Assembly: GCA_947172645.1 (NCBI GenBank)
Contig: CAMWBY010000004.1
Coordinates: forward strand, 62,001 to 126,000
Direction of reading: 5' to 3'
DNA length: 64,000 nt
Source: an uncultured Lachnospiraceae bacterium
Lineage (GTDB): Bacteria; Bacillota; Clostridia; Lachnospirales; Lachnospiraceae
Position 1 is the stretch's first letter; every line of letters starts with the position of its first letter. This document shows, piece after piece, positions 1 to 64,000 of the stretch. The position numbers and the translations under genes are program-made. The notes beneath the pieces are model-generated. The model was given only the letters and a program-made list of their open reading frames with translations. It was not told where the DNA came from and ran no database searches.

Positions 1-801
1 GCGCAGGCGACGGAGAACTTCTTTGATTTGTCCAATACGGCGCAGAGACTGGGCTTTTTCTGGGGGCTGCTTGATGAGTATGTTTTTGGGAACATGCTTC
101 CGGTATTCTTGTTGGTGATTTTGGTGCTTGGGGTGACTGTATACAGGCGGAGAGGCGTGCGGAAAAGCTTTGGGCCTGCATTCTGGATGCTTGCTTTTGC
201 CACGGTGGGATATTTTGTGACGGTGTCAAAGACAGCCCTGCTGCTTGGCGATACGTCCAACCGCTATCAGCTTCCGGTTTATGGCATGATTGTGTTGTTG
301 GTCTTTCAGGCAATAGGGGTGTTGTGGCGGCGGGTGGTATCTTTGGCGCAAGGCGGGCGGTTTGCCGGATTGACCAATGCCGGGACGGCATTGACATGCG
401 CATCTGTCACTGTCTGCCTTCTGATTGATATGACGGGCCTTGTATCCGGCAGGACAGTGTTCCTCTATCCCGAGGACAGAGAGCAGACCGCATATGCCCG
501 GGAGATGGCGGAATTGGGCGTGTCCGTGGTTTATCTTTATGAGACAGGGGCGGAATGGTGTATATGGGATGTATCCAACGAACTGTTTGCCTATCCGGAG
601 GTTTACTTTGCGGCCGTGGAGGGCGAGAGGCCGATTGTGGATGACACAATCGGGAATGCGGACGCATTGGTGGTGTATATGGCAAAGGGGGCGGATGCAG
701 GAGGGCAGGCGCAGAGGATTTTGCAGAGTAATCCGAACTTGACACAAAACAGGCTGGTATTTGGGGAGAAGTATTGCGATGTGTATTATTTTAGCAGATA
801 G
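1..801 (+). CDS. Multi-spanning membrane protein, C-terminal part (5' end outside window)
   Basis: The reading frame is open from base 1, so the start lies upstream. The visible 266 residues hold about three hydrophobic segments (around residues 25-45, 60-80 and 90-110) and a further one near 120-145. A soluble tail of about 115 residues, probably outside the membrane, follows. This layout (membrane part, then a short extracytoplasmic tail) is common in GT-C-like sugar transferases and in the other large membrane proteins of this cluster. No family motif is recognisable in the part seen. It ends 218 bases before pseB, with a promoter in between, so it belongs to an upstream transcription unit. 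Function unknown; a role in surface glycan assembly is inferred only from context. Confidence 0.6.
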   Translation, partial: AQATENFFDLSNTAQRLGFFWGLLDEYVFGNMLPVFLLVILVLGVTVYRRRGVRKSFGPAFWMLAFATVGYFVTVSKTALLLGDTSNRYQLPVYGMIVLLVFQAIGVLWRRVVSLAQGGRFAGLTNAGTALTCASVTVCLLIDMTGLVSGRTVFLYPEDREQTAYAREMAELGVSVVYLYETGAEWCIWDVSNELFAYPEVYFAAVEGERPIVDDTIGNADALVVYMAKGADAGGQAQRILQSNPNLTQNRLVFGEKYCDVYYFSR

Positions 802-908
802 ATGGAACGTCTAACGGACGAACCGTAATCGTTCAGCCTTATTATGCTGCGTAGGTATAATCGTTCTGTATGCGGTTTTATGAGTTGTGAACTTAAGATT
901 TTAGAAGA

Positions 909-937
909 TTGCAAAGGATTTTTGCCTATGTTATACT
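909..937 (+). promoter_or_regulatory. Promoter of the pseB unit
   Basis: A -35 TTGCAA (909-914) and a -10 TATACT (932-937) are separated by exactly 17 bases. Transcription would start near 944, giving a leader of about 75 bases before pseB, whose start has a GGAGG site at 1008-1012. The same -10 hexamer and 17-base spacing recur at 35975-36003 and 42867-42895. Confidence 0.65.
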
Positions 938-1019
938 AAAGGGCGATGTAAAAGGTATATTTTTCGATTGTCTGGTTAAGAAATAGGAACAGAGATATAG
1001 AGAAATTGGAGGAACGCAT

Positions 1020-2012
1020 ATGTTAAACAATAAAACGATACTGATTACCGGAGGGACGGGCTCTTTTGGCAAATGCTTCACCAAGTATGTGCTGACCCAT
1101 TATGAGCCGAAGAAAATCATCATCTATTCGCGGGACGAGTTTAAGCAGTGGCTTATGGCGGATGAATTTAAGGAGTATGAGAATAAGCTCCGTTTCTTTA
1201 TCGGTGACGTCAGGGACGTGGAGCGTTTGCGGCGTGCATGCGAGGGCGTGGATTACATTATCCATGCGGCAGCCCTGAAACAGGTTCCGGCTTGTGAATA
1301 TAACCCCAATGAGGCGATTAAGACCAATATACATGGGGCGATGAATGTGATTGACGCAGCGCTTGACAGCGGCGTGCATAAAGTGGTGGCCCTTTCTACG
1401 GATAAGGCCGTGAATCCGGTGAACCTGTATGGCGGCACGAAATTGGTATCGGACAAATTGTTTGTAGCGGCCAATGCTTATGCAGGCACGAAGGATATTA
1501 ATTTCTCTATCGTGCGTTACGGCAATGTAGCGGGCAGCCGGGGTTCTGTGATTCCGGTATTCCATAAGCTGATTAAAGAGGGGAAGACGGAAATGCCTGT
1601 CACGGACGTTCGGATGACGCGTTTCTGGATAAGTCTGACACAGGGTGTGGAGCTTGTGATTAAGGCGCTTACGGAGGCCAAAGGCGGGGAAACTTTTATC
1701 AGTAAAATCCCGTCCTTCAAGGTGACGGATTTGGCGGAGGCGATGCTGCCGGGATGCACCATTAAGGAGACGGGCATCCGTCCGGGTGAGAAACTCCATG
1801 AGATTATGGTGACGACGGAGGATTCCCACACGACCTATGAATATGATAAACATTTTATTGTTTATCCGCAGATGGTATGGAATGAGAGGCAGCAGCCTGA
1901 CCTCAGCGGCAGAAAGGTGGAGGAGGGATTCGCTTACAGTTCGGGCACGAATAAGGAATGGCTGTCGGTAGAAGATATCAGACGGCTTCTGAAAGACGTC
2001 GTGTTGGAATAG
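1020..2012 (+). CDS. pseB: UDP-N-acetylglucosamine 4,6-dehydratase (inverting), PseB
   Basis: First enzyme of CMP-pseudaminic acid synthesis: it removes water from UDP-GlcNAc and inverts C5, giving a 4-keto-L-arabino sugar in the cytoplasm. The 330-residue length fits soluble PseB/FlaA1 enzymes, without the membrane segments of the PglF type. The NAD(P)-binding GGTGSFG is at residues 11-17. The IYSRDEFKQW stretch (35-44) is typical of the PseB group. The catalytic region shows STDKA (126-130) and YGGTK (137-141), as in this extended SDR subfamily. The start has a good GGAGG site 8 bases upstream. The next pathway enzyme, pseC, follows after a 309-base structured gap; pseG, pseF and pseI lie more than 23 kb away. 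Other UDP-sugar dehydratases are less likely because those pathway partners are present. Confidence 0.9.
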   Translation: MLNNKTILITGGTGSFGKCFTKYVLTHYEPKKIIIYSRDEFKQWLMADEFKEYENKLRFFIGDVRDVERLRRACEGVDYIIHAAALKQVPACEYNPNEAIKTNIHGAMNVIDAALDSGVHKVVALSTDKAVNPVNLYGGTKLVSDKLFVAANAYAGTKDINFSIVRYGNVAGSRGSVIPVFHKLIKEGKTEMPVTDVRMTRFWISLTQGVELVIKALTEAKGGETFISKIPSFKVTDLAEAMLPGCTIKETGIRPGEKLHEIMVTTEDSHTTYEYDKHFIVYPQMVWNERQQPDLSGRKVEEGFAYSSGTNKEWLSVEDIRRLLKDVVLE

Positions 2013-2095
2013 TGTGAGAAGTACTTCTAAGACTCATGCCAGAGGGCATTTCGTCAAGAAGTACTAGGAGTTGCTTTGCAACTCCATCTCACACT
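2011..2095 (+). repeat. Compact branched inverted-repeat element between pseB and pseC
   Basis: Perfect complementary arms nest like a branched RNA or cruciform. An outer 9-bp stem pairs 2011-2019 with 2087-2095. Inside it, a 9-bp stem pairs 2020-2028 with 2057-2065 and encloses a 5-bp stem (2036-2040 with 2045-2049, AGAG loop). An 8-bp stem pairs 2067-2074 with 2078-2085. Almost no unpaired bases lie between stems. The element starts at the pseB stop codon. It resembles a mobile intergenic repeat or a structured RNA; no known RNA family was recognised. Confidence 0.6.
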
Positions 2096-2124
2096 GGAGA
2101 ATGCCTAAAATACGGGCATTCTCC
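2096..2124 (+). repeat. Perfect 10-bp hairpin downstream of the branched element
   Basis: GGAGAATGCC (2096-2105) pairs perfectly with GGCATTCTCC (2115-2124) across a 9-base loop. It abuts the branched element to the left and overlaps the dispersed repeat to the right. No T-run follows, so it is not a standard terminator. Confidence 0.55.
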
Positions 2125-2168
2125 GCATAGATTTGAGATTCCGCTTAAGCGGAATCATGGAGGTTAGG
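2121..2168 (+). repeat. Dispersed hairpin repeat, copy A
   Basis: About 48 bases containing the perfect palindrome GATTCCGCTT/AAGCGGAATC (2137-2156), followed by ATGGAGGTTAG. A second copy with the same order of blocks and only a few changes lies on the opposite strand at 18981-19028. The arms are conserved while the loop differs (TTAA here, 3 bases there), as expected for an element maintained for its fold. Confidence 0.7.
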
Positions 2169-2321
2169 GTGAAAATGAATTAGGGCTGTTGCGAAATGAC
2201 GGATTCAAACAATATGTGGCGTTGTTGTCATGTATGGCAGAGCTATATAGTGTTGGTTTACGGCATTGTGCGGCAGCCTGTTCTTGTCAGGGGGTTATTG
2301 TTCAGATTCGGAGGAATGCAT

Positions 2322-3530
2322 ATGAGACAAGCTGTAGTTAATAAACCTGCTATCGAGGGTGGGACGCCCGCCAGGGCGGAGAAAATTTATTATGGGCATC
2401 AATACATAGACGACGCCGATATCCAGGCTGTGGTGGACGTATTGAGGAGCGAGGCGTTGACCTGTGGCCCGAAAATCAAGGAACTGGAGGATAAGCTGTG
2501 CCGGATAACCGGGGCAAAATACGCGGTGGTGTGCAGCAACGGCACGGCGGCGCTTCATATGGCGGCGCTTGCCGCCGGAGTCGGCGAGGGAGATGAAGTG
2601 ATTACGACGCCTATCACCTTCGCGGCTTCTGCGAACTGTGCGCTGTACTGTGGCGCAAGACCGGTTTTTGTAGATATAGACCCGGAGACTTACAATATAG
2701 ACCCGGAGAAAGTGGAAGCGGCAATCACGGAGAGGACGAAAGCTGTCGTCGCGGTAGATTACACAGGGCAGTCCGTGGCGTTAGACCCGTTGAAAAAGAT
2801 ATGTGAAAAGCATGGCCTTACGCTAATTGAGGACGGCGCCCATGTGATTGGCACAAAATATAAGGGTAAGGCAAACGGGTCCATTGCTGACATGACGACA
2901 TTCAGCTTTCATCCGGTGAAGACGGTTACCGGAGGGGAAGGCGGCGCGGTGCTGACAAATGATGAGGCATTATACCGGAAACTGCTTCTTTACCGTACCC
3001 ATGGTATCACGAGGGATGCAGACTTGATGGAGCATGAGCCGGAAGGGGCATGGTATTACGAACAGGTAGATTTAGGATACAATTACCGCATAACGGATAT
3101 TCAGGCGGCGCTTATTATCAGTCAGCTTGATAAGCTTCAGATGTTCAGTGAGAGAAGGAAAGAGATTGTAGCGCGGTACAATGAGGCGTTTGGTAAACTG
3201 CCTATGTTATTTGTGCAGAAGGAGATTCCTGAATCTGATACCACAAGACATCTGTATATTTTACGTATTATTCCGGAGAAGCTTCGTATTGACAGAAGAC
3301 AGTTTTTTGATGCGCTTGCCGCAGAGAATGTATGCTGTAACGTGCACTATATACCTACTTATTATTTTCCATATTATGAGAAATTAGGCTACAGGAGAGG
3401 TTTGTGCCCGAATGCGGAGAAGTTATATGAGGAGATGATTTCCCTGCCGCTTTACTATGCCATGACGGACGAGGATGTGGAGAGCGTTATTGAGGCTGTG
3501 ACGAAGATTGCGGTATATTATGGGAAATAG
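2322..3530 (+). CDS. pseC: UDP-4-amino-4,6-dideoxy-N-acetyl-beta-L-altrosamine transaminase, PseC
   Basis: Second Pse enzyme: a PLP-dependent DegT/DnrJ aminotransferase that uses glutamate to aminate the 4-keto product of PseB. The ATG at 2322 is chosen because GGAGG (2310-2314) precedes it; the frame could extend to 2196, but without a ribosome site. The protein is then 402 residues. It carries TCGPKIKELE near 47, the acidic residue Asp171 in EDGAH that contacts the PLP ring nitrogen, and the Schiff-base Lys200 in SFHPVKTVTGGEGG. The HPVKTVTGGEGG form is typical of PseC rather than WecE or PglE types. It sits directly downstream of pseB, which supports the specificity. Confidence 0.88.
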   Translation: MRQAVVNKPAIEGGTPARAEKIYYGHQYIDDADIQAVVDVLRSEALTCGPKIKELEDKLCRITGAKYAVVCSNGTAALHMAALAAGVGEGDEVITTPITFAASANCALYCGARPVFVDIDPETYNIDPEKVEAAITERTKAVVAVDYTGQSVALDPLKKICEKHGLTLIEDGAHVIGTKYKGKANGSIADMTTFSFHPVKTVTGGEGGAVLTNDEALYRKLLLYRTHGITRDADLMEHEPEGAWYYEQVDLGYNYRITDIQAALIISQLDKLQMFSERRKEIVARYNEAFGKLPMLFVQKEIPESDTTRHLYILRIIPEKLRIDRRQFFDALAAENVCCNVHYIPTYYFPYYEKLGYRRGLCPNAEKLYEEMISLPLYYAMTDEDVESVIEAVTKIAVYYGK

Positions 3531-3543
3531 AGTGGAAAATAAC

Positions 3544-5781
3544 ATGCAGACGAGAGAAACGTCGTTGAAAACACAAATATTGTATATTGTTGTAGTATGC
3601 CTTGTCGTTCTGTTGCTGTGGTTTGGCAACGAGGGAGATAAGCCGTTAGTCTATACGGGAGCCAGCCTGCATCATTCGGTGGGATTGGTTGATTCTGAAA
3701 GCAACCTGGTGGTGCGGGAATCCGTAGCAATGAACGGGACAGTATCTAGCACGCCGAAATATATTATGAACAGGGGCACTTATACAGCCAGACTTGCTTA
3801 TGTGGCGGAGGAATCCGGTTCCGTACTGGAACTTTGGGAACAGGGAAGGAAGATTGCCGCCTGGCCGATTGACCAAACCCAGACAGAGTTAGATGCAGAG
3901 TTTACGCTGTCAAAAGATGCGAAGCAGCTACAGTTGCAGGTTAATTACAGCGGTAAGGGAGCGTTAACTATCAGCGAATTAAGGCTTATACCGCGCACGA
4001 TGTTCTATTCGGACACCTATTTCTTTATCGCGCTGTTTCTTGTAGCGAGTTTGTTTGTCTGGTTTTGTCTGGTCAAAGGCAGGCTAAATCTTCGCCAGGA
4101 GCAGCTTGTGGATTACAGTATTATTCTGGGAGTGGCATTGCTTGCCATGTCGCCGATGATGCAGACATATCTCTATAACGGTGATGACTTATGCTATCAT
4201 TTGGCCAGGTTGGAGGGGCTGAAGGACGGTATCCTTGACGGACAGATTCCGGTTAATATCCAGCCCGAAGGATTACAGGGAAACGGGTATATGAATGCGA
4301 TGTATCCTTATCTGTTTCTGTACATAGGGGCGTTTTTGCGCATTTGCCGTGTGTCAATCGCTTTATCATATAAAGTCATTGTTTTTTTGGCCAATCTAGG
4401 TTCCGCGGTCTGTGCTTACGTTGCTATGAAATCTATGTGTAAATCCCGCCGCAGCATCATGTTAGCGGTGGTATTATATACGCTGATGCCATACCGGTTT
4501 ACAAATATCTTTTCCAGAGGCGACCTGGGGGAGACGCTGGCTTTGGTATTCTGGCCGCTTGTCATTGCCGGGCTTTACCATGTTGTTATGGGGGAGCGGA
4601 AATACTGGTATTTTCTTGTCATCGGGTTCAGCGGCGCACTGCAGAGCCATATACTGAGCGTGGCTTTTGTGGCGGCAATATGTGTGGTGACGGCGCTTGT
4701 ATATTGTGTACGCATTGTGAAAGAAAAACGGTACATAGAAATCGGTAAGGCGGCGGGTGTATCTCTGCTTCTTAACCTATGGTATCTGGCTCCGTTTTTA
4801 TATTATTATTTTGGGGACAACCTGAGTACAGGCGCGCTTAGGTGGAGCGGATATTTTGAGCAGTCCATCAATCCTTCTAATTTTACGCAGAGCGTCAGCC
4901 TGTATAATAAGCAGTATTTTTCATTGGGGCTTGCACTTTTTGGGTGCGTAGGCATCGGGGTAATCTGGCTTTTATGTGAGAAAAAAGAGCGTAAACGAGA
5001 TATGGACGGGTATCTGATGTATCTGTTTGTGCTTGGATTCCTTTTAGCCTATATGACGACGGGATATTTCCCAAATAAAGCGTTTCTTGAAAACGATTTG
5101 TTTTTTAACGTGGCGACGATGATTCAGTTTCCGTGGAGGTTCTTAGGGCCAGCGTCCGCCTGTTTCCTTTTTGTGGGCGCATTGGGGCTTGCCCGTTCGG
5201 AAATTCTGAAACCGTACAGGAATATTATTTTTGCGCTGTTGGTGGGGCTGAACCTTCTGGTGATTATATCGGTACCGACGGATAATAACCATATGCCTTA
5301 TACCAATGCGGAAGCGGTGGTCTCGAAAGGGCATGAGAGCAAGCTTGCGGCGAATATCGGCCTGTTTTATCCTCATGAATGGCGGCTTGACGGAGCCGGG
5401 GACGAGCGGCTTGTTTCCAGTGTGATTACGTCGGATATCGAAAGCATTACAATTCACGATTATCAGAAAAAAGGAACGAAGGCTGTGGCGGTCTATACGG
5501 CCACGGCGGACGGAGAGTATATTGAATTGCCTATCCAGAGCTATAAGGGCTACCGGGCGTATGATGAGAATGGAAAGAGGCTTTCATTTGAACGGGGTAT
5601 GGGCGCGAGAATCTGGGTTCCGGTACAAGGAGACGGTAAGCAGCATACAATCTATGTCCGCTATGGCCCGCATCCACTGTTTATAACAGCGAATATTATT
5701 TCTGCATTGACAATTGCAGGTTTGATATGGCGGCGGAGGAAAAGCCGCATGACGGAAGATGGAGAAGCAATAGAAGAGTAG
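3544..5781 (+). CDS. YfhO-like multi-spanning membrane protein, possible GT-C glycosyltransferase
   Basis: A 745-residue protein from the ATG at 3544; the frame is open to 3508, but upstream starts have no ribosome site. One N-terminal membrane segment (about residues 10-25) is followed by an extracytoplasmic domain (30-155). Around eleven membrane segments span 160-600, and a C-terminal beta-rich extracytoplasmic domain (600-720) precedes a last membrane segment and a basic tail. The first loop after the membrane part has GDDLCYHLARLEGL and later SRGDLGETLAL, resembling the YfhO/6-pyruvoyl-tetrahydropterin-synthase-related membrane family. Members are thought to move sugars from lipid carriers to outer acceptors. 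It ends at the bidirectional terminator at 5797-5828. The substrate cannot be told. Confidence 0.6.
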   Translation: MQTRETSLKTQILYIVVVCLVVLLLWFGNEGDKPLVYTGASLHHSVGLVDSESNLVVRESVAMNGTVSSTPKYIMNRGTYTARLAYVAEESGSVLELWEQGRKIAAWPIDQTQTELDAEFTLSKDAKQLQLQVNYSGKGALTISELRLIPRTMFYSDTYFFIALFLVASLFVWFCLVKGRLNLRQEQLVDYSIILGVALLAMSPMMQTYLYNGDDLCYHLARLEGLKDGILDGQIPVNIQPEGLQGNGYMNAMYPYLFLYIGAFLRICRVSIALSYKVIVFLANLGSAVCAYVAMKSMCKSRRSIMLAVVLYTLMPYRFTNIFSRGDLGETLALVFWPLVIAGLYHVVMGERKYWYFLVIGFSGALQSHILSVAFVAAICVVTALVYCVRIVKEKRYIEIGKAAGVSLLLNLWYLAPFLYYYFGDNLSTGALRWSGYFEQSINPSNFTQSVSLYNKQYFSLGLALFGCVGIGVIWLLCEKKERKRDMDGYLMYLFVLGFLLAYMTTGYFPNKAFLENDLFFNVATMIQFPWRFLGPASACFLFVGALGLARSEILKPYRNIIFALLVGLNLLVIISVPTDNNHMPYTNAEAVVSKGHESKLAANIGLFYPHEWRLDGAGDERLVSSVITSDIESITIHDYQKKGTKAVAVYTATADGEYIELPIQSYKGYRAYDENGKRLSFERGMGARIWVPVQGDGKQHTIYVRYGPHPLFITANIISALTIAGLIWRRRKSRMTEDGEAIEE

Positions 5782-5796
5782 AAGAATATATAAAAA

Positions 5797-5828
5797 ATAG
5801 GCAGAGGAGCCATCCGCTCCCTGCCTAT
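5797..5828. terminator. Bidirectional terminator between the pse unit and the ABC operon
   Basis: ATAGGCAG plus GGAGC (5797-5810) pairs with GCTCC plus CTGCCTAT (5816-5828) across a 5-base loop, with one bulged A. An A-rich run precedes it and a T-rich run follows, so it can end both the rightward gene finishing at 5781 and the leftward operon finishing at 5843. Confidence 0.75.
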
Positions 5829-5842
5829 TCTTGTATAGAAAA

Positions 5843-6652
5843 TTATTTGACAGCTCCTGTAATACCTTCTGCGAAGCTCTTCTGCAAACAGAAGAATACG
5901 ATAGCAGTAGGAATGGTACAGATAAATACGCCGAGCATCAACATACCGTAATCAACCGTATAGCCGCCAAGCAGGTTGGCAACAAGCATCGGCATTGTGA
6001 TGGAATCGTTTGTAAGAAGGATAACCTTCGGCCACAGGTAGTTATTCCATGCATTCATGAATACGATGGTCATAGCCGCCGCGTAAGTGGAACGCATTGT
6101 AGGGAAGAACATGCGGAAGAAGATTGCAATTTCACTCAGCCCATCGATTCTCGCCGCTTCGATGATGTCATGTGGGAAAGACCGGGATGCCTGCCTGAAC
6201 ATCATAATCATAAACGGTGTGGAGATAGAAGGAAGCATAAATGCTGCCATGGTGTTTACCATGCCCAATGTTGAGAACATACGGAACATGGGAATCATAA
6301 CGGCCGCAAAAGGAATCATCATAGCTGTCAGCAGAACCGTGAATACGGCATCTTTGCCTCTGTCATGATAGATTTCAAAGCCATAACCGGCGATGGAGCA
6401 GACAACAAGGCAGAGCACTGTCAGTACAACAGAGTTCCTGAAAGAATTCCAGAGTGCAAGCCCGAGATTCTGGTTGGCAATCAGGGATTTATAATTTTCA
6501 ACGAGGTAAGTGCCGGGATAAAGCCTGCCGGCAATAACATCTACGCTCTTATTCGTAGCTGCACAGAACATATAGTACAGCGGGAAGATAGAAATAAGAG
6601 AAAAGATTGTTAAAAATGCATACATAGCGAACTTTTTGCCTTTGCTCATCAT
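5843..6652 (-). CDS. Carbohydrate ABC transporter permease, MalG/UgpE type
   Basis: A 269-residue inner-membrane permease with six hydrophobic segments. The cytoplasmic EAA loop, EAARIDGLSEIAIFFRMFFP (about residues 168-187), couples to the ATPase. Together with the overlapping MalF-type permease it forms the channel of an oligosaccharide importer (CUT1 family). Its start overlaps the end of the upstream permease by 4 bases (ATGA), so the two are translationally coupled. No ATPase gene is nearby; in Firmicutes such systems usually borrow a shared MsmX-type ATPase encoded elsewhere. Divergent glycosidase genes in the same locus point to beta-galactoside or HexNAc-containing oligosaccharides as substrate. 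Confidence 0.9.
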   Translation of the reverse strand: MMSKGKKFAMYAFLTIFSLISIFPLYYMFCAATNKSVDVIAGRLYPGTYLVENYKSLIANQNLGLALWNSFRNSVVLTVLCLVVCSIAGYGFEIYHDRGKDAVFTVLLTAMMIPFAAVMIPMFRMFSTLGMVNTMAAFMLPSISTPFMIMMFRQASRSFPHDIIEAARIDGLSEIAIFFRMFFPTMRSTYAAAMTIVFMNAWNNYLWPKVILLTNDSITMPMLVANLLGGYTVDYGMLMLGVFICTIPTAIVFFCLQKSFAEGITGAVK

Positions 6653-7536
6653 CTCTCATCACCTACTTTCATCTGTAATATTGCCAAAATTGCAACCATA
6701 ATCAGGATTAGAATGGACATCGCCGCCGCATAACCGAAATTCGGGCTCTGAACGAAAGATGTATTGTATATGTAATGCGACATTGTCATGGTTGACTTAC
6801 CAGGGCCGCCATTGGTCAGGTTCAGGGATTCGTCAAACAACTGCAGCGTACCATTTGTAGAAGTAATGGTAGTTAACAGGATGGTCGGTTTTAACAGCGG
6901 AACAGTAATCTTGAAGAAAGTCTGCATCGGGCTTGCGCCGTCGATTCTTGCCGCCTCGTAAACAGAGTATTCAATATTCTGTAAGCCTGACAGATAGAAT
7001 ACCATATTATATCCTGTCCATCTCCAAATCAATGCGATAATGATAACCGCGCGGGCCGTCCATGCATTGGCGAACCACATAACGGGATTCATACCAAATC
7101 CACGCAGAACAGTATTGATAAATCCGTCGTTGGCAAACAGGGAACGGAAAATCATCGCGTAGGATACCAGTGATGTTGCACACGGCAGGAATATACAGGT
7201 ACGGAACAGCCCTTTGAAACGGAGCTGCTTGTTGTTCAACAAAGACGCCAGAATCAAGGCAAGAACCAACATTATTGGTACTTGGATGATTAGGTAAAAG
7301 AACGTATTGAACAATGTCTGCTTAAATGTAGGGTCTTTCAGAATACGCGTGTAATTACTGAATCCAGTAAAACTTAAGTTTACACCCATGCCAGTTTGTA
7401 AGGACAGGATAAATGCCCGTATCATGGGATAGAAGCTAGTCCAACAAATCAGAAATACCGCCGGAGCCAGGAATACCCAGCCGGTGAGACCATGCTTTTG
7501 CTGAAGAGTGAACCCTTTTTTCTTTTGCTCGTTCAT
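6649..7536 (-). CDS. Carbohydrate ABC transporter permease, MalF/UgpA type
   Basis: A 295-residue permease with six predicted membrane segments and the EAA motif EAARIDGASPMQTFFKITVP (about 203-222). A basic N-terminus precedes the first membrane segment (about 18-38), where WVFLAPAVFLICW is typical of CUT1 permeases. It lies between the binding protein gene upstream and the second permease downstream. The hairpin at 7605-7648 sits in the gap after the binding protein gene, which would keep permease expression below that of the binding protein. Confidence 0.9.
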   Translation of the reverse strand: MNEQKKKGFTLQQKHGLTGWVFLAPAVFLICWTSFYPMIRAFILSLQTGMGVNLSFTGFSNYTRILKDPTFKQTLFNTFFYLIIQVPIMLVLALILASLLNNKQLRFKGLFRTCIFLPCATSLVSYAMIFRSLFANDGFINTVLRGFGMNPVMWFANAWTARAVIIIALIWRWTGYNMVFYLSGLQNIEYSVYEAARIDGASPMQTFFKITVPLLKPTILLTTITSTNGTLQLFDESLNLTNGGPGKSTMTMSHYIYNTSFVQSPNFGYAAAMSILILIMVAILAILQMKVGDER

Positions 7537-7604
7537 AACTTGTTCCCCTCCTTTAAGATATAAATATTTATGGTTTCTATTGTCCTGAGCTTTTATTAAG
7601 GTAA

Positions 7605-7648
7605 AAAAAGGTCTGTCTGCTGCTTGTTCAGCAGCAACAGACCTTTTT
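7605..7648 (-). terminator. Hairpin terminator/attenuator between binding protein and permease genes
   Basis: AAAAAGGTCTGT and TGCTGC pair with GCAGCA and ACAGACCTTTTT, giving a long GC-containing stem with one bulge and runs of A and T at its base. It lies in the 136-base gap after the solute-binding gene. Partial termination here would give the usual excess of binding protein over permeases. Confidence 0.75.
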
Positions 7649-7672
7649 CAGTCATATATTGGTGGAAACAAA

Positions 7673-9073
7673 TCAGCCGCCCATATTAAACTCTACAGTT
7701 TCCTGTGCGGTTTTAATCTCTGCGTCAATGTCAGCGCCCTGCTGGCAAATGTTGGATAATGCAACACCGACTGCGTCACGTGCGTCATAGTAGTATGCGC
7801 CTGTGATATTGGAAGGAGTCTGTGTAGCGAACTCAACGATTTTAGAGTAAATAGCGTCGCCGCCAAAGAACTCAACAGGCTGTGCATATGCCTCAGACTC
7901 GCCTGCAGGTGCCCAAGTTGCCAAAGCACCCTTGGAGATTACATCGTCGTAAAGCTCTGTGCTTCCTGCAAAAGTAGAATTCATGAAATCTACAGCCAAA
8001 TCAACTTTCTGGCAGTTGGATGTAATTGCCCAGGAAGAACCGCCGTTGTTGGAGTAGTTGGTAGCGCCGGCGATGGTGTCAAGTTTAGGCATATTGGTAA
8101 GAGCCCATTTTCCGGACTGGTCTTCTACAGGTGTGATACTTGCCATAATCCAGCATCCGTTCATAGCGCTTACAGCCGTGCCGTTGTTCAGGGAAGCAAT
8201 ATACTGATCCCAGTCTGTTACTTCTACAAGAGTGCCGTCTTTAACCATCTGAACATAAACATTCATGATTTCTTTCAGTTCTGCATTGCCGTCAATGTTA
8301 ACTGTGCCGTCAGCATTGAACAGAGAAGAACCGCAGGACTGCAGCATCATCATAACCTGGTCAGGGGAACCTGCCTGAGCAGTTAACATCGGAACGCCTG
8401 TCTTCTCCAGAACGACTTTCGCTTTCTCCATGTAGTCTGACCAAGTGATGTCTGTAAAGTCGTCAACGGTGAATCCGGCCTGCTCCAGAATGTCGGTACG
8501 TACACAGTTGATAACGGTACCGTTATCGAACGGGATACCATAATTCTTGCCATCGATTGTAGAATATGCTACTTTCGCTGCAGAGAACTGAGAGAAATCA
8601 ATTCCTGAGCTTGTCAGGTCTGTATAGACATCCGGGTAGTTGATTACATATTTCTGGAACGAATTATCCTGCATTAAAAGGATGTCGGGCAGAGTGCTTA
8701 AGTCGCCTGCGGAAACAGCCGTGGTGATACGGGTTTCGATATCGTCAGACTGTACTTCGCTTACTTCTACTTTGAAACCTTCATGGTCTTTTGCGTAGAT
8801 TTCCGCTGCCTTGTTGATTGCGTATACATTGAAGTTCGGGTCCCATGTCCACACAGTCAGAGTGTTGTCGTCAGCAGCTGCGCCTTCTGTAACGGCTGCG
8901 CCGTCATCTGCCGGTGCAGCATCTGAACCTGCGTCGGTATCAGCGGGAGCGCTCTCCGTTGCCGCATCTCCACTGTTTGCTGCGCTATCGTTGCCGTTCG
9001 ACCCGCCGCCGCATGCGGTGAGAGAAGCGACCATTGCCATAGCCAGTAATACAGATATTACTTTTTTCTTCAT
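7673..9073 (-). CDS. Extracellular solute-binding lipoprotein of a sugar ABC importer
   Basis: A 466-residue family 1 solute-binding protein. A signal peptide (MKKKVISVLLAMAM...) ends in the lipobox LTAC, with the lipidated Cys at 21, so the protein is tethered to the outer face of the membrane. A low-complexity Ala/Asp/Gly/Ser linker (about 22-72) precedes the binding domain, which begins at TLTVWTWDPNFNVYAINKAA. It captures oligosaccharides and hands them to the two downstream permeases. It is probably the most highly expressed gene of the operon because of the downstream hairpin at 7605-7648. The divergent GH2/GH20 genes suggest the ligand contains galactose and N-acetylhexosamine; this is inference. 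Confidence 0.92.
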   Translation of the reverse strand: MKKKVISVLLAMAMVASLTACGGGSNGNDSAANSGDAATESAPADTDAGSDAAPADDGAAVTEGAAADDNTLTVWTWDPNFNVYAINKAAEIYAKDHEGFKVEVSEVQSDDIETRITTAVSAGDLSTLPDILLMQDNSFQKYVINYPDVYTDLTSSGIDFSQFSAAKVAYSTIDGKNYGIPFDNGTVINCVRTDILEQAGFTVDDFTDITWSDYMEKAKVVLEKTGVPMLTAQAGSPDQVMMMLQSCGSSLFNADGTVNIDGNAELKEIMNVYVQMVKDGTLVEVTDWDQYIASLNNGTAVSAMNGCWIMASITPVEDQSGKWALTNMPKLDTIAGATNYSNNGGSSWAITSNCQKVDLAVDFMNSTFAGSTELYDDVISKGALATWAPAGESEAYAQPVEFFGGDAIYSKIVEFATQTPSNITGAYYYDARDAVGVALSNICQQGADIDAEIKTAQETVEFNMGG

Positions 9074-9190
9074 CTTATTTCCTCCCTATGAGTTATAATT
9101 TTGCTTATTTTGCCTGTCTAATTAAACGTATTTGACAGTTTGTCCGTCAATATGTCGAATTTATGGAGGTTAAATAAACAATTCTTGTAC

Positions 9191-9235
9191 ATTATAGCAT
9201 AGGGCATTTTTGCTGTGTTGCTATATTCGAACACA
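9191..9235 (-). promoter_or_regulatory. Putative promoter and operator of the ABC importer genes
   Basis: On the minus strand a perfect TATAAT (9191-9196 complement), preceded by TGC, suits an extended -10. No good -35 is seen. Instead a TGTGTT...AACACA inverted repeat (9214-9219 and 9230-9235) occupies the -35 zone. A poor -35 overlapped by a palindrome suits an activator-dependent promoter, plausibly under one of the AraC proteins encoded just upstream. The leader to the binding protein gene is about 110 bases. Confidence 0.45.
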
Positions 9236-9251
9236 AACTATGCAAAAACAA

Positions 9252-10173
9252 TCATCTGTTTGACGTACTTTTTTTGCGGTCCGGGTCGTATTTTTCCGGG
9301 TGTTTCCTGAACTGTTGGGGTGAAATACCTGTAATCTGCCTGAAATTACGGTTGAAGGTGGATAAGGTTGTGAAACCTGACCTGGCGGCGATGGCGTTGA
9401 CGGAATCGTTTGTTCTTAGAAGCTCATAACAAGCTTTTTTGATGCGCATCTGGTTGATGAATTTGACCGGGGACATTTTCATGTATTCTTGAAAAACCCT
9501 CCTGAAATGGACTTCGCTGATATGGCATATCTGGGCGAGGTCTTTGATTTTAAGGGGATGGTCTAACTCCCTGGTGATGTAATCCAGGGCAGGGGATATG
9601 ATGGTATTATTGGCTGCCGCAGCAGGATATTCGTTTTCAGCGGCGGCGCGGTTCCATCTTGCAATGCGGATAAGGAGGGCAAGGGCTAATCCCCGGGCCT
9701 CTTCCTGGCAAAGCTCTTTGCGTTCTCTCATAGTCTCTATGATTTTACGGATTAAAGATGCCGTTTCCTGGTGGTCTTCTGCTTTTACGAGATGCGGCCG
9801 GCAGTTGATGTCAAAAATCAGCTTTTCGAATTGGGGGGGGGGTATTTTTATACAGTGTAGATAACAATTCATTGACGTCAATCATCAGATATTCCCAGGA
9901 GCAGCCTGTCTTATCCATAATTTTAATCATATGAGGAATGTTTGACGGGATGATTGTGAACATATTGCTGCCGTAAGGGATTGTCTCGCTGCCTAGCGTC
10001 ATATTGCCATGCCCATAATAACAGTAGCCTATTTCCATATAGTTATGGAAATGGAGACTGTCCTGTTTGGTGTTGCTGTCTGGCGGGTAATTCTGCTCTA
10101 ACATAGCAACTACTGCGCTGCCAAGAGGCATATTGTAAGTTCTGTAACTAACTGGCGGTGTCTGTTTGTTCAT
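9252..10173 (-). pseudogene. AraC-family regulator split by a 10-G tract (phase-off or pseudogene)
   Basis: Two frames make one AraC regulator: an N-terminal cupin-like sensor domain (from the ATG at 10173) and a C-terminal double helix-turn-helix domain (ending at 9252). They join at a run of ten G (ten C in the sense strand) at 9833-9842. With ten, the first frame stops shortly after the tract. With nine, it reads through into QFEKLIFDIN and on to the DNA-binding domain, giving about 306 residues, normal for the family. The DNA-binding half looks intact (ISEVHFRRVFQEYMKMSP, then FTTLSTFNRNFRQITGIS). It lies 41 bases after the second AraC gene and before the transporter operon, so it probably controls sugar uptake. 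Phase variation, decay or a sequencing error are all possible. Confidence 0.8.
9833..9842. repeat. Homopolymeric G10 tract inside the AraC gene
   Basis: Ten consecutive G, the longest homopolymer noticed in the window. The number present places the two halves of the AraC gene out of frame; a change of one base restores the frame. Such tracts are classic sites of slipped-strand mispairing. Confidence 0.85.
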
Positions 10174-10214
10174 ATGAGATTCTATGTTCCTTTCTGGCGC
10201 ATGCGGATTTCCAT

Positions 10215-11054
10215 CTATTCCTTCCGATAGCGGGAGGGGGACATTCCGGTCTGTTTTCGGAAAATCCTGCTGAAATAAAGCGGATTTTCATATCCGGCAA
10301 GGGCGCTGATTTCCTGGATAGAATAATTTGTGTTTTTGAGAAGTTCTTTCGCCTTGTTGATGCGGATGGAAGTGATATACTGCATGGGCGTCATTCCCAT
10401 ATACTGTTTGAAGCTGCGGATAAACCAACTGATGCTCATATGGTGTTCCTGTGCATATTCCTCGATGGAAATATTTTCGGTGAAGGATTCGTTAAAAAAA
10501 TATACGGCGGCCTCCATCTGCTTCTGGCGTTTGTATTTTTCGGCGGAATGCTCCAGTTGGTTTCTTTGAATCTGCGCAAAAAGCAGATGCAGATAAAAGC
10601 GCAGAAGTTCTTCGAAACAGGGACGCTTTAACTGCAATTCCAGAATCATTTGCCGGAAAAGTTCCAGGTAGTGGAAGGATATGCCGCAGAAAAGAACGTG
10701 TATACCGGAGAATCCAACTTTGTCCAAAAGCAGTCCGGCTTCATAGCCTGAGAAATGCACCCAGTAGACTTCCGGCATATCTTTGGCGTAATAATAATAT
10801 TCCTGGCTTTCCCCGGGACGGTACAGCACCATGCAGCCCGCGGGCACTTCCTTTAATCCGTCGTCCAGAAAGAAGAACGCTTTTCCGGAAGAAATGTACA
10901 AAAGCTGGTAATCCTTGCGCCCTTCGGGACGCAAAGTCGGCATGACGGGCAGCTTGGACAGGCGGTAAATACCGCAGCTTAAAACAGTCAAGGCGTTATG
11001 CGTGTCTTCTATTTCTATATCGACATCATTCAGATAACCTGTGTTGGAATACAT
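10215..11054 (-). CDS. AraC-family transcriptional regulator
   Basis: A 279-residue regulator with an N-terminal cupin-type sugar-sensing domain (about 1-165; PEGRKDYQLLYISSGKAFFF is typical) and a C-terminal AraC DNA-binding domain (about 180-279). Both helix-turn-helix units are visible: ISIEEYAQEHHMSISWFIRS, and YSIQEISALAGYENPLYFSR followed by IFRKQTGMSPSRYRK. It is divergent from the beta-galactosidase gene across a 149-base intergenic region that contains a palindrome and a promoter. It is therefore the natural activator of both the glycosidase operon and, with the split AraC downstream, the transporter operon. Confidence 0.9.
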   Translation of the reverse strand: MYSNTGYLNDVDIEIEDTHNALTVLSCGIYRLSKLPVMPTLRPEGRKDYQLLYISSGKAFFFLDDGLKEVPAGCMVLYRPGESQEYYYYAKDMPEVYWVHFSGYEAGLLLDKVGFSGIHVLFCGISFHYLELFRQMILELQLKRPCFEELLRFYLHLLFAQIQRNQLEHSAEKYKRQKQMEAAVYFFNESFTENISIEEYAQEHHMSISWFIRSFKQYMGMTPMQYITSIRINKAKELLKNTNYSIQEISALAGYENPLYFSRIFRKQTGMSPSRYRKE

Positions 11055-11090
11055 GGGGAGCTCCTCAGCCTGACGGCAATTATTTTGGTA

Positions 11091-11109
11091 AAAATGATTG
11101 TATCATTTT
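11091..11109. promoter_or_regulatory. Palindromic operator candidate in the divergent intergenic region
   Basis: AAAATGAT and ATCATTTT form a perfect 8-bp inverted repeat with a 3-base centre. It is about 50 bases upstream of the glycosidase -10 element and 37 bases upstream of the AraC start. Its place suits a regulator binding site, although AraC proteins more often use direct repeats. Confidence 0.4.
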
Positions 11110-11135
11110 GTGCATATTTTGTCCAATACAGGCTA

Positions 11136-11164
11136 TAGCTTTTCCGAGTTCTTTTTCATATAAT
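11136..11164 (+). promoter_or_regulatory. Promoter of the glycosidase operon (weak -35)
   Basis: A perfect -10 TATAAT at 11159-11164 lies 40 bases before the beta-galactosidase start. At 17-base spacing the -35 would be TAGCTT, a poor match, which suits dependence on an activator such as the divergent AraC protein. Confidence 0.45.
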
Positions 11165-11203
11165 ATAGAAAACAGGAAGACGCAGAAGGAGGCATAGTTA
11201 TCG

Positions 11204-14200
11204 ATGATTGTACCAAAGTATTATGAGGACCTGCATGTGCTCCACAAGAATACGATGCCTAACAGGGCTTATTATATCCCGGCATCTGTCAGGATGGGAG
11301 AAAGACTGGAAGAGAGGGAGGAATCGGACCGGTTTGTGCTGCTTTCCGGGGAGTGGAAATTCCGTTATTTTTCGAGCATTTATGATGTGGAAGAAGAATT
11401 TTATAAAGAAGGGTATGATGTGTCAGGGTTTGACACCGTGACTGTGCCTGGTGTATGGCAGAATTATGGGTACGACAGGCATCAGTATACCAATACCCGT
11501 TATCCTTTTCCGATGGACCCGCCCTATGTGCCCCATGAGAACCCATGCGGAGAATATGTGCGTACTTTTATATACCATAAAGACGAAAAGGCGCCCAGGG
11601 CGTTTTTAAATTTTGAGGGCGTGGATTCTTGTTTCTATGTGTGGGTGAACGGTGTTTTTGCAGGATACAGCCAAGTGTCCCATTCCACCAGCGAATTTGA
11701 TGTGACGGCGCATTTACGGGAAGGCGTGAACACGCTGTCGGTTTTGGTGCTCAAGTGGTGTGACGGAAGCTACATGGAAGACCAGGATAAATTCAGGATG
11801 AGCGGTATTTTCCGGGATGTATATTTATTAAAGAGGCCGGAAGAGGGAATCTTTGATTATTTCGTGAAGGCGGCGCCCACAGAAGACTATAGAGACGGCA
11901 AGATTGAGATTACGTTCCGGTATCAGAACAAAGAAACGGATACGACAGCGACTTTGTTTGACGCCGACGGGAAGTTGGCGGCTGAGGATAAGGCACAGGA
12001 CGGTAAAGTGTCCATGCAGGTGAAGGATGCGCATCTGTGGAATGCGGAGGAGCCATATCTGTACACACTGGTTCTGGAGACAGAAAACGAAATCATCACA
12101 GACTATGTGGGAATCCGGGAGATTCATACGAAAGACGGTGTTTTGTATATTAATGGCGTGAAAGTCAAATTCCACGGCACAAACCGGCATGACAGCGATC
12201 CGGTCACAGGATTTGCCATCAGCAAAGAGCAGATTATGAAAGACCTGCGCTTGATGAAGGAACACAATATCAATGCCATCCGCACGAGCCACTATCCGAA
12301 TGCGCCTTGGTTCTACCAGTTGTATGACCGTCTGGGATTCTATGTTATCGACGAGGCGGACAACGAAAGCCATGGAACGGTAGACATTTACAAGAAGGAT
12401 ATGGGATGGGAAGAGCGAGGGAAGCTCTGGAATGAGGCGATTGCAGATAATCCGGTATTTACGGAGGCTACCGTGGACAGGACAAGGCGATGCGTGGAGC
12501 GTGACAAGAACCGGCCCAGCGTAGTGATTTGGTCCATGGGTAACGAGTGCGGCTATGGATGCACTTTTGAGGAAGCGCTGAAATGGACGAAAGAATTTGA
12601 CCCCACCAGATTGGCTCATTTTGAGAGTTCCCGGTATGTGTCGGACAAGCGTAAATACGATTACAGCAACATTGACATATTCAGCCGTATGTATCCTGCG
12701 CTCGAAGAAATCCATGAGTATTTCGAAAAAGACGGGACGAAGCCTTTTGTAATGTGCGAGGTCTGCCATGCCATGGGTAACGGGCCTGGCGATTTGGAAG
12801 ATTACTTCCGGATTGTGCAGCAATATGATGGCGCCTGCGGCGGGTTCATCTGGGAATGGTGCGACCATGCGATAGACTTGGGCAAGACGATTGAGGGCAG
12901 GAAAATATATGCCTATGGCGGCGACCATGAGGAATATCCCCAGGACGGTAATTTCTGTATGGACGGGCTTGTGTATCCCGACCGCACGCCTCATACAGGG
13001 CTGCTTGAGCATAAGAATGTGTACCGCCCGGTGAGAATCGTGGCGTATGACCGGGAGAGGAAAGAAGTGACGGTGCATAACTACATGGACTTCCTGAACC
13101 TGAAAGATTTCTGTGAGATACGTTACGAATTGCTGTGTGACGGGATTGTGCTGGAACAGGGCAGCGTCGGAGAAACGGGCGTCCTGGACATCCCCGCCCA
13201 TGGAGAGAAGGCTGTGCCGGTTGCGTTCACGGTTCCGGAGCGGGGGAAATGCTTCCTGAAAGTTTCCTACTATCTGCGAAAAGGCACAGAGGCGCTTCCG
13301 GATGGATTCCTGTTGGGATTCGAGGAGGTTGCCGTGAAGACGGCGGATAATGAAAACCAGAAAGTAAAGGAAGCCTTTGAAACCCAGACAGAAGAGACAG
13401 TCTTTAAAGTGCAGGAAGATGACAGGGCTTTGACGGTATCGACGCCGCAGTTTTGCTATACTTATAATAAACTGACGGGCGTATTTGACAAGATGGTCTA
13501 TGAGAATGCGGCCCTTTTGGAACGGCCTATGGAATATAATATCTGGAGGGCGCCTACGGACAATGACCGCAATATCAAGCATGACTGGATGGAAGCGCAA
13601 TATGACCGTATTGTGGCAAGGGCTTATGGAACGCAGGTGGAGAAGCGTGACTGTGAGGTCAGGATTGAGACGGAGCTTTCCATAGCGGCTGTCTATATAC
13701 AGAGGATTCTGAATATTAAGGTGAGTTGGACAATCAGGGCGGACGGCGTCGTAGACGCGGCGTTTGCGGTGGAAAAGAACCCGGATTTCCCGTTCCTTCC
13801 TAGATTCGGACTGCGTATGTTCCTGCCTAAGTCGATGTCCAGGGTGAATTATTGTGGTATCGGGCCGTGGGAAAGCTATATCGATAAACGGTGGGCGGGG
13901 TACCATGGCGTGTTTGACACGGATGTGAAATCTATGCATGAAGATTATGTGAGACCCCAGGAAAACGGAAGCCATCATGACTGTGATTATGTGACGGTGT
14001 ATGGCAGAGGAAATGCGTTGACCGTAATGGGCAGGGAGACCTTTGCCTTCAATGCTTCTGTCTATACGCAGGAGGAATTGACACAGAAAGCGCATAATTA
14101 TGAGCTTGTGGAATCACCGTACACGGTATTGTGCGTGGATTATCGTCAGAGCGGGATTGGCTCTAACAGCTGCGGGCCGGAGTTGATAGAGAAGTACAGG

Positions 14201-14257
14201 CTGGATGACAGGGAATTTCATTTTAGTGTGCGCCTGAAACCGGGGAATTTATATTAA
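11204..14257 (+). CDS. lacZ: Glycoside hydrolase family 2 beta-galactosidase (LacZ type)
   Basis: A 1017-residue cytoplasmic enzyme (no signal peptide), full length for the LacZ group. It has a GH2 sugar-binding N-domain (about 45-215, including DGSYMEDQDKFRMSGIFRDV), an immunoglobulin-like domain (about 220-310), the TIM-barrel (about 310-610) and the C-terminal small-chain domains (to 1017). The acid/base Glu448 is in SMGNECG and the nucleophile Glu519 in MCEVCHAMGN, where the usual Tyr after Glu is Val. It would release terminal beta-galactose from imported oligosaccharides. The AGAAGGAGG site upstream is strong. It is first in a rightward unit with a GH20 enzyme and LacL/LacM, and divergent from an AraC regulator. 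Confidence 0.92.
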   Translation: MIVPKYYEDLHVLHKNTMPNRAYYIPASVRMGERLEEREESDRFVLLSGEWKFRYFSSIYDVEEEFYKEGYDVSGFDTVTVPGVWQNYGYDRHQYTNTRYPFPMDPPYVPHENPCGEYVRTFIYHKDEKAPRAFLNFEGVDSCFYVWVNGVFAGYSQVSHSTSEFDVTAHLREGVNTLSVLVLKWCDGSYMEDQDKFRMSGIFRDVYLLKRPEEGIFDYFVKAAPTEDYRDGKIEITFRYQNKETDTTATLFDADGKLAAEDKAQDGKVSMQVKDAHLWNAEEPYLYTLVLETENEIITDYVGIREIHTKDGVLYINGVKVKFHGTNRHDSDPVTGFAISKEQIMKDLRLMKEHNINAIRTSHYPNAPWFYQLYDRLGFYVIDEADNESHGTVDIYKKDMGWEERGKLWNEAIADNPVFTEATVDRTRRCVERDKNRPSVVIWSMGNECGYGCTFEEALKWTKEFDPTRLAHFESSRYVSDKRKYDYSNIDIFSRMYPALEEIHEYFEKDGTKPFVMCEVCHAMGNGPGDLEDYFRIVQQYDGACGGFIWEWCDHAIDLGKTIEGRKIYAYGGDHEEYPQDGNFCMDGLVYPDRTPHTGLLEHKNVYRPVRIVAYDRERKEVTVHNYMDFLNLKDFCEIRYELLCDGIVLEQGSVGETGVLDIPAHGEKAVPVAFTVPERGKCFLKVSYYLRKGTEALPDGFLLGFEEVAVKTADNENQKVKEAFETQTEETVFKVQEDDRALTVSTPQFCYTYNKLTGVFDKMVYENAALLERPMEYNIWRAPTDNDRNIKHDWMEAQYDRIVARAYGTQVEKRDCEVRIETELSIAAVYIQRILNIKVSWTIRADGVVDAAFAVEKNPDFPFLPRFGLRMFLPKSMSRVNYCGIGPWESYIDKRWAGYHGVFDTDVKSMHEDYVRPQENGSHHDCDYVTVYGRGNALTVMGRETFAFNASVYTQEELTQKAHNYELVESPYTVLCVDYRQSGIGSNSCGPELIEKYRLDDREFHFSVRLKPGNLY

Positions 14258-14278
14258 AAAGAAAGAATGGAGAACGAT

Positions 14279-16096
14279 ATGTATATTATACCAGAACCAC
14301 AGGAAATGACTCAGAGAGAGGGGCAGTATACCATTACTTTTGACCAGAAGATTGTCATTGCGTCGTCTGGCGGGGTGAACGCATATGAATATGCGAAGCT
14401 GCTTCAGGAGGAATTGCGGGCTTGCACCGGATACGGACTGGCTATCACACGGGGAAGTTCGTGCAAGGCGGCCGTCACGTTGGCGGTGGATTGCGCTATG
14501 GGGGAAGAGGAGTATCGTCTGGACGTGCAGGAGGACGGTATCCGGATTACAGGAGGCGCGGACAGAGGACTCCTGTATGGCGTACAGACACTGCGCCAGA
14601 TGGTGAGGCAGACAGGAGCCTGTATTCCCTATACAGCCATCCATGACTATCCGGCAATCAAGAACAGAGGGTTTTACCATGATGTGACAAGGGGAAGAAT
14701 ACCGACTCTTTCGTATTTAAAGAAATTGGCGGACAATATAGCTTTTTATAAGATGAACCAATTGCAGCTCTATGTCGAGCATACCTTTTTATTTGAAGGT
14801 TTAAGTGAGATGTGGCGGGATGATACGCCCCTTACCGCGCAGGATATTTTAGAGTTTGACGCATATTGCAGGAAGTTGAATATTGAATTGGTTCCGAATA
14901 TTTCCTGTTTCGGGCATCTGTATAAGCTGCTGCGGACAAAGAGCTACGAACATTTATGCGAGATACCCGACCCGCGCAAGGAGCCGTTCGGGCTTAGGTA
15001 CAGGATGATGCACCATACCATCGATGTGTCCGATGAAGAGAGCATGGCTCTTATAAAGAGCTTAATCGACCAGTTTATGCCTTTGTTTACTTCGGAGCAT
15101 TTCAATATCGGCGCTGATGAGACTTTTGATTTAGGAAAGGGTAAAAACCTGGAAAAAGCGGAGCAGATTGGAATCAAACGCCTGTATATAGATTTTGTCA
15201 AAGAGCTGTGCGAGTATGTGGTGTCCAAAGGCAAGAAGCCGATGTTCTGGGGAGATATTATCTGCGATTTCCCGGAAGTCATCAAAGAGCTTCCGGCGCA
15301 GACAATCTGTCTGAACTGGGGGTATGAGAAAGAACAGAGTGATGAACCGACTAAGAAGCTTGCGGCAGCAGGGGCGGTGCAATATAACTGCCCTGGCGTG
15401 AGTGGATGGAACCAGTTCGTAAACAGGCTGGATGTGGCATACGAAAATATCAAAAGGATGTGTACTTATGCATTGCAATATGGGACGGAAGGCGTCCTGA
15501 CGACGGACTGGGGAGATTACGGGCACATTAACCATCCCGATTTCGGGATTCCGGGCAGGATATATGGCGCGGCTTTTTCATGGAACCGGAATATTCCTGA
15601 TTTCGATGAAATCAACAGGAGAATCTCGCGCGTGGAATTTGGCGACGTTTCAGAGAAACTCGTAGGTGTGATGGCGGATATTTCTCATTGCCAGGTATTT
15701 AACTGGGAGGAAGCCGTCAGGTATATAGAAGGCGCGGGAACTGCTCCTGAGATGGATAAATTGTCAGGAGTGGCGAAGGTGTTGGAGAAAATGGATTGTA
15801 TTGCGGATGAACTTCGGCATATGACGCCGGGCCTGCCGGAACAGACGCTTTCTATTATACATGCCTGTCTGATAGCAATCCGCGGCATGGAACTGCTCCA
15901 GAAGATTGGCGTGGCGGTCAGTGCGCAGGACTATCATACAGAGCCGGTATTGCCTGTTGAAGGGGCAACGTTAGCGGGAGAACTGGAAGAATGGTTTATG
16001 TACTATAAGGAAGAGTGGAGAAGTGTGAGCCGGGAGTCAGAGCTTTACCAGTTACAGGATGTGATGTTCCGGTATGCGGATTTGCTGCGCGGTTAA
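14279..16096 (+). CDS. Glycoside hydrolase family 20 beta-N-acetylhexosaminidase
   Basis: A 605-residue protein without a signal peptide, so it acts in the cytoplasm on imported sugars. The ATG at 14279 is preferred because GGAG lies 6 bases upstream; the in-frame ATG at 14267 lacks a clear site. A GH20 N-terminal domain (about 1-115, with YRLDVQEDGIRITGGADRGL typical) precedes the catalytic barrel. Asp280-Glu281 in the GADE motif supplies the substrate-polarising Asp and the catalytic Glu of substrate-assisted hydrolysis. A region after about 480 with no recognised motif completes it. It probably removes beta-linked GlcNAc or GalNAc after galactose has been removed by the neighbouring beta-galactosidases. 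A lacto-N-biosidase activity is possible but not indicated. Confidence 0.88.
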   Translation: MYIIPEPQEMTQREGQYTITFDQKIVIASSGGVNAYEYAKLLQEELRACTGYGLAITRGSSCKAAVTLAVDCAMGEEEYRLDVQEDGIRITGGADRGLLYGVQTLRQMVRQTGACIPYTAIHDYPAIKNRGFYHDVTRGRIPTLSYLKKLADNIAFYKMNQLQLYVEHTFLFEGLSEMWRDDTPLTAQDILEFDAYCRKLNIELVPNISCFGHLYKLLRTKSYEHLCEIPDPRKEPFGLRYRMMHHTIDVSDEESMALIKSLIDQFMPLFTSEHFNIGADETFDLGKGKNLEKAEQIGIKRLYIDFVKELCEYVVSKGKKPMFWGDIICDFPEVIKELPAQTICLNWGYEKEQSDEPTKKLAAAGAVQYNCPGVSGWNQFVNRLDVAYENIKRMCTYALQYGTEGVLTTDWGDYGHINHPDFGIPGRIYGAAFSWNRNIPDFDEINRRISRVEFGDVSEKLVGVMADISHCQVFNWEEAVRYIEGAGTAPEMDKLSGVAKVLEKMDCIADELRHMTPGLPEQTLSIIHACLIAIRGMELLQKIGVAVSAQDYHTEPVLPVEGATLAGELEEWFMYYKEEWRSVSRESELYQLQDVMFRYADLLRG

Positions 16097-16121
16097 GCGG
16101 CGGCAGGAAGGAGGATATACA

Positions 16122-18011
16122 ATGCAGGCAGATATGAAATGGCTGGATGACCCACAGACATTCCGAGTGGGTCAGCTTCCGGCGCATAGTGATCATAGGA
16201 TTTATGGGAGCGTGGAGGAGATGGAACGGCAGGAGAGTTCTCTTGTCCAGTCTCTGAACGGTGTATGGCAGTTTGCCTTTTCCCGGAATGCTAAGAACCG
16301 TCCGGTTCGTTTCTATGAAGAAGAATACGATGCGGAAGGATTCGGGGAGATACATGTTCCCTGCCACATTCAGATAGCAGGATATGACAAGATTCAATAT
16401 ATTAATACAATGTACCCCTGGGAGGGAATGGTGTACCGCCGCCCTGCCTATGCACTGGGGGAAGACCGGAAGGAAGAAGGTTCATTTAGTGAAGCAGAGT
16501 ATAACCCGGTAGGTTCTTACCGGAAAGTGTTCGACCTCGATGAGGGACTGCGCGGCAAGCGCGTCTGCATTTGCTTTGAGGGTGTGGAGCAGGCGATGTA
16601 TGTCTGGCTGAACGGGCAGTTTGTAGGTTACGCGGAGGACAGCTTTACGCCTTCCGAATTTGACCTGACGCCTTATATCAGGGAAAAGGGCAATGTGCTT
16701 GCGGTGGAAGTGTATAAGTACTGTACTGCGGCATATCTGGAAGACCAGGATTTTTTCCGTTTTTCAGGTATTTACAGGAATGTCAGCCTGTATGCGAAAC
16801 CGCAGCTGCATGTGGAGGATTTATGGGTGAAGCCTTCCGTGTCGGACGATTTGACGAAAGGAAGCATGGAAGTGGAGCTTCGGCTGTCGTCGAAGGGGGA
16901 TTTGGCGCCAGGGGAAGTTGCTCTTATTTTGCAGGACAGAGACGGACGGACGGTGGCCAAGCAGACAGTGGCAGCGGCAGAACAAGTGAAGGTGGATTTC
17001 GGTTCCGCCTGGCAGGTACAGCTCTGGGATAATAAGAACCCTTATCTGTATAAGCTGTCTGTCTTGCTGAAAGACGGGCAGGGAGAAGTGGCGGAGGCTG
17101 TACCTTGCGAGGTTGGGTTCCGCAGGTTTGAGATGCGCGGCAAGGTGATGTACTTAAATGGCAGGAGGTTAGTGATTAACGGAGTGAACCGCCATGAGTG
17201 GAGCGCCGAAGGCGGCAGATGCATCAGTTTAGAAGATATGGAATGGGATATCGAGTGTTTTAAGCGCAACAATATCAATGCGGTCCGCACGTGCCACTAT
17301 CCGGATCAGATACCGTGGTATGATTTGTGTGACAGGAATGGTATCTATATGATGTCGGAGACGAACTTAGAAAGCCATGGTTCCTGGCAGAAAGTGTTTA
17401 CAGAGCCGTCCTGGAATGTACCTGGCAGTCTGCCCCAGTGGAAAGAAGTGGTGGTGGACAGGGCAAGGACTAATTTCGAGACGTTTAAGAACCACCCGTC
17501 TATCCTGTTCTGGTCATTGGGTAATGAGTCCTTTGTGGGTGACGACATTGAGGCGATGCAGCGCTTTTTCAAGGAAAAGGATAATACGAGAATTATCCAT
17601 TATGAGGGCGTCATTTACGACCGCGCTTATGAGGATACGGTGTCTGAGGTGGAGAGCCGCATGTATGCCACGCCTGCGGATATTATAGAGTATCTGGAAA
17701 ATGAGCCGAAGAAACCGTTTATTCTGTGTGAATACATGCATGATATGGGTAATTCCCTGGGCGGTATGAAATCTTATATCGATTTGATTGACCGCTTTGA
17801 GATGTATCAGGGAGGATTTATCTGGGACTATATCGACCAGGCAATTTCCGTGCAGGATGAGGTTACAGGGAAGAAGGTCATGCGGTATGGCGGAGACTTC
17901 GACGACAGGCTGAGTGATTACGAGTTTTCCGGCAATGGCATCGTGTTTGCAGACAGGACAGAGAAGCCTGCTATGCAGGAAGTGAGGTATTATTATGAAT
18001 TGCATGAATAA
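16122..18011 (+). CDS. lacL: Heterodimeric beta-galactosidase large subunit, LacL
   Basis: A 629-residue GH2 protein starting at an ATG with AAGGAGG 8 bases upstream. It has the sugar-binding domain (about 45-220), immunoglobulin-like domain (about 225-330) and TIM-barrel, with acid/base Glu469 (SLGNES) and nucleophile Glu537 (CEYMHDMGNS). It stops where LacZ-type enzymes continue into the C-terminal domains, which are supplied by the next gene. The length and the 17-base overlap with that gene match the LacL/LacM arrangement of lactic acid bacteria, so this is a natural split and not a frameshift. It is the second GH2 beta-galactosidase in the same operon. Confidence 0.9.
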   Translation: MQADMKWLDDPQTFRVGQLPAHSDHRIYGSVEEMERQESSLVQSLNGVWQFAFSRNAKNRPVRFYEEEYDAEGFGEIHVPCHIQIAGYDKIQYINTMYPWEGMVYRRPAYALGEDRKEEGSFSEAEYNPVGSYRKVFDLDEGLRGKRVCICFEGVEQAMYVWLNGQFVGYAEDSFTPSEFDLTPYIREKGNVLAVEVYKYCTAAYLEDQDFFRFSGIYRNVSLYAKPQLHVEDLWVKPSVSDDLTKGSMEVELRLSSKGDLAPGEVALILQDRDGRTVAKQTVAAAEQVKVDFGSAWQVQLWDNKNPYLYKLSVLLKDGQGEVAEAVPCEVGFRRFEMRGKVMYLNGRRLVINGVNRHEWSAEGGRCISLEDMEWDIECFKRNNINAVRTCHYPDQIPWYDLCDRNGIYMMSETNLESHGSWQKVFTEPSWNVPGSLPQWKEVVVDRARTNFETFKNHPSILFWSLGNESFVGDDIEAMQRFFKEKDNTRIIHYEGVIYDRAYEDTVSEVESRMYATPADIIEYLENEPKKPFILCEYMHDMGNSLGGMKSYIDLIDRFEMYQGGFIWDYIDQAISVQDEVTGKKVMRYGGDFDDRLSDYEFSGNGIVFADRTEKPAMQEVRYYYELHE

Positions 18012-18960
18012 ATTACAGGTGGTGGTGGGCGATGTGTCCATCGGTATGCACGGCGAAGGGTTTTCCTATGTTTTTTCGGGCGTGCGGGGCGGTATGGAAT
18101 CCCTGGTGTTAGGGGGTAAAGAATGGATTTACAGAAATCCGGCTCCCACTTTCTGGCGTGCGCTCACGGACAATGACAGGGGAAATAAGTTTGCTTTAAA
18201 GAGCGGCATGTGGATTGGGGCGGACTGCTTTATCAAATGTACGCAGTTCGCGGCGGAAATTGACGGTAAGTCTGTGGAAGTGCCTCTGCCGCCGGCGAAT
18301 AATGTTTATGGCGGCAGCGTGGAGGCGGAACACGCTTCGTTCACCTACCGCTATGAGACGGTTACCGTACCGCATACGCAAGTCACGGTATCTTATGAAG
18401 TGTTTGCAGACGGGAAAATCCACGTGCGTGTACACTATGAAGGCAGGGCGGGGCTTCCTGAGCTTCCGGTATTCGGTATGCGTTTTATTATGCCTACCTG
18501 TGCGGACAGATACCGTTATGAAGGATTGTCCGGGGAGACTTATCCTGACAGAATGGCAGGCGGCGTGCCGGGCGTGTATGATGTGAAGGGAATGCCGGTG
18601 ACGCCGTATATCGTGCCCCAGGACTGCGGTGTGCATATGCAGACAAAATGGGTGGAGGTATACCGCAGCAAGACGCTTGACAATTCCTGCAAGGAAGAGA
18701 AAGAGAGCGGAATACGCTTCTGGGCTGAGGACGGCAAAGATATCGCTTTTGCCTGCCTGCCTTATACTGCCATGGAACTTGAAAATGCGACCCATCAGGA
18801 AGAACTTCCCCCTGCGAGAAGGACGGTAGTGACAATTCTTGGCGCGGTTCGCGGCGTTGGCGGTATAGACAGTTGGGGAGCGGATGTGGAGGCTCCTTAC
18901 CATATCAGCGGCGAGGAAGATATTATATATGGATTTTGGATTGGCAGGGCGGCGGAGTAA
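17995..18960 (+). CDS. lacM: Heterodimeric beta-galactosidase small subunit, LacM
   Basis: A 321-residue protein equal to the C-terminal small-chain domain of LacZ. FWRALTDNDRGNK near residues 59-71 is the galactosidase small-chain signature, which completes the active site of the large subunit. The ATG at 17995 overlaps the end of lacL by 17 bases and has AGGAAGTGAGG upstream, indicating coupled translation and a 1:1 complex. A second ATG three codons on is possible. It is the last gene of the glycosidase operon; the dispersed hairpin repeat and a terminator follow. Confidence 0.9.
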   Translation: MNCMNKLQVVVGDVSIGMHGEGFSYVFSGVRGGMESLVLGGKEWIYRNPAPTFWRALTDNDRGNKFALKSGMWIGADCFIKCTQFAAEIDGKSVEVPLPPANNVYGGSVEAEHASFTYRYETVTVPHTQVTVSYEVFADGKIHVRVHYEGRAGLPELPVFGMRFIMPTCADRYRYEGLSGETYPDRMAGGVPGVYDVKGMPVTPYIVPQDCGVHMQTKWVEVYRSKTLDNSCKEEKESGIRFWAEDGKDIAFACLPYTAMELENATHQEELPPARRTVVTILGAVRGVGGIDSWGADVEAPYHISGEEDIIYGFWIGRAAE

Positions 18961-18980
18961 TCAAAAGCTCTGTCTTGGCA

Positions 18981-19028
18981 CTCTAACCTCCATGATTCCG
19001 CATCGCGGAATCTTAAATCAATGCGGAG
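18981..19028 (-). repeat. Dispersed hairpin repeat, copy B (inverted relative to copy A)
   Basis: Read on the minus strand, it has CTCCGCAT, then a GATTT block, GATTCCGC-3 nt-GCGGAATC, then ATGGAGGTTAG: the same blocks in the same order as copy A at 2121-2168. It sits 20 bases after the lacM stop. The branched element that precedes copy A is not repeated here. Confidence 0.7.
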
Positions 19029-19044
19029 ATGAAAGATATTTAAG

Positions 19045-19082
19045 AAAGAGACGGCGCGGCTTGCAGGTTGTGCCGTCTCTTT
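19045..19082 (+). terminator. Terminator of the glycosidase operon
   Basis: AAAGAGACGGC (19045-19055) pairs perfectly with GCCGTCTCTTT (19072-19082), an 11-bp stem whose 3' arm ends in TCTTT. It lies 85 bases after lacM. Confidence 0.8.
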
Positions 19083-19123
19083 CTATAATTATAGGAAATT
19101 TTGTATTTTGGCGAGACTTTGCA

Positions 19124-19152
19124 TTGACATAAGTACAATTAGTGTATAGAAT
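19124..19152 (+). promoter_or_regulatory. Promoter upstream of the chemotaxis receptor gene
   Basis: A consensus -35 TTGACA (19124-19129) and a -10 TAGAAT (19147-19152) have 17-base spacing. The start of transcription would be near 19159, leaving a leader of about 410 bases before the receptor gene. Confidence 0.6.
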
Positions 19153-19572
19153 ATAGTTACTCGGTTCCGAGGGGTTCTTTTTAGTATTTGGGAAGCATTT
19201 CCCGCCTGTGTCAAAACCATCATATTTTTAAAATTAGAGAATAGAACATATAAAAATAAGCAATTTAAGTCGGTCATTTTGTGTATTAGTTTGGTTGGCT
19301 TTTTTTGATGGGTTTTTGATGTGTTTTGCCAGAAGCTGCCAGGGAATCGATGATTTGATTAAGGCAGTTTCTTATTCGCAGAGTGAGCAGCATAAAATGA
19401 AACGGAGAGGGGGAAGCAGGGAAAAGAATATCATATAATGCTGCGTTTAGGCTATAAGGTAAAACAGAAAGAACCATAAGGGACGTTAGAAGTACCGGAA
19501 GCAGGTTTGCGGTATGGATGGACATTTATGTACATTGGTTTGTACTGACTATTATATACGGGGGAAAGAGTC
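19153..19572 (+). other. Long non-coding leader/intergenic stretch before the chemotaxis receptor
   Basis: About 420 bases with no convincing gene. Just after the predicted start there is a small hairpin, CTCGG-TT-CCGAG (about 19161-19172), followed within a few bases by TTCTTTTTAG, which could act as an early terminator. T-rich stretches follow. No cyclic-di-GMP or other riboswitch consensus was recognised. The ribosome site GGGGGAAAG precedes the gene at 19573. Confidence 0.4.
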
Positions 19573-21354
19573 ATGAGTAAAAACAAAGAAACAGCAGGCA
19601 GCGAGACAGTGGGGACAGGGCATCCCAAGGCGGGGACAGAGATATCCCTGTTCTGGTCAATCCGTACCAGAATTATACTCCTTGGAATGGCGGCGATTAT
19701 GATTGTGGGGATGACATTGATTGTTATCTTCGGTTCTATGTCAAGGGACCAGTTTAAGGATACGGTAATGTGCTATATGGATGACCTTGCAGAGTCTTAT
19801 GGCAAGATAATGAATATACGCGTGGCTGACCTTAGAGAAGAAGGAAAAGAGCCGGACACTGCGTTTTGGGAAGAGATGGTAGGCGGCGTAAACATCATGG
19901 GATTGGACGGCTCCTATGCGTATATTGTAGACGGAGGCGGAATTATGTGCTACCATCCCACGGAAAGTAAGATTGGCAATCCGGTGGAGAACCAGGCGGT
20001 GAGCGCTGCCGTGGCGAAGATAAGGGTAGGTAATATTCCACAAGGGACAGAAGCAATTCAGTATGAATATAATGGAGAGATGAAATATGCTGCCTACAGC
20101 GTGACGGAGGACGGTTCATACATATTTGTCATAACGGCTGACGAGGATGCCGCCATGAGGTCTACAGGCGGAGAGGTGAAATCATCGGACGAAATTGTTT
20201 TGACTTCTATTTTTTGGGGTTGTATCACAATGTTCATCTGTATGATAGCGGTATTCCTTATCTGTGGTATTATTGTGAAGCCTTTGAAGCAAATTTCGGA
20301 GATTGCGATGAAGTTTGCTGGACTGGATTTCAGGGCAGATGAGAGACAGGCAAAGCTGAGCCGGAGAAAAGATGAAATCGGCGCCATAAGCCGGGCGGTA
20401 GATACTCTGAGGGAACATCTGAGCGGTGTAATTGGCAAAATCGAAGGGCACAGCGCCACGGTAATGGAGACTTCCCATACGCTCAGTAACGATACGGATT
20501 TAGTATTCGGTGCGGTTCGGCAGGTAGAGCAGGCCGTACAGGATATGGCAAGGGGCGCTACGGCGCAGGCGGAGGAAACACAGAAAGCTACAGAGAATAT
20601 TGTCCTGATGGGAAGCATGATTGAAGAGAACGGCGTGGAAATGGAAGACTTGCATAAGACGGCGGAGAGTATGTATACTTCCAGTGAAGAGGCTGCGAAA
20701 ACGCTTGATGACATGAACCAGGTAAACCGGAAAGCGCAGAAAGCGATTGACTTGATTTATGAACAGACTCATACGACCAATGAATCTGCAATCAAGATTA
20801 AAGATGCTACAGCGTTAATTACTTCCATTGCGGAGCAGACGAACCTGTTATCCCTGAATGCGGCTATTGAGGCGGCGAGAGCGGGAGAACAGGGACGTGG
20901 ATTTGCAGTGGTGGCGGAACAAATCCAGAAGCTTGCGGTGGAATCTAATCAGTCGGCGAAAGAGATTGGAGAGGTTATCGCTTTGCTTATGGCGGATTCT
21001 GAGAAAGCTGTCCGGACGATGGGCGAGGTCAAACAGGTTATGGAAGACCAAAACAAGAATGTTGTAGAGACGAAAGACCAGTTCCTTGAAATGCATGGCG
21101 GCATTGCGAAGACAATAGAAGGAATACGCAATATTGCTGAAAAGATGGAGCGAATCGATAGTACCAGAGTGGATGTGGTTGATATAGTACAGAATCTGAC
21201 ATCTCTTGCAGAGGAGAATGCGGCGGGAACTGAGGAGACGTCCGCCTCTGTGACAGAGGTAGGGGAACATATGTCGCGGATTGCGCAGCAGTCGGGAGAG
21301 CTGCGGATGATAGCAGACGGCTTGCAGGATGAGATGAATGTATTCCAACTGTAG
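19573..21354 (+). CDS. Methyl-accepting chemotaxis protein with Cache-like sensor
   Basis: A 593-residue receptor. Membrane segment 1 is at about 33-57. An extracytoplasmic Cache-like domain (about 60-200; [20 protein letters not shown] and later [13 protein letters not shown]) binds a ligand. Membrane segment 2 (about 213-237) leads into a HAMP domain (about 238-290). The signalling domain has the hairpin-tip sequence [20 protein letters not shown] (about 430-450) that contacts CheA and CheW. It implies the organism is or was motile. It has its own promoter and terminator, so it is not part of the glycan operons, although sensing of sugars from the neighbouring catabolic locus is conceivable. 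No other chemotaxis gene is in the window. Confidence 0.92.
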
Positions 21355-21415
21355 AGGATGGAAGAAGGCTCAGGCATGGATGCCGGATAATTGAATAAAT
21401 TAGTATGATAAGTGG

Positions 21416-21478
21416 AATCGGGCTGATTTTCATATATCCGAAATGTATGTGGATATGGAAATTGGCCCGATTTTCTTT
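21416..21478 (+). terminator. Long hairpin terminator after the chemotaxis receptor gene
   Basis: AATCGGGC (21416-21423) pairs with GCCCGATT (21465-21472). The stem continues with small mismatches through TTTTCATATATCC against GGATATGGAAAT, and TTCTTT follows. It separates the receptor gene from the next glycan unit. Confidence 0.7.
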
Positions 21479-21492
21479 GGAGATGCAAATAA

Positions 21493-21521
21493 TTGAAAAA
21501 GTGTATGTATGATGATATGAT
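21493..21521 (+). promoter_or_regulatory. Promoter of the membrane protein-pseGFI unit
   Basis: A -35 TTGAAA (21493-21498) and a -10 TATGAT (21516-21521) are 17 bases apart. No further terminator is seen before 30669, so this could drive all eight genes from 21620 onwards. Confidence 0.55.
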
Positions 21522-21619
21522 ATGTAATGGAAATATTTTGTATAGAGAAGTGCACATTATTGGGTAAAATTATTTGAAAATAGATGTTATATGTCATTAA
21601 AGTTTGTACAGGGGCGGGA

Positions 21620-23227
21620 ATGGGAATAAAAGACATGGTTCATGGGATTAGGAATAGATTGCATATAGGCGACATGCTTATCTATATTGTATTTATAGCC
21701 CTGATGGTTTGCTTGGTGGGAACGCAGAAAGTAAATTGGCATCTTGATGAGGTTTTCAGCTATGGATTGAGCAATTATACAGGTGAGGGGATTGTCTTGC
21801 CTGTCGAAGACGGGAAGACATATTATCCTTCCCATCAGGTATGGAGCGATTATATGTCGGTCGATGAGGGTGAAAGGTTTCGTTATGGGAATGTCTGGAA
21901 GAAGCAGGGCGAGGATGTACACCCGCCTCTGTATTATGCGGCTTTGCATACAGTATGCTCGCTGTTCCCCGGCAGTATCAGTATGTGGTTTGGGGCAGCA
22001 GTTAATATTGTATTTGCGTGTGGGATTCTATTCTTTTTTAGAAAAATCGTTTTATTGTTAACATGCGATAGGCGAATGCAGATGGCGGCTTCCACAGCAC
22101 TGATTTTTTCTGCATGTATTTTATCATTAGTGACTTTTATGAGGATGTACATAATGGCCATGTTCTGGGTTATTGCATTGACTTACGAAGTGGCAAAATT
22201 AATCGGGGGGGGGTATAATCGGTTTCGAGATTACTTACCGGTCCTGTTTTGTACGGTATGTGGGGCGTTGACGCATTATTACTGTATTGTCTATGCGGTT
22301 GTGCTATGTGTTGGCTATGGATGTTATCTGCTTTATGAGAAGCGTTGGAAGGAGACAGGGCTGTTCTGCCTGATGCAGGCAGCGGCGGGGATTATAGCGG
22401 TTATCATTTTCCCGTCAATGATAAAGCATATATTTTTCGGATATAGAGGGACACAGCGCATTAACAATTTAAAACATAGCGGTTTGGAAAGTCTCATAAG
22501 GGTATGGGAAACATGGAAGGTGATGGATGATGAACTGTTTGGAGGGCTGCTTATATACATAGCAGGGGCGGCGTTGCTGTCGCTTTGCGTATGTGGATAC
22601 CGTAAATGCCATGGGGAAAAGATAGTGGCGGATAAAACTTTTTTAGCCAGATATCTGTGCTGCTTTTGTGCATGTGCCATGTATTTCCTTATAATTTGCC
22701 TTATATCGTCTAATTCTGACACTCGGTATCTGTCTCCGGTATATGGCATCTTGTTGGCGGTTGTAGTCTGTGGTGTGGCGGCGCTTTGTAAGGGTATCGT
22801 GAAGCAGCAGTATGTAAGACTTGCAATCGTGGCGGTATTGGCAGTCTTGATAATAAAAGGGTGGCAGAACCAACGGTGGTCATACTTGTACAAGTCTACG
22901 CAGCCATTGCTTGAAACGGCTGCGTCATATGCAGATACGGACTGCGTCTGTATCTACAGCGACTCATGGCGTCTAAATCCGGTCTATGAAGAAGTGTCTA
23001 AATTCCATAGTGCTACTTTTTACCGGAATGAAGATTTGGACATGCTGAGTTTGTCAGACCTTGCTTCGAGGTATGAACTGATTGTTGTGACAGACCGCTA
23101 TCTGGATGTGGGGGACCAGGAAGTTTTAGACAGGATTATCCATATGTGTCCGGATATAGATACCTATGAAGAAATAGGGAATGATATTTATACGGTTACC
23201 TATTACCTGCATCCGGCTGTGGAGTAA
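21620..23227 (+). CDS. Multi-spanning membrane protein, GT39/GT-C-like, with an internal G9 tract
   Basis: A 535-residue protein from the ATG at 21620, preceded by AGGGGCGGG; the frame is open to 21584, but that ATG has no ribosome site. Ten or more hydrophobic segments are present. The first loop contains NWHLDEVFSYGLSNYTG, with an acidic pair after the first membrane segment as in GT-C transferases (the D/E catalytic loop of GT39-type enzymes), and later VHPPLYYAALHTVCS. A soluble tail (about 430-535) lies outside. A run of nine G at 22205-22213 encodes three Gly in frame at present; a one-base slip would truncate the protein near residue 200. It probably transfers a sugar from a lipid carrier on the outer face; the substrate is unknown. 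Confidence 0.6.
   Translation: MGIKDMVHGIRNRLHIGDMLIYIVFIALMVCLVGTQKVNWHLDEVFSYGLSNYTGEGIVLPVEDGKTYYPSHQVWSDYMSVDEGERFRYGNVWKKQGEDVHPPLYYAALHTVCSLFPGSISMWFGAAVNIVFACGILFFFRKIVLLLTCDRRMQMAASTALIFSACILSLVTFMRMYIMAMFWVIALTYEVAKLIGGGYNRFRDYLPVLFCTVCGALTHYYCIVYAVVLCVGYGCYLLYEKRWKETGLFCLMQAAAGIIAVIIFPSMIKHIFFGYRGTQRINNLKHSGLESLIRVWETWKVMDDELFGGLLIYIAGAALLSLCVCGYRKCHGEKIVADKTFLARYLCCFCACAMYFLIICLISSNSDTRYLSPVYGILLAVVVCGVAALCKGIVKQQYVRLAIVAVLAVLIIKGWQNQRWSYLYKSTQPLLETAASYADTDCVCIYSDSWRLNPVYEEVSKFHSATFYRNEDLDMLSLSDLASRYELIVVTDRYLDVGDQEVLDRIIHMCPDIDTYEEIGNDIYTVTYYLHPAVE
22205..22213. repeat. Homopolymeric G9 tract inside the membrane protein gene
   Basis: Nine consecutive G, in frame as Gly-Gly-Gly between KLI and YNRF. 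It is the second longest G run noticed in the window and a likely slippage site. Confidence 0.8.
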
Positions 23228-23273
23228 CCAAGAAGAAAGAATGGCAGCAAACTGCTCAGGAATGGGGATTAAT

Positions 23274-24302
23274 ATGAAACTAAGCATCATCGTGCCGGTT
23301 TACAACATGGCATCGGACAATAAACTGACATACTGTATGGATTCCCTTGTGGGGCAGACGGTAGAAGACTATGAGATTATTGCGGTGGATGACTGTTCCA
23401 CGGATGAATCTTATCGTATTTTACAGGATTATGAAAGACGTTTCCCCGGGAAATTCCATGCTGTGCATTCGGAGGTTAACAGGCATCAGGGAGGAGCTAA
23501 GAATATCGGGCTGCGGATGGCGAAGGGCGATTGGATTGGCTTTATAGACAGCGACGACTGGATTGTGCCAGACATGTACCAAAAGCTGATTGAGCGGGCG
23601 GAAGCGACAGGGGCTGACCTGGTGGGGTGCGATTACTGTCTGACAGAGGAACATTCCATGAAGGTCGGGCAGGTGGTGCCGAACAATAAGAAAGAACAGA
23701 GCGGTATTCTGGATGCGGAGAAGAGGCGCAGTCTGATTCTGGATGGCGGCAGCCTTGTGGTGAAAATTTTCAGGCGGTCTATGATTGTGGAAAATGGGCT
23801 ATGGTTTCCGGAAGATATTTTTTACGAGGACAATGCGCTGGGTAATTCTTATCTTGTATTGGCGAAACATTTTGAATATATCGAAGAACCGTTGTACTAT
23901 TATTATCAACATGATACATCTACCGTGCACACGATTTCTCCCAAGCGGTGCGAGGACCGCATGACTGCGGGGCGCATGATGCTTGAGGAAGCGCGCAGGC
24001 ATGGTTATTATGATGATTTTCAGCCCGAGTTGGAGTACAGTTTTACGCTTTTATTCTATATTAATACGCTGTTTACTTACATGGCGGGGGTGGAGCGGAC
24101 CAAATTCCGTTTTGTGAAAGAGATGGGTCAGGAGATGAAGCGGACATTTCCGGGGTTTGAGAAGAATCCCTACTATCAGGAAAGAACCCATGAGGAAGAG
24201 AAGAAACTAATCCGTATGCAGCAGCGTTCTACGCTTATGTTTATGTTGTACTATAAGTTGTTGTGGACATATAGGAACTGGAGGAAAAAACGAAGTGGAT
24301 GA
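23274..24302 (+). CDS. Glycosyltransferase family 2
   Basis: A 342-residue GT-A fold enzyme. The start at 23274 is chosen because the family begins at KLSIIVPVYN and GGGGA lies 6 bases upstream; earlier in-frame ATGs add residues unlike the family. The nucleotide-binding DDCSTDES (about 42-49) and the metal-binding DSDD (about 93-96) are clear. The C-terminal part contains EDIFYEDNALG, the usual acceptor/catalytic ED segment of this WcaA/WbbD-like group. It would add one sugar to the growing lipid-linked chain in the cytoplasm. Its end overlaps the next gene by 8 bases. Confidence 0.88.
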   Translation: MKLSIIVPVYNMASDNKLTYCMDSLVGQTVEDYEIIAVDDCSTDESYRILQDYERRFPGKFHAVHSEVNRHQGGAKNIGLRMAKGDWIGFIDSDDWIVPDMYQKLIERAEATGADLVGCDYCLTEEHSMKVGQVVPNNKKEQSGILDAEKRRSLILDGGSLVVKIFRRSMIVENGLWFPEDIFYEDNALGNSYLVLAKHFEYIEEPLYYYYQHDTSTVHTISPKRCEDRMTAGRMMLEEARRHGYYDDFQPELEYSFTLLFYINTLFTYMAGVERTKFRFVKEMGQEMKRTFPGFEKNPYYQERTHEEEKKLIRMQQRSTLMFMLYYKLLWTYRNWRKKRSG

Positions 24303-25458
24303 TTCGCGAAAGGACACAGGCAGGCATATGGAAATCGGCAGTATTTATGAAATTGACCCTGGCCTGTTTGACAGTCAGTCTGTTTTTTGTACGCAGACTT
24401 TGTGTTTGAAAGGAATACAGAAGTACCATAAAAAAAATATCAGGTATACGCAATCCGGGAGGGAGGCCATTGCACTGGCCTTGGAAAGCTTTGGAAAAAA
24501 CCATCCGGACGCCCCGAAACGCTGTCTTCTTCCGGCTTATATGTGCGACACGGTATTTTTCCCCTTTGAGCGGGCGGGATGGGAGATGCAGTTTTACCAT
24601 CTTAACAGGAACATGAGGGCGGATATTGACGAATTAGGCAGGATGGTGGAACAAATCAGGCCGGGTATGATTTTTATCCATCCCTATTACGGGGCGGATA
24701 CATGGAAATCCGCGCGGCCTTTTTTGTCTGGATGGAGGGAGCGGGGTATTCGCATTATGGAAGATGTGTCGCAATCCTATTATCTGGACAATGTGGGGTT
24801 GGAGGCGGATTATTGCGTGGGTAGTCTGCGTAAATGGTATGCGGTGACGGATGGCGGCTTCTTAGCGTCCGACGAGATGCTTGCGGGGGAGGAGCTTGTA
24901 CCGAATAAGGAGTTTGTGGAGAAAAGGCGGGAACTTTTGACTGAGAAATGGACATATCTGCATGAGAAAAGGGGAACGCAGGAAGGGCAGGCATTAAAAG
25001 CAGATTATCTGAAAAAGAACCGCGAGATGGAAGATTGGCTGGATGATTATGCGGGAATCAGTGCAATCTCAGAAGTATCCGCTTCTGTTTTGTCTCGTGT
25101 GGATGAAGAAACATGCAAGAGAAGACGCCAGGAAAACTGTGCGTATCTCCATAGCCATTTGCAGGATAAAACGCAGGTGGTATCGGTTTTTGACAAAGAA
25201 TATGAACATGGCAAAGCGGCGTCGCTGTATTACCCGGTCTATGCCGCGGACAGGGATAGCCTGCAGGATTTTCTCAAATATCATGACGTCTATGCGCCCA
25301 CACTCTGGTTAGCCGGAAAAGAAAATGCGGGCTGTCTGTCGGAGGAGGAAGAGTATATTTTTGGGCATATCCTTGCGCTTCCCATAGACCAGAGGTACGG
25401 TGAAGCAGAAATGCGGCGTATCGTGGAGGTATTGGAACAGTATGAAAGGGATAGATGA
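24295..25458 (+). CDS. DegT/DnrJ-like PLP-dependent aminotransferase, divergent
   Basis: A 387-residue protein from a GTG start preceded by GGAGG; an ATG at 24328 is the alternative. The fold type I pattern is visible: YTQSGREAIALALES (PLP phosphate region), HPYYGAD, EDVSQSYYLD, with the PLP-contacting Asp after Glu, and the presumed Schiff-base Lys in GSLRKWYAVTDGGFL. It is shorter in the N-terminal part and lacks the usual TGP and HETKN or HPVK sequences, so it is not one of the ordinary nucleotide-sugar transaminases. It overlaps both neighbours (8 bases with the GT2 gene, 17 with pseG), tying it to Pse synthesis or transfer. Its substrate is not predictable. Confidence 0.7.
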   Translation: MDDSRKDTGRHMEIGSIYEIDPGLFDSQSVFCTQTLCLKGIQKYHKKNIRYTQSGREAIALALESFGKNHPDAPKRCLLPAYMCDTVFFPFERAGWEMQFYHLNRNMRADIDELGRMVEQIRPGMIFIHPYYGADTWKSARPFLSGWRERGIRIMEDVSQSYYLDNVGLEADYCVGSLRKWYAVTDGGFLASDEMLAGEELVPNKEFVEKRRELLTEKWTYLHEKRGTQEGQALKADYLKKNREMEDWLDDYAGISAISEVSASVLSRVDEETCKRRRQENCAYLHSHLQDKTQVVSVFDKEYEHGKAASLYYPVYAADRDSLQDFLKYHDVYAPTLWLAGKENAGCLSEEEEYIFGHILALPIDQRYGEAEMRRIVEVLEQYERDR

Positions 25459-26497
25459 TTCTTTGCAAAGACATGTGACGGGTATCCGGGTGGACGCCAA
25501 TGAAACCGTTGCGACGGGACATGTCATGCGTTGCATTACGATAGCAAAACAGCTTGCGCGGTTGGGAGAGAAGGTCCTCTTTTTTACGGCGGATGAATAT
25601 GCTGCCGAGCTGCTTACACAGGCGGACATGGAATATGTGTGCCTGCATACGGCGTGGAATCATATGGAAGAAGAGACGGATATACTCCGCGCTAAATTAC
25701 AGGAGTCAGGATGTGGGAAACTTCTGGTGGACTCTTACCAAGCAACAGTAAAATATTTTGAAGGCTTGAAAGATGTATGTAAAATTATTTATATAGACGA
25801 CTGTTTTGAGGCGGTTTATCCGGTTGACATGGTCATCAATTACAATGCGTACCATGTACGGTTCCCTTATGAAAAGGCATATGAAGGGAAGGCGAAACTT
25901 TTACTTGGGACGGCGTACGTGCCGCTGCGGGAAGAGTTTGGGTATGACGGAGAAAGGGTGGGAAGCGGCAAAGTTCAGGTGCTTTTAAGTTCCGGCGGCG
26001 GCGATTTGTGCAATGCCCTTCCGGGAATCCTGTCGGCGGCGATGGAAGACGACTTTCTCGGACAGGCAGTGTTCCATACGGTAGTCGGAGGTTTCAACCG
26101 AAATGTGGAAGAACTGGAGCATATAGCCAGACAACATGAAAACGTCAAGCTGCATTATCAAGTAAACCATATGGCAAAGCTGATGGGAGAGTGTACGGTG
26201 GCCGTGTCCGCCGCTGGGACGATGCTGTTTGAGTTAAGCGCTATGCGGGTGCCGACGGTTTTCTTTGTCAGTGCGGATAATCAACAGTATGACCAGGAGT
26301 TTTTCGCTAAAGAGGGGAGAATGCTTTTTGCGGGAGATATACGGGAAGACCGGGAAGAGTGTGTCAGAAATGTGTGCAGCAAGCTGAAAGAAATTTTGGA
26401 AGATGGGACGATGCGGCGGCGGATGGGACAAAAGCTCCATGAGGTGACTGACGGAAAAGGGGCCCGGAGGGTTGCCGGAGAGATTGCGGGATTGTGA
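25442..26497 (+). CDS. pseG: UDP-2,4-diacetamido-2,4,6-trideoxy-beta-L-altropyranose hydrolase, PseG
   Basis: Fourth Pse enzyme: it removes UDP from the diacetamido sugar so that the free sugar can condense with phosphoenolpyruvate. The ATG at 25442 is preferred (GGAGG 12 bases upstream) over a GTG at 25400, giving 351 residues of GT-B-like fold. The diagnostic N-terminal RVDANETVATGHVMRC carries the catalytic His27 in GHVMR, and a Gly-rich loop LLSSGGGDLCNALPG begins the second domain. It precedes pseF and pseI closely. Its presence separates this pathway from sialic acid synthesis, which would use a NeuC epimerase instead. Confidence 0.92.
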   Translation: MKGIDDSLQRHVTGIRVDANETVATGHVMRCITIAKQLARLGEKVLFFTADEYAAELLTQADMEYVCLHTAWNHMEEETDILRAKLQESGCGKLLVDSYQATVKYFEGLKDVCKIIYIDDCFEAVYPVDMVINYNAYHVRFPYEKAYEGKAKLLLGTAYVPLREEFGYDGERVGSGKVQVLLSSGGGDLCNALPGILSAAMEDDFLGQAVFHTVVGGFNRNVEELEHIARQHENVKLHYQVNHMAKLMGECTVAVSAAGTMLFELSAMRVPTVFFVSADNQQYDQEFFAKEGRMLFAGDIREDREECVRNVCSKLKEILEDGTMRRRMGQKLHEVTDGKGARRVAGEIAGL

Positions 26498-26517
26498 GTA
26501 TACCAGGAGGGGAACAT

Positions 26518-27216
26518 ATGAGTGCGATTGCGATTATAACCGCAAGGGGAGGAAGTAAAAGAATACCGGGTAAAAATAAGAAAGAATTTCTGGGGAAACC
26601 GATTATGTGTTATTCCATCGAGGCGGCGCTTTTATCAGGGCTTTTCGACGAGGTGATGGTGTCCACGGATGACGAGGAGATTGCGCAGATAGCAAGACAG
26701 GCGGGGGCGCAGGTGCCTTTTATGCGCAGCAGAGACACGGCCAATGACTTCGCTACCACAGATGATGTTTTGATGGAAGTGCTTGCGGAGTATGAGAAGA
26801 GGGGGCGGGTTTTCGAGTATATGGCGTGTATCTATCCTACTGCGCCTTTTGTCACCGCGAAGAAGCTGCGGGATGCTTTACGGATTTTGCAGGAGCAAAA
26901 AGGAGCAGGGGTTATGCCTGTGGTGCAGTATTCTTTTCCGCCTCAGCGGGGGATGGCAGTGAGGGACGGCAGATTAGAATACTGTTATCCGGAAAATGCA
27001 ATGAAGCGTTCCCAGGATTTGGAGAAAATTTACCATGATTGCGGACAATTCTATATCTATAAGACAGATGAGTACCGTGCGTGCCGGGGAGACCTCCCGG
27101 ACGGATATGTGCCGATTATTGTGCCGGAGACGGAAGTGCAGGATATTGACAATCTGTCAGACTGGAACCTGGCGGAGATGAAGTATAAGATGATGTTGGA
27201 TGGGCGTGAGAGTTAG
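26518..27216 (+). CDS. pseF: Pseudaminic acid cytidylyltransferase, PseF
   Basis: Last Pse enzyme: it joins pseudaminic acid to CMP from CTP. The ATG at 26518 has AGGAGGGG upstream; a GTG at 26494 is less likely. The protein is 232 residues. The nucleotide-binding signature ITARGGSKRIPGKNKKEF (7-24) is that of CMP-nonulosonate synthetases. VSTDDEEIAQIA, RSRDTANDFATTDDVL and YPTAPFVTAKKLRDA are also typical. NeuA-type sialic acid synthetases are similar in sequence, but the neighbours pseG and pseI decide for Pse. Confidence 0.9.
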   Translation: MSAIAIITARGGSKRIPGKNKKEFLGKPIMCYSIEAALLSGLFDEVMVSTDDEEIAQIARQAGAQVPFMRSRDTANDFATTDDVLMEVLAEYEKRGRVFEYMACIYPTAPFVTAKKLRDALRILQEQKGAGVMPVVQYSFPPQRGMAVRDGRLEYCYPENAMKRSQDLEKIYHDCGQFYIYKTDEYRACRGDLPDGYVPIIVPETEVQDIDNLSDWNLAEMKYKMMLDGRES

Positions 27217-27231
27217 AATGGAGGAAGGTCA

Positions 27232-28281
27232 ATGGAAAAGATAAAAATCGGAAACCGTTATGTAGGGGATGGAGAGAAGACCTATATTGTGGCGGAGGTA
27301 TCTGCAAACCATCTGCAGGACTATGGGCGTGCAGAGGCTATTATACGTGCGGCGGCGGAGGCGGGGGCCGATGCTGTAAAGCTGCAGACCTATACGCCTG
27401 ATACGATTACTTTTGACTGTGACAATCAATATTTTCAGATTACCCAGGGTACGATTTGGGACGGCACCACGCTCCATAAACTTTATGAAACTGCATATAC
27501 GCCTTGGGAGTGGCAGCCAAAACTTAAAAAGTTTGCCGAAAGCCTTGGAATGGAATGCTTTTCTTCTCCTTTTGATGCAACGGCGGTAGACTTCATGTGT
27601 GAGATGGATATGCCGGCCTATAAAGTGGCGTCTTTTGAAATCAACGATATTCCATTGATACGCAAGATTGCCAGAATCGGGAAACCTGTGATTATCGCTA
27701 CGGGCGTGGCATATTTAGAGGACATTGACAGGGCGCTTAGGGTGTGCAGGGAGGAAGGCAACCGCCAGGTTATCCTGTTAAAATGTACGTCCACCTATCC
27801 TTCGCCTTATGAGGATATGAATATTAAAGTGATACCTAATATGGCGGAGGTGTTCGGCTGTGTGACCGGACTGTCTGACCACAGCATGGGAAGCGCCGTC
27901 GCGGTGGCAAGCGTGGCGCTTGGGGCGAAGATGGTGGAGAAGCATTTGACGCTCGCCCGTGCGGACGGAGGCCCTGACGCCGCATTTTCCATGGAGCCTG
28001 CGGAATTTAAAAGGATGGTGGATGAAATCCGCATTGTAGAGAAGGCGGTCGGCAGAGTGACTTATGAATTAACGGAAAAGCAGAAGAGAAGTAGGGAAGA
28101 CAGCCGTTCTCTTTTCGTGGTGAAAGACGTTAAGGCGGGGGAGACATTTACAGAAGAAAACGTGCGCTCTATACGTCCGGCATTCGGTATGCACACGATG
28201 TACTATGAAGAAGTGTTGGGGCAGAAAGCGAAGAAGGATATCGCGAAGGGCACACCGCTTGATTGGAAACTTATTGGATAG
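27232..28281 (+). CDS. pseI: Pseudaminic acid synthase, PseI
   Basis: Condenses 2,4-diacetamido-2,4,6-trideoxy-L-altrose with phosphoenolpyruvate to form pseudaminic acid. At 349 residues it has the NeuB-type TIM barrel (about 15-270), including AVKLQTYTPDTITFD, CFSSPFDATAVDFM, KVASFEINDIPLI and LSDHSMGSAVAVAS. A C-terminal SAF/antifreeze-like domain follows (about 285-345). The two-module layout and the KVASFEI/PLI pattern match PseI and are also shared with LegI and NeuB. The Pse choice rests on the neighbouring pseG and on pseB/pseC. GGAGG lies 7 bases before the start. Confidence 0.92.
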   Translation: MEKIKIGNRYVGDGEKTYIVAEVSANHLQDYGRAEAIIRAAAEAGADAVKLQTYTPDTITFDCDNQYFQITQGTIWDGTTLHKLYETAYTPWEWQPKLKKFAESLGMECFSSPFDATAVDFMCEMDMPAYKVASFEINDIPLIRKIARIGKPVIIATGVAYLEDIDRALRVCREEGNRQVILLKCTSTYPSPYEDMNIKVIPNMAEVFGCVTGLSDHSMGSAVAVASVALGAKMVEKHLTLARADGGPDAAFSMEPAEFKRMVDEIRIVEKAVGRVTYELTEKQKRSREDSRSLFVVKDVKAGETFTEENVRSIRPAFGMHTMYYEEVLGQKAKKDIAKGTPLDWKLIG

Positions 28282-28307
28282 CGTACCGGCAGGAAAGGGG
28301 TATATTC

Positions 28308-29540
28308 TTGGGAGAGACGGCGCAGAAGAAAATGATGATTCTGGGAGCCAGCGAACTTCAGGTCCCGGCAATACGGAAGGCGAAAGAACTGGGATACCAG
28401 ATTATCCTTGTGGATTATAATAAAGATGCGGTAGGGTTTGCGCTTGCCGATGTGAAGCTTGTGGTCAGTACGTTAGACCAGGAGGAAGTGTACCGTCAGG
28501 CGTTAATCTATCAGCCGGATATCGTATTGACTTCTACCAGTGACGGCCCGGTGAGGACGGCGGCTTATGTGAATGAGAAATTGGGGAAGAAGCCGGACTT
28601 GTCATATAAAGATTCTTTGTGCGCCACAATCAAGAGTTACATGAGGAATCGGCTGAAAGAACACGGGGTTCCTATTCCCGCCTATTATGCGGTACAGGAT
28701 TTTAAGGAGTTTCAGGCGGCAGTGACGGCGATTCACGGCAGCCGCATTGTGAAACCTGCGGATAATGCCGGCAGCCGGGGGGTGGTTTCACTTGACGGGA
28801 ACAGAGACTATAGTGAAAAAGAATTGTGCGATATCTACGAATATAGTAAGGCAAACTCCAGAAACGGCACGGTTATGGTGGAAGAATATATGACCGGGCC
28901 GGAAGTGAGCGTGGAGGCCATAACGGTGGACGGCAGGACGACTATATTGACAATCACGGATAAATTTATTACGCCGCCGCCGTATTTCGTGGAGATTGCC
29001 CACAGTGAGCCCAGCGGCCTGGATGCGGCAACGCAGGAGCAAATCAGACAGGTGGCGATGGCTGCAGTGGCGGCGGTCGGCTTGCAAAACGGGCCGTCCC
29101 ACACCGAGATTAAGGTGACGGAAGAGGGGCCGAAGATTGTGGAACTGGCTGCCAGGCTTGGGGGAGATTTTATCACTTCAAAACTTGTGCCGCTCTCTAC
29201 CGGCGTGGACTTGGTGGGCGCGTCCGTGCTTCTTGCGACAGGGCAGGAACCGGACCTTACCAGCAAATGGCGGAAAGGCTCCGCGATTCATTTCATACAG
29301 GGGAGGGAGGGCGTCATCAAGGATATTGAGACGGATGATGCGCTCTCACGGCTTGAAGGCGTGGTGGAGACGGCGTTTTATAAGAAAGCCGGGGATGCCG
29401 TGCATGGGACGAAGTCCAGCAACGACCGGCTGGGCCATATCATTACCGTTGGCGAGACGGCGAAAGAGGCTTTGGAGATTGGAAAAAGAGCGCTTGCTAT
29501 GGTGCGGGTGGTATATGAAAATCCGCCTATTTGTTTTTGA
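28308..29540 (+). CDS. ATP-grasp ligase next to the Pse genes
   Basis: A 410-residue ATP-grasp enzyme. A TTG start at 28308 with AGGAAAGGGG upstream is chosen; an ATG at 28332 is the alternative. A PurK/CPSase-like N-terminal domain begins with MMILGASELQVPAIRKAKEL. The ATP-grasp core has SRIVKPADNAGSRGVVSL (ATP-binding loop), VEEYMTGPEVSVEA, and HTEIKVTEEGPKIVELAARL, supplying metal-binding acidic residues. Such enzymes link a carboxylate to an amine or other nucleophile through an acyl phosphate. It follows pseI by 26 bases, so it may attach an amino acid or similar acid to pseudaminic acid or its precursor; this is inference. A second ATP-grasp gene lies at 49528. Confidence 0.8.
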   Translation: MGETAQKKMMILGASELQVPAIRKAKELGYQIILVDYNKDAVGFALADVKLVVSTLDQEEVYRQALIYQPDIVLTSTSDGPVRTAAYVNEKLGKKPDLSYKDSLCATIKSYMRNRLKEHGVPIPAYYAVQDFKEFQAAVTAIHGSRIVKPADNAGSRGVVSLDGNRDYSEKELCDIYEYSKANSRNGTVMVEEYMTGPEVSVEAITVDGRTTILTITDKFITPPPYFVEIAHSEPSGLDAATQEQIRQVAMAAVAAVGLQNGPSHTEIKVTEEGPKIVELAARLGGDFITSKLVPLSTGVDLVGASVLLATGQEPDLTSKWRKGSAIHFIQGREGVIKDIETDDALSRLEGVVETAFYKKAGDAVHGTKSSNDRLGHIITVGETAKEALEIGKRALAMVRVVYENPPICF

Positions 29541-29583
29541 ACAAAAGCAAAGTTAGTGCCTCTTCGCGGCAAGTCGCTCAGAA

Positions 29584-30669
29584 ATGAGGATGAATGTGAA
29601 AGAAAGAATTTATGTATGCCATACATACTACCATGTATATGTTACATGCTTGAAAGAGCTTGCGCTGCCCAGAGAACGGCAGGGGAAAGCCACACTGGTG
29701 TTAAGCACTATGTCGAATGACTTTGGGAACCTGAAAGAGCGCGCCGAGGCAAGCGGGCTTTTTGAAGAGGTAGTCATGTTTGACGAGAAAGAGGACGTTT
29801 TTTTCCCGGAGCTAAAAAAATACCATACCGACAGGGGCAATATCGTTCTGAATATGCTTGCGCGCATAAGATATACGAAATTATTCGGAAAGTTGGAGAA
29901 GCCTTATGTTCCGGTTGACTTTAAACAGTATCAGGACGTCTATGTGTTTTGCGACTCCGACCCCATCGGTTATTATTTAAGTTATGAAAAGATTTATTAC
30001 CATGCCTTGGAGGATGGCCTTAACTGTATCCAGTATTATGACACGGCGCGTTATGATAACCGTGGGCATTTTGAGCTGAAGGCATGGATGGCGGCGCATA
30101 ACTTGATTTTCATTCAGAACGGGTACGGAAAATACTGTCTGGATATGGAGATTAATGACAAGAGCGTGGTGCCTTTTCCTTGTAAAAAGTATATTGAAAA
30201 GCCCCGCGCCGGATTGGTGGAGCGCCTCACCCAAGAAGATAAGGATATTTTGATTCATCTGTTTATCGAAAATATGGACGGGCTATTGGGGCAGCTTAAG
30301 ATGGGTGCGGCTGATAAAGTTCTTGTGCTGACAGAGCCGTTATGCCCTTTGGACGTCAGGAAAAAACTTTTCTCGGATGTCATCGAAGAGTACGGGATAG
30401 TTGACGGCAGGCAGGGGCAGATATTGATTAAGCCGCATCCCCGCGACGTGTTGGACTACCGGAAAGAGTTCTCACAATATATCGTTTTAAACGCCATGTT
30501 TCCCATGGAGATTTTGAACTTCATACCGAATCTGAAGTTCAGGCGTGTGGTGTCGGTAGCGACTGTGCCGAACGGGATTCAGTTTGCGCAAGAGGTCATT
30601 TTTCTGGGGGAAGATTTCCTCGACAGATATGAAGACCCCGCAATCCACCGCCAAAATGAAATGCTCTAA
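29584..30669 (+). CDS. GT52-like glycosyltransferase, candidate pseudaminyltransferase
   Basis: A 361-residue GT-B-like protein. It begins with YVCHTYYHVYVTCLKEL, resembling the start of the family 52 sialyltransferase-like enzymes. It carries the HP motif of bacterial nonulosonate transferases (ILIKPHPRDVLDYR, near residue 283) and an acidic catalytic-region candidate in VFCDSDPIGYYL. The C-terminal part SVATVPNGIQFAQEVIFLGE fits the CMP-binding half. It is the last gene before a new promoter and follows the complete pseG-pseF-pseI set, so transfer of Pse from CMP-Pse to the glycan is the natural reading. Transfer of another sugar cannot be excluded. The start could also be ATG 29590 or GTG 29596. 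Confidence 0.6.
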   Translation: MRMNVKERIYVCHTYYHVYVTCLKELALPRERQGKATLVLSTMSNDFGNLKERAEASGLFEEVVMFDEKEDVFFPELKKYHTDRGNIVLNMLARIRYTKLFGKLEKPYVPVDFKQYQDVYVFCDSDPIGYYLSYEKIYYHALEDGLNCIQYYDTARYDNRGHFELKAWMAAHNLIFIQNGYGKYCLDMEINDKSVVPFPCKKYIEKPRAGLVERLTQEDKDILIHLFIENMDGLLGQLKMGAADKVLVLTEPLCPLDVRKKLFSDVIEEYGIVDGRQGQILIKPHPRDVLDYRKEFSQYIVLNAMFPMEILNFIPNLKFRRVVSVATVPNGIQFAQEVIFLGEDFLDRYEDPAIHRQNEML

Positions 30670-30677
30670 ACCAGTAT

Positions 30678-30707
30678 TTGCTTTTTTCAGTTCTCTTGTG
30701 CTAAAAT
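30678..30707 (+). promoter_or_regulatory. Putative promoter of the flippase unit
   Basis: A -35-like TTGCTT (30678-30683) and a -10 TAAAAT (30702-30707) are 18 bases apart, about 90 bases before the ABC transporter gene. There is no clear terminator after the preceding gene, so read-through is also possible. Confidence 0.4.
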
Positions 30708-30796
30708 AGAATGATATTTTCCATATACTTCCTTTGGCAGACAGAGAATGCGCTTAAGGAAGTGGTACTTGCCGCAGGAAAGGACACACTACCGGT

Positions 30797-32548
30797 ATGA
30801 TGAAAATATATAGAAAACTGATGGTTTTGTTGGACAGGCAGCAGAAGCGTAAGATGGCGCTGCTTGTTTTTCTTATGCTTATCGGCGCGATTTTGGAGAC
30901 CCTAGGAATCTCTATGATTATGCCGGTCATGAATGTGGTTCTTGAAGAAAATGCGGTGGAGAAGCATGTGTATTTACAAGTTATCTGTGATATATTCCGG
31001 ATAGACAATACGCGGGACTTGATGATTCTGGTTATGGTCGCGCTTGTGATTATTTTTGCACTGAAGAATCTCTTCCTTTTCGGGCAGCAGAAAGTACAGT
31101 TACGGTTTGTATATACGAACCAATTTGCTACATCCAGAAGAATGATGATTAATTTCATGAAACGGCCTTATGAATATTATCTGAATGCGGACACTTCGGT
31201 TATCCAGAGGAACATTACGTCTGACGTCAATAACATGTACGGGCTTATCCTGGCGCTGCTTGGGCTTGTGAGCGAGGCGATTGTCTTTCTCTGCCTGGCG
31301 GTTGTCAGTCTTGTGGCGGATGTGTGGATGAGCATTACGGTTTCCGCGCTTTTGATAGTGGTGCTTTTGATTATCAAATGTATTCTCAAGCCGATTATGA
31401 AGAAAGCCGGAGAGGAAAACCAGGATTACTACAGCGGATTATATAAATGGATTGACCAGTCCGTTATGGGAATCAAGGAGATTAAGATTGCCAATAAAGA
31501 AAGTTATTTTATCAATGAGTATTCTAAATGCGGCGCGGGATATGTAGGTGCGGTACAGCGTTATAATCTGTTCAATGCGACGCCCAGGCTTTTGATTGAG
31601 ACGGTGGCGATTGCGGGCATGGTTCTGTATATGATGTTGCAGCTTCTGCGGGGAACGCAGGTGACGGACATTATGCCGCAGCTCACATTGCTTGCCATGG
31701 CGGCCATGCGTTTGATTCCTTGCGCTAACAGAATCAATAACCATTTAACTTCCATCTCTTATTTCGAACCTTTTTTGATGGGGGTGAGCGACAGCCTGCA
31801 AGAAGAAATACGGGATGAAAATATTGATTATGGGGAGGAGACCTACCGGAAGAAAGTAGAGGTGGAGAAGCTTCCTATCAGGAAAGAAATTGTTTTGGAG
31901 GATATCACGTTTAAATATCCTGGCAGCGATGTGCTGATTTTTGACCATGCGGATATGACGATTCCTATCGGCAGCGCAGTGGGGATTGTGGGGACGTCCG
32001 GTGCAGGCAAGACTACGATTGTAGATATTATGCTTGGGCTTTTGCAGGTGGAGACGGGAAGTATCCTGGCGGACGGCGTGGAAGTGAGGGAACACTATGC
32101 TTCTTGGCTGAAGAATGTCGGTTATATTCCCCAGACAATTTTTATGATTGATTCTACCATTCGCAAGAATGTGGCGTTTGGATGCGCGGACGAAGACATA
32201 GATGACGACAAAGTGTGGGAGGCGTTGAAAGAGGCGCAGCTTGATGAGTTTGTAAAGGGACTTCCGGATGGACTTAACACCAGTATTGGCGAGCGGGGCA
32301 TCCGCCTGTCGGGCGGGCAGAGGCAGCGGATTGGCATTGCCAGGGCCCTTTTTGAAGACCCGGAGGTGTTGGTGCTTGATGAGGCGACTTCCGCTCTTGA
32401 CAATGAGACGGAAGCGGCAATCATGGATTCTATCAACAGGCTGCATGGACGTAAGACGCTTATCATTATCGCCCACAGACTGCAAACGATTGAGAAGTGC
32501 GATATGGTGTACAGGGTTGTGGAAGGCAAGGCAGTCAGGGAGAGGTAA
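30797..32548 (+). CDS. ABC transporter, fused permease and ATPase (PglK/MsbA-like flippase)
   Basis: A 583-residue half-transporter that works as a dimer. A six-segment membrane domain (about 20-330) precedes the nucleotide-binding domain. Walker A is GTSGAGKTT (about 400-408), the signature is LSGGQRQR (about 504-511), Walker B is VLVLDEATSALD (about 525-536), and the H-loop is IIAHR. The size and type match PglK/WlaB, which flips undecaprenyl-diphosphate-linked oligosaccharide across the membrane. No Wzx flippase is present in this window, so this is the likely exporter of the assembled glycan. An unrelated lipid or peptide exporter is less likely, given the surrounding transferases. Confidence 0.88.
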   Translation: MMKIYRKLMVLLDRQQKRKMALLVFLMLIGAILETLGISMIMPVMNVVLEENAVEKHVYLQVICDIFRIDNTRDLMILVMVALVIIFALKNLFLFGQQKVQLRFVYTNQFATSRRMMINFMKRPYEYYLNADTSVIQRNITSDVNNMYGLILALLGLVSEAIVFLCLAVVSLVADVWMSITVSALLIVVLLIIKCILKPIMKKAGEENQDYYSGLYKWIDQSVMGIKEIKIANKESYFINEYSKCGAGYVGAVQRYNLFNATPRLLIETVAIAGMVLYMMLQLLRGTQVTDIMPQLTLLAMAAMRLIPCANRINNHLTSISYFEPFLMGVSDSLQEEIRDENIDYGEETYRKKVEVEKLPIRKEIVLEDITFKYPGSDVLIFDHADMTIPIGSAVGIVGTSGAGKTTIVDIMLGLLQVETGSILADGVEVREHYASWLKNVGYIPQTIFMIDSTIRKNVAFGCADEDIDDDKVWEALKEAQLDEFVKGLPDGLNTSIGERGIRLSGGQRQRIGIARALFEDPEVLVLDEATSALDNETEAAIMDSINRLHGRKTLIIIAHRLQTIEKCDMVYRVVEGKAVRER

Positions 32549-32648
32549 CGGTATAAGGAAGCGGCACATTGCCGGAGTCAGGCAGCCCAAAAGGGCAGGC
32601 ATATAGGAACAAGACAAAATATATTTACGGAAGGGAAATGACAGCACT

Positions 32649-33077
32649 ATGAAAAAACTTTGGAATTTTTGTTGGGGAATATATAAGGAACATGAGGAAG
32701 GGATAAATTATCTGATTTTCGGGTTCCTTGCATTTGTGCTGAACTATGTTCTCTATTTCGTATTTTCATCCATGATGCATATGCATTATATGCTCGCCAC
32801 GGCCATTTCCTGGGTGTTGACGGTAGTGTTTGCATACTGGACAAACCGGACATTTGTATTTAAGAGCAAGAATAAAGATGTACAGTCCCTGGGAAAAGAG
32901 TTTACTGCATTTATCGGCGCAAGAGTGGCGACGGAAGTATTGGAACTTGTTTTGATGTTCCTTATGGTGGACGTGGCGGGGATTAACGAATATTTCTCCA
33001 AGCTTGTCTGCCAGGTACTTGTGATTGTGGCGAATTACTTCCTCAGTAAGCTATGGATTTTTAAGGAAAAGAAATAA
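32649..33077 (+). CDS. GtrA-family membrane protein
   Basis: A 142-residue protein with four membrane segments and the family patterns YLIFGFLAFVLNYVLYFVF and VFAYWTNRTFVFKSK (the conserved NRTFVF turn). GtrA proteins are thought to flip undecaprenyl-phosphate-linked single sugars for use by outer-face transferases. The partner enzyme that makes such lipid-linked sugars, a GtrB-like protein, is at 39926, and several GT-C-like membrane proteins that could use them are in the same unit. Confidence 0.88.
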   Translation: MKKLWNFCWGIYKEHEEGINYLIFGFLAFVLNYVLYFVFSSMMHMHYMLATAISWVLTVVFAYWTNRTFVFKSKNKDVQSLGKEFTAFIGARVATEVLELVLMFLMVDVAGINEYFSKLVCQVLVIVANYFLSKLWIFKEKK

Positions 33078-33138
33078 TCACGCAAAGTTGTGCCTGCTAC
33101 TTTAAGCTTGCAGGCTACAGAAAGGCATAGGGATTAAG

Positions 33139-34203
33139 ATGAAGCCAAAACGACAGGCTAACTTTGAACTGTTGCGCATCGTGGCGATGATGATGATTAT
33201 TGTCCTGCATTATCTGAATAAAAGTGATTTAATCCTGCTATACACACAGGAACGCTCCATGGTGAATTATGCGACACACATGATTGAGGCGTTTTGTATT
33301 GTGGCGGTGAACTGTTATGTGCTGCTTAGCGGGTATTTTCTGGCGGAGTCTGCATGGAAACCGGGGCGGGTGGTGTCTTTGGTGGCGCAGATTCTTTTTT
33401 ATTCCTTGCTGATTCCGGTGGTTTTGATATGTGTGGGAATCGTTTCGCCCGGAGAACTGTCGGTATACAGTTGGCTTAACTTTGCGCTGCCTGTTGAGAC
33501 GGAGCATTACTGGTTCGGTACGGCCTATTTGGTTATGTATGCGTTGGCGCCTGTCCTGGCCGCAGGTGCGAAAGCGGTGGAGAAAAAGACCTTGCAGGTC
33601 AGTATTGTGTTCCTTGTGTTTTTCTTTTCCATATGGAAATCCCTGGTGCCTGCAAAACTTGCCACGGACCGTTACGGATATGAATACGGGTGGTTTCTGT
33701 GTCTGTTTTTGATTGCGGTATATCTTCGGCTGTACGGCTGCCCGAAGTTGGAGAAGAAAAGGAATGCGGTGTTTCTCTATATTGGCATGAGCCTGGGTAT
33801 CTTTCTGCTGACGGCGTTGTCCGGCGTTTTGGCGCAAGCGCTTGCCCCATTCTCCTATTATATGGATATGCCGGACACTTACAACCATATTTTGTGTCTG
33901 CTTGGTTCGGTGGGATTTTTTATGATTTTTAAAAATATGAAACCGTGGGAGGGAAAGACGGCCGATTGGGTGAGGCGTCTGGCGCCTTATACTTTCGGGG
34001 TGTATCTTTTACATGAGCATGAGCTTGTACGCTACAGGTGGTTGGAGTGGCTGCGCGTGGATACGGTGTGGGGCAGTTGGATGTTTATTCCCCATATGAT
34101 TGGATGCGTTGTGCTTGTGTATGCGGCAGGCACGGGAGTAGATTGCGTGAGGGGGTGGATTTTTGGGCGGATTGAGCGGCGCGTTAAGAAACACATACAA
34201 TAA
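33139..34203 (+). CDS. Acyltransferase 3 family membrane protein
   Basis: A 354-residue protein with about ten membrane segments. NFELLRIVAMMMIIVLHYLN near the N-terminus holds the usual R and H residues of the acyltransferase 3 (OafA/WecH-like) family. GTAYLVMYALAPVLAAG and YTFGVYLLHEHELVRYRW are further family landmarks. It would O-acetylate, or add another acyl group to, sugars of the surface glycan. Its end overlaps the next gene by 41 bases. Confidence 0.88.
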   Translation: MKPKRQANFELLRIVAMMMIIVLHYLNKSDLILLYTQERSMVNYATHMIEAFCIVAVNCYVLLSGYFLAESAWKPGRVVSLVAQILFYSLLIPVVLICVGIVSPGELSVYSWLNFALPVETEHYWFGTAYLVMYALAPVLAAGAKAVEKKTLQVSIVFLVFFFSIWKSLVPAKLATDRYGYEYGWFLCLFLIAVYLRLYGCPKLEKKRNAVFLYIGMSLGIFLLTALSGVLAQALAPFSYYMDMPDTYNHILCLLGSVGFFMIFKNMKPWEGKTADWVRRLAPYTFGVYLLHEHELVRYRWLEWLRVDTVWGSWMFIPHMIGCVVLVYAAGTGVDCVRGWIFGRIERRVKKHIQ

Positions 34204-35986
34204 GAATCAAAATAGGATAGAAAACGTTCTTTTTCCACTCATCCTTGTCCTGTACCCGCTTGTGAAAATAAACCAGGGAATAGACGTGGCGGATACCACA
34301 TACAGCCTGGCAAATTTCCAGTATTTTGGTTCTATGGACGGTACGTGGATGGTGGCCACTTTCCTGGCAAACGCGTTGGGGAGCTTGTTTATGCGCCTGC
34401 CGTTCGGCAAAACTTTGATGGGGATGTACTTCTATACCTCCCTGGTGCAGTCGTTGACTGCTTTGGGGGTATATGAGGCATTGCAGAAGCGGCTGTCGGT
34501 GAGGATTCCTGCCGTGCTTGTCTTTATAGGAGAATTGACTGCCCTTGGGCTGTGTTGGTGTCCTTCCACGATTTTGTACAACTATCTTACTTATCTTCTT
34601 ATGGCTGTCGGCGTGATGCTGTTATATAAAGGGATTCTGGAGGAAAACCGGAAGTATTATGTGGCGGCGGGAATTTTCCTTGGCATGAATGTGGCGGTGA
34701 GGATGCCCAATGTTGTCCAGGCGGCGTTTATTGTGGCAGTGTGGTATGGCGGCGCGGTCAGCGGAAGGGCGTTTTTGCAGTCGGTCAGGGACACGTTATG
34801 GTGTATTGCAGGGTATATCGTGGGATTTGGTGTGCCCTTGGCGGTTATCTGCGTGAGGTATGGCATGGGCGCTTATCCCGCTATGGTGCAGACCATGTTT
34901 GCTATGACAGAGAAGGCGACGGACTATAAGCCGACTTCCATGGTAACGGGGATGTTGGGGGATTATATAACAGGGCTTTACTGGTTGATTTTTGCAGGCA
35001 TATGCATGGTGGGCGGTTGGCTGCTCCTGAGGGCGCAGCGCAGGTGGTTTGCAGGAAAGCGTGGCATGGCGGTATTATGCTGCGGTATCTATGCGGCAGT
35101 TTGCGCCGTGCTGCTGCGGTTCTATTGGGGGCAGGGCGTATTCACCTTCCTTTATTATGAATATAGCAGCATGTATTATCCCACAGTGCTGTTGTTGCTC
35201 GTGGCAGTCTTCGTGGCGGGGTACTGCCTGTTTGGCAAAGAGGTGGGGAAAGAGCAGAAGATTATGGCGGTATTGGTATTGGTACAGATTTTCGTGACGC
35301 CCCTTGGGAGCAACAATGCACTGTATCCGATTATCAATAACCTGTTTCTTGTCTTGCCCTTTATGCTGTGGGTCTGCTATGGGCGAATTGCCGCCGGAAT
35401 GCAGAAGCAGTCCGGCGTCCTTCCTGTGGGGACTTTGACATGGGGAATACCTTTTGTGATGCTTGTCGTGTTTGTGCTCGTGCAGAGCGTAGCATTTCAC
35501 ATGGCGTTTTCTTTCCAGGACGGAATAGACGGCGCAGCGAGGGACACAAAATTGTCGGCGCCTCATAAGGCGGCAGGGATTTATACGAACCAGGACAATG
35601 CGGCATGGTTGTCGGAACTTTCAGAGTATACAGAGTCAGAGGGACTTACCGGCAGGGAAGTGATTCTTTATGGGGAGATTCCGGGACTGGGATATCTGTT
35701 GGATATGCCTTCGGCGCTGTCCACGTTCTGGGCGGATTTGGATTCTTACCGCATGGTGGAATACGAGCGGGATTTGGGCGGGATAGCAGCGCCGCCTGTA
35801 GTGATTGTCTCATCTCCTGTGGCGGCTTATCTGAACGAGGATGCAGATGGGATGAACTGGTTTGGCATAAAAAAAGAAGAGTTAGACAGAGATGAAAAAC
35901 TACAGATGCTGGCGGATTATATGGCGGGGCATAGTTATGAAGAGTCCTTCGGCAATGGGCGCTATGTGGTTTATGTGACAGAATAG
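34163..35986 (+). CDS. Large multi-spanning membrane protein, possible GT-C transferase
   Basis: A 607-residue protein from a TTG start with GAGGGGG upstream; the start lies within the acyltransferase gene, which suggests coupled translation. Roughly 11-12 membrane segments span 20-440, followed by an extracytoplasmic C-terminal domain (about 440-607). The first outer loop has KINQGIDVADTTYSLANFQY, an acidic loop after membrane segment 1 as in GT-C enzymes. No named family is certain. The arrangement is like that of the large membrane proteins at 37387, 40885 and 59500 in this cluster. Confidence 0.6.
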   Translation: MGGLSGALRNTYNKNQNRIENVLFPLILVLYPLVKINQGIDVADTTYSLANFQYFGSMDGTWMVATFLANALGSLFMRLPFGKTLMGMYFYTSLVQSLTALGVYEALQKRLSVRIPAVLVFIGELTALGLCWCPSTILYNYLTYLLMAVGVMLLYKGILEENRKYYVAAGIFLGMNVAVRMPNVVQAAFIVAVWYGGAVSGRAFLQSVRDTLWCIAGYIVGFGVPLAVICVRYGMGAYPAMVQTMFAMTEKATDYKPTSMVTGMLGDYITGLYWLIFAGICMVGGWLLLRAQRRWFAGKRGMAVLCCGIYAAVCAVLLRFYWGQGVFTFLYYEYSSMYYPTVLLLLVAVFVAGYCLFGKEVGKEQKIMAVLVLVQIFVTPLGSNNALYPIINNLFLVLPFMLWVCYGRIAAGMQKQSGVLPVGTLTWGIPFVMLVVFVLVQSVAFHMAFSFQDGIDGAARDTKLSAPHKAAGIYTNQDNAAWLSELSEYTESEGLTGREVILYGEIPGLGYLLDMPSALSTFWADLDSYRMVEYERDLGGIAAPPVVIVSSPVAAYLNEDADGMNWFGIKKEELDRDEKLQMLADYMAGHSYEESFGNGRYVVYVTE

Positions 35987-36003
35987 CCGTAGTGTGGTAT
36001 ACT
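35975..36003 (+). promoter_or_regulatory. Promoter upstream of wecE
   Basis: A -35-like GTGACA (35975-35980) and a -10 TATACT (35998-36003) have a 17-base spacer. The -35 lies inside the end of the preceding gene. The TATACT -10 and spacing match the promoters at 909 and 42867. Confidence 0.5.
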
Positions 36004-36103
36004 GACCTTAGAAATTTGTTTTTATCGTTTGCGATAATGTGTTTATCGCCGTGTGCAATGAACCTGGTGGTTTTTGACTTGGCAGAGGAAAGAGGAAGCA
36101 GCT

Positions 36104-37231
36104 ATGATTAACTTTAATGTACCGCCTTATACCGGAAAAGAAATTGAGTATATGAGGGAAGCTATCGAAAATCAAAAGATTTGCGGCGATGGTCCTTTTA
36201 CAAAAAAATGCAGCGAGTGGATTGAGGAGCAGACCGGCACGGCGAAATGCCTGCTCACCACCTCCTGTACACATGCAACGGAACTTGCGGCTCTGCTTGC
36301 GGATATAAAAGAGGGGGATGAAGTGATTCTGCCCTCCTATACCTTTGTGTCTACGGCGGACGCCTTCGTGCTCAGGGGCGCAAAGGCGGTTTTCGTGGAC
36401 ATCCGGCCGGACACCATGAATATTGATGAGAAATTGATTGAAGAGGCAGTCACGGAGCGCACGCGTGCGATTGCGCCGGTTCATTATGCGGGCGTGGGCT
36501 GCGAGATGGATACCATTATGGATATCGCGAAGCGGCATAACCTGATGGTGATTGAGGATGCGGCCCAGGGGATTATGGCATCTTATAAAGGCAAGCCTTT
36601 AGGTACTTTTGGCGACTTTGGATGTTTCAGTTTCCATGAGACAAAAAATTTCAGTATGGGAGAAGGCGGCGCACTGCTTATACGGGATGAAAAGTATATA
36701 GAGGATGCTGAGATTTACAGGGAGAAGGGAACTGACCGGAGTAAATATTTCAGGGGCCAGATAGATAAATACCGTTGGCAGAATTATGGTTCTTCCTATT
36801 TGCCAAGCGATATGAATGCGGCTTATCTGTATGCCCAGTTGGAGATGGCGGAGGAAATTACGCAGGCGAGAATGGACAGATGGAACCAGTACTGGGAATT
36901 GCTGTCACCACTTGCCGGGGAAGGGAAGATTGAGCTGCCTTATGTGCCGGAGCATTGCAGCCATAATGCACATATGTTTTATATTAAGACGAAAGATATG
37001 GAGGAAAGAAGCAGGCTGATTGACTTTTTGAAGAAAAGGGAAGTCTATGCCGTATTTCATTATGTTCCGTTGCACTCTGCGCCTGCGGGTATGAAGTTCG
37101 GAAGATTCCATGGGGAGGACAAGTATACGACCAGGGAGAGCGAGAGGCTTTTGCGCCTGCCGATGTTCTACACATTGACGGCGGATGAGACGGAGTACAT
37201 TGCAGAGCAGGTGAAAGCATTTTATCGGTAA
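36104..37231 (+). CDS. wecE: dTDP-4-amino-4,6-dideoxygalactose transaminase, WecE/RffA
   Basis: A 375-residue DegT/DnrJ aminotransferase. It shows a strong run of WecE-specific sequence: CGDGPFTKKCSEWIE, PSYTFVSTADAFVLRGAK, VDIRPDTMNIDE, APVHYAGVGCEMDTIM and GSSYLPSDMNAAYLYAQLE. The Schiff-base Lys181 is in FHETKN. It aminates dTDP-4-keto-6-deoxyglucose to dTDP-Fuc4N. The sugar-nucleotide genes rmlA and rmlB needed upstream are not in this window. The acetyltransferase at 39366 or the formyltransferase-like protein at 56273 could modify the new amine. The ATG at 36104 has AGAGGAAGCAG before it. Confidence 0.9.
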   Translation: MINFNVPPYTGKEIEYMREAIENQKICGDGPFTKKCSEWIEEQTGTAKCLLTTSCTHATELAALLADIKEGDEVILPSYTFVSTADAFVLRGAKAVFVDIRPDTMNIDEKLIEEAVTERTRAIAPVHYAGVGCEMDTIMDIAKRHNLMVIEDAAQGIMASYKGKPLGTFGDFGCFSFHETKNFSMGEGGALLIRDEKYIEDAEIYREKGTDRSKYFRGQIDKYRWQNYGSSYLPSDMNAAYLYAQLEMAEEITQARMDRWNQYWELLSPLAGEGKIELPYVPEHCSHNAHMFYIKTKDMEERSRLIDFLKKREVYAVFHYVPLHSAPAGMKFGRFHGEDKYTTRESERLLRLPMFYTLTADETEYIAEQVKAFYR

Positions 37232-37386
37232 TATATATTCATATTACGGCGACGGTCTGAGTTAGGGCTTCGAATGCAGCCTAGACATAGATGTGGTAAG
37301 CGGTATGTGGATTTCGCATTGCGCTGTGACTGCTGTAGTTGCTTGATATGTTGGAATGGCGTTGGCGTGAAAGGAATATATAGTCC

Positions 37387-39228
37387 ATGGAATATAGGAA
37401 AACATGGGGTAAATACGGAAATTATATACTGGCTTTTTTTACCGTGGCGGTTCATGTGTTTTTGCTGGGGGTCTGTTTTGATTTTTATTATGACCTCAAT
37501 GATGATACGATGATGCATGACATTATGGCAGGAATTTACACCGGAACGCCGGATGGCCACAATATGCAGACCCTTTATCCTCTGGGGGCGGCGCTTGCGT
37601 TATGTTACAGGCTGTGCAGGCAGATTCCCTGGTACGGCCTGTTTCTATGCCTGTGCCAGTTCGGATGCTTTTACCTGATTTGTGTGCGGATATACAGACT
37701 GGCGGATAAGTCGGGGGGATGGAAGAAAGTAATCTTGTTGTTGGCCACGTCTCTGTACCTATGGGGTGTGTGTCTGGCGCATTTTATCAATATACAATAT
37801 ACGGTCACATGCGCTATGCTGTCCGCCACCGCAATCTTTTTGTTTCTGACGTCTCGGGAGAGGACAAGCGCATGGCGTTTTTTTGCAGATAATCTTCCGT
37901 CCGTTTTTCTGGTGGTGGTGGCATATCAACTGCGTTCGGAGATGCTTCTTCTGACTTTTCCCTTTATATGTCTGGCAGGGTTGTACCGGATTTTAGAGGA
38001 GAAGAAGGTTTTTGCCAAAGAAAATTTATATAAATACGGCTCTGTATTGGGCGCTATGCTAGGGGGCATGTTTGTCTGCCTGGTGATAGATTCTATGGCG
38101 TATGGCAGTCGGGAATGGAAGGATTTTCGCAGTTTTTTTGATGCCAGGACAACCGTTTATGACTTCTACCAGGAACTGGTTACGGACGATGCATACAGCG
38201 AATCATTGACTGGACTTGGGGTAACGCCGGCGCAGCAGGTGTTGCTGCGTAATTATAATTTCGGGTTGGATGACGGGATTGACTCGGCGCTTCTTGGGGA
38301 AATGGCGGATTACGCCGTGGAGACGATAGGGGGCAGCAAAGACTTTGGCAGTATTTTCCGTCAGCAGGCAGGACGGTACGTGTACCGGACATTCCGGGGA
38401 GGAGACACGCCTTACAATATGGTTGTACTCTGGGCTTATACGGCGGTTCTGGCCGTCGGATTCTGTCTGGAGAGAAGCTTGAGAGCGGGGAAATTGCCGG
38501 TGGAGAGCCGGACATTATGGAATAAAGTGTGCGGTATGGCATACAGGTATGCGTTCTTATGGCAGGTTATGCTGCTTGCAGTGGTGCGGACAGCGATTTG
38601 GATGTTCATATTGATGCGGGGCCGGGACCCGGAACGGATTACCCATTCCTTGTATATGGTTGAGTTCGCTCTGCTTGCGGCTATGTGTGCGCGGATGCTG
38701 GCGCGCTGCAGGAAAGCTATCGGCAAAGGTGTCGTATTTGTTATGACAGCAGCATTTTGCCTGATTACTGTGGGCGGCATGACGGACAGTATTGTTAGAG
38801 TGCAGGCGGACCAGGAATGGCGGGAGAAAGCCAATCAGAGTTGGCTTGCGATAGACGCTTATTGCAGGTCGCACAAAGAGAATTTTTATTTTGAGGATGT
38901 ATATTCTACGGTATCGTTTTCTCATAAACTGTTTAGCCAACGTGACAATACTTATGCTAACTATGATATCTTGGGCGGATGGATGTGTAAAAGCCCTCTT
39001 TATGATGAGAAACTTGGACGCTACGATATTGGTTCCGTATCGGAAGACTTGCTTGAGCGGAATGATTTGTATGTGATTATGTCCGATGTAGAACTGACGG
39101 ACAGGGGACTTGATTGGCTTACGGATTATTATAGGGCGCAGGGTATTATGGCTGTGGTGGAGCAGGCGGACAGAATTGATGAGGGATATGGCGTATATCA
39201 GGTGATTATGGAATCATTGGACGATTGA
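37387..39228 (+). CDS. Large multi-spanning membrane protein, function unknown
   Basis: A 613-residue protein with around ten membrane segments between residues 15 and 470 and an extracytoplasmic C-terminal domain (about 475-613). The first outer loop holds DFYYDLNDDTMMHDIMAGIY. Paired acidic residues right after the first membrane segment are typical of GT-C and GtrC-like transferases. A weak AAAGGA site precedes the ATG. It could use the lipid-linked sugar made by the GtrB-like enzyme downstream and flipped by GtrA upstream, but this is inference. Confidence 0.6.
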   Translation: MEYRKTWGKYGNYILAFFTVAVHVFLLGVCFDFYYDLNDDTMMHDIMAGIYTGTPDGHNMQTLYPLGAALALCYRLCRQIPWYGLFLCLCQFGCFYLICVRIYRLADKSGGWKKVILLLATSLYLWGVCLAHFINIQYTVTCAMLSATAIFLFLTSRERTSAWRFFADNLPSVFLVVVAYQLRSEMLLLTFPFICLAGLYRILEEKKVFAKENLYKYGSVLGAMLGGMFVCLVIDSMAYGSREWKDFRSFFDARTTVYDFYQELVTDDAYSESLTGLGVTPAQQVLLRNYNFGLDDGIDSALLGEMADYAVETIGGSKDFGSIFRQQAGRYVYRTFRGGDTPYNMVVLWAYTAVLAVGFCLERSLRAGKLPVESRTLWNKVCGMAYRYAFLWQVMLLAVVRTAIWMFILMRGRDPERITHSLYMVEFALLAAMCARMLARCRKAIGKGVVFVMTAAFCLITVGGMTDSIVRVQADQEWREKANQSWLAIDAYCRSHKENFYFEDVYSTVSFSHKLFSQRDNTYANYDILGGWMCKSPLYDEKLGRYDIGSVSEDLLERNDLYVIMSDVELTDRGLDWLTDYYRAQGIMAVVEQADRIDEGYGVYQVIMESLDD

Positions 39229-39365
39229 CTTATACGATTATATGACTACATTCTTTTCTGTTGCATTTCAGAAATGGTATAAGCCAGACAATTTATGATG
39301 TGGCGATGTGACATCAGGGAGGGCAATGCGGCAAAATGATGGATGCAGGGAGGAACGACATTTAC

Positions 39366-39890
39366 ATGGGTCAGAAAATTCATCTTCGTCTTATGACAGA
39401 TGCGGACACGAAAAAAATCGTTGCATGGCGCAATAAGGATTTTGTCAGGAGGAATTTCATTTACCAGGAGCTTTTTACCGAGGAAGGGCACAGAGACTGG
39501 ATTGAGAACCAGGTGAAGCCAGGCCATGTGGTGCAGTTTGTGATTTGCCTGGAGGATGGCAGAGAGATTGGCAGCGTTTATTTCAGGGATATTGACCGGG
39601 AGACAGGAACGGCGGAATATGGCATTTTTATCGGAGAAGAGGACGCTTTAGGACATGGTTACGGCACACAGACAGCAAAGGCAGCGCTTGTATATGCATT
39701 TACCAAGATGCATCTTGAGAGAGTATTTCTGCGTTTTTTGTCTGACAATATCAGCGCGTGGAAAAGCTATGAACATGCAGGATTTCGACTGACGGGCAGA
39801 GAAGAGAGTGTGACGACGATGCAGGGGGAACGGAGGGTCCGTTTTATGGAGATTGACCGTGCATCATGGGAGGATATGGCTGATATATAG
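39366..39890 (+). CDS. GNAT acetyltransferase, PseH or WecD candidate
   Basis: A 174-residue RimJ-type N-acetyltransferase. The ATG at 39366, with GGGAGG 12 bases upstream, is preferred; an in-frame ATG at 39336 would add ten residues. It begins HLRLMTDADTKKIVAWRNKD, then has EIGSVYFRDIDRETGTAEYG, the acetyl-CoA-binding EEDALGHGYGTQTAKAAL (R/QxxGxG/A-like) and SYEHAGFRLTGREES. The size and the AWRN start fit PseH, the one Pse-pathway step otherwise missing here. But it follows wecE, so acetylation of dTDP-Fuc4N (WecD-like) is an equal possibility. Confidence 0.75.
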   Translation: MGQKIHLRLMTDADTKKIVAWRNKDFVRRNFIYQELFTEEGHRDWIENQVKPGHVVQFVICLEDGREIGSVYFRDIDRETGTAEYGIFIGEEDALGHGYGTQTAKAALVYAFTKMHLERVFLRFLSDNISAWKSYEHAGFRLTGREESVTTMQGERRVRFMEIDRASWEDMADI

Positions 39891-39925
39891 TCAAAATGCA
39901 GCAATAGATAGATTCTGGAGGAATT

Positions 39926-40888
39926 ATGGACAAACTTATCAGTTTTGTAATACCTTGTTACCGCTCGGCGCAGACCATTGGCGGGGTGGTGGAGGAGATT
40001 GATGCGGCGATGGGGAAGCTGTCTCAATATAGATATGAGATAGTGTTGGTCAATGACTGTTCACCGGATGATACCTTTGAGACAATCCGTGTACTCTGTA
40101 GGAAGCGAGAGGATATCTGTGGCGTGAATCTGGCAAGGAATTTCGGGCAGCATGCGGCGCTTATGGCGGGATTTCGGTACGTACATGGCGATATTGTGGT
40201 GTGTCTGGACGACGATGGCCAGACGCCGGCGGAGGAAGTAGGGAAGCTGCTTGGCCGGGTAGAAGAAGGGTATGATGTGGTTTATGCGAAGTATGCCCAT
40301 AAGCAGCATTCGGGTTTTCGCAATTTTGGCAGTAAAATCAATGAACTTATGACAAGAGTGATGCTTGGCAAACCGAAAGAGTTGTATTTATCCAGTTATT
40401 TCGCCGCCAGAAGATTTGTGGTGGAAGAGATGCTGCGGTATACGAACCCTTATCCTTATGTGATTGGTCTGGTGCTGCGCTCCACGAAAAATATTGCGAA
40501 TGTGGAAGTTTCACACAGGGAGCGGGAAGTGGGGGCTTCCGGGTATACAATCGGTAAACTGTTAGGGCTGTGGTTTAACGGTTTTACCGCGTTCAGCATC
40601 AAACCGCTTCGCATTGCAACGGCAGTGGGATGCCTGACGGCGAGTGCAGGCTTCCTCTATGGAATCTATACGGTCATCAAGAAATTTGTCAATCCCAATG
40701 TGCCGATTGGGTTTAGTGCAATGATGGCTGCTCTTGTTTTTATCGGAGGCATGATTATGTTGATGCTTGGGTTGATTGGGGAATATATTGGAAGAATTTA
40801 TATTTCACTCAACAATTCGCCCCAGTATGTGATTAGAGAGTGCATCAATGGGGATGCGGGTGAAGAGAAAGGGAAAGACGAGGCATGA
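39926..40888 (+). CDS. GtrB/DPM1-like polyprenyl-phosphate glycosyltransferase
   Basis: A 320-residue family 2 enzyme: a GT-A domain (1-215) with SFVIPCYRSAQTI, the nucleotide-binding VNDCSPDDT and the metal-binding DDDGQTP, followed by two C-terminal membrane segments (about 230-255 and 265-290). This layout is that of GtrB/CsbB/ArnC enzymes that load a single sugar on undecaprenyl phosphate. With the GtrA protein at 32649 and a GT-C-like membrane protein it would form a three-component outer-face glycosylation system. A CTGGAGGA site lies just before the ATG. The next gene overlaps by 4 bases. Confidence 0.88.
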   Translation: MDKLISFVIPCYRSAQTIGGVVEEIDAAMGKLSQYRYEIVLVNDCSPDDTFETIRVLCRKREDICGVNLARNFGQHAALMAGFRYVHGDIVVCLDDDGQTPAEEVGKLLGRVEEGYDVVYAKYAHKQHSGFRNFGSKINELMTRVMLGKPKELYLSSYFAARRFVVEEMLRYTNPYPYVIGLVLRSTKNIANVEVSHREREVGASGYTIGKLLGLWFNGFTAFSIKPLRIATAVGCLTASAGFLYGIYTVIKKFVNPNVPIGFSAMMAALVFIGGMIMLMLGLIGEYIGRIYISLNNSPQYVIRECINGDAGEEKGKDEA

Positions 40889-42696
40889 AGGAAAAAGAAT
40901 ATCGGTTTGGCCTGAAATTGAATGTGGCAGCATTTCTGCTTGCCACGGCGGGGATACTCTGCTTTCCACAGATTTTAAATTTGCAGGAAAATAGTTTAGG
41001 GTTTACCAACAGTATTTTTTCTATATTTATATGGATATTATGCATCTGTGCAGTCAAGCGGTCTTTATATACTGTTGATTTACGAAATAAGAGGGGATGG
41101 CTGATTGCAGGCGGATTTTCCTTTCTGTTTACTGTGGCCATGCTTTTTGGCGTTCGCTTAGAAGCAATGGAGAATGTAGATTTTGCGGATTGGAAAATGT
41201 GGGCTTCTATCCCTGTTTTAACATGTTTGTTTGCAGTTTTGGTTCGGAAATGTTGGGATTTTCTGGGTGGCATAGGAGAAAGAAGGGCGATGTTTGCCCA
41301 ATATATCAAAACGCCTAAGTTTCCTGGGAAATTGGTGAAACATGTTGACATGTTGACTTTCTTTTTCTTGCTTTTATGTTGGTTTCCGGTATTACTTGGG
41401 GTGTATCCGGGATTTTTTGTGTATGATGCATGGAGTGAATGGGGGGAAGTGGCGTCAAGGTCATTTAGCCCGCATCATCCGCTTCTGCATGTGCTTCTTT
41501 TGGGCGGTATTATCTGCGCTGTGCATAAATTCACAGATTCCTATAATATCGGAATTGCGTGCTATACGCTTTTGCAGATGGTGATTGTGTCCGGCGGTTT
41601 TACTTATCTGCTCCGTTTTATGAAAAAAAAAGGGGTTTCCAGAGCGTTCCGTATTGTTTCGGCGCTTTATTTCGCTTTTTTTCCTGTCATTGTGATGTTT
41701 ACGCTCTGCTCGGCAAAAGACGCTTTGTTTACGACTGCGTTGCTGATATTAGTGTTATCCATATTGGATATGTGCAATGCCAGGGAAGTTTTTTTTGCTT
41801 CCAAGAGAAAAATGGCTGTTTTTGTGCTGAGCGCAGCGACAATGATGCTGTTGCGCAATAACGGCGTTTATGCGTTCGCTGTGATGGCTTGTGTGTTGGT
41901 ATTTTATCACAAAAAATATTTGAAAAAAATGGCTGTACTGCTTGTGATGGCTTTTTTGTCTTATTTTTTGGTGAATAATGGATTGATTATGGCACTCCAT
42001 GCCCAGGAGGAGGCATATCAGGAGATTCTTACGGTGCCGATACAGCAGTTGACAAGAACCTATCATTTCAATAAGGAGGCTTTTTCACCGGAGGATATTG
42101 ATACGTTGCATGAGGTTCTTTCGGAGGATGCGCTTGAACAGTACAGGCCGAAATTATCAGACCCGGTGAAAGCATATTTCCAGAATGATGTGTTTGCGGC
42201 GAATAAATCAAAATATCTTGGTTTGTGGGTCAAAATGGGGATAAAGAAGCCGTTATCTTACATCAACGCATGGCTGATGAATTCTTATGGTTTCTGGTAT
42301 CCCGACACGGTGATTGATGTTTACAGGGGAAATGGGACCTTTACGTATATTTATGAGGATAGCTCTTACTTTGGCTATGAAGTAGAGCAGCCGGGGCTCA
42401 GGGTCAGCAGGATTCCGTGGATAGATGGGCTGTATAGGAAATTGTCATTGGAGGTTTGGAAAGAGAAAGTCCCTGTCTTTTCCATGTTATACTCCCCCGG
42501 CGGGATTTTCTGGTTCATTGCATTTGTGTTTGCCTATGTGCTTTACCGCCGGAAATACCATTTAATGATTCCGTATCTGATGGTACTATTAGTCTGGCTG
42601 ACCGTAATTTTAGGGCCTACTTACCTGCCCCGCTATGTGCTGATTTTCTGGTATGGGCTGCCATTATTTGTCGCAATGCTGCTGGACGAGATATAA
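40885..42696 (+). CDS. DUF6020-like membrane protein, possible outer-face glycosyltransferase
   Basis: A 603-residue protein with about 13 membrane segments. Its landmarks are LGVYPGFFVYDAWSEWGE (YPG and D after a membrane segment), FSPHHPLLHVLLLGG and LCSAKDALFTTALLIL. The same pattern (MYYPTWLNNDAVWQIEQ, NHHPYFHTLLLK, CMGKDEFFTASL) occurs in the protein at 59500, so the two are family members. Coupling by a 4-base ATGA overlap to the GtrB-like gene suggests that it uses that enzyme's lipid-linked sugar. It ends the unit; an inverted repeat element follows. Confidence 0.65.
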   Translation: MKEKEYRFGLKLNVAAFLLATAGILCFPQILNLQENSLGFTNSIFSIFIWILCICAVKRSLYTVDLRNKRGWLIAGGFSFLFTVAMLFGVRLEAMENVDFADWKMWASIPVLTCLFAVLVRKCWDFLGGIGERRAMFAQYIKTPKFPGKLVKHVDMLTFFFLLLCWFPVLLGVYPGFFVYDAWSEWGEVASRSFSPHHPLLHVLLLGGIICAVHKFTDSYNIGIACYTLLQMVIVSGGFTYLLRFMKKKGVSRAFRIVSALYFAFFPVIVMFTLCSAKDALFTTALLILVLSILDMCNAREVFFASKRKMAVFVLSAATMMLLRNNGVYAFAVMACVLVFYHKKYLKKMAVLLVMAFLSYFLVNNGLIMALHAQEEAYQEILTVPIQQLTRTYHFNKEAFSPEDIDTLHEVLSEDALEQYRPKLSDPVKAYFQNDVFAANKSKYLGLWVKMGIKKPLSYINAWLMNSYGFWYPDTVIDVYRGNGTFTYIYEDSSYFGYEVEQPGLRVSRIPWIDGLYRKLSLEVWKEKVPVFSMLYSPGGIFWFIAFVFAYVLYRRKYHLMIPYLMVLLVWLTVILGPTYLPRYVLIFWYGLPLFVAMLLDEI

Positions 42697-42701
42697 GTGT
42701 T

Positions 42702-42835
42702 ACAGTTCAGCCTTCGGCTTCACTGTCACGCCTGATGCACACAAAATGTTCCAAAGTCACATTTTGGCGCGTTCGCAACTCGCAAAATCGCATAGAGAGC
42801 AATTTTACTCGCGGAATAGTGCATGGCTGAACTGT
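42702..42835. repeat. Inverted-repeat-bounded intergenic element
   Basis: ACAGTTCAGCC (42702-42712) is perfectly inverted at 42825-42835. A further ATGCAC/GTGCAT pair lies inside, directly next to the right arm. The 134-base element is flanked by T/A-rich sequence and has internal small hairpins. It begins 5 bases after a stop codon and ends about 30 bases before the next promoter. It could be a MITE-like repeat or a structured terminator. Confidence 0.5.
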
Positions 42836-42866
42836 TATATATAATTACCGCGAAATTCACCTTTAG

Positions 42867-42895
42867 TTGTAAAAATTATACAATCGTGATATACT
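42867..42895 (+). promoter_or_regulatory. Promoter of the long ligase-pgl-like unit
   Basis: A -35 TTGTAA (42867-42872) and a -10 TATACT (42890-42895) have a 17-base spacer. The start would be near 42902, 44 bases before the ligase gene. No other strong promoter was seen before the end of the window, so this may drive the genes from 42946 onwards. Confidence 0.6.
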
Positions 42896-42945
42896 AAGCA
42901 ATGAAATTTTGAAGTGACAATATGCTACGGATTTAGGAATGGACA

Positions 42946-45558
42946 ATGAACAGGGTAATTAATAGAAGACAAGCAATCTGTGGGACTGTCTGGATTGTGG
43001 CGCTGTGTGCGGTGTTGGCGCTGTGGCCTCTGCGTCTGGTCAATGAGACGGTTGTTTCCGACAGCAATAAGCAGGTAGTCATGGAATCTGAGGAGATTAC
43101 GTCGGGCTATGTTGTGCAGCAGATGTTTATCGCCCAGTATGATAAACTGAAAAATATCGATATTTATTTTACGGACGGCACAATTGGGGAAGAGTTCAAT
43201 TTTGTGCTGTATGATGCTGCCATGAACCGGATGATGCAGCAGGTAATCAGTACGGAAGACATGAGTGGGATGCCGGGGTATTGTACCGTCCAGGTTAATA
43301 TCGATACGGAAGTCGGTAAGGAATATTATTATCTGATACAGGGTATCGACACGCCTTTCCGTGTGGCGTATGAAGATACGGCGACATCAGGAAATATTTA
43401 TAGCGGCACATTATATTATGGCAATGTGGAGGATACGGAGCATTGCATGATTGCGTCCTATGTGTACGAGGTGCCGCTACGAAAGGGCAGGACATTGGTT
43501 TGTGATGCCCTGTTTTTGCTGTCCGGAATTTTGGTTACATTCCTGACAGGAAAATATTATGGCGAAAGACCGGAGAAAAATACGCTGCTGACGGTGGAAC
43601 AGACGGTGAAGACAGTATGTAATCCGCTTGTGCTGGCGGCGGGGCTTGTAGCGTGTATTGCCGTGTACCCTTGCAAGTTGTTTAGCACGAATACGGTGTC
43701 TATTTTGTTCTTTGAGGCAAGCATTGTCCTCGCAGTGCTTATTGCGCTCTATGCCATCAATCACAACCGGACCGGGTTGGCTTCGGACCGGACGGTTTTG
43801 GATATTTTAAAAGAAAATTGGCAGAATTATCTACAGTCGGCGCTTTTTGCAGGGGCAATCTGGGCATGCTGTAATTATATGAACGGCCTGTATGAAATCC
43901 ATCATACCGTGGCATACAGACAGTTGCTGATTTTCTTTGCTCTTTCGGTTATCGTGACCTATAAGGCGAAGGACATTTTTAATCTTTGGCATCTTGTATA
44001 TGCCGTTGCGGCGGCGGTTATTGGATTTCAGTATTATACGAATGTATCCGCCGCGCTTGAGAACCCGGATGAGTTACAGATTCTTACTGTGAAACTGACT
44101 GCCTGGGCGGGGATTCTTGCAGGCGTTGTCATCATTGGCACAATACGTCATCTGGCGCGCAGGAAGGTAAGAAATTTATCCTTGTGGTACTGTGCCCTGG
44201 TGGCTTTGTTCTTTACGCTGATTATTATATACCGTAATACAAGAGGATGGCCGATTTACCTTGTATGCTCTTTCGTGTTGTTCTATCTGAATATGGCGGC
44301 GTGGGAGAAGAAGGCCGTTTTGCTGAAGAATATATGCAACGGTATCCTGTTTCATTTCGGGGCAATGGTGGTGTATTGCCTGCTCCACAGGCCGTATATG
44401 TTTTTCCAGTATTACAGATATCCGTTCATCTTCCATACGGTGACGATGTCCGCGGTTTACCTGGCGTTAGTGGTATGTGCGGCGCTTGTAAAATTTATGG
44501 ATGCATACAGTAAAAGGCAGCAGCTTGCCGCTGTCTATAAAGAATTGCTTGTTTTTGGTGTGGCCGCGGTATATTTGTTGTTTACGCTGTCCAGGACAGG
44601 ATATCTGGCGATTGTGGTGATGGCGGTTGTTATGATTCCGGTCATGAGCTTTTCTATGAAAAACAGGTGGCGCAGCATGTTCCGGAGTATCGGCATGATG
44701 CTTGTGGCGGCGCTGTTATGTTTTCCGGTAACCTTTACGGCGCAGAGAATGGTGCCTGCAGTGACGGCGGAACCGAAGATGCATGAGATAGAAGAGCTTC
44801 CGACGGAAATTATGCACGGCAGGTATATGGATTCTTTCTACTATATTACCATCCAGCGGTTTATACAGGTATTTCAGATGAAAATATTGGGTATCCCGGA
44901 GGAGGAGAGCCTGCGCGCCATTTATATGGTGAGCGATGCGGGGGAGGAAATATCCCAGAAGCCGTTCATGCTGTCTGGGCCTCCGGTGGATGCAGTACAG
45001 GGCATTGGGCTGCTTGATACAACGGAAATTCTTCTGGCATCCTCGGAGGATGCGGCGGGCGGTGTGGTGGACGCATCGGATGGAGGTGGTTTGGCCGATG
45101 CGCCAGAGGACGTCCAGGACGGGAATGGCGTGCAGGAATCGGGTGCCGAGGGAGAGTATCCGGAGGAGGAAGAGTCCTACACAAATGGAAGATTAGAGAT
45201 TTTCAGGCTGTATTATGAGAACCTGAATAAAGTCGGGCATGATGATATGGGCATCATGGAGCCCAACGGCAATTACAACGTCCATGCCCACAATATTTAC
45301 TTGCAGGTAGCGTACGACCATGGTATCTATGTGGGCGCCGTGTTTATTTTGCTCGGAGCAGGGACTTTTGTTCAGGCCACCGTGTATTTTCATAAGCGTA
45401 AGAAAGACAGGGAGTGTGCGGCCTTGCCGCTTGCATTATTGATTCTCTTTGCGGTTGCGGGATTGACGGAATGGATTTTTCATCCCTGCAGCTCGATTGC
45501 GTATTGTTTATTGTTAACGATGGCGCCGCTTCTGATTGACAGCCATAAGGCGGCGTAG
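42946..45558 (+). CDS. O-antigen ligase/polymerase-like membrane protein with N-terminal outer domain
   Basis: An 870-residue protein. A first membrane segment (about 10-30) is followed by an extracytoplasmic beta-rich domain (about 35-175), then twelve or so membrane segments. The large periplasmic-type loop before the last segments holds YNVHAHNIYLQVAYDHGIYV, whose HAHN-x-YLQ pattern is typical of the Wzy/WaaL (O-antigen ligase) family. The same loop contains an unusual acidic, Ala/Gly-rich insert (about residues 695-745). It would either join repeats or transfer the finished glycan to its acceptor outside the membrane. It is first after a promoter, with the PglF-like gene 8 bases behind. 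Confidence 0.8.
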   Translation: MNRVINRRQAICGTVWIVALCAVLALWPLRLVNETVVSDSNKQVVMESEEITSGYVVQQMFIAQYDKLKNIDIYFTDGTIGEEFNFVLYDAAMNRMMQQVISTEDMSGMPGYCTVQVNIDTEVGKEYYYLIQGIDTPFRVAYEDTATSGNIYSGTLYYGNVEDTEHCMIASYVYEVPLRKGRTLVCDALFLLSGILVTFLTGKYYGERPEKNTLLTVEQTVKTVCNPLVLAAGLVACIAVYPCKLFSTNTVSILFFEASIVLAVLIALYAINHNRTGLASDRTVLDILKENWQNYLQSALFAGAIWACCNYMNGLYEIHHTVAYRQLLIFFALSVIVTYKAKDIFNLWHLVYAVAAAVIGFQYYTNVSAALENPDELQILTVKLTAWAGILAGVVIIGTIRHLARRKVRNLSLWYCALVALFFTLIIIYRNTRGWPIYLVCSFVLFYLNMAAWEKKAVLLKNICNGILFHFGAMVVYCLLHRPYMFFQYYRYPFIFHTVTMSAVYLALVVCAALVKFMDAYSKRQQLAAVYKELLVFGVAAVYLLFTLSRTGYLAIVVMAVVMIPVMSFSMKNRWRSMFRSIGMMLVAALLCFPVTFTAQRMVPAVTAEPKMHEIEELPTEIMHGRYMDSFYYITIQRFIQVFQMKILGIPEEESLRAIYMVSDAGEEISQKPFMLSGPPVDAVQGIGLLDTTEILLASSEDAAGGVVDASDGGGLADAPEDVQDGNGVQESGAEGEYPEEEESYTNGRLEIFRLYYENLNKVGHDDMGIMEPNGNYNVHAHNIYLQVAYDHGIYVGAVFILLGAGTFVQATVYFHKRKKDRECAALPLALLILFAVAGLTEWIFHPCSSIAYCLLLTMAPLLIDSHKAA

Positions 45559-45566
45559 GGAAAAAT

Positions 45567-47441
45567 ATGGACAAGAAAAGAAAACCTTTTAACGTAAAAC
45601 TATTCTATAGAAGGACATGCCTGATTATATACGATGTCATCAGTGTTATTTTGGCGAGCTATCTGGCGATTGTGATTCGGTATGAGTTCAATGTGGATTC
45701 CATTCCGGTTCATTTCAGACAGCCCATTGAGAAATTTATGCCGATTAACATTTTGCTGACCTTGGTGATTTTCTATTTTTTCCGCCTTTACAGCAGTTTA
45801 TGGGCGTTTGCGGGAGAGACGGAGTTGCAGAATATCGTCGTATCCTGTGTCCTATCTACGGTGGTCAATAGTATCGGCCTGCAATTTTTTAAGATTAAAA
45901 CCCAGGCAGTGCCTAGAAGCTATTACTTCTTTTACCTGTTTTTGTTGCTTACCTGTATTTTTACCAGCAGGTTTTCTTACCGCTTTTTCAGGAGTTTAAA
46001 GCATAAGCAGCAGAATAAGAAAAACCTTATTTCTGTCATGGTGATTGGGGCGGGGGAGGCTGCAAACCTGATTATTAAGGAGATTATAAACAGTAATTTT
46101 TCCACTATGGTCATCAAATGTATTATCGACGACGATAAGGGAAAATGGGGCAGGTATATCCAGGGCATTAAAGTGGCCGGCGGGCGTGACAAGATTGTGG
46201 AATGTGCGGATATCTATGATGTGGATGAGATTATTGTCGCAATGCCTTCGGCGAGCAGGATGGAAATCAGGAATATTCTGGAGATATGCAAGGATACGAA
46301 CTGTAAACTGCGTTCCCTGCCGGGTATGTATCAGTTGGTGAATGGGGAAGTCAATGTAAGCAAACTGCGCGACGTGGAAGTGGAAGACTTGCTTGGAAGA
46401 GACCCCGTTTCTGTGGATTTAAATTCTATTCTGGGCTATGTGCAGGGTAAAGTGGTGTTGGTCACTGGCGGAGGCGGTTCCATAGGCAGCGAGCTGTGCA
46501 GACAGATTGCGTCCCACAGGCCGAAACAGCTTGTTATTGTGGATATTTACGAAAATTCGATTTATGATGTGCAACAGGAACTAAAGGCGAAATTCCCTGA
46601 GCTTGATTTGGTTGTTTTGGTTGCTTCCGTGCGCAATACGAACCGCATGAATTATATTTTTACAAAGTACCGGCCTCATATCGTGTATCACGCGGCGGCG
46701 CATAAGCACGTGCCTTTGATGGAGGACAGCCCTACAGAGGCGGTGAAAAACAATGTGTTCGGCACATTCAAGACTGCCCAGGCGGCGGCTATCAGCGGCG
46801 TGCAGCGGTTTGTCATGATTTCCACGGACAAGGCGGTCAATCCTACCAATATTATGGGGGCCAGCAAGCGAATCTGCGAGATGATTATCCAGACTTTCGA
46901 TAAGCACTATGAGACAGAATTTGTTGCGGTACGTTTTGGCAATGTGCTTGGCAGTAACGGCAGTGTTATCCCGCTGTTTCGCAAGCAGATTGCGGCGGGT
47001 GGGCCTGTGACTGTGACACATCCGGATATCATACGTTATTTTATGACCATACCGGAGGCGGTGTCTCTTGTGTTGCAGGCAGGCGCATACGCGAAGGGCG
47101 GAGAGATATTCGTGTTGGACATGGGCGAGCCGGTCAAGATTCTTGACTTGGCGCAGAACCTGATTAAATTATCGGGTTTCCGCGTGGGGGAAGACATTAA
47201 GATTCAATTTACGGGACTGCGTCCGGGTGAGAAGCTGTACGAAGAACTTCTGATGGAAGAGGAAGGCATGAAGGATACGGCGAACAAGATGATTCATATC
47301 GGCAAGCCGATTGAACTTGATGAACATGAATTTTTTATACAATTGAAAGAACTGAAGGATGAGTGCCAGATTGAAAATTCTGATATCAGGCCCCTTATCA
47401 GGAAGATTGTGCCCACTTACCACAGTGCGGAAGATGTATAG
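45567..47441 (+). CDS. Membrane-anchored UDP-sugar 4,6-dehydratase, PglF/WbpM/CapD type
   Basis: A 624-residue protein: four N-terminal membrane segments (about 12-145), a Rossmann domain with VMVIGAGEAANLIIKEI (about 155-170), and the catalytic SDR domain beginning VLVTGGGGSIGSEL (about 293-306). The active-site region has STDKA (about 418-422) and IMGASKR, with Met in the place of the usual Tyr, as in long-form dehydratases. It would convert UDP-GlcNAc to UDP-4-keto-6-deoxy-GlcNAc (retaining). With the aminotransferase next door it makes a UDP-4-amino-4,6-dideoxy sugar, the precursor of bacillosamine-like residues. It is distinct from the soluble PseB at 1020. Confidence 0.9.
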   Translation: MDKKRKPFNVKLFYRRTCLIIYDVISVILASYLAIVIRYEFNVDSIPVHFRQPIEKFMPINILLTLVIFYFFRLYSSLWAFAGETELQNIVVSCVLSTVVNSIGLQFFKIKTQAVPRSYYFFYLFLLLTCIFTSRFSYRFFRSLKHKQQNKKNLISVMVIGAGEAANLIIKEIINSNFSTMVIKCIIDDDKGKWGRYIQGIKVAGGRDKIVECADIYDVDEIIVAMPSASRMEIRNILEICKDTNCKLRSLPGMYQLVNGEVNVSKLRDVEVEDLLGRDPVSVDLNSILGYVQGKVVLVTGGGGSIGSELCRQIASHRPKQLVIVDIYENSIYDVQQELKAKFPELDLVVLVASVRNTNRMNYIFTKYRPHIVYHAAAHKHVPLMEDSPTEAVKNNVFGTFKTAQAAAISGVQRFVMISTDKAVNPTNIMGASKRICEMIIQTFDKHYETEFVAVRFGNVLGSNGSVIPLFRKQIAAGGPVTVTHPDIIRYFMTIPEAVSLVLQAGAYAKGGEIFVLDMGEPVKILDLAQNLIKLSGFRVGEDIKIQFTGLRPGEKLYEELLMEEEGMKDTANKMIHIGKPIELDEHEFFIQLKELKDECQIENSDIRPLIRKIVPTYHSAEDV

Positions 47442-47578
47442 AGAGGCCAAGGGGCTGCCAATCCATATGGAGAAGATTCATAAGAATTTTAGGCATTCCG
47501 TTCCGGGCAGCTTTCCAGGGAATTTCATGACGGATATGAAGAATAAGCTTTAGATAAACAGAAAAGAGGCGTAGCATC

Positions 47579-48712
47579 ATGAGTAAGAAAAGAATCTACT
47601 TGTCTTCTCCCACCATGCATGGTGAGGAGCAGAAATATGTACAGGAGGCTTTCGATACCAATTGGGTGGCTCCCCTGGGCCCTAATGTGAATGCGTTAGA
47701 ACAGGAGATGGCGGCTTATACGCAGTGCGGTCACGCGGCGGCGCTCAGTGCAGGAACGGCAGCCATCCATCTTGCCTTAAGGCTGCTTGGGATAGGGCAG
47801 GGGGACATTGTGTTTGTGTCTGATTTGACTTTTTCCGCGTCCTGTAATCCTATTGCCTATGAGAAGGGGACGCCAGTATTCATTGATTCTGAGCCGGATA
47901 CGTGGAATATGTCGCCGGAGGCGCTGGAGCGGGCGTTTGAGAAATATCCCGAGCCGAAAGCGGTGATTTGCGTGCATCTTTACGGGACGCCTGCCAAATT
48001 GGACCGGATTATGGAAATCTGCGAGCGGCATCATGTGCCGTTAATCGAGGATGCGGCGGAGTCGCTTGGGAGCACCTATAAAGGGCGGCATACAGGCACT
48101 TTTGGTAAGTATGGGATTTATTCTTTTAACGGAAATAAAATTATTACCACCTCCGGAGGCGGTATGCTTGTGTCGAAGGAAGAGGAAGCCGTGAAACGGG
48201 CAACTTTCCTGGCAACGCAGGCGAGAGACCCCGCAAGGCATTACCAGCATTCGCAGATTGGCTATAATTACCGGATGAGCAATGTCACGGCGGGAATCGG
48301 CAGAGGGCAGCTTTTGCATTTAGAGGAGCATAAGGCGAAGAAGAAGGAGATTTACAGGAAGTATCGGGAAGCCTTTTCGGATATTCCTGAGATTACAATG
48401 AATCCGATGAACCCGGACGGCGACGCCAACTGTTGGCTGTCGGGTATGTTGATTGCGGACAACAGTGAAATAACACCCGATATCATTATGGATGCCCTGG
48501 ATGCAGAGAATATAGAGTCCAGGCCTGTATGGAAGCCGATGCACTTGCAGCCTGTGTTTGCGGGATATGATTTTATACCGCACAATGAGGACGGCAGCAG
48601 TGTGGGGGAGAGAGTTTTCAACAGAGGATTGTGTCTGCCTAGCGACATTAAGAATACGGATGAGGATATGGAGCTGATTATCGGTATTATACGGGGATGT
48701 TTTGGAAAATAA
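47579..48712 (+). CDS. UDP-4-amino-4,6-dideoxy-N-acetyl-glucosamine transaminase, PglE-like
   Basis: A 377-residue DegT/DnrJ aminotransferase that would act on the keto-sugar from the PglF-like enzyme. It has IYLSSPTMHGEEQKYVQEAF, NWVAPLGPNVNALE, a PLP-ring contact in EDAAESLG and the Schiff-base Lys187 in FNGNKIITTSGGG. The SPxMxGxE start and APLG sequence are typical of PglE/PerA-like enzymes and distinguish it from PseC and WecE. The usual next enzyme, a PglD-type acetyltransferase, is not found in this window; an ATP-grasp ligase stands nearby instead. Confidence 0.88.
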   Translation: MSKKRIYLSSPTMHGEEQKYVQEAFDTNWVAPLGPNVNALEQEMAAYTQCGHAAALSAGTAAIHLALRLLGIGQGDIVFVSDLTFSASCNPIAYEKGTPVFIDSEPDTWNMSPEALERAFEKYPEPKAVICVHLYGTPAKLDRIMEICERHHVPLIEDAAESLGSTYKGRHTGTFGKYGIYSFNGNKIITTSGGGMLVSKEEEAVKRATFLATQARDPARHYQHSQIGYNYRMSNVTAGIGRGQLLHLEEHKAKKKEIYRKYREAFSDIPEITMNPMNPDGDANCWLSGMLIADNSEITPDIIMDALDAENIESRPVWKPMHLQPVFAGYDFIPHNEDGSSVGERVFNRGLCLPSDIKNTDEDMELIIGIIRGCFGK

Positions 48713-48862
48713 CTTGCGTTATTTAAATGTGGCATTTTGCCAGGATAACATATTTTGCGGCGGGATTGCAGGGAATGAATTATGTGACGCCGTTTAGGAA
48801 CGGTTTATGGCCATGGATTATTTTAAGCGACAGGGCCAGATAGAGCAGAGGGAGGAAGGGGT

Positions 48863-49504
48863 ATGTATAAAAATTGTGTAAAAAGATGTTTGGACTTCGT
48901 TCTTTCCCTCTGCGGCTTGCTTGTGCTTAGCCCGGTTCTGCTTGTACTGTTTGTCTTAGTGCGGGTGAAACTCGGGAGTCCGGTGTTGTTTAAGCAGGAG
49001 AGACCGGGTAAGAATGAAAAGATATTTACGCTTTGCAAGTTCCGTACGATGACGGATGAGAGGGATGAGAAAGGGGAGCTTCTCCCGGACGCCGTGAGGC
49101 TGACAAAATTCGGGAAATTTCTTCGCTCTACCAGCCTGGACGAGTTACCGGAGCTTTTTAATATCCTCAAAGGGGATATGAGTATCATCGGCCCCAGACC
49201 GCTTCTGGTTTCCTATCTGCCTTATTACAGTGAGCGCGAGAAACTGCGGCATAGCGTGCGCCCGGGACTGACCGGGCTTGCGCAGGTCAGCGGCCGGAAT
49301 TTTATCGATTGGGACAGGCGGCTTGCGAAGGATGTGGAGTATGTGGAGCATCTTTCTTTTGGAATGGATTTGAAAGTGCTGTGGATGACTGTGCAGACAG
49401 TGCTTGGCCATGCCGAGGAGGTGGCGGAGGATACCAATGCGGTGGAAGGCAATTTCGCACAGATACGGCAGAAACGATTGGAAGAGACTGGAAAATTAAA
49501 TTGA
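48863..49504 (+). CDS. Undecaprenyl-phosphate sugar phosphotransferase, PglC-like
   Basis: A 213-residue monotopic phosphoglycosyltransferase that starts glycan assembly by moving a sugar phosphate from UDP-sugar to undecaprenyl phosphate. One N-terminal membrane helix (about 8-30; CLDFVLSLCGLLVLSPVLLV) precedes the catalytic domain. GSPVLFKQERPGKNEKIF, KFRTMTDERD and TSLDELPELFNILKGDMSII, containing the catalytic Asp-Glu pair, are visible, then GPRPLL and RPGLTGLAQVSGRN. The short form and position right after PglF- and PglE-like genes suggest a bacillosamine-like substrate. GGGAGGAAGGGG precedes the start. Confidence 0.92.
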   Translation: MYKNCVKRCLDFVLSLCGLLVLSPVLLVLFVLVRVKLGSPVLFKQERPGKNEKIFTLCKFRTMTDERDEKGELLPDAVRLTKFGKFLRSTSLDELPELFNILKGDMSIIGPRPLLVSYLPYYSEREKLRHSVRPGLTGLAQVSGRNFIDWDRRLAKDVEYVEHLSFGMDLKVLWMTVQTVLGHAEEVAEDTNAVEGNFAQIRQKRLEETGKLN

Positions 49505-49527
49505 AAAATCTATCTATGGAGATTCGT

Positions 49528-50508
49528 ATGAATATATTGATTCTGAGCGCGGGTACGCGGAATAAGGTAGTGCAGTATTTTAAGAAAGAGATTGGCGATA
49601 GAGGACGGGTGGTGGCGACGGACTGCAGCAATCTCGCTCCGGCGGTCTATGATGCGGATGTTTTTTACCTGGTGCCCAGGATAACGGCGCCGGACTATCT
49701 GGACGTCATTCTCGATATTTGCCGAAAAGAAAAAATAACAGGCGTTTTTTCCTTGATTGACCCGGAACTGAGTATGTTGGCGAAGGAACGGGAGAGATTC
49801 CTGGCAGTGGGCGCCACGCCGATTATATCAGATTATGAGTTGGTTGAGACGTGTTTTGATAAATACAGGATGTATGAGCTTCTGTGTAAGATGCAGATTC
49901 CTACGGGAAAATGTTATCTTAGCAAGGAGGACTTTTATTGTGCGGCGGAGGCAGGCGAAGTGTCTTATCCGGTGTTTGTGAAACCGGTAAGGGGAAGCGC
50001 AAGTCTTAATATCAATAAAGTAGGCAGCCGCAAAGAAATCGATATGCTGTTTGATTTATATGACGATTTGATGATTCAGGAGTATATGGATGGGCAGGAG
50101 TATGGGGCCGACGTGTATGTTGACCTGATTTCCGGTAAATGTACATCTATTTTTGTGAAGAAAAAGATTAAGATGCGGGCAGGGGAGACGGACAAGTCCG
50201 TGTCTGTGAAAGATGAGGCATTGTTTAAGATGTTGCGGGAATTCGTGGAACAATGTGGGTTCCGTGGCATGATTGATATAGATATTTTTGAAATTGACGG
50301 CGTTTACTATATATCGGAAGTAAATCCCCGGTTTGGCGGCGGATATCCCCATGCATATGCCTGTGGCGTGAATATGCCTGCGGCGGTGCTGCGTAATCTG
50401 GAAGGCCGGGAGAATGAAGTGAAGATTGGGGATTATCCGGATAATATCTGCATGATGAAATACAATGAAATCAGCATCCGGGATATGAGCGGGGAAGAAC
50501 TGGTGTAG
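49528..50508 (+). CDS. ATP-grasp ligase of the amino-sugar module
   Basis: A 326-residue ATP-grasp protein; ATG 49528 is chosen because GGAG lies 6 bases upstream. A PylC/CPSase-like N-terminal domain (MNILILSAGTRNKVVQYFKK) leads to the ATP-grasp fold with YPVFVKPVRGSASLNINKV, MIQEYMDGQEYGADVYVD, and the metal-binding DIDIFEIDGVYYISEVNPRF. Such enzymes make amide or similar bonds using ATP. It lies between the PglC-like and PglA-like genes, where Campylobacter-type loci would have the acetyltransferase. It may acylate the 4-amino group with an amino acid or other acid; this is inference. It differs clearly from the 410-residue ATP-grasp protein at 28308. Confidence 0.85.
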   Translation: MNILILSAGTRNKVVQYFKKEIGDRGRVVATDCSNLAPAVYDADVFYLVPRITAPDYLDVILDICRKEKITGVFSLIDPELSMLAKERERFLAVGATPIISDYELVETCFDKYRMYELLCKMQIPTGKCYLSKEDFYCAAEAGEVSYPVFVKPVRGSASLNINKVGSRKEIDMLFDLYDDLMIQEYMDGQEYGADVYVDLISGKCTSIFVKKKIKMRAGETDKSVSVKDEALFKMLREFVEQCGFRGMIDIDIFEIDGVYYISEVNPRFGGGYPHAYACGVNMPAAVLRNLEGRENEVKIGDYPDNICMMKYNEISIRDMSGEELV

Positions 50509-50543
50509 ATATAAGAGGAAAAAAGAAAGGCGCAGGAACTGGA

Positions 50544-51638
50544 ATGGGCAGGATACTTGTTTTGACAAATTCTTCCGGCGGGCTGTATGATTTCCGTAAT
50601 GAGTTCGTGCAGGCGATGCTTTCCGGACATGAAGTGTATGTCAGTATGCCGGATGATGTGAAGGAGAAGGAACTGGCGGAGGAGGGATGCCGGATTATTA
50701 AGACGGCGATTAACCGAAGAGGCATCAATCCGTTGGAGGATTTTAAGCTGTATTGTACGTACAGGCGGTTGATGCGCGAACTGCATCCTGATTTGGTAGT
50801 GACTTACACGATTAAACCGAACATATACGGCGGCCTTGCGGCGTCAGGCCGAAGAATCCCTTATATGGCCACGATTACCGGTCTGGGAGGGGCTTTTGAC
50901 AGGACGGGGGTTTTGCTGAAGTTGATTGTCGCCATGTACCGTGCAGGGCTTAAGAAAGCTTCCTGTGTCTTCTTCCAGAATGAAGAGAATAAAGGGATTT
51001 TTAACAGATTGGGTATTACGGCGAAGAAGACGCGCATGGTGATGGGCTCCGGCGTGAACCTGGACAGGCACCGGTATGAGCCGTATCCGGAGGGAGACGA
51101 GACACATTTCCTTTTCGTCGGGAGAGTCATGAAAGAGCGCGGTATACTGGAGTATATCGAAGCTGCCAGGACGCTACATAGCGACAAAGTGTTTTTCGAC
51201 GTTATGGGTTATTGTGACGAAGACTATCAGGATATGCTGGACGAGCTTGAAAATGAAGGCGTCGTGCACCAGGTCGGGTTCCAGACGCAGGTGCATCCTT
51301 ACCTGGCGGCAGCTAGCGCCATTGTGGTAGCTTCTTTCCATGAAGGGATGTCCAATGCGTTGATTGAGGGCGCAGCTACGGGCAGGCCAGTCATAGCTTC
51401 CAGAATCAGCGGTTGTCTGGAGGCATTCGAGGATGGGCGGACAGGATTTGGCTTTACACCCGGACACGGGGATGAGCTGATTGCGGCTATGGAGAAGTTT
51501 CTGGCGCTTCCTGTTAAAGAGCGTGCCGAAATGGGACGCAGGGGCAGGGAGAAGATGGAGAAGGAATTTGACAGAAAGCTTGTGACCAAAGAGTATATGA
51601 AGGAAGTAAACAGTATTTTAAGTGGAGGTTTAGATTAA
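50544..51638 (+). CDS. Glycosyltransferase family 4, PglA-like
   Basis: A 364-residue GT-B enzyme. The N-terminal half begins with ILVLTNSSGGLYDFRNEFVQ and contains VVTYTIKPNIYGGLAASG and ATITGLGGAF, a pattern shared by PglA-like and CapM-like second-sugar transferases. The C-terminal half has FLFVGRVMKERGILEYIEAA and the donor-binding FHEGMSNALIEGAATGRPVI (E-x7-E). It probably adds the second sugar, for example HexNAc, to the lipid-linked first sugar made by the PglC-like enzyme. It directly precedes the UDP-sugar dehydrogenase gene. Confidence 0.88.
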   Translation: MGRILVLTNSSGGLYDFRNEFVQAMLSGHEVYVSMPDDVKEKELAEEGCRIIKTAINRRGINPLEDFKLYCTYRRLMRELHPDLVVTYTIKPNIYGGLAASGRRIPYMATITGLGGAFDRTGVLLKLIVAMYRAGLKKASCVFFQNEENKGIFNRLGITAKKTRMVMGSGVNLDRHRYEPYPEGDETHFLFVGRVMKERGILEYIEAARTLHSDKVFFDVMGYCDEDYQDMLDELENEGVVHQVGFQTQVHPYLAAASAIVVASFHEGMSNALIEGAATGRPVIASRISGCLEAFEDGRTGFGFTPGHGDELIAAMEKFLALPVKERAEMGRRGREKMEKEFDRKLVTKEYMKEVNSILSGGLD

Positions 51639-51639
51639 T

Positions 51640-52956
51640 ATGGACTTATACGAGAAAATTGTAAAAGGCGAAGAGAAGCTGTCCCTTGTGGGGCTTGGGT
51701 ATGTGGGAATGCCGATTGCAGTCGCTTTTGCAAAGAAGATTAAAGTCGTGGGATTTGACTTGAACGAGAAGAAAATCGAGCTGTATAAAAATGGCATAGA
51801 CCCGACCAACGAGGTGGGGAACGAGGTGATAGCCAATACTTCGGTGGAGTTTACGGCGGACAGTGAGAAGCTGCGGGAAGCGAAATTCCATATCGTTGCC
51901 GTACCTACGCCGGTCAATGACGACCATACGCCTGACCTGACCCCGGTGGAGGGGGCAAGCCGTATTCTGGGACAAAATTTAGTGAAAGGTTCCGTAGTCG
52001 TATTTGAATCCACCGTCTATCCGGGTGTTACGGAGGAGGTCTGCGTGCCGATTCTGGAGAAAGAATCCGGGTTAAAATGTGGTGTGGATTTCAAGATTGG
52101 CTATTCGCCGGAACGTATCAATCCGGGCGATAAGGTGCACAGGTTGGAAACCATTACGAAGATTGTATCGGGTATGGATGAGGAGACGCTTGATACGGTC
52201 GCTAAAGTCTATGAGCTTGTGGTGGATGCAGGCGTGTACCGGGCGGAATCCATCAAGGTGGCAGAGGCGGCGAAGGTCATTGAGAACAGCCAAAGAGATA
52301 TCAATATTGCGTTTATGAATGAACTTTCCATGATTTTCCATAAGATGGATATAGACACGAAGGCGGTGCTTGAGGCCGCCGGGACGAAGTGGAATTTCCT
52401 GAAATTTATGCCAGGGCTTGTGGGCGGGCACTGCATTGGCGTAGACCCTTATTATCTGACCTACAAGGCGGAGGAATTGGGATACCACTCCCAGATTATT
52501 TTATCCGGGCGCAGAATCAACGACGATATGGGTAAGTACGTGGCAGAGAGCCTTGTGAAAGCGTTAATCAAATCGGATATCCCGGTGAAAAATGCCCGGG
52601 TGGCGATTCTGGGCTTTACGTTCAAGGAGAATTGTCCCGATACGAGAAACACAAAAGTAATCGATATTTACAGAGAATTAGGAGAATATGGGATTTCTCC
52701 GCTTGTGGTTGACCCCGCAGCCGATGCGGAAGAGGCGAAAAGGCTGTACGGTGTGACATTTGCCGCTATGGAAGATATTCAGGATATGGACGCCGTGGTG
52801 ATTGCTGTGGCGCATGATGCGTTTTTAGGCCTTGGCAGGGAGAAAATTAACACATTCTATAACGCTGCGCACAAGCAGAAAGTGTTGCTTGATATCAAAG
52901 GGCTGCTTGACAGAAAAGAGTATCTGACAGAGGACTATCTGTATTGGAGACTGTAA
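51640..52956 (+). CDS. UDP-N-acetylhexosamine 6-dehydrogenase (WbpA/TviB type)
   Basis: A 438-residue NAD-dependent dehydrogenase that oxidises C6 of UDP-GlcNAc or UDP-GalNAc to the uronic acid. The NAD-binding LSLVGLGYVGMPIAVAFA (about 14-31), ESTVYPGVTEEVCVP, and the catalytic Cys265 in VGGHCIGVDPYYLTYKAEEL are clear, with ILGFTFKENCPDTRNTKVID in the C-terminal domain. The protein ends where the next gene begins, overlapping by 13 bases. Together with the C4-epimerase at 54314 it could supply UDP-GalNAcA, as in the TviB/TviC pair of Vi antigen synthesis. Confidence 0.9.
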   Translation: MDLYEKIVKGEEKLSLVGLGYVGMPIAVAFAKKIKVVGFDLNEKKIELYKNGIDPTNEVGNEVIANTSVEFTADSEKLREAKFHIVAVPTPVNDDHTPDLTPVEGASRILGQNLVKGSVVVFESTVYPGVTEEVCVPILEKESGLKCGVDFKIGYSPERINPGDKVHRLETITKIVSGMDEETLDTVAKVYELVVDAGVYRAESIKVAEAAKVIENSQRDINIAFMNELSMIFHKMDIDTKAVLEAAGTKWNFLKFMPGLVGGHCIGVDPYYLTYKAEELGYHSQIILSGRRINDDMGKYVAESLVKALIKSDIPVKNARVAILGFTFKENCPDTRNTKVIDIYRELGEYGISPLVVDPAADAEEAKRLYGVTFAAMEDIQDMDAVVIAVAHDAFLGLGREKINTFYNAAHKQKVLLDIKGLLDRKEYLTEDYLYWRL

Positions 52957-54293
52957 GAAAGAGAAAAAATTTAACTAAATCATGGTGCATCCTTGCGGGC
53001 CTGCTTGGATTTTTTCTGGGGATGCTCGCTCTTTGCGGCGTAGGCGTCTATAACGATTCTGAGCAGTATATCACGATGCATATACACAGGGAACCGTTGT
53101 ATCCCCTGTTTCTGGCATTTTTCCGGGTATTGTGCGGGGACGGCTATCTGACGGTCGTGGCGGTGGCGCAGAATGTGCTTACGGCGGTGGGTATATGGGT
53201 GTTTGCAGAATATATTGCGTCCCATTTTGGCTTGCGGCTATGGGAAGAACTGTTGGTGGTCATGATTCAGCTTGTCCCCCATCTGATGACCAGATATGTG
53301 TCGGCGCTGCATATTTTCCTGGAAAATTCGGTGATGAGCGAGGCGCTTTGCATTCCGTTGTTTCATTTTTTTCTTTATTTTCTGCTGCGCATGTTGTTTG
53401 AAAACAAGCTGCGCGACAGGATACTGGGATTGGTCTTTGCGTTTCTTCTTTCGATGGCCAGAGGACAGATGATGACCACAATCCTTGTATGGATGGTGTT
53501 GCTGCTTGGGCAGATAATATTTCATAAGCGGTACAGGGTATTGTGGGTTCCTGTCGTAGCGGTGGCTATGGTGTTCGGGCTGCGCAGCTTATCGGTCCAT
53601 ATCTACAATTACGGTGTGACAGGATACTTTATGGGGAATACTTATGGACAGGTTAACACGCTGACCAATGTGATTTATGCCTGTGATAAGGAGGATGGAG
53701 AGGTATTCGAAGAAGGAAGCCTGGAACGGGAGTTTTTTGAGCGTTTTTACGCCGAGGCGGACGCCATGGAGGCGAACTATAAGTATGGGGGCGACACCTT
53801 TGCCGAGCGGGCGGGGCACTTGGAAGAGTACCATGATAAGTTGAAGTTTGACATTCTGGAAGCTGATATGTCGGCTTATTATTTCGGGCTTGGCGAAGTA
53901 GATTATTACCAGCAAAGCAGTATGTCGGACGAGATGGCGGGCAGGATGTTGGTAAAGCTTCTTCCCGTCTGCTTCGGGCAATGGCTGTATGATTACGTAT
54001 TGCTGTGCGTGAACGGATTTGTCAGGAGCATAGCGGTGGTGCATCCGCTTATCAGCCCGTTGGCATTGTTGATTTATGTGGCGGCAGCGGCGCTTGCCGT
54101 CTGGCAGATATGGCGAAAGAAAGAGAGTGATGCGGCGTGGGTCATGGGAGTGGCTTTTCTGTTTATTGCGGCCAATGTCTGCGCCACGTCGATTACAATT
54201 ATGTGTCTGTCACGCTATATGATTTATGGATTTTCGCTGTTTTATACGGCAGGTTTTTTGCTTGTGAGAAAAGTGTATGGAGGGAATTACTAA
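52944..54293 (+). CDS. Multi-spanning membrane protein, function unknown
   Basis: A 449-residue protein from a TTG start with AGAGGA upstream, overlapping the dehydrogenase gene by 13 bases. About eleven membrane segments are present. The first outer loop reads VGVYNDSEQYITMHIHREPL, acidic residues after membrane segment 1, then YPLFLAFFRVLCGDGYLTVV: a layout like bacterial GT-C or polymerase proteins. A mid-protein outer loop (about 240-320) is acidic. It is inserted between the dehydrogenase and its partner epimerase. No named family is certain. Confidence 0.6.
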   Translation: METVRKRKNLTKSWCILAGLLGFFLGMLALCGVGVYNDSEQYITMHIHREPLYPLFLAFFRVLCGDGYLTVVAVAQNVLTAVGIWVFAEYIASHFGLRLWEELLVVMIQLVPHLMTRYVSALHIFLENSVMSEALCIPLFHFFLYFLLRMLFENKLRDRILGLVFAFLLSMARGQMMTTILVWMVLLLGQIIFHKRYRVLWVPVVAVAMVFGLRSLSVHIYNYGVTGYFMGNTYGQVNTLTNVIYACDKEDGEVFEEGSLEREFFERFYAEADAMEANYKYGGDTFAERAGHLEEYHDKLKFDILEADMSAYYFGLGEVDYYQQSSMSDEMAGRMLVKLLPVCFGQWLYDYVLLCVNGFVRSIAVVHPLISPLALLIYVAAAALAVWQIWRKKESDAAWVMGVAFLFIAANVCATSITIMCLSRYMIYGFSLFYTAGFLLVRKVYGGNY

Positions 54294-54313
54294 GAAGGAG
54301 GCAGCTTAAGGCA

Positions 54314-55291
54314 ATGGGATACAGGAATATTGCGTTTGATAAACAAAGTACGTTTCTGGTGGGCGGCGGAGCCGGGTTTATCGGCTCCAACATCTGCGAG
54401 GCGTTGATTGACATGGGTTATACCGTGAGGTGCTTAGACGATTTGTCCACCGGAAAATATGAGAATATCGAGCATTTAGCGGAAAATGAAAGGTTTACCT
54501 TTATCAAAGGAGATATTAGGAACCTGGATACTTGCATGGAGGCCACTAAGGGTGTGGACTACGTGCTCAACCAGGCGGCATGGGGCAGTGTGCCCCGCAG
54601 TATTGAGATGCCGCTTTTGTATGAGGAAATCAATATACGCGGCACATTGAATATGATGGAAGCGGCCCGGGTATGCGGCGTCAAGAAGTTCGTCTATGCA
54701 TCCAGTTCATCCGTCTATGGCGACTCTCCTACACTTCCGAAGAAAGAGGGACAGGAAGGGCATGTGATTTCTCCCTATGCGCTGACGAAGAAGGTGGATG
54801 AGGAGTACGGACGGCTGTATAAGGAGCTGTATGGCCTTGACACTTACGGCCTGCGGTATTTCAATGTATTCGGGCGCAGGCAGAATCCGGAAGGGATGTA
54901 TGCGGCGGTTATTCCGAAGTTTTTGAAGCAGCTTCTGCATGACGAAGCGCCGACCATCAATGGGGACGGCCAGCAGTCCAGGGATTTTACTTATATTGAC
55001 AATGTCATTGAGGCGAATCTGCGGGCGTGCCATGCTTCCGGCGAGGCGGCGGGGCAGGCGTTTAATATCGGGGCGGGCGGCAGGCTTTTCCTGAACGACG
55101 TCTACAAGTATCTCTGCAAGGCCCTTGGCAAGGAGATAGAGCCGGTTTATGGCCCGGCACGCAAGGGTGACGTGCGAGATTCCAATGCAGATATCAGCAA
55201 GGCGAAGGAACTGCTTGGCTATGACCCGGAATATGATTTCGAGCGGGGCATTGCACTGGCGATTGACTGGTACAAAGAAAACCTGAGGTAA
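54314..55291 (+). CDS. UDP-HexNAc(A) C4-epimerase (WbpP/TviC type)
   Basis: A 325-residue extended SDR; the ATG at 54314 is chosen because AAGGAGG lies 12 bases upstream and the family begins near here. The NAD-binding VGGGAGFIGSNICEALIDMG (about 16-35) and NQAAWGSVPRSIEMP, whose short AWGSVPRS form marks the WbpP/TviC group, are visible. So are SSSSVYGDSP and the catalytic Tyr/Lys in SPYALTKK. It interconverts UDP-GlcNAc/GalNAc or their uronic acids, providing galacto-configured sugars to the pathway. It follows the unknown membrane protein by 20 bases. Confidence 0.9.
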   Translation: MGYRNIAFDKQSTFLVGGGAGFIGSNICEALIDMGYTVRCLDDLSTGKYENIEHLAENERFTFIKGDIRNLDTCMEATKGVDYVLNQAAWGSVPRSIEMPLLYEEINIRGTLNMMEAARVCGVKKFVYASSSSVYGDSPTLPKKEGQEGHVISPYALTKKVDEEYGRLYKELYGLDTYGLRYFNVFGRRQNPEGMYAAVIPKFLKQLLHDEAPTINGDGQQSRDFTYIDNVIEANLRACHASGEAAGQAFNIGAGGRLFLNDVYKYLCKALGKEIEPVYGPARKGDVRDSNADISKAKELLGYDPEYDFERGIALAIDWYKENLR

Positions 55292-55308
55292 ATGCCGGGA
55301 GACAGGGA

Positions 55309-56235
55309 ATGGAGTTTACACTTGGCGGGTATCGCGTGCAGATAGCGCGGGAATATGAAATTGACGGCACGATGCCGAAAATATATAATGCACAGGGGCA
55401 GCCTCTTGAGACCTATTTCATTAAAAACAGGCATTCAAGACATGCCCCTTTTGGGCATGAGGGAAAATATTTCTTTTGGGACCGTTATAATTACGGACTT
55501 GACACCCATTTCTATGGGCCGGAGTCCATGGCGAGGCCGCTTGGCAGACCCACAGTCAAATATGGTATGCTGACGGAATCCCGCACAATTGTGCCGCAGG
55601 ACTATGAGGTGTTCCACAAGCACAGAGGTCTGGAAAAAGAGTTCCGTTATATCTTTACCTATGATGAAAAAATCCTGGATGAATTGGAGAACGCCAGGTT
55701 TTATCCTGTTGCGGCGGGGATATGGAACCGTAGGATGCGGGACGGGCTCTGCCGGGAGAAGGACAGGGACTTGTCGATTCTGTCCTCCGACAAGGTGATG
55801 TGCGAGCTGCACAAGTTTCGTTTGGAGCTTGCCAGGATGTGCAAAAAAGAGCGGTTGGCGGATACTTATGGGAAATTTGACGGCGGGAGCTATGTGGAAA
55901 GCGTAGACGAGACGTTAGACCGTTATCGCTTTTCCATTGTGATAGAGAATAATGTTTCCGATTATTATTTTTCCGAGCGTCTTACGAGCTGTTTCGCTGC
56001 CCAGACAATCCCGGTATATTTGGGAGCGCGCAAAATATCGGAATTTTTCAATACGGACGGTATGATTCTGTTGGAAAAGCCTGACCTTGGAGAAGCGAAA
56101 CAGAAAATAAAGGAATGCACGCGGGAAACATATGAAGAGAGGATTTGCGCGGTGCTTGACAATTACAACAGAGTACAAGAGTATGTGAATATGCAGGATT
56201 ATCTGTATGAGCACTATTTGGGGGCACGGAATTAA
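55309..56235 (+). CDS. GT10 fucosyltransferase-like protein
   Basis: A 308-residue protein whose C-terminal half shows the family 10 alpha-1,3-fucosyltransferase core: YRFSIVIENNVSDYYFSERL (about 206-225), then TIPVYLGARKISEFFN. This is the GDP-sugar-binding part, with its conserved Glu and the Y-F-SER-L turn. The N-terminal half is less conserved but of normal size. It would add L-fucose or a related deoxysugar to GlcNAc- or GalNAc-type residues. No GDP-fucose synthesis genes are in the window, so either fucose comes from elsewhere or another donor is used. Confidence 0.8.
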   Translation: MEFTLGGYRVQIAREYEIDGTMPKIYNAQGQPLETYFIKNRHSRHAPFGHEGKYFFWDRYNYGLDTHFYGPESMARPLGRPTVKYGMLTESRTIVPQDYEVFHKHRGLEKEFRYIFTYDEKILDELENARFYPVAAGIWNRRMRDGLCREKDRDLSILSSDKVMCELHKFRLELARMCKKERLADTYGKFDGGSYVESVDETLDRYRFSIVIENNVSDYYFSERLTSCFAAQTIPVYLGARKISEFFNTDGMILLEKPDLGEAKQKIKECTRETYEERICAVLDNYNRVQEYVNMQDYLYEHYLGARN

Positions 56236-56272
56236 ACTGGGGCAAAAAAAACGCTCCGGCATGGAGGTAAAG

Positions 56273-57193
56273 ATGAAATATAAGGTAGTGGTATTCGGCG
56301 TAAAGGATACATCCGAAAATATCGTGAGTTTTATTACGGAGCAGATTTGCCCGGTGGATTTGGTCATTACAATCAGCCCGGAGGTGACGAAGAAAAATCA
56401 GGTATCAGGGTATAAGGGGCTGTCTGTGCTGACGGAGAGATATGGCATTCCGGTGCATGAGGCGGACAGCTATTTCCTGACGGATGACAAGACACAGAAG
56501 TTTATGCAGGAAAATGAATTTGATATCGGTATTTCGATGGGATGGCAGAGGCTGATTCCTAAGTCGGTGTTGGACTGCTTTCAGTACGGGATTTATGGTT
56601 TTCATGGCAACTGCGGCTATCTGCCTTTTGGCAGGGGACGTTCGCCGCTTAACTGGTCCATCATCCTGGGGGACACGCGGTTTAATCTGAACATGTTCCG
56701 CTATGACGAGAAGGCGGACAGTCCTAATGTATTTGCCACGGAGATGTTTTCTATTACGCCCCACGATGATATCAGGACGGCGCAATATAAGAATATGATT
56801 TGTTCGAAGAACCTGATACGTAAGCTGCTTAAGGCCTATGAGGCGGATAATATCGTGATTCACACCGATTCAAAGGATTATGATTGTTGGTATCATAAGC
56901 GCACGGCGGCCGACGGCAAGATTGATTTCCGCGCTAGGACAAGGGATATTTATAACTTAATCCGGGGCGTTGCAGCTCCTTTTCCGGGGGCATACGCCAT
57001 GGCGGGACAGGATAAAGTGACCGTGTGGGAGGCCCATCCTTTTGACGAGATGATTGATTTCTCCGCCTATGCGCCTGGAGAGGTGGTCGATATATTTGAC
57101 GGAAAACTGGTGGTGCGCACGGTGGACGGTTCCCTCCTGATTGACAGGTACGAGTGCGAGAGGCAGATTGTTGTGGGAGATGTATTGGAGTAA
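56273..57193 (+). CDS. Formyltransferase-like protein, candidate sugar N-formyltransferase
   Basis: A 306-residue protein starting at the ATG 56273, which follows GGAGG by 5 bases. It resembles methionyl-tRNA/ArnA-type formyltransferases: KYKVVVFGVKDTSENIVSF, DIGISMGWQRLIPKSVL, then GFHGNCGYLPFGRGRSPLNW and a conserved-type Asp further on. The catalytic His is present in GFH, but the Asn of the usual N-x-H is Gly here. It would transfer a formyl group from formyl-tetrahydrofolate to the amine of a dTDP- or UDP-amino sugar; the WecE and PglE products are candidates. A non-formyl acyl group is possible, given the changed motif. Confidence 0.7.
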   Translation: MKYKVVVFGVKDTSENIVSFITEQICPVDLVITISPEVTKKNQVSGYKGLSVLTERYGIPVHEADSYFLTDDKTQKFMQENEFDIGISMGWQRLIPKSVLDCFQYGIYGFHGNCGYLPFGRGRSPLNWSIILGDTRFNLNMFRYDEKADSPNVFATEMFSITPHDDIRTAQYKNMICSKNLIRKLLKAYEADNIVIHTDSKDYDCWYHKRTAADGKIDFRARTRDIYNLIRGVAAPFPGAYAMAGQDKVTVWEAHPFDEMIDFSAYAPGEVVDIFDGKLVVRTVDGSLLIDRYECERQIVVGDVLE

Positions 57194-57226
57194 GAAGTGT
57201 GCCCACGAAGGCGGAAAGGCAAAGTC

Positions 57227-58363
57227 ATGGCAGAGGCAATCAGGGTACTGCACGTGCTTGGCGGAGTAGGTTTAGGCGGCGCGGAGAGCAGGATTATGGA
57301 TTTGTACCGTCAGATGGATCGCAGCGAGATACAATTTGATTTTCTGGTGCATCAAAATGACACAAGCGTCAGGAAACCGCAGTTTTATGACGAGGAAATA
57401 GAGCGGCTGGGCGGGAAGATTTATATGCTGCCTAAGTTTAAGGTATATAATTATTTTGCATATAAAAAGGCAGTGCAGGAGTTTTTTGCCTGTCACCGTG
57501 AATTTCGGGTCGTGCAGGGGCATATGACCAGCACCGCAGGGATATACCTGCCGATTGCGAAGAAAAGCGGCGTGCATATTACGGTGGCGCATTCCAGGAA
57601 TGCCGGCGTAGATAAGGGGCTTAAAGGCATTGCGACGAAATTTTTCAGGTGGAATCTGGTGAAGAAGGCGGATGTGTGCTTCGCCTGTTCTAAGCTTGCA
57701 GGGACAGACGTATTTGGGGAAGAAGCGGTGCGTCTGGGCAAGGTGAAAATAATCCACAACGCCATAGATGTTGAAAGGTTCCGTTTTCATCCCGGAAAAC
57801 GGGAGGAAATGAGGAAGCGTCTCGGCATCGGAGGACAATTGGTATTGGGGCATGTGGGACGTTTTAATTACCAGAAGAACCATCCTTATCTCATAGACAT
57901 TTTTGCGAAGCTATGCACAATTGTGCCGGACGCAGTGCTTCTTTTGTTGGGCGAGGGCCCTGACCGGGAGAAAATAGAGGAGAAGTGCTGTGCCCTTGGC
58001 ATTTCGGAGAGAGTGAAATTTCTGGGTAACCAGAGGCGGCCGGAAGACTATTATCAGGCTATGGACGTGTTTGTCCTGCCTTCCTTCTTTGAGGGGCTTC
58101 CGGGGGTTTTGGTGGAAGCGCAGGCGGCGGGGCTTAGATGTTTCGTGTCGGATACGGTCACGCGGGAAGCGGCTGCCACGGATTTGGTTACGTACCTTGG
58201 TATCGGCGAGGAACCGCAGGTGTGGGCGCAGGAAATTGCGGCTGCGGCTTCTTATGAGCGTACTGCGACAGAAGATATCATGAAGGCTGCGGGATTCGAT
58301 GTGGCGGCGCAGGCGGCAGGCTACCGTCTGTTTTACCAAAAGGGGGACTGTTCCAGGTTATGA
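57227..58363 (+). CDS. Glycosyltransferase family 4
   Basis: A 378-residue GT-B enzyme from the ATG 57227 (GGAAAGG 7 bases upstream; a further in-frame start at 57197 lacks a good site). IRVLHVLGGVGLGGAESRIM opens the acceptor domain. VLGHVGRFNYQKNHPYLIDI and PSFFEGLPGVLVEAQAAGLR (E-x7-E) form the donor site. The sequence resembles EpsF/CapH-like transferases of Firmicute exopolysaccharide loci. It overlaps the next transferase gene by 4 bases, so the two probably act in succession on the same chain. Confidence 0.9.
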   Translation: MAEAIRVLHVLGGVGLGGAESRIMDLYRQMDRSEIQFDFLVHQNDTSVRKPQFYDEEIERLGGKIYMLPKFKVYNYFAYKKAVQEFFACHREFRVVQGHMTSTAGIYLPIAKKSGVHITVAHSRNAGVDKGLKGIATKFFRWNLVKKADVCFACSKLAGTDVFGEEAVRLGKVKIIHNAIDVERFRFHPGKREEMRKRLGIGGQLVLGHVGRFNYQKNHPYLIDIFAKLCTIVPDAVLLLLGEGPDREKIEEKCCALGISERVKFLGNQRRPEDYYQAMDVFVLPSFFEGLPGVLVEAQAAGLRCFVSDTVTREAAATDLVTYLGIGEEPQVWAQEIAAAASYERTATEDIMKAAGFDVAAQAAGYRLFYQKGDCSRL

Positions 58364-59472
58364 AAAAATTGTTGTTGATTGTACCTTCTCTGCATCAGGG
58401 AGGATTGGAAAAAGTATGTGCGGCTACAGCAAGGCTCATGCAGCCATATTTTGATGTGAGAATAGCCGTTTTTGATTCGCGAAACGTGGCCTACGATATC
58501 AAGGGTATTCCGGTTGCCGATTTGCGGCTTCCCAGCCGTCCGGATAAGCTCGGGAAAGTGATTAATGTATGGAAGCGTGGATGGAAGCTGCGCAGGATAA
58601 AGAAAAAAGAGAAGATTGACATTGCCTACAGCTTCGGCCCTACGGCGAATCTTGCGAATATCGCCTCCGGGGGCAAGGCCGAGAAGTGGCTCGGCATCCG
58701 CAGCTACATGGACATGGGCAACCCGAAGCAGATTCGGCTTTTCTGTGCCTGTGCGGACAGGGTGGTATGTTGTTCGGATACGATTTGCCGTGAGGTAAGG
58801 CAGAAATATCGCTGTGATAAGGCGGTTTCCCTGAATAACCCTTTTGACTTACAGGAGGTGAAGGGTTTGTCTGAGCAGGAAGAAGCCCAACTTCCGTGGG
58901 ATGAGGGCCGTATTCTCATCTCAATGGGACGGGAGGATGCCGTGAAAGGATTCTGGCACTTAATGAAGGGATTCTCATTGGTGCATAAGAGGCTGCCCGA
59001 CACAAAGCTGATGATTATCGGGAAAGGGGATTTTGCACCCTATAAGGAGTTGGCGCACAACCTTGGGATTGACAGTGAAGTGTATTTTACAGGATTAAAG
59101 AAGAATCCCTATCCGTATCTGAAAAAGGGCGCGCTGTATGTCCTGACTTCTTATTATGAGGGCTTTCCCAACGCCATGGTGGAGGCGATGTCCATGGGGC
59201 TTCCCGTGATTGCCACGGACTGTATGACAGGCCCCAGGGAAATATTGGAAGACAAGTATGGCATCCTGATTCCGAATATGAGCAAAGAGGAAGATTTCGA
59301 CCCGGCCCATATAATGGAGGAAGATAAGAACCTGGCACAGGAAATCACATCGCTTTTGGAGAATGAGGAGAAGATGTCCCATTACCGCAAGATGGCATTG
59401 CAGCGTGCAGGGGAATACACGGCGGAGTCCTATATTGAGAAAATATGCAGTTGGGCGAAAGTTGACTGCTAG
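58360..59472 (+). CDS. Glycosyltransferase family 4
   Basis: A 370-residue GT-B enzyme beginning MKKLLLIVPSLHQGGLEKV. It has RILISMGREDAVKGFWHLMK at the start of the donor domain and SYYEGFPNAMVEAMSMGLPV (E-x7-E) in the catalytic region, followed by ATDCMTGPREIL. This type is close to PglJ/PglH-like HexNAc or Gal transferases. It is translationally coupled to the preceding GT4 by an ATGA overlap. Acceptor and sugar cannot be told. Confidence 0.9.
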   Translation: MKKLLLIVPSLHQGGLEKVCAATARLMQPYFDVRIAVFDSRNVAYDIKGIPVADLRLPSRPDKLGKVINVWKRGWKLRRIKKKEKIDIAYSFGPTANLANIASGGKAEKWLGIRSYMDMGNPKQIRLFCACADRVVCCSDTICREVRQKYRCDKAVSLNNPFDLQEVKGLSEQEEAQLPWDEGRILISMGREDAVKGFWHLMKGFSLVHKRLPDTKLMIIGKGDFAPYKELAHNLGIDSEVYFTGLKKNPYPYLKKGALYVLTSYYEGFPNAMVEAMSMGLPVIATDCMTGPREILEDKYGILIPNMSKEEDFDPAHIMEEDKNLAQEITSLLENEEKMSHYRKMALQRAGEYTAESYIEKICSWAKVDC

Positions 59473-59499
59473 TAAGTACAGAGGAAAAGAACAGAGTCT

Positions 59500-61167
59500 A
59501 TGGAGAAACTGACAAATCATAAATTTCAGATGCCGCAGAAGAGGCAGTTGTATATTTTAATTCCCTTTGCCTTATTTTATACCGCTGCCGGAATGCTTGG
59601 GCAGCTTGAGAAAGCATCCAAACTGGGGATGCTCCATAATCTTGGCAGAGGGATTGCATGGCTGCTTTGCAGCTATTGTATTTTGCTTGGACTGTGTATG
59701 GTTATCTCTGCGGGCGGCCATGGCTTAAAAAAGGATAACGGGGCGTCGGCAGGAAAAAGGAGACCGGGGAGATGGTACGTATATGTGCTTTTCACCTTGA
59801 CATGCCTGGCTTGTTATCTGCCGTACTTTCTCATGTATTATCCCACGTGGCTGAACAATGATGCCGTGTGGCAGATTGAGCAGGCTCTCGGGCTTGTGCC
59901 GGGTTCCAACCACCATCCATACTTTCATACGCTATTACTGAAATATCTGTTTCTTATCGGTTATAAGCTGTCCGGCAGCTATACGGGCGGTGCGGCTTTC
60001 TATACTTTTTTCCAGGTACTTATTATGGCCATGGTGTTTGGCTTTCTTCTCTACCAACTATACAAGAGAGGGACGCGCCCGGCCTGGCTTTTTTTGGCGC
60101 TTCTTTTTTATGCGGTATTGCCGATTAACGGATTGCTTACCATCTGCATGGGAAAAGATGAATTTTTCACGGCCTCCCTTGTGCTTTTTGCATGGGCGAC
60201 AGTGGAATGGAATCTGGATGGAGAAGAAGCACAGGACATACAGAATGGCAGGAAAATTAGCAGGAGCTGCATCTTTAGATGGATAATGTACTTTGCGATT
60301 GGTTTATTGTTATGTCTGCTTCGAAGCAACGGTATTTTCATTTTCCTGGGAACCGCTTTTTTCCTGTTGCTTGCCAGAAAGAGGAAAGGGAAATTTCCGC
60401 TACGGACTTTTCTGTGCGTGGCGGCTGTGATACTATGTTATCTGGTTTACAAGGGTCCGGTGCTCCATGGGCTGCATGTGGAGCCGCCGGATACCATCGA
60501 GGGACTGACCATGCCCACACAGCATATATTATGCGCATATCTGAAAGGCGGGACGCTCACGGAGGAGGATATCGCCATGATTGACGAGGTGGTTCCGGCG
60601 GAGGAAGTGGGAGAGTATTATAATCCCTGGCTGTTTGATATCGTCAAGAATTTTATCCGCAGCGAGGGCAACCAACAGGTGATTGCGGACAATAAGTGGG
60701 AATACTTTAAGCTTTGGTTCAGGGTAGGGCTGCACAGCCCGTTGCAGTATCTGGTGGCGGAGGTCAGGCAGACGGCGGGTTATTGGGCATATGATGTGAA
60801 GGATTACGAGTATGTCTATGGGGATTATTACATGGTGGACAATCCTTTTGGCATGACAACCGAGAGGAAGCTTTTTTCTTATGACGCGGAGCTTGCCATG
60901 CATGATTTCCTGATGTGGTTCCGCGACCTTTATAATAAGGTATGGAGCCTGGGATTAAATACGTGGCTTATGGTGTTTGGGATTGCCTATATGGCATACC
61001 ACGGGCGCAGTGTGCTTGTCTATGTCCCTTTTATTATGATGCTCGCGACGCTTCTCCTTGCGGCGCCGGTGTACAATGAGTTTCGGTATGCATACGGGCT
61101 GTTTGTGGCCCTTCCGCTTTTGTTGAGTTATAGTTTCAGGAGAGATACGGATGAAAAAATGGTGTAA
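59500..61167 (+). CDS. DUF6020-like membrane protein, possible outer-face glycosyltransferase
   Basis: A 555-residue protein with about twelve membrane segments. The landmarks are MYYPTWLNNDAVWQIEQ, SNHHPYFHTLLLKYLF and ICMGKDEFFTASLVLF, the same three signatures seen in the protein at 40885, so the two belong to one family. A large outer loop (about 335-465) lies before the last segments. The SGNH-like gene overlaps its end by 17 bases, suggesting that they work together. Transfer of a lipid-linked sugar on the outer face is inferred from family layout only. Confidence 0.65.
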   Translation: MEKLTNHKFQMPQKRQLYILIPFALFYTAAGMLGQLEKASKLGMLHNLGRGIAWLLCSYCILLGLCMVISAGGHGLKKDNGASAGKRRPGRWYVYVLFTLTCLACYLPYFLMYYPTWLNNDAVWQIEQALGLVPGSNHHPYFHTLLLKYLFLIGYKLSGSYTGGAAFYTFFQVLIMAMVFGFLLYQLYKRGTRPAWLFLALLFYAVLPINGLLTICMGKDEFFTASLVLFAWATVEWNLDGEEAQDIQNGRKISRSCIFRWIMYFAIGLLLCLLRSNGIFIFLGTAFFLLLARKRKGKFPLRTFLCVAAVILCYLVYKGPVLHGLHVEPPDTIEGLTMPTQHILCAYLKGGTLTEEDIAMIDEVVPAEEVGEYYNPWLFDIVKNFIRSEGNQQVIADNKWEYFKLWFRVGLHSPLQYLVAEVRQTAGYWAYDVKDYEYVYGDYYMVDNPFGMTTERKLFSYDAELAMHDFLMWFRDLYNKVWSLGLNTWLMVFGIAYMAYHGRSVLVYVPFIMMLATLLLAAPVYNEFRYAYGLFVALPLLLSYSFRRDTDEKMV

Positions 61168-62269
61168 GGCGCTTCTGTTTGTCCTGCCGCTTTTGTGCAT
61201 GGTGGCTGCGGTGAACTGGTATGTGGATTCTTATGCGTATCTGCGGGTTACCTATGACCAGATAGGGATGCAGATGACAGACGCTTCGATGAATGTGGCA
61301 GGGCTTATGGAATCCGATTTTAATGACAGGAAATTGCTTCTGGCCAATCTGAAGAGACAGAAAGAACCGAAGGAGCTGATTGTGGCCGGCTCCAGCAGAG
61401 TGATGAATTTCGAGCACCAGATGTTCGGGACGGATTCTTTTTATAATACGGGGCTGTCTGAGTCTACCATCTATGATTTGTTGGCGGTTGTGGGAATCTT
61501 AGAACAAAATGGGCAGCTTCCGGAGAAAATGCTCATAGGGGTGGATGCTTTTCTTTTTAATACAAGCCATAACAATGACCGCTATATGGAATTGGAAGAG
61601 TATGTTGCCTATATGCAGGGACGGTTGGACGGCATACGGCAGGATACAGGCGCGGGCTTTGAAGACAGCGGCTTAGCTGACAGGAGCATACAGCTTTGCA
61701 CGGGCAGGGACAACAGCAAGTGGTTGTCTTTGGACTATTTCCGGTACAATGTGACATGCCTGTCAGAACATAAACGGTTTGCGGTGGGTTACACCAGAGA
61801 GTGGGAGGCTGAGCAGTACCTGAAACATTATGACGGCAGTATCGCTTACCAGAGAAGCCTGCGGGAGGTTGATGTAAGCGAAGTGGAAGAGCTGACGAGG
61901 CAGTCCATTGAAGAGCATGTAGTTTACCGTATGACGGATTACAAGGAGATTGATGAAGAGAGCATGGAAATGCTTGACGCTTTGGTCGGGTATTTGCAGG
62001 CGTGTGGCGTGGAGGTGATGTTATACTTGCCACCCTATTCGCCCATGATGTATAATTACATAGAATCTGAGGAACAGTACGAGATTACGTTTCGGATTGA
62101 AGACAGAATCAGGCAGATGGCTAAGGACAGGAGCGTGGCGTTGTATGGCTCCTACGACCCTGCCGGCTGCGGCCTCGAGATGACGGATTTGTACGATATT
62201 TACCATGTAAAGACCGAGAAAATGATGGATACGCTGTATCTGTCTGTTCCTGTTGCCAATATGCCATAG
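61151..62269 (+). CDS. Membrane-anchored SGNH/DltD-like protein
   Basis: A 372-residue protein with one N-terminal membrane segment (about 7-24) and a large outer domain. Block I is VAGSSRVMNF with the candidate nucleophile Ser81 or Ser82. Near the C-terminus DLYDIYHV supplies the Asp-x-x-His of SGNH hydrolases. The arrangement resembles DltD and AlgJ/AlgX proteins that move or remove acyl groups on surface polymers. It is coupled by a 17-base overlap to the membrane protein upstream and followed after 71 bases by an adenylating enzyme, which supports a role in acyl or aminoacyl decoration of the glycan. No MBOAT partner is seen before the window ends. Confidence 0.6.
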   Translation: MKKWCKALLFVLPLLCMVAAVNWYVDSYAYLRVTYDQIGMQMTDASMNVAGLMESDFNDRKLLLANLKRQKEPKELIVAGSSRVMNFEHQMFGTDSFYNTGLSESTIYDLLAVVGILEQNGQLPEKMLIGVDAFLFNTSHNNDRYMELEEYVAYMQGRLDGIRQDTGAGFEDSGLADRSIQLCTGRDNSKWLSLDYFRYNVTCLSEHKRFAVGYTREWEAEQYLKHYDGSIAYQRSLREVDVSEVEELTRQSIEEHVVYRMTDYKEIDEESMEMLDALVGYLQACGVEVMLYLPPYSPMMYNYIESEEQYEITFRIEDRIRQMAKDRSVALYGSYDPAGCGLEMTDLYDIYHVKTEKMMDTLYLSVPVANMP

Positions 62270-62340
62270 AGAGACGCGTAAGGTATGGCGGGCGCACTGA
62301 CAGGCAGTCAGAGTATTGGAAAGGACATATAGGATTATAT

Positions 62341-63846
62341 ATGAAAGCGAATGTTACTTACTGGTTGGATGAGAGTGCAGTCAGATTTCCTGAAAAACCT
62401 GCTTTTGTGGACGAGCATAAGAGCGTGACGTTTCATGAGCTGCGGATGCAGGCCATGGCGTTGGCCACGCAGATGATTCGGAAAGGCCTGTTTAAGAAGC
62501 CTATTGTGGTCTATCTGGAAAAAGGCGTAGACGTGTTGGTTTCTTTCATGGGGGCCGCATATAGCTGTAATTTCTATTCCCCTATCGACATTGATATGCC
62601 GGCCAGCCGGGTTAATAAGATTCTGGAAGTGCTGCAGCCTTCTTTGGTGGTGACGACCGCGGCCTTGCGGGAAGCCTTTGAGGCGTATGACTATCAGGGA
62701 GATTATATGATTTTCGAGGAAGTTTCCGTGACGGAGGCGGATGAGGAGGCGATAGACGCCACCCGTGGGAAAGGGATTGACACAGACCTTCTGTATGTGC
62801 TGTTTACTTCCGGTTCCACGGGCGTGCCCAAGGGTGTGACGATAAACCACCGCTCGGTGATAGACTATATCGACTGGGTGACGGAGACTTTTGATATTAC
62901 AGAGCAGGACAGCTTCGGAAATCAGGCACCTTTTTATTTTGACAATTCGATTCTGGATATCTACAGTACCGTAAAGAGCGGCGCGACGACCTATATTATC
63001 CCCAAAAACCTGTTTGCGCAGCCTGTCCTTTTGTTGGAATATTTGAAAGAAAGGAAGATTAATACAATTTTCTGGGTGCCGTCGGCGTTAATTGTGGTGG
63101 CGAAACTGAAAGCTTTCCGAAACGTGGATTTGTCGGACACATTACATAGGGTGCTTTTCTGCGGTGAGGTTATGCCCAATAAACAGCTTAATACGTGGAG
63201 GAAGTTCCTGCCGGATGTGCTGTATGCCAATCTGTACGGGCCTACGGAAATCACGGACGCTTGCACTTATTATATTGTGGACCGTGAGTTTGCGGATGAT
63301 GAACCGCTTCCCATCGGCATTCCGATGGCGAATACGGATATTCTTGTTCTGAATGACAAGGATGAACTGGTGACAGGCGATGAAGTGGGGGAACTGTGTG
63401 TCAGGGGAACTTCTCTTTCCATGGGATATTACCGTAACCCGGAGAAGACCAGAGAAGCGTTCGTGCAGAATCCTTTGAATCTGTGTGTGCCGGAGACGAT
63501 ATACAGAACGGGCGATTTGGTGAAATATAACGATTACGGGGAGATAGTTTATCTGTCCCGCAAGGATTTCCAGATTAAGCATATGGGACACCGCATAGAG
63601 TTGGGAGAGATTGAGACGGCGGTATCTTCCCTACCTGAGATTGCGCTTTGCTGTTGCCTGTACGATGAGAAACGTCAGAAGATTGTACTCTTCATCGAGG
63701 AGGAACTGGATAAAGCCTATATCAACGAGCAGATATCAAGGCTTGTGCCGGAGTATATGCTTCCCAACAAGGTGGTTACCTTACAGAAGATGCCCATCAA
63801 TGCCAATGGGAAGATTGACAGGGTGAAGCTGAAAGAGCTTCTATAA
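62341..63846 (+). CDS. Amino acid adenylation enzyme (DltA/NRPS A-domain-like)
   Basis: A 501-residue stand-alone adenylation enzyme of the ANL superfamily. The core motifs are in order: LFTSGSTGVPKGVTI (A3, about 158-172), NLYGPTEIT (A5), YRTGDLV (A7), LSRKDFQIKHMGHRIELGEI (A8) and NANGKIDR with the C-terminal catalytic Lys (A10, about 492). There is no fused carrier or condensation domain. It resembles DltA, which activates D-alanine and loads it on a carrier protein, but the amino acid is not predicted here. The SGNH/DltD-like gene before it suggests a polymer-decoration pathway; the carrier gene may lie just outside the window. Confidence 0.85.
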   Translation: MKANVTYWLDESAVRFPEKPAFVDEHKSVTFHELRMQAMALATQMIRKGLFKKPIVVYLEKGVDVLVSFMGAAYSCNFYSPIDIDMPASRVNKILEVLQPSLVVTTAALREAFEAYDYQGDYMIFEEVSVTEADEEAIDATRGKGIDTDLLYVLFTSGSTGVPKGVTINHRSVIDYIDWVTETFDITEQDSFGNQAPFYFDNSILDIYSTVKSGATTYIIPKNLFAQPVLLLEYLKERKINTIFWVPSALIVVAKLKAFRNVDLSDTLHRVLFCGEVMPNKQLNTWRKFLPDVLYANLYGPTEITDACTYYIVDREFADDEPLPIGIPMANTDILVLNDKDELVTGDEVGELCVRGTSLSMGYYRNPEKTREAFVQNPLNLCVPETIYRTGDLVKYNDYGEIVYLSRKDFQIKHMGHRIELGEIETAVSSLPEIALCCCLYDEKRQKIVLFIEEELDKAYINEQISRLVPEYMLPNKVVTLQKMPINANGKIDRVKLKELL

Positions 63847-63881
63847 GAGATTGGGTTGTATAGGGGAGTAGGATTGACGGG

Positions 63882-64000
63882 ATGATGGATACAGCGTTTC
63901 GCAGAGTAATTGTGATTGGGTATGGAAAAGTGACAGGCGAGGTATTGCAGCATGTTTGTGAGAAGCAGGAAGAGTACGGATACAGCCTGGAATTTATCGA
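63882..64000 (+). CDS. N-terminal fragment of a further enzyme (cut by window end)
   Basis: Begins with ATG at 63882 (AGGGGAGTAGG upstream) and is open to the edge: 39 residues starting MMDTAFRRVIVIGYGKVTGE and continuing with VLQHVCEKQEEYGYSLEF. The Gly-rich IGYGKVTGEVL looks like the first strand and loop of a Rossmann-like or formyltransferase-type N-domain. It is not the start of a PglD-type acetyltransferase. The 35-base gap to the adenylating enzyme suggests the same operon. Identity is uncertain. Confidence 0.4.
   Translation, partial: MMDTAFRRVIVIGYGKVTGEVLQHVCEKQEEYGYSLEFI

What the first reader, a model, noticed from the sequence alone, without database searches (positions are those of the whole stretch)
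2011..2168. Compact multi-stem intergenic element between pseB and pseC
Within 160 bases there are a perfect 9-bp stem enclosing two further perfect stems with almost no linkers, then a perfect 10-bp hairpin, then a 20-base palindrome. So much perfect complementarity is far above chance. It sits inside the pse unit and could be a mobile repeat, an RNA processing or attenuation element, or an unnamed structured RNA.
Basis: seen in the sequence. Interest (0 to 1): 0.7.

Follow-up and report, generated by a model that had tools for sequence, protein, structure and literature searches.

The report
Stop-codon-anchored modular hairpin repeat
Between two sugar-synthesis genes lies one copy of an apparently undescribed family of strongly folding repeats of Lachnospiraceae bacteria that mostly sit directly behind the stop codons of genes and nearly always run in the gene's direction; their stems change sequence but keep pairing, so they may be spreading modules that punctuate operons.

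Summary
The stems are real (RNA z -7.6, DNA z -13.4), and the element is a repeat. Its genome has 37 BLAST matches, itself included; 41 of 60 same-genus genomes have one. Paired arms change together: 23 of 43 pairs show double changes among 32 copies. Rfam has no match. It is modular: A (multi-stem), B, an optional hairpin, C with GGAGG.

The surprise is placement. Of 148 partly related contexts 3 lie antisense to both neighbours; of 123 with a same-strand upstream gene, 90 start within -25..+5 nt of its stop, 74 in two exact registers. In the window its first three bases are pseB's TAG. A sister type fills ribosomal-protein operons: 38 of 41 hits start -3..+2 nt from a stop. Presence turns over: pseB-pseC has it in 1 of 30 species, ybbR-glmM in 2 of 30. 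No intrinsic terminator was found here and no Y1 transposase in this genome.

Best reading: a dispersed REP/BOX-like repeat acting in mRNA as a post-stop structure. Identity is well supported; function is inferred; how it spreads is unknown.

The parts
1020..2012 (+). pseB, the upstream gene; its TAG stop (2010-2012) is the first three bases of the repeat
   Evidence: ORF; NCBIfam TIGR03589, 534.8 bits against a cut-off of 407.75
2010..2167 (+). the whole repeat copy, modules A, B and C
   Evidence: fold; R1 covers 2010-2125 with 133.7 bits; other copies match the whole stretch. The 3' end is approximate
2011..2095 (+). module A: 9-bp outer stem 2011-2019/2087-2095 enclosing two stems
   Evidence: covariation
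2020..2065 (+). inner stem 2020-2028/2057-2065 with nested hairpin 2036-2049
   Evidence: helices 2-4
2067..2085 (+). third hairpin of module A, absent or with another stem sequence in other copies
   Evidence: (5 of 32 copies lack it)
2096..2124 (+). module B: 10-bp hairpin GGAGAATGCC/GGCATTCTCC
   Evidence: nearly invariant
2137..2156 (+). module C hairpin: 20-base palindrome
   Evidence: other copies, some with a different stem sequence
2157..2167 (+). ATGGAGGTTAG, conserved 3' end of module C with a ribosome-binding-site-like GGAGG (2159-2163)
   Evidence: use as a ribosome-binding site at this locus not shown
2322..3530 (+). pseC, the downstream gene, likely start at 2322
   Evidence: NCBIfam TIGR03588, 478.4 bits against a cut-off of 423.5; offset 309 from the pseB stop

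Best explanation
This is one copy of a dispersed, modular, structured repeat family of Lachnospiraceae that mostly sits immediately behind stop codons, in the direction of transcription. SHOWN: many copies; modular make-up; stems that change but stay complementary; nearly sense-only placement; exact stop-codon registers; presence or absence at single junctions among sister species. INFERRED: it is transcribed as part of the mRNA and works there as a strong post-stop structure. It forms behind the terminating ribosome, hinders scanning or re-initiating ribosomes so that the next gene depends on its own ribosome-binding site (in a few copies the GGAGG that module C carries), and gives the mRNA a defined boundary that resists exonucleases or is cut by an endonuclease, so that neighbouring genes of one operon can be set to different levels. 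UNKNOWN: how new copies arise; no mobility enzyme was linked to it. The first part is close to certain; the figure below is for the whole statement.
For: Copies. Structure. Placement: of 148 contexts 95 lie between two genes of the element's own direction and 3 between two antisense genes; 90 of 123 with a same-strand upstream gene start within -25..+5 nt of its stop. Ribosomal-protein operons: 40 of 41 hits in operon sense, 38 of 41 within -3..+2 nt of a stop, and 54 of 55 elements in 17 of 20 genomes assigned to seven junctions only (S14 junctions), with compensated stems among species at the same junction. Junction pseB-pseC: 26 of 29 other species have a different hairpin, GGACATG..CATGTCC, in the gap, which this species lacks, so a folded junction is common while its sequence is not. 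Published mechanisms that fit: structures just behind stop codons limit re-initiation (PMC7518266; abstract and passages); E. coli REP within 15 nt of a stop stall ribosomes (PMC12306157; passages); intercistronic stem-loops set cleavage and stability in a clostridial operon (PMC10311766; abstract). No intrinsic terminator in 800-3700.
Against: No expression data. Stems are almost pure Watson-Crick: 84 G-U cells against 4927 Watson-Crick in 138 intact copies, and A-C mismatches (139) outnumber G-U over all positions; only after leaving out five positions, chosen after seeing the counts, does G-U exceed A-C (103 to 59, p = 7e-4; 20 to 11, p = 0.15, in the most intact copies). So RNA-level selection is weakly supported at best. 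Post-stop structures are reported as depleted behind genes that are not last in their operon (PMC7518266), where most of these copies lie. Presence at a given junction is volatile (1 of 30 and 2 of 30).
Confidence: 0.5

Rival explanations
1. Selfish miniature mobile DNA (MITE/REP/BOX-like): the hairpins serve mobility as folded DNA, the unknown enzyme that moves it prefers TA-rich sites such as TAA or TAG in one orientation, and survivors behind stop codons are simply the harmless ones.
For: Dispersed copies and single modules in one genome; presence in 1 of 30 and 2 of 30 species at two junctions; tandem copies; the DNA strand folds as well; little or no strand asymmetry of mismatches.
Against: No Y1 transposase in this genome although 24 of 60 genus genomes have one; other transposase families were not searched. 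A preference for TA sites does not by itself explain why 90 of 123 lie at the stop codon rather than elsewhere in the intergenic space, nor the recurrence at seven ribosomal-protein junctions. Copies in the genome differ by 7-25% over most of the length yet keep their pairing, which decaying neutral copies should not.
Confidence: 0.3
2. A regulon-type cis element: a specific protein or small RNA binds the conserved loops and module B and coordinates the genes that carry it.
For: Module B and the loop-proximal bases of module A are nearly invariant; the sister type keeps TCTAAGGCG..CGCCTAAGA.
Against: The neighbouring genes are functionally mixed, presence at a junction is volatile, and no partner protein was identified.
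Confidence: 0.1
3. By-product of replication template switching, which keeps making perfect palindromes without any function for host or element.
For: Multi-base Watson-Crick to Watson-Crick changes with few G-U intermediates; template switching is known to do this (PMC8794818; abstract).
Against: Does not explain the shared loops and module order, the sense placement or the stop-codon register.
Confidence: 0.07

Closest known systems
BOX elements of Streptococcus pneumoniae (PMC3049150; abstract and sections 5 and 6 read)
   Same: Short, modular, dispersed, predicted to fold as RNA; modules also occur alone and in varying number; mobility enzyme not identified by that paper's distribution data.
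   Different: Different module sequences by recollection (not compared by a call). BOX follows the coding bias of the strands (60.8% on the leading strand) and is over-represented between convergent genes; the present family lies mostly between co-directional genes and at the stop codon.
REP/BIME sequences of E. coli (PMC12306157; passages only; the 2015 Mol Cell study of REP and translation known only through it)
   Same: Palindromic repeats behind genes; those within 15 nt of a stop codon are reported to stall ribosomes.
   Different: Only 446 of 4072 predicted E. coli REP lie within 15 nt of a stop in that paper; here 90 of 123 lie within -25..+5 nt. The family's genome has no Y1 transposase, the enzyme class of RAYT.
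Ribosome termination structure, RTS (PMC7518266; abstract and passages)
   Same: A stable mRNA structure directly behind the stop codon, proposed to insulate translation.
   Different: RTS is a class by position and stability, not a homologous repeat family; it is reported as depleted inside operons.
Intercistronic stem-loops of the cip-cel operon of Ruminiclostridium cellulolyticum (PMC10311766; abstract)
   Same: Stem-loops between genes of a clostridial operon that set cleavage sites and stability and thereby stoichiometry.
   Different: One operon; no dispersed repeat or stop-codon register in the abstract; processing not tested here.
TAACTGA direct repeats of Beggiatoaceae (PMC4679880; passages)
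   Same: Dispersed intergenic repeats, mostly of one orientation towards a gene; some overlap a stop codon and carry stops in all frames.
   Different: Unstructured heptamer arrays placed towards start codons, not multi-stem elements behind stops.

Membership tests
Rfam families (release 15) | covariance-model score at or above the family's gathering threshold | tested here: not met
   0 matches in the whole window; at relaxed thresholds only three weak antisense matches at 2032-2209; in six ribosomal-operon loci only the S10-Clostridia leader; one weak miRNA match in eight further loci
Rho-independent terminator or attenuator | GC-rich stem followed by a T run | tested here: not met
   0 terminator-like sites in 800-3700; other copies were not scanned
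IS200/IS605-derived or RAYT/REP elements | Y1 transposase in the genome acting on the ends | tested here: not met
   no PF01797 match in G000, a draft of 98% completeness; 24 of 60 genus genomes have one
BOX elements | boxA/boxB/boxC sequence modules | not tested
   no BOX sequence was compared; the resemblance is of architecture
MITE | terminal inverted repeats and target-site duplication | tested here: inconclusive
   no terminal inverted repeat is apparent in the oriented copies (by eye); ends could not be fixed from empty sites of other species
Ribosome termination structure (as a position class) | stable structure directly behind the stop codon | tested here: met
   stop overlaps the outer stem in the window; first 40 nt behind the pseB stop fold at -6.7 kcal/mol, at the paper's -6 limit, and the whole element far below shuffles
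Ribosome termination structure (as a mechanism) | lowers re-initiation on the downstream gene | not testable with these tools
   needs a reporter or ribosome profiling
Small structured interspersed repeats (general class) | many dispersed intergenic copies with a common fold | tested here: met

The most novel reading that the evidence does not exclude
A movable post-stop RNA module: a family of multi-stem cassettes that installs itself exactly behind stop codons, in transcript sense, bringing its own stop at the 5' end and in a few copies the ribosome-binding site of the next gene at the 3' end, and so re-punctuates operons, ribosomal-protein operons included; its stems are rewritten by one-step Watson-Crick to Watson-Crick changes while the architecture stays.
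Probability: 0.33. Interest if true: 0.82.

Novelty: new variant of a known kind. Interest (0 to 1): 0.62.

Why it matters
Small structured repeats are known in many bacteria, but in the examples read here they are scattered at varying distances from genes and on both strands. A homologous family tied to stop codons in transcript sense, inside essential operons and with vivid compensatory change, would offer many natural experiments on what an RNA structure behind a stop codon does and on how such structures arise and spread. Junctions with and without the element among sister species (pseB-pseC, ybbR-glmM) make the effect on neighbouring genes directly testable, and the family is unannotated in Rfam.

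Tried and rejected
Known RNA family: no match. Intrinsic terminator: not found in the window stretch. IS200/IS605 or RAYT mobility: not supported in this genome; other transposases and reverse transcriptases were not searched. Phage or plasmid cargo: no match among phage or plasmid records; one viral contig with two tandem copies for the module-B pattern. Strand test for RNA-level selection: equivocal. Module C as usual start signal of the next gene: dropped; a loose pattern gave 37 sites, several of them spurious, and 6 had a start codon opening a long frame within 12 nt, one of these being a TTG that runs into a second C module. That the outer stem of ribosomal-operon copies copies its flank: bases behind the S8 stop recur in species with and without an element and pair with the element (TGGAC in L267, L274, L278 with and L271, L276 without; AGCC in L263 with and L269, L280 without), but nothing like it is seen at ybbR-glmM; left open. 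Orientation set by replication instead of transcription: argued against by 3 antisense of 98 co-directional contexts, an inference without a replication map.

Limits of the counts. The second alignment (99 distinct rows) shares some copies with the first and was fitted to the model. One search used 85 of the 101 matches and 41 of the 49 (50 bits or more), 20 loci, own-genome loci and the window copy; exact duplicates were removed, but related species remain, so the 148 contexts are not independent. At ybbR-glmM 30 of the 60 searched genomes and at pseB-pseC 30 of the 77 were fetched, the best-scoring ones. One search counts matches up to E 0.05. For one search I took the 49 sense-strand R2 matches of 40 bits or more out of the 84, plus six R1 matches; the 35 left out are mostly antisense mirror images or weaker. 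Gene calls are simple longest-frame calls; one search assigns 11 S14 junctions to the gene before it, corrected. The five positions left out were chosen after seeing the counts. The tRNA control is six tRNAs.

Led nowhere: a loose regular expression, a type II regular expression with no hits, two tRNA parsing scripts (in part, 57) before the third worked.

Full report
What was checked. The stems described for 2011-2168 are present as stated: a 9-bp outer stem enclosing two stems, a 10-bp hairpin and a 20-base palindrome. The fold is far beyond shuffled sequence on either strand and as DNA (z -7.60, -10.77, -13.38). The neighbours are pseB (TAG stop at 2010-2012) and pseC (likely start 2322), by NCBIfam equivalogs above cut-off and the tblastn offset. 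There is no Rfam match in the window and only three weak antisense ones at relaxed thresholds.

It is a repeat family. In its own genome (G000, 3.87 Mb, 46 contigs) the 171-base query has 37 blastn matches including itself; 10 of them cover at least 150 of the 171 bases at 75-100% identity, the others are shorter, many of them single modules. A covariance model of modules A and B built from 32 copies (R1) finds 22. Of 98 genomes searched 42 have a match: 41 of 60 of the same genus, own included, and 1 of 38 others. Over 196 genomes of the order R1 hits 5, own included. That the window's own genome is of this family is inferred: a sister genome's locus (L053) and a named Lachnospiraceae record (L131) show the same copy with the same flank. 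Phage and plasmid records gave no match, viral contigs one.

Modular anatomy. Oriented copies read: a stop-like start, mostly TAG; module A (outer stem, inner stem with nested hairpin, optional third hairpin whose sequence is exchangeable, such as GGAGTTGC/GCAACTCC or AGTCTGC/GCAGACT); module B (GAGAATGCC..GGCATTCTC); an optional CAGACAAG hairpin; module C (palindrome and ATGGAGGTTAG). Modules occur together, alone or in tandem. Module C directly precedes the start codon of a long frame in only a few copies.

Stems change together. On 32 copies 94.7% of the pair cells are standard, 23 of 43 pairs show changes on both sides, and 137 cells do so, against 41.3 in shuffles and 2-11 when the partners are slid. 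A second set of 99 distinct rows, partly the same copies and fitted to the model, gives 93.4%, 39 of 43 and 437 against 131 in shuffles and 21-67 when slid. Ten clusters of homologous upstream genes (among 99 compared) carry the element in more than one locus; some are near-identical strains, but several show different, still complementary stems behind the same gene (L180/L183; L123 against L086/L145; L103/L107/L183).

DNA or RNA? Nearly all pairs are Watson-Crick. In 138 intact copies 84 of 5296 cells are G-U and 139 A-C; in the second set alone 63 are G-U and 117 A-C. The A-C excess comes from a few positions with fixed variants. Leaving out five of them, chosen after seeing the counts, G-U exceeds A-C by 103 to 59 over 163 copies (p = 7e-4), by 61 to 37 in copies at least 85% Watson-Crick (p = 0.02) and by 20 to 11 in copies at least 92% (p = 0.15). 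Six tRNAs from the same loci give 14 G-U and 0 A-C in 136 cells. So there is at most a weak sign of sense-strand RNA selection. One-step double changes, as by template switching (PMC8794818, abstract), or exchange of whole stems fit much of the variation, and covariation alone does not prove RNA function here.

Placement. Among 148 contexts (exact duplicates removed, related species kept) the element runs with both neighbours in 95, with the upstream gene only in 22, with the downstream gene only in 16, with neither in 3, and 12 have one neighbour called (8 of these in the element's direction, 4 not). Of 123 with a same-strand upstream gene, 90 start within -25..+5 nt of its stop, in sharp registers: 44 at -3 (the element's first three bases are the stop), 30 at 0 (stop immediately before), 10 at -8, 5 at -21, 1 at +4. 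Of the rest, some follow another element (GGTTAG then TGTGAG) and at least one a promoter-like box (L120: TTGACA, 18 bases, TATAAT, by eye); some are probably missed gene calls. Of 98 contexts whose two genes point the same way 3 are antisense; an orientation set by replication should give more (inference).

Turnover. At ybbR-glmM the own genome and one other of 30 species have an element, both directly behind the ybbR stop (the second is degenerate), and 28 have plain gaps of 15-84 nt. At pseB-pseC, neighbours in 29 of 30 loci (one is cut by its contig end), R1 finds the element only in the window's species. 26 of the 29 others have a GGACATG..CATGTCC hairpin there instead, one mismatch allowed, which is absent here.

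A sister type in ribosomal-protein operons. In 20 fetched S10-spc stretches R1 gave 41 hits up to E 0.05, 40 in operon sense, 38 of 41 starting -3..+2 nt from a stop. Most are a second type, AGAATTTCTAAGGCG..CGCCTAAGAAATACTA inside a variable outer stem and followed by another hairpin; 13 of 22 pairs show double changes among 28 copies. With its model R2, 49 sense matches of 40 bits or more and six further R1 matches give 55 elements in 17 of 20 operons; 54 of them can be assigned and lie behind L23, L2, S17, S14, S8, S5 or SecY only, one had no gene call (S14). At the S14 junction 10 of 22 pairs differ by compensated changes among 8 species, with 4 broken cells of 176. The own genome has 12 R2 matches, some overlapping R1's. 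In the order 6 of 196 genomes have one, one of them in another family, where the core hairpin lies within long inverted repeats of 27-28 nt arms.

Mechanism. No terminator-like site is seen and no Y1 transposase in this genome. The exact stop register and the sense placement point to the mRNA and the terminating ribosome. Published mechanisms that fit are structures directly behind stop codons that limit re-initiation (PMC7518266, abstract and passages) and REP within 15 nt of a stop that stall ribosomes (PMC12306157, passages); intercistronic stem-loops that set cleavage and stability are known in a clostridial operon (PMC10311766, abstract). Against this: no expression data, weak strand asymmetry, and the report that post-stop structures are depleted behind genes that are not last in their operon. 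A selfish repeat with a preference for stop-codon sites remains the main rival.

Comparison and novelty. BOX (PMC3049150, abstract and sections 5-6) is nearest in build but not in placement. Two surveys of stem-loop repeat families (PMC1590033 and PMC2267715, passages) find structured families near gene ends in 40 genomes; the parts of their species tables that I saw name no Lachnospiraceae. Searches of an open-licence library (listings only, apart from the papers named) showed no description of this family; a subscription paper could exist. I rate it a new variant of a known kind: a structured interspersed repeat set apart by its tie to stop codons.

Noticed in passing
L261-L280 (S10-spc operons of 20 genus genomes): A second, related type of element (model R2) recurs behind the same few ribosomal-protein genes (L23, L2, S17, S14, S8, S5, SecY) in different species with different but complementary stems.
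   Followed up: partly
L290-L318, gap behind pseB: A conserved GGACATG..CATGTCC hairpin, sometimes with a T run, lies between pseB and pseC in 26 of 29 sister species and is missing in the window's species.
   Followed up: partly
L325 1444-1614 and L330 746-920: In a genome of another family the same core hairpin lies within inverted repeats of 27-28 nt whose arms differ between loci but match each other (100% and 96%).
   Followed up: partly
L263-L280, behind the S8 stop: Bases directly behind the stop (TGGAC, AGCC) recur in species with and without an element, and the element's outer stem pairs with them: empty sites may be deletions, or the stem is matched to its flank.
   Followed up: no
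L143, L148, L095, downstream of the element: Degenerate module-B-like units repeat in tandem behind the element.
   Followed up: no
L120 1470-1585: A copy that starts directly at the end of a promoter-like TATAAT box instead of behind a stop codon.
   Followed up: no
L319 (viral contig, about 9300-9750): Two tandem copies in the only viral contig that matches the module-B pattern; virus or host fragment not decided.
   Followed up: no
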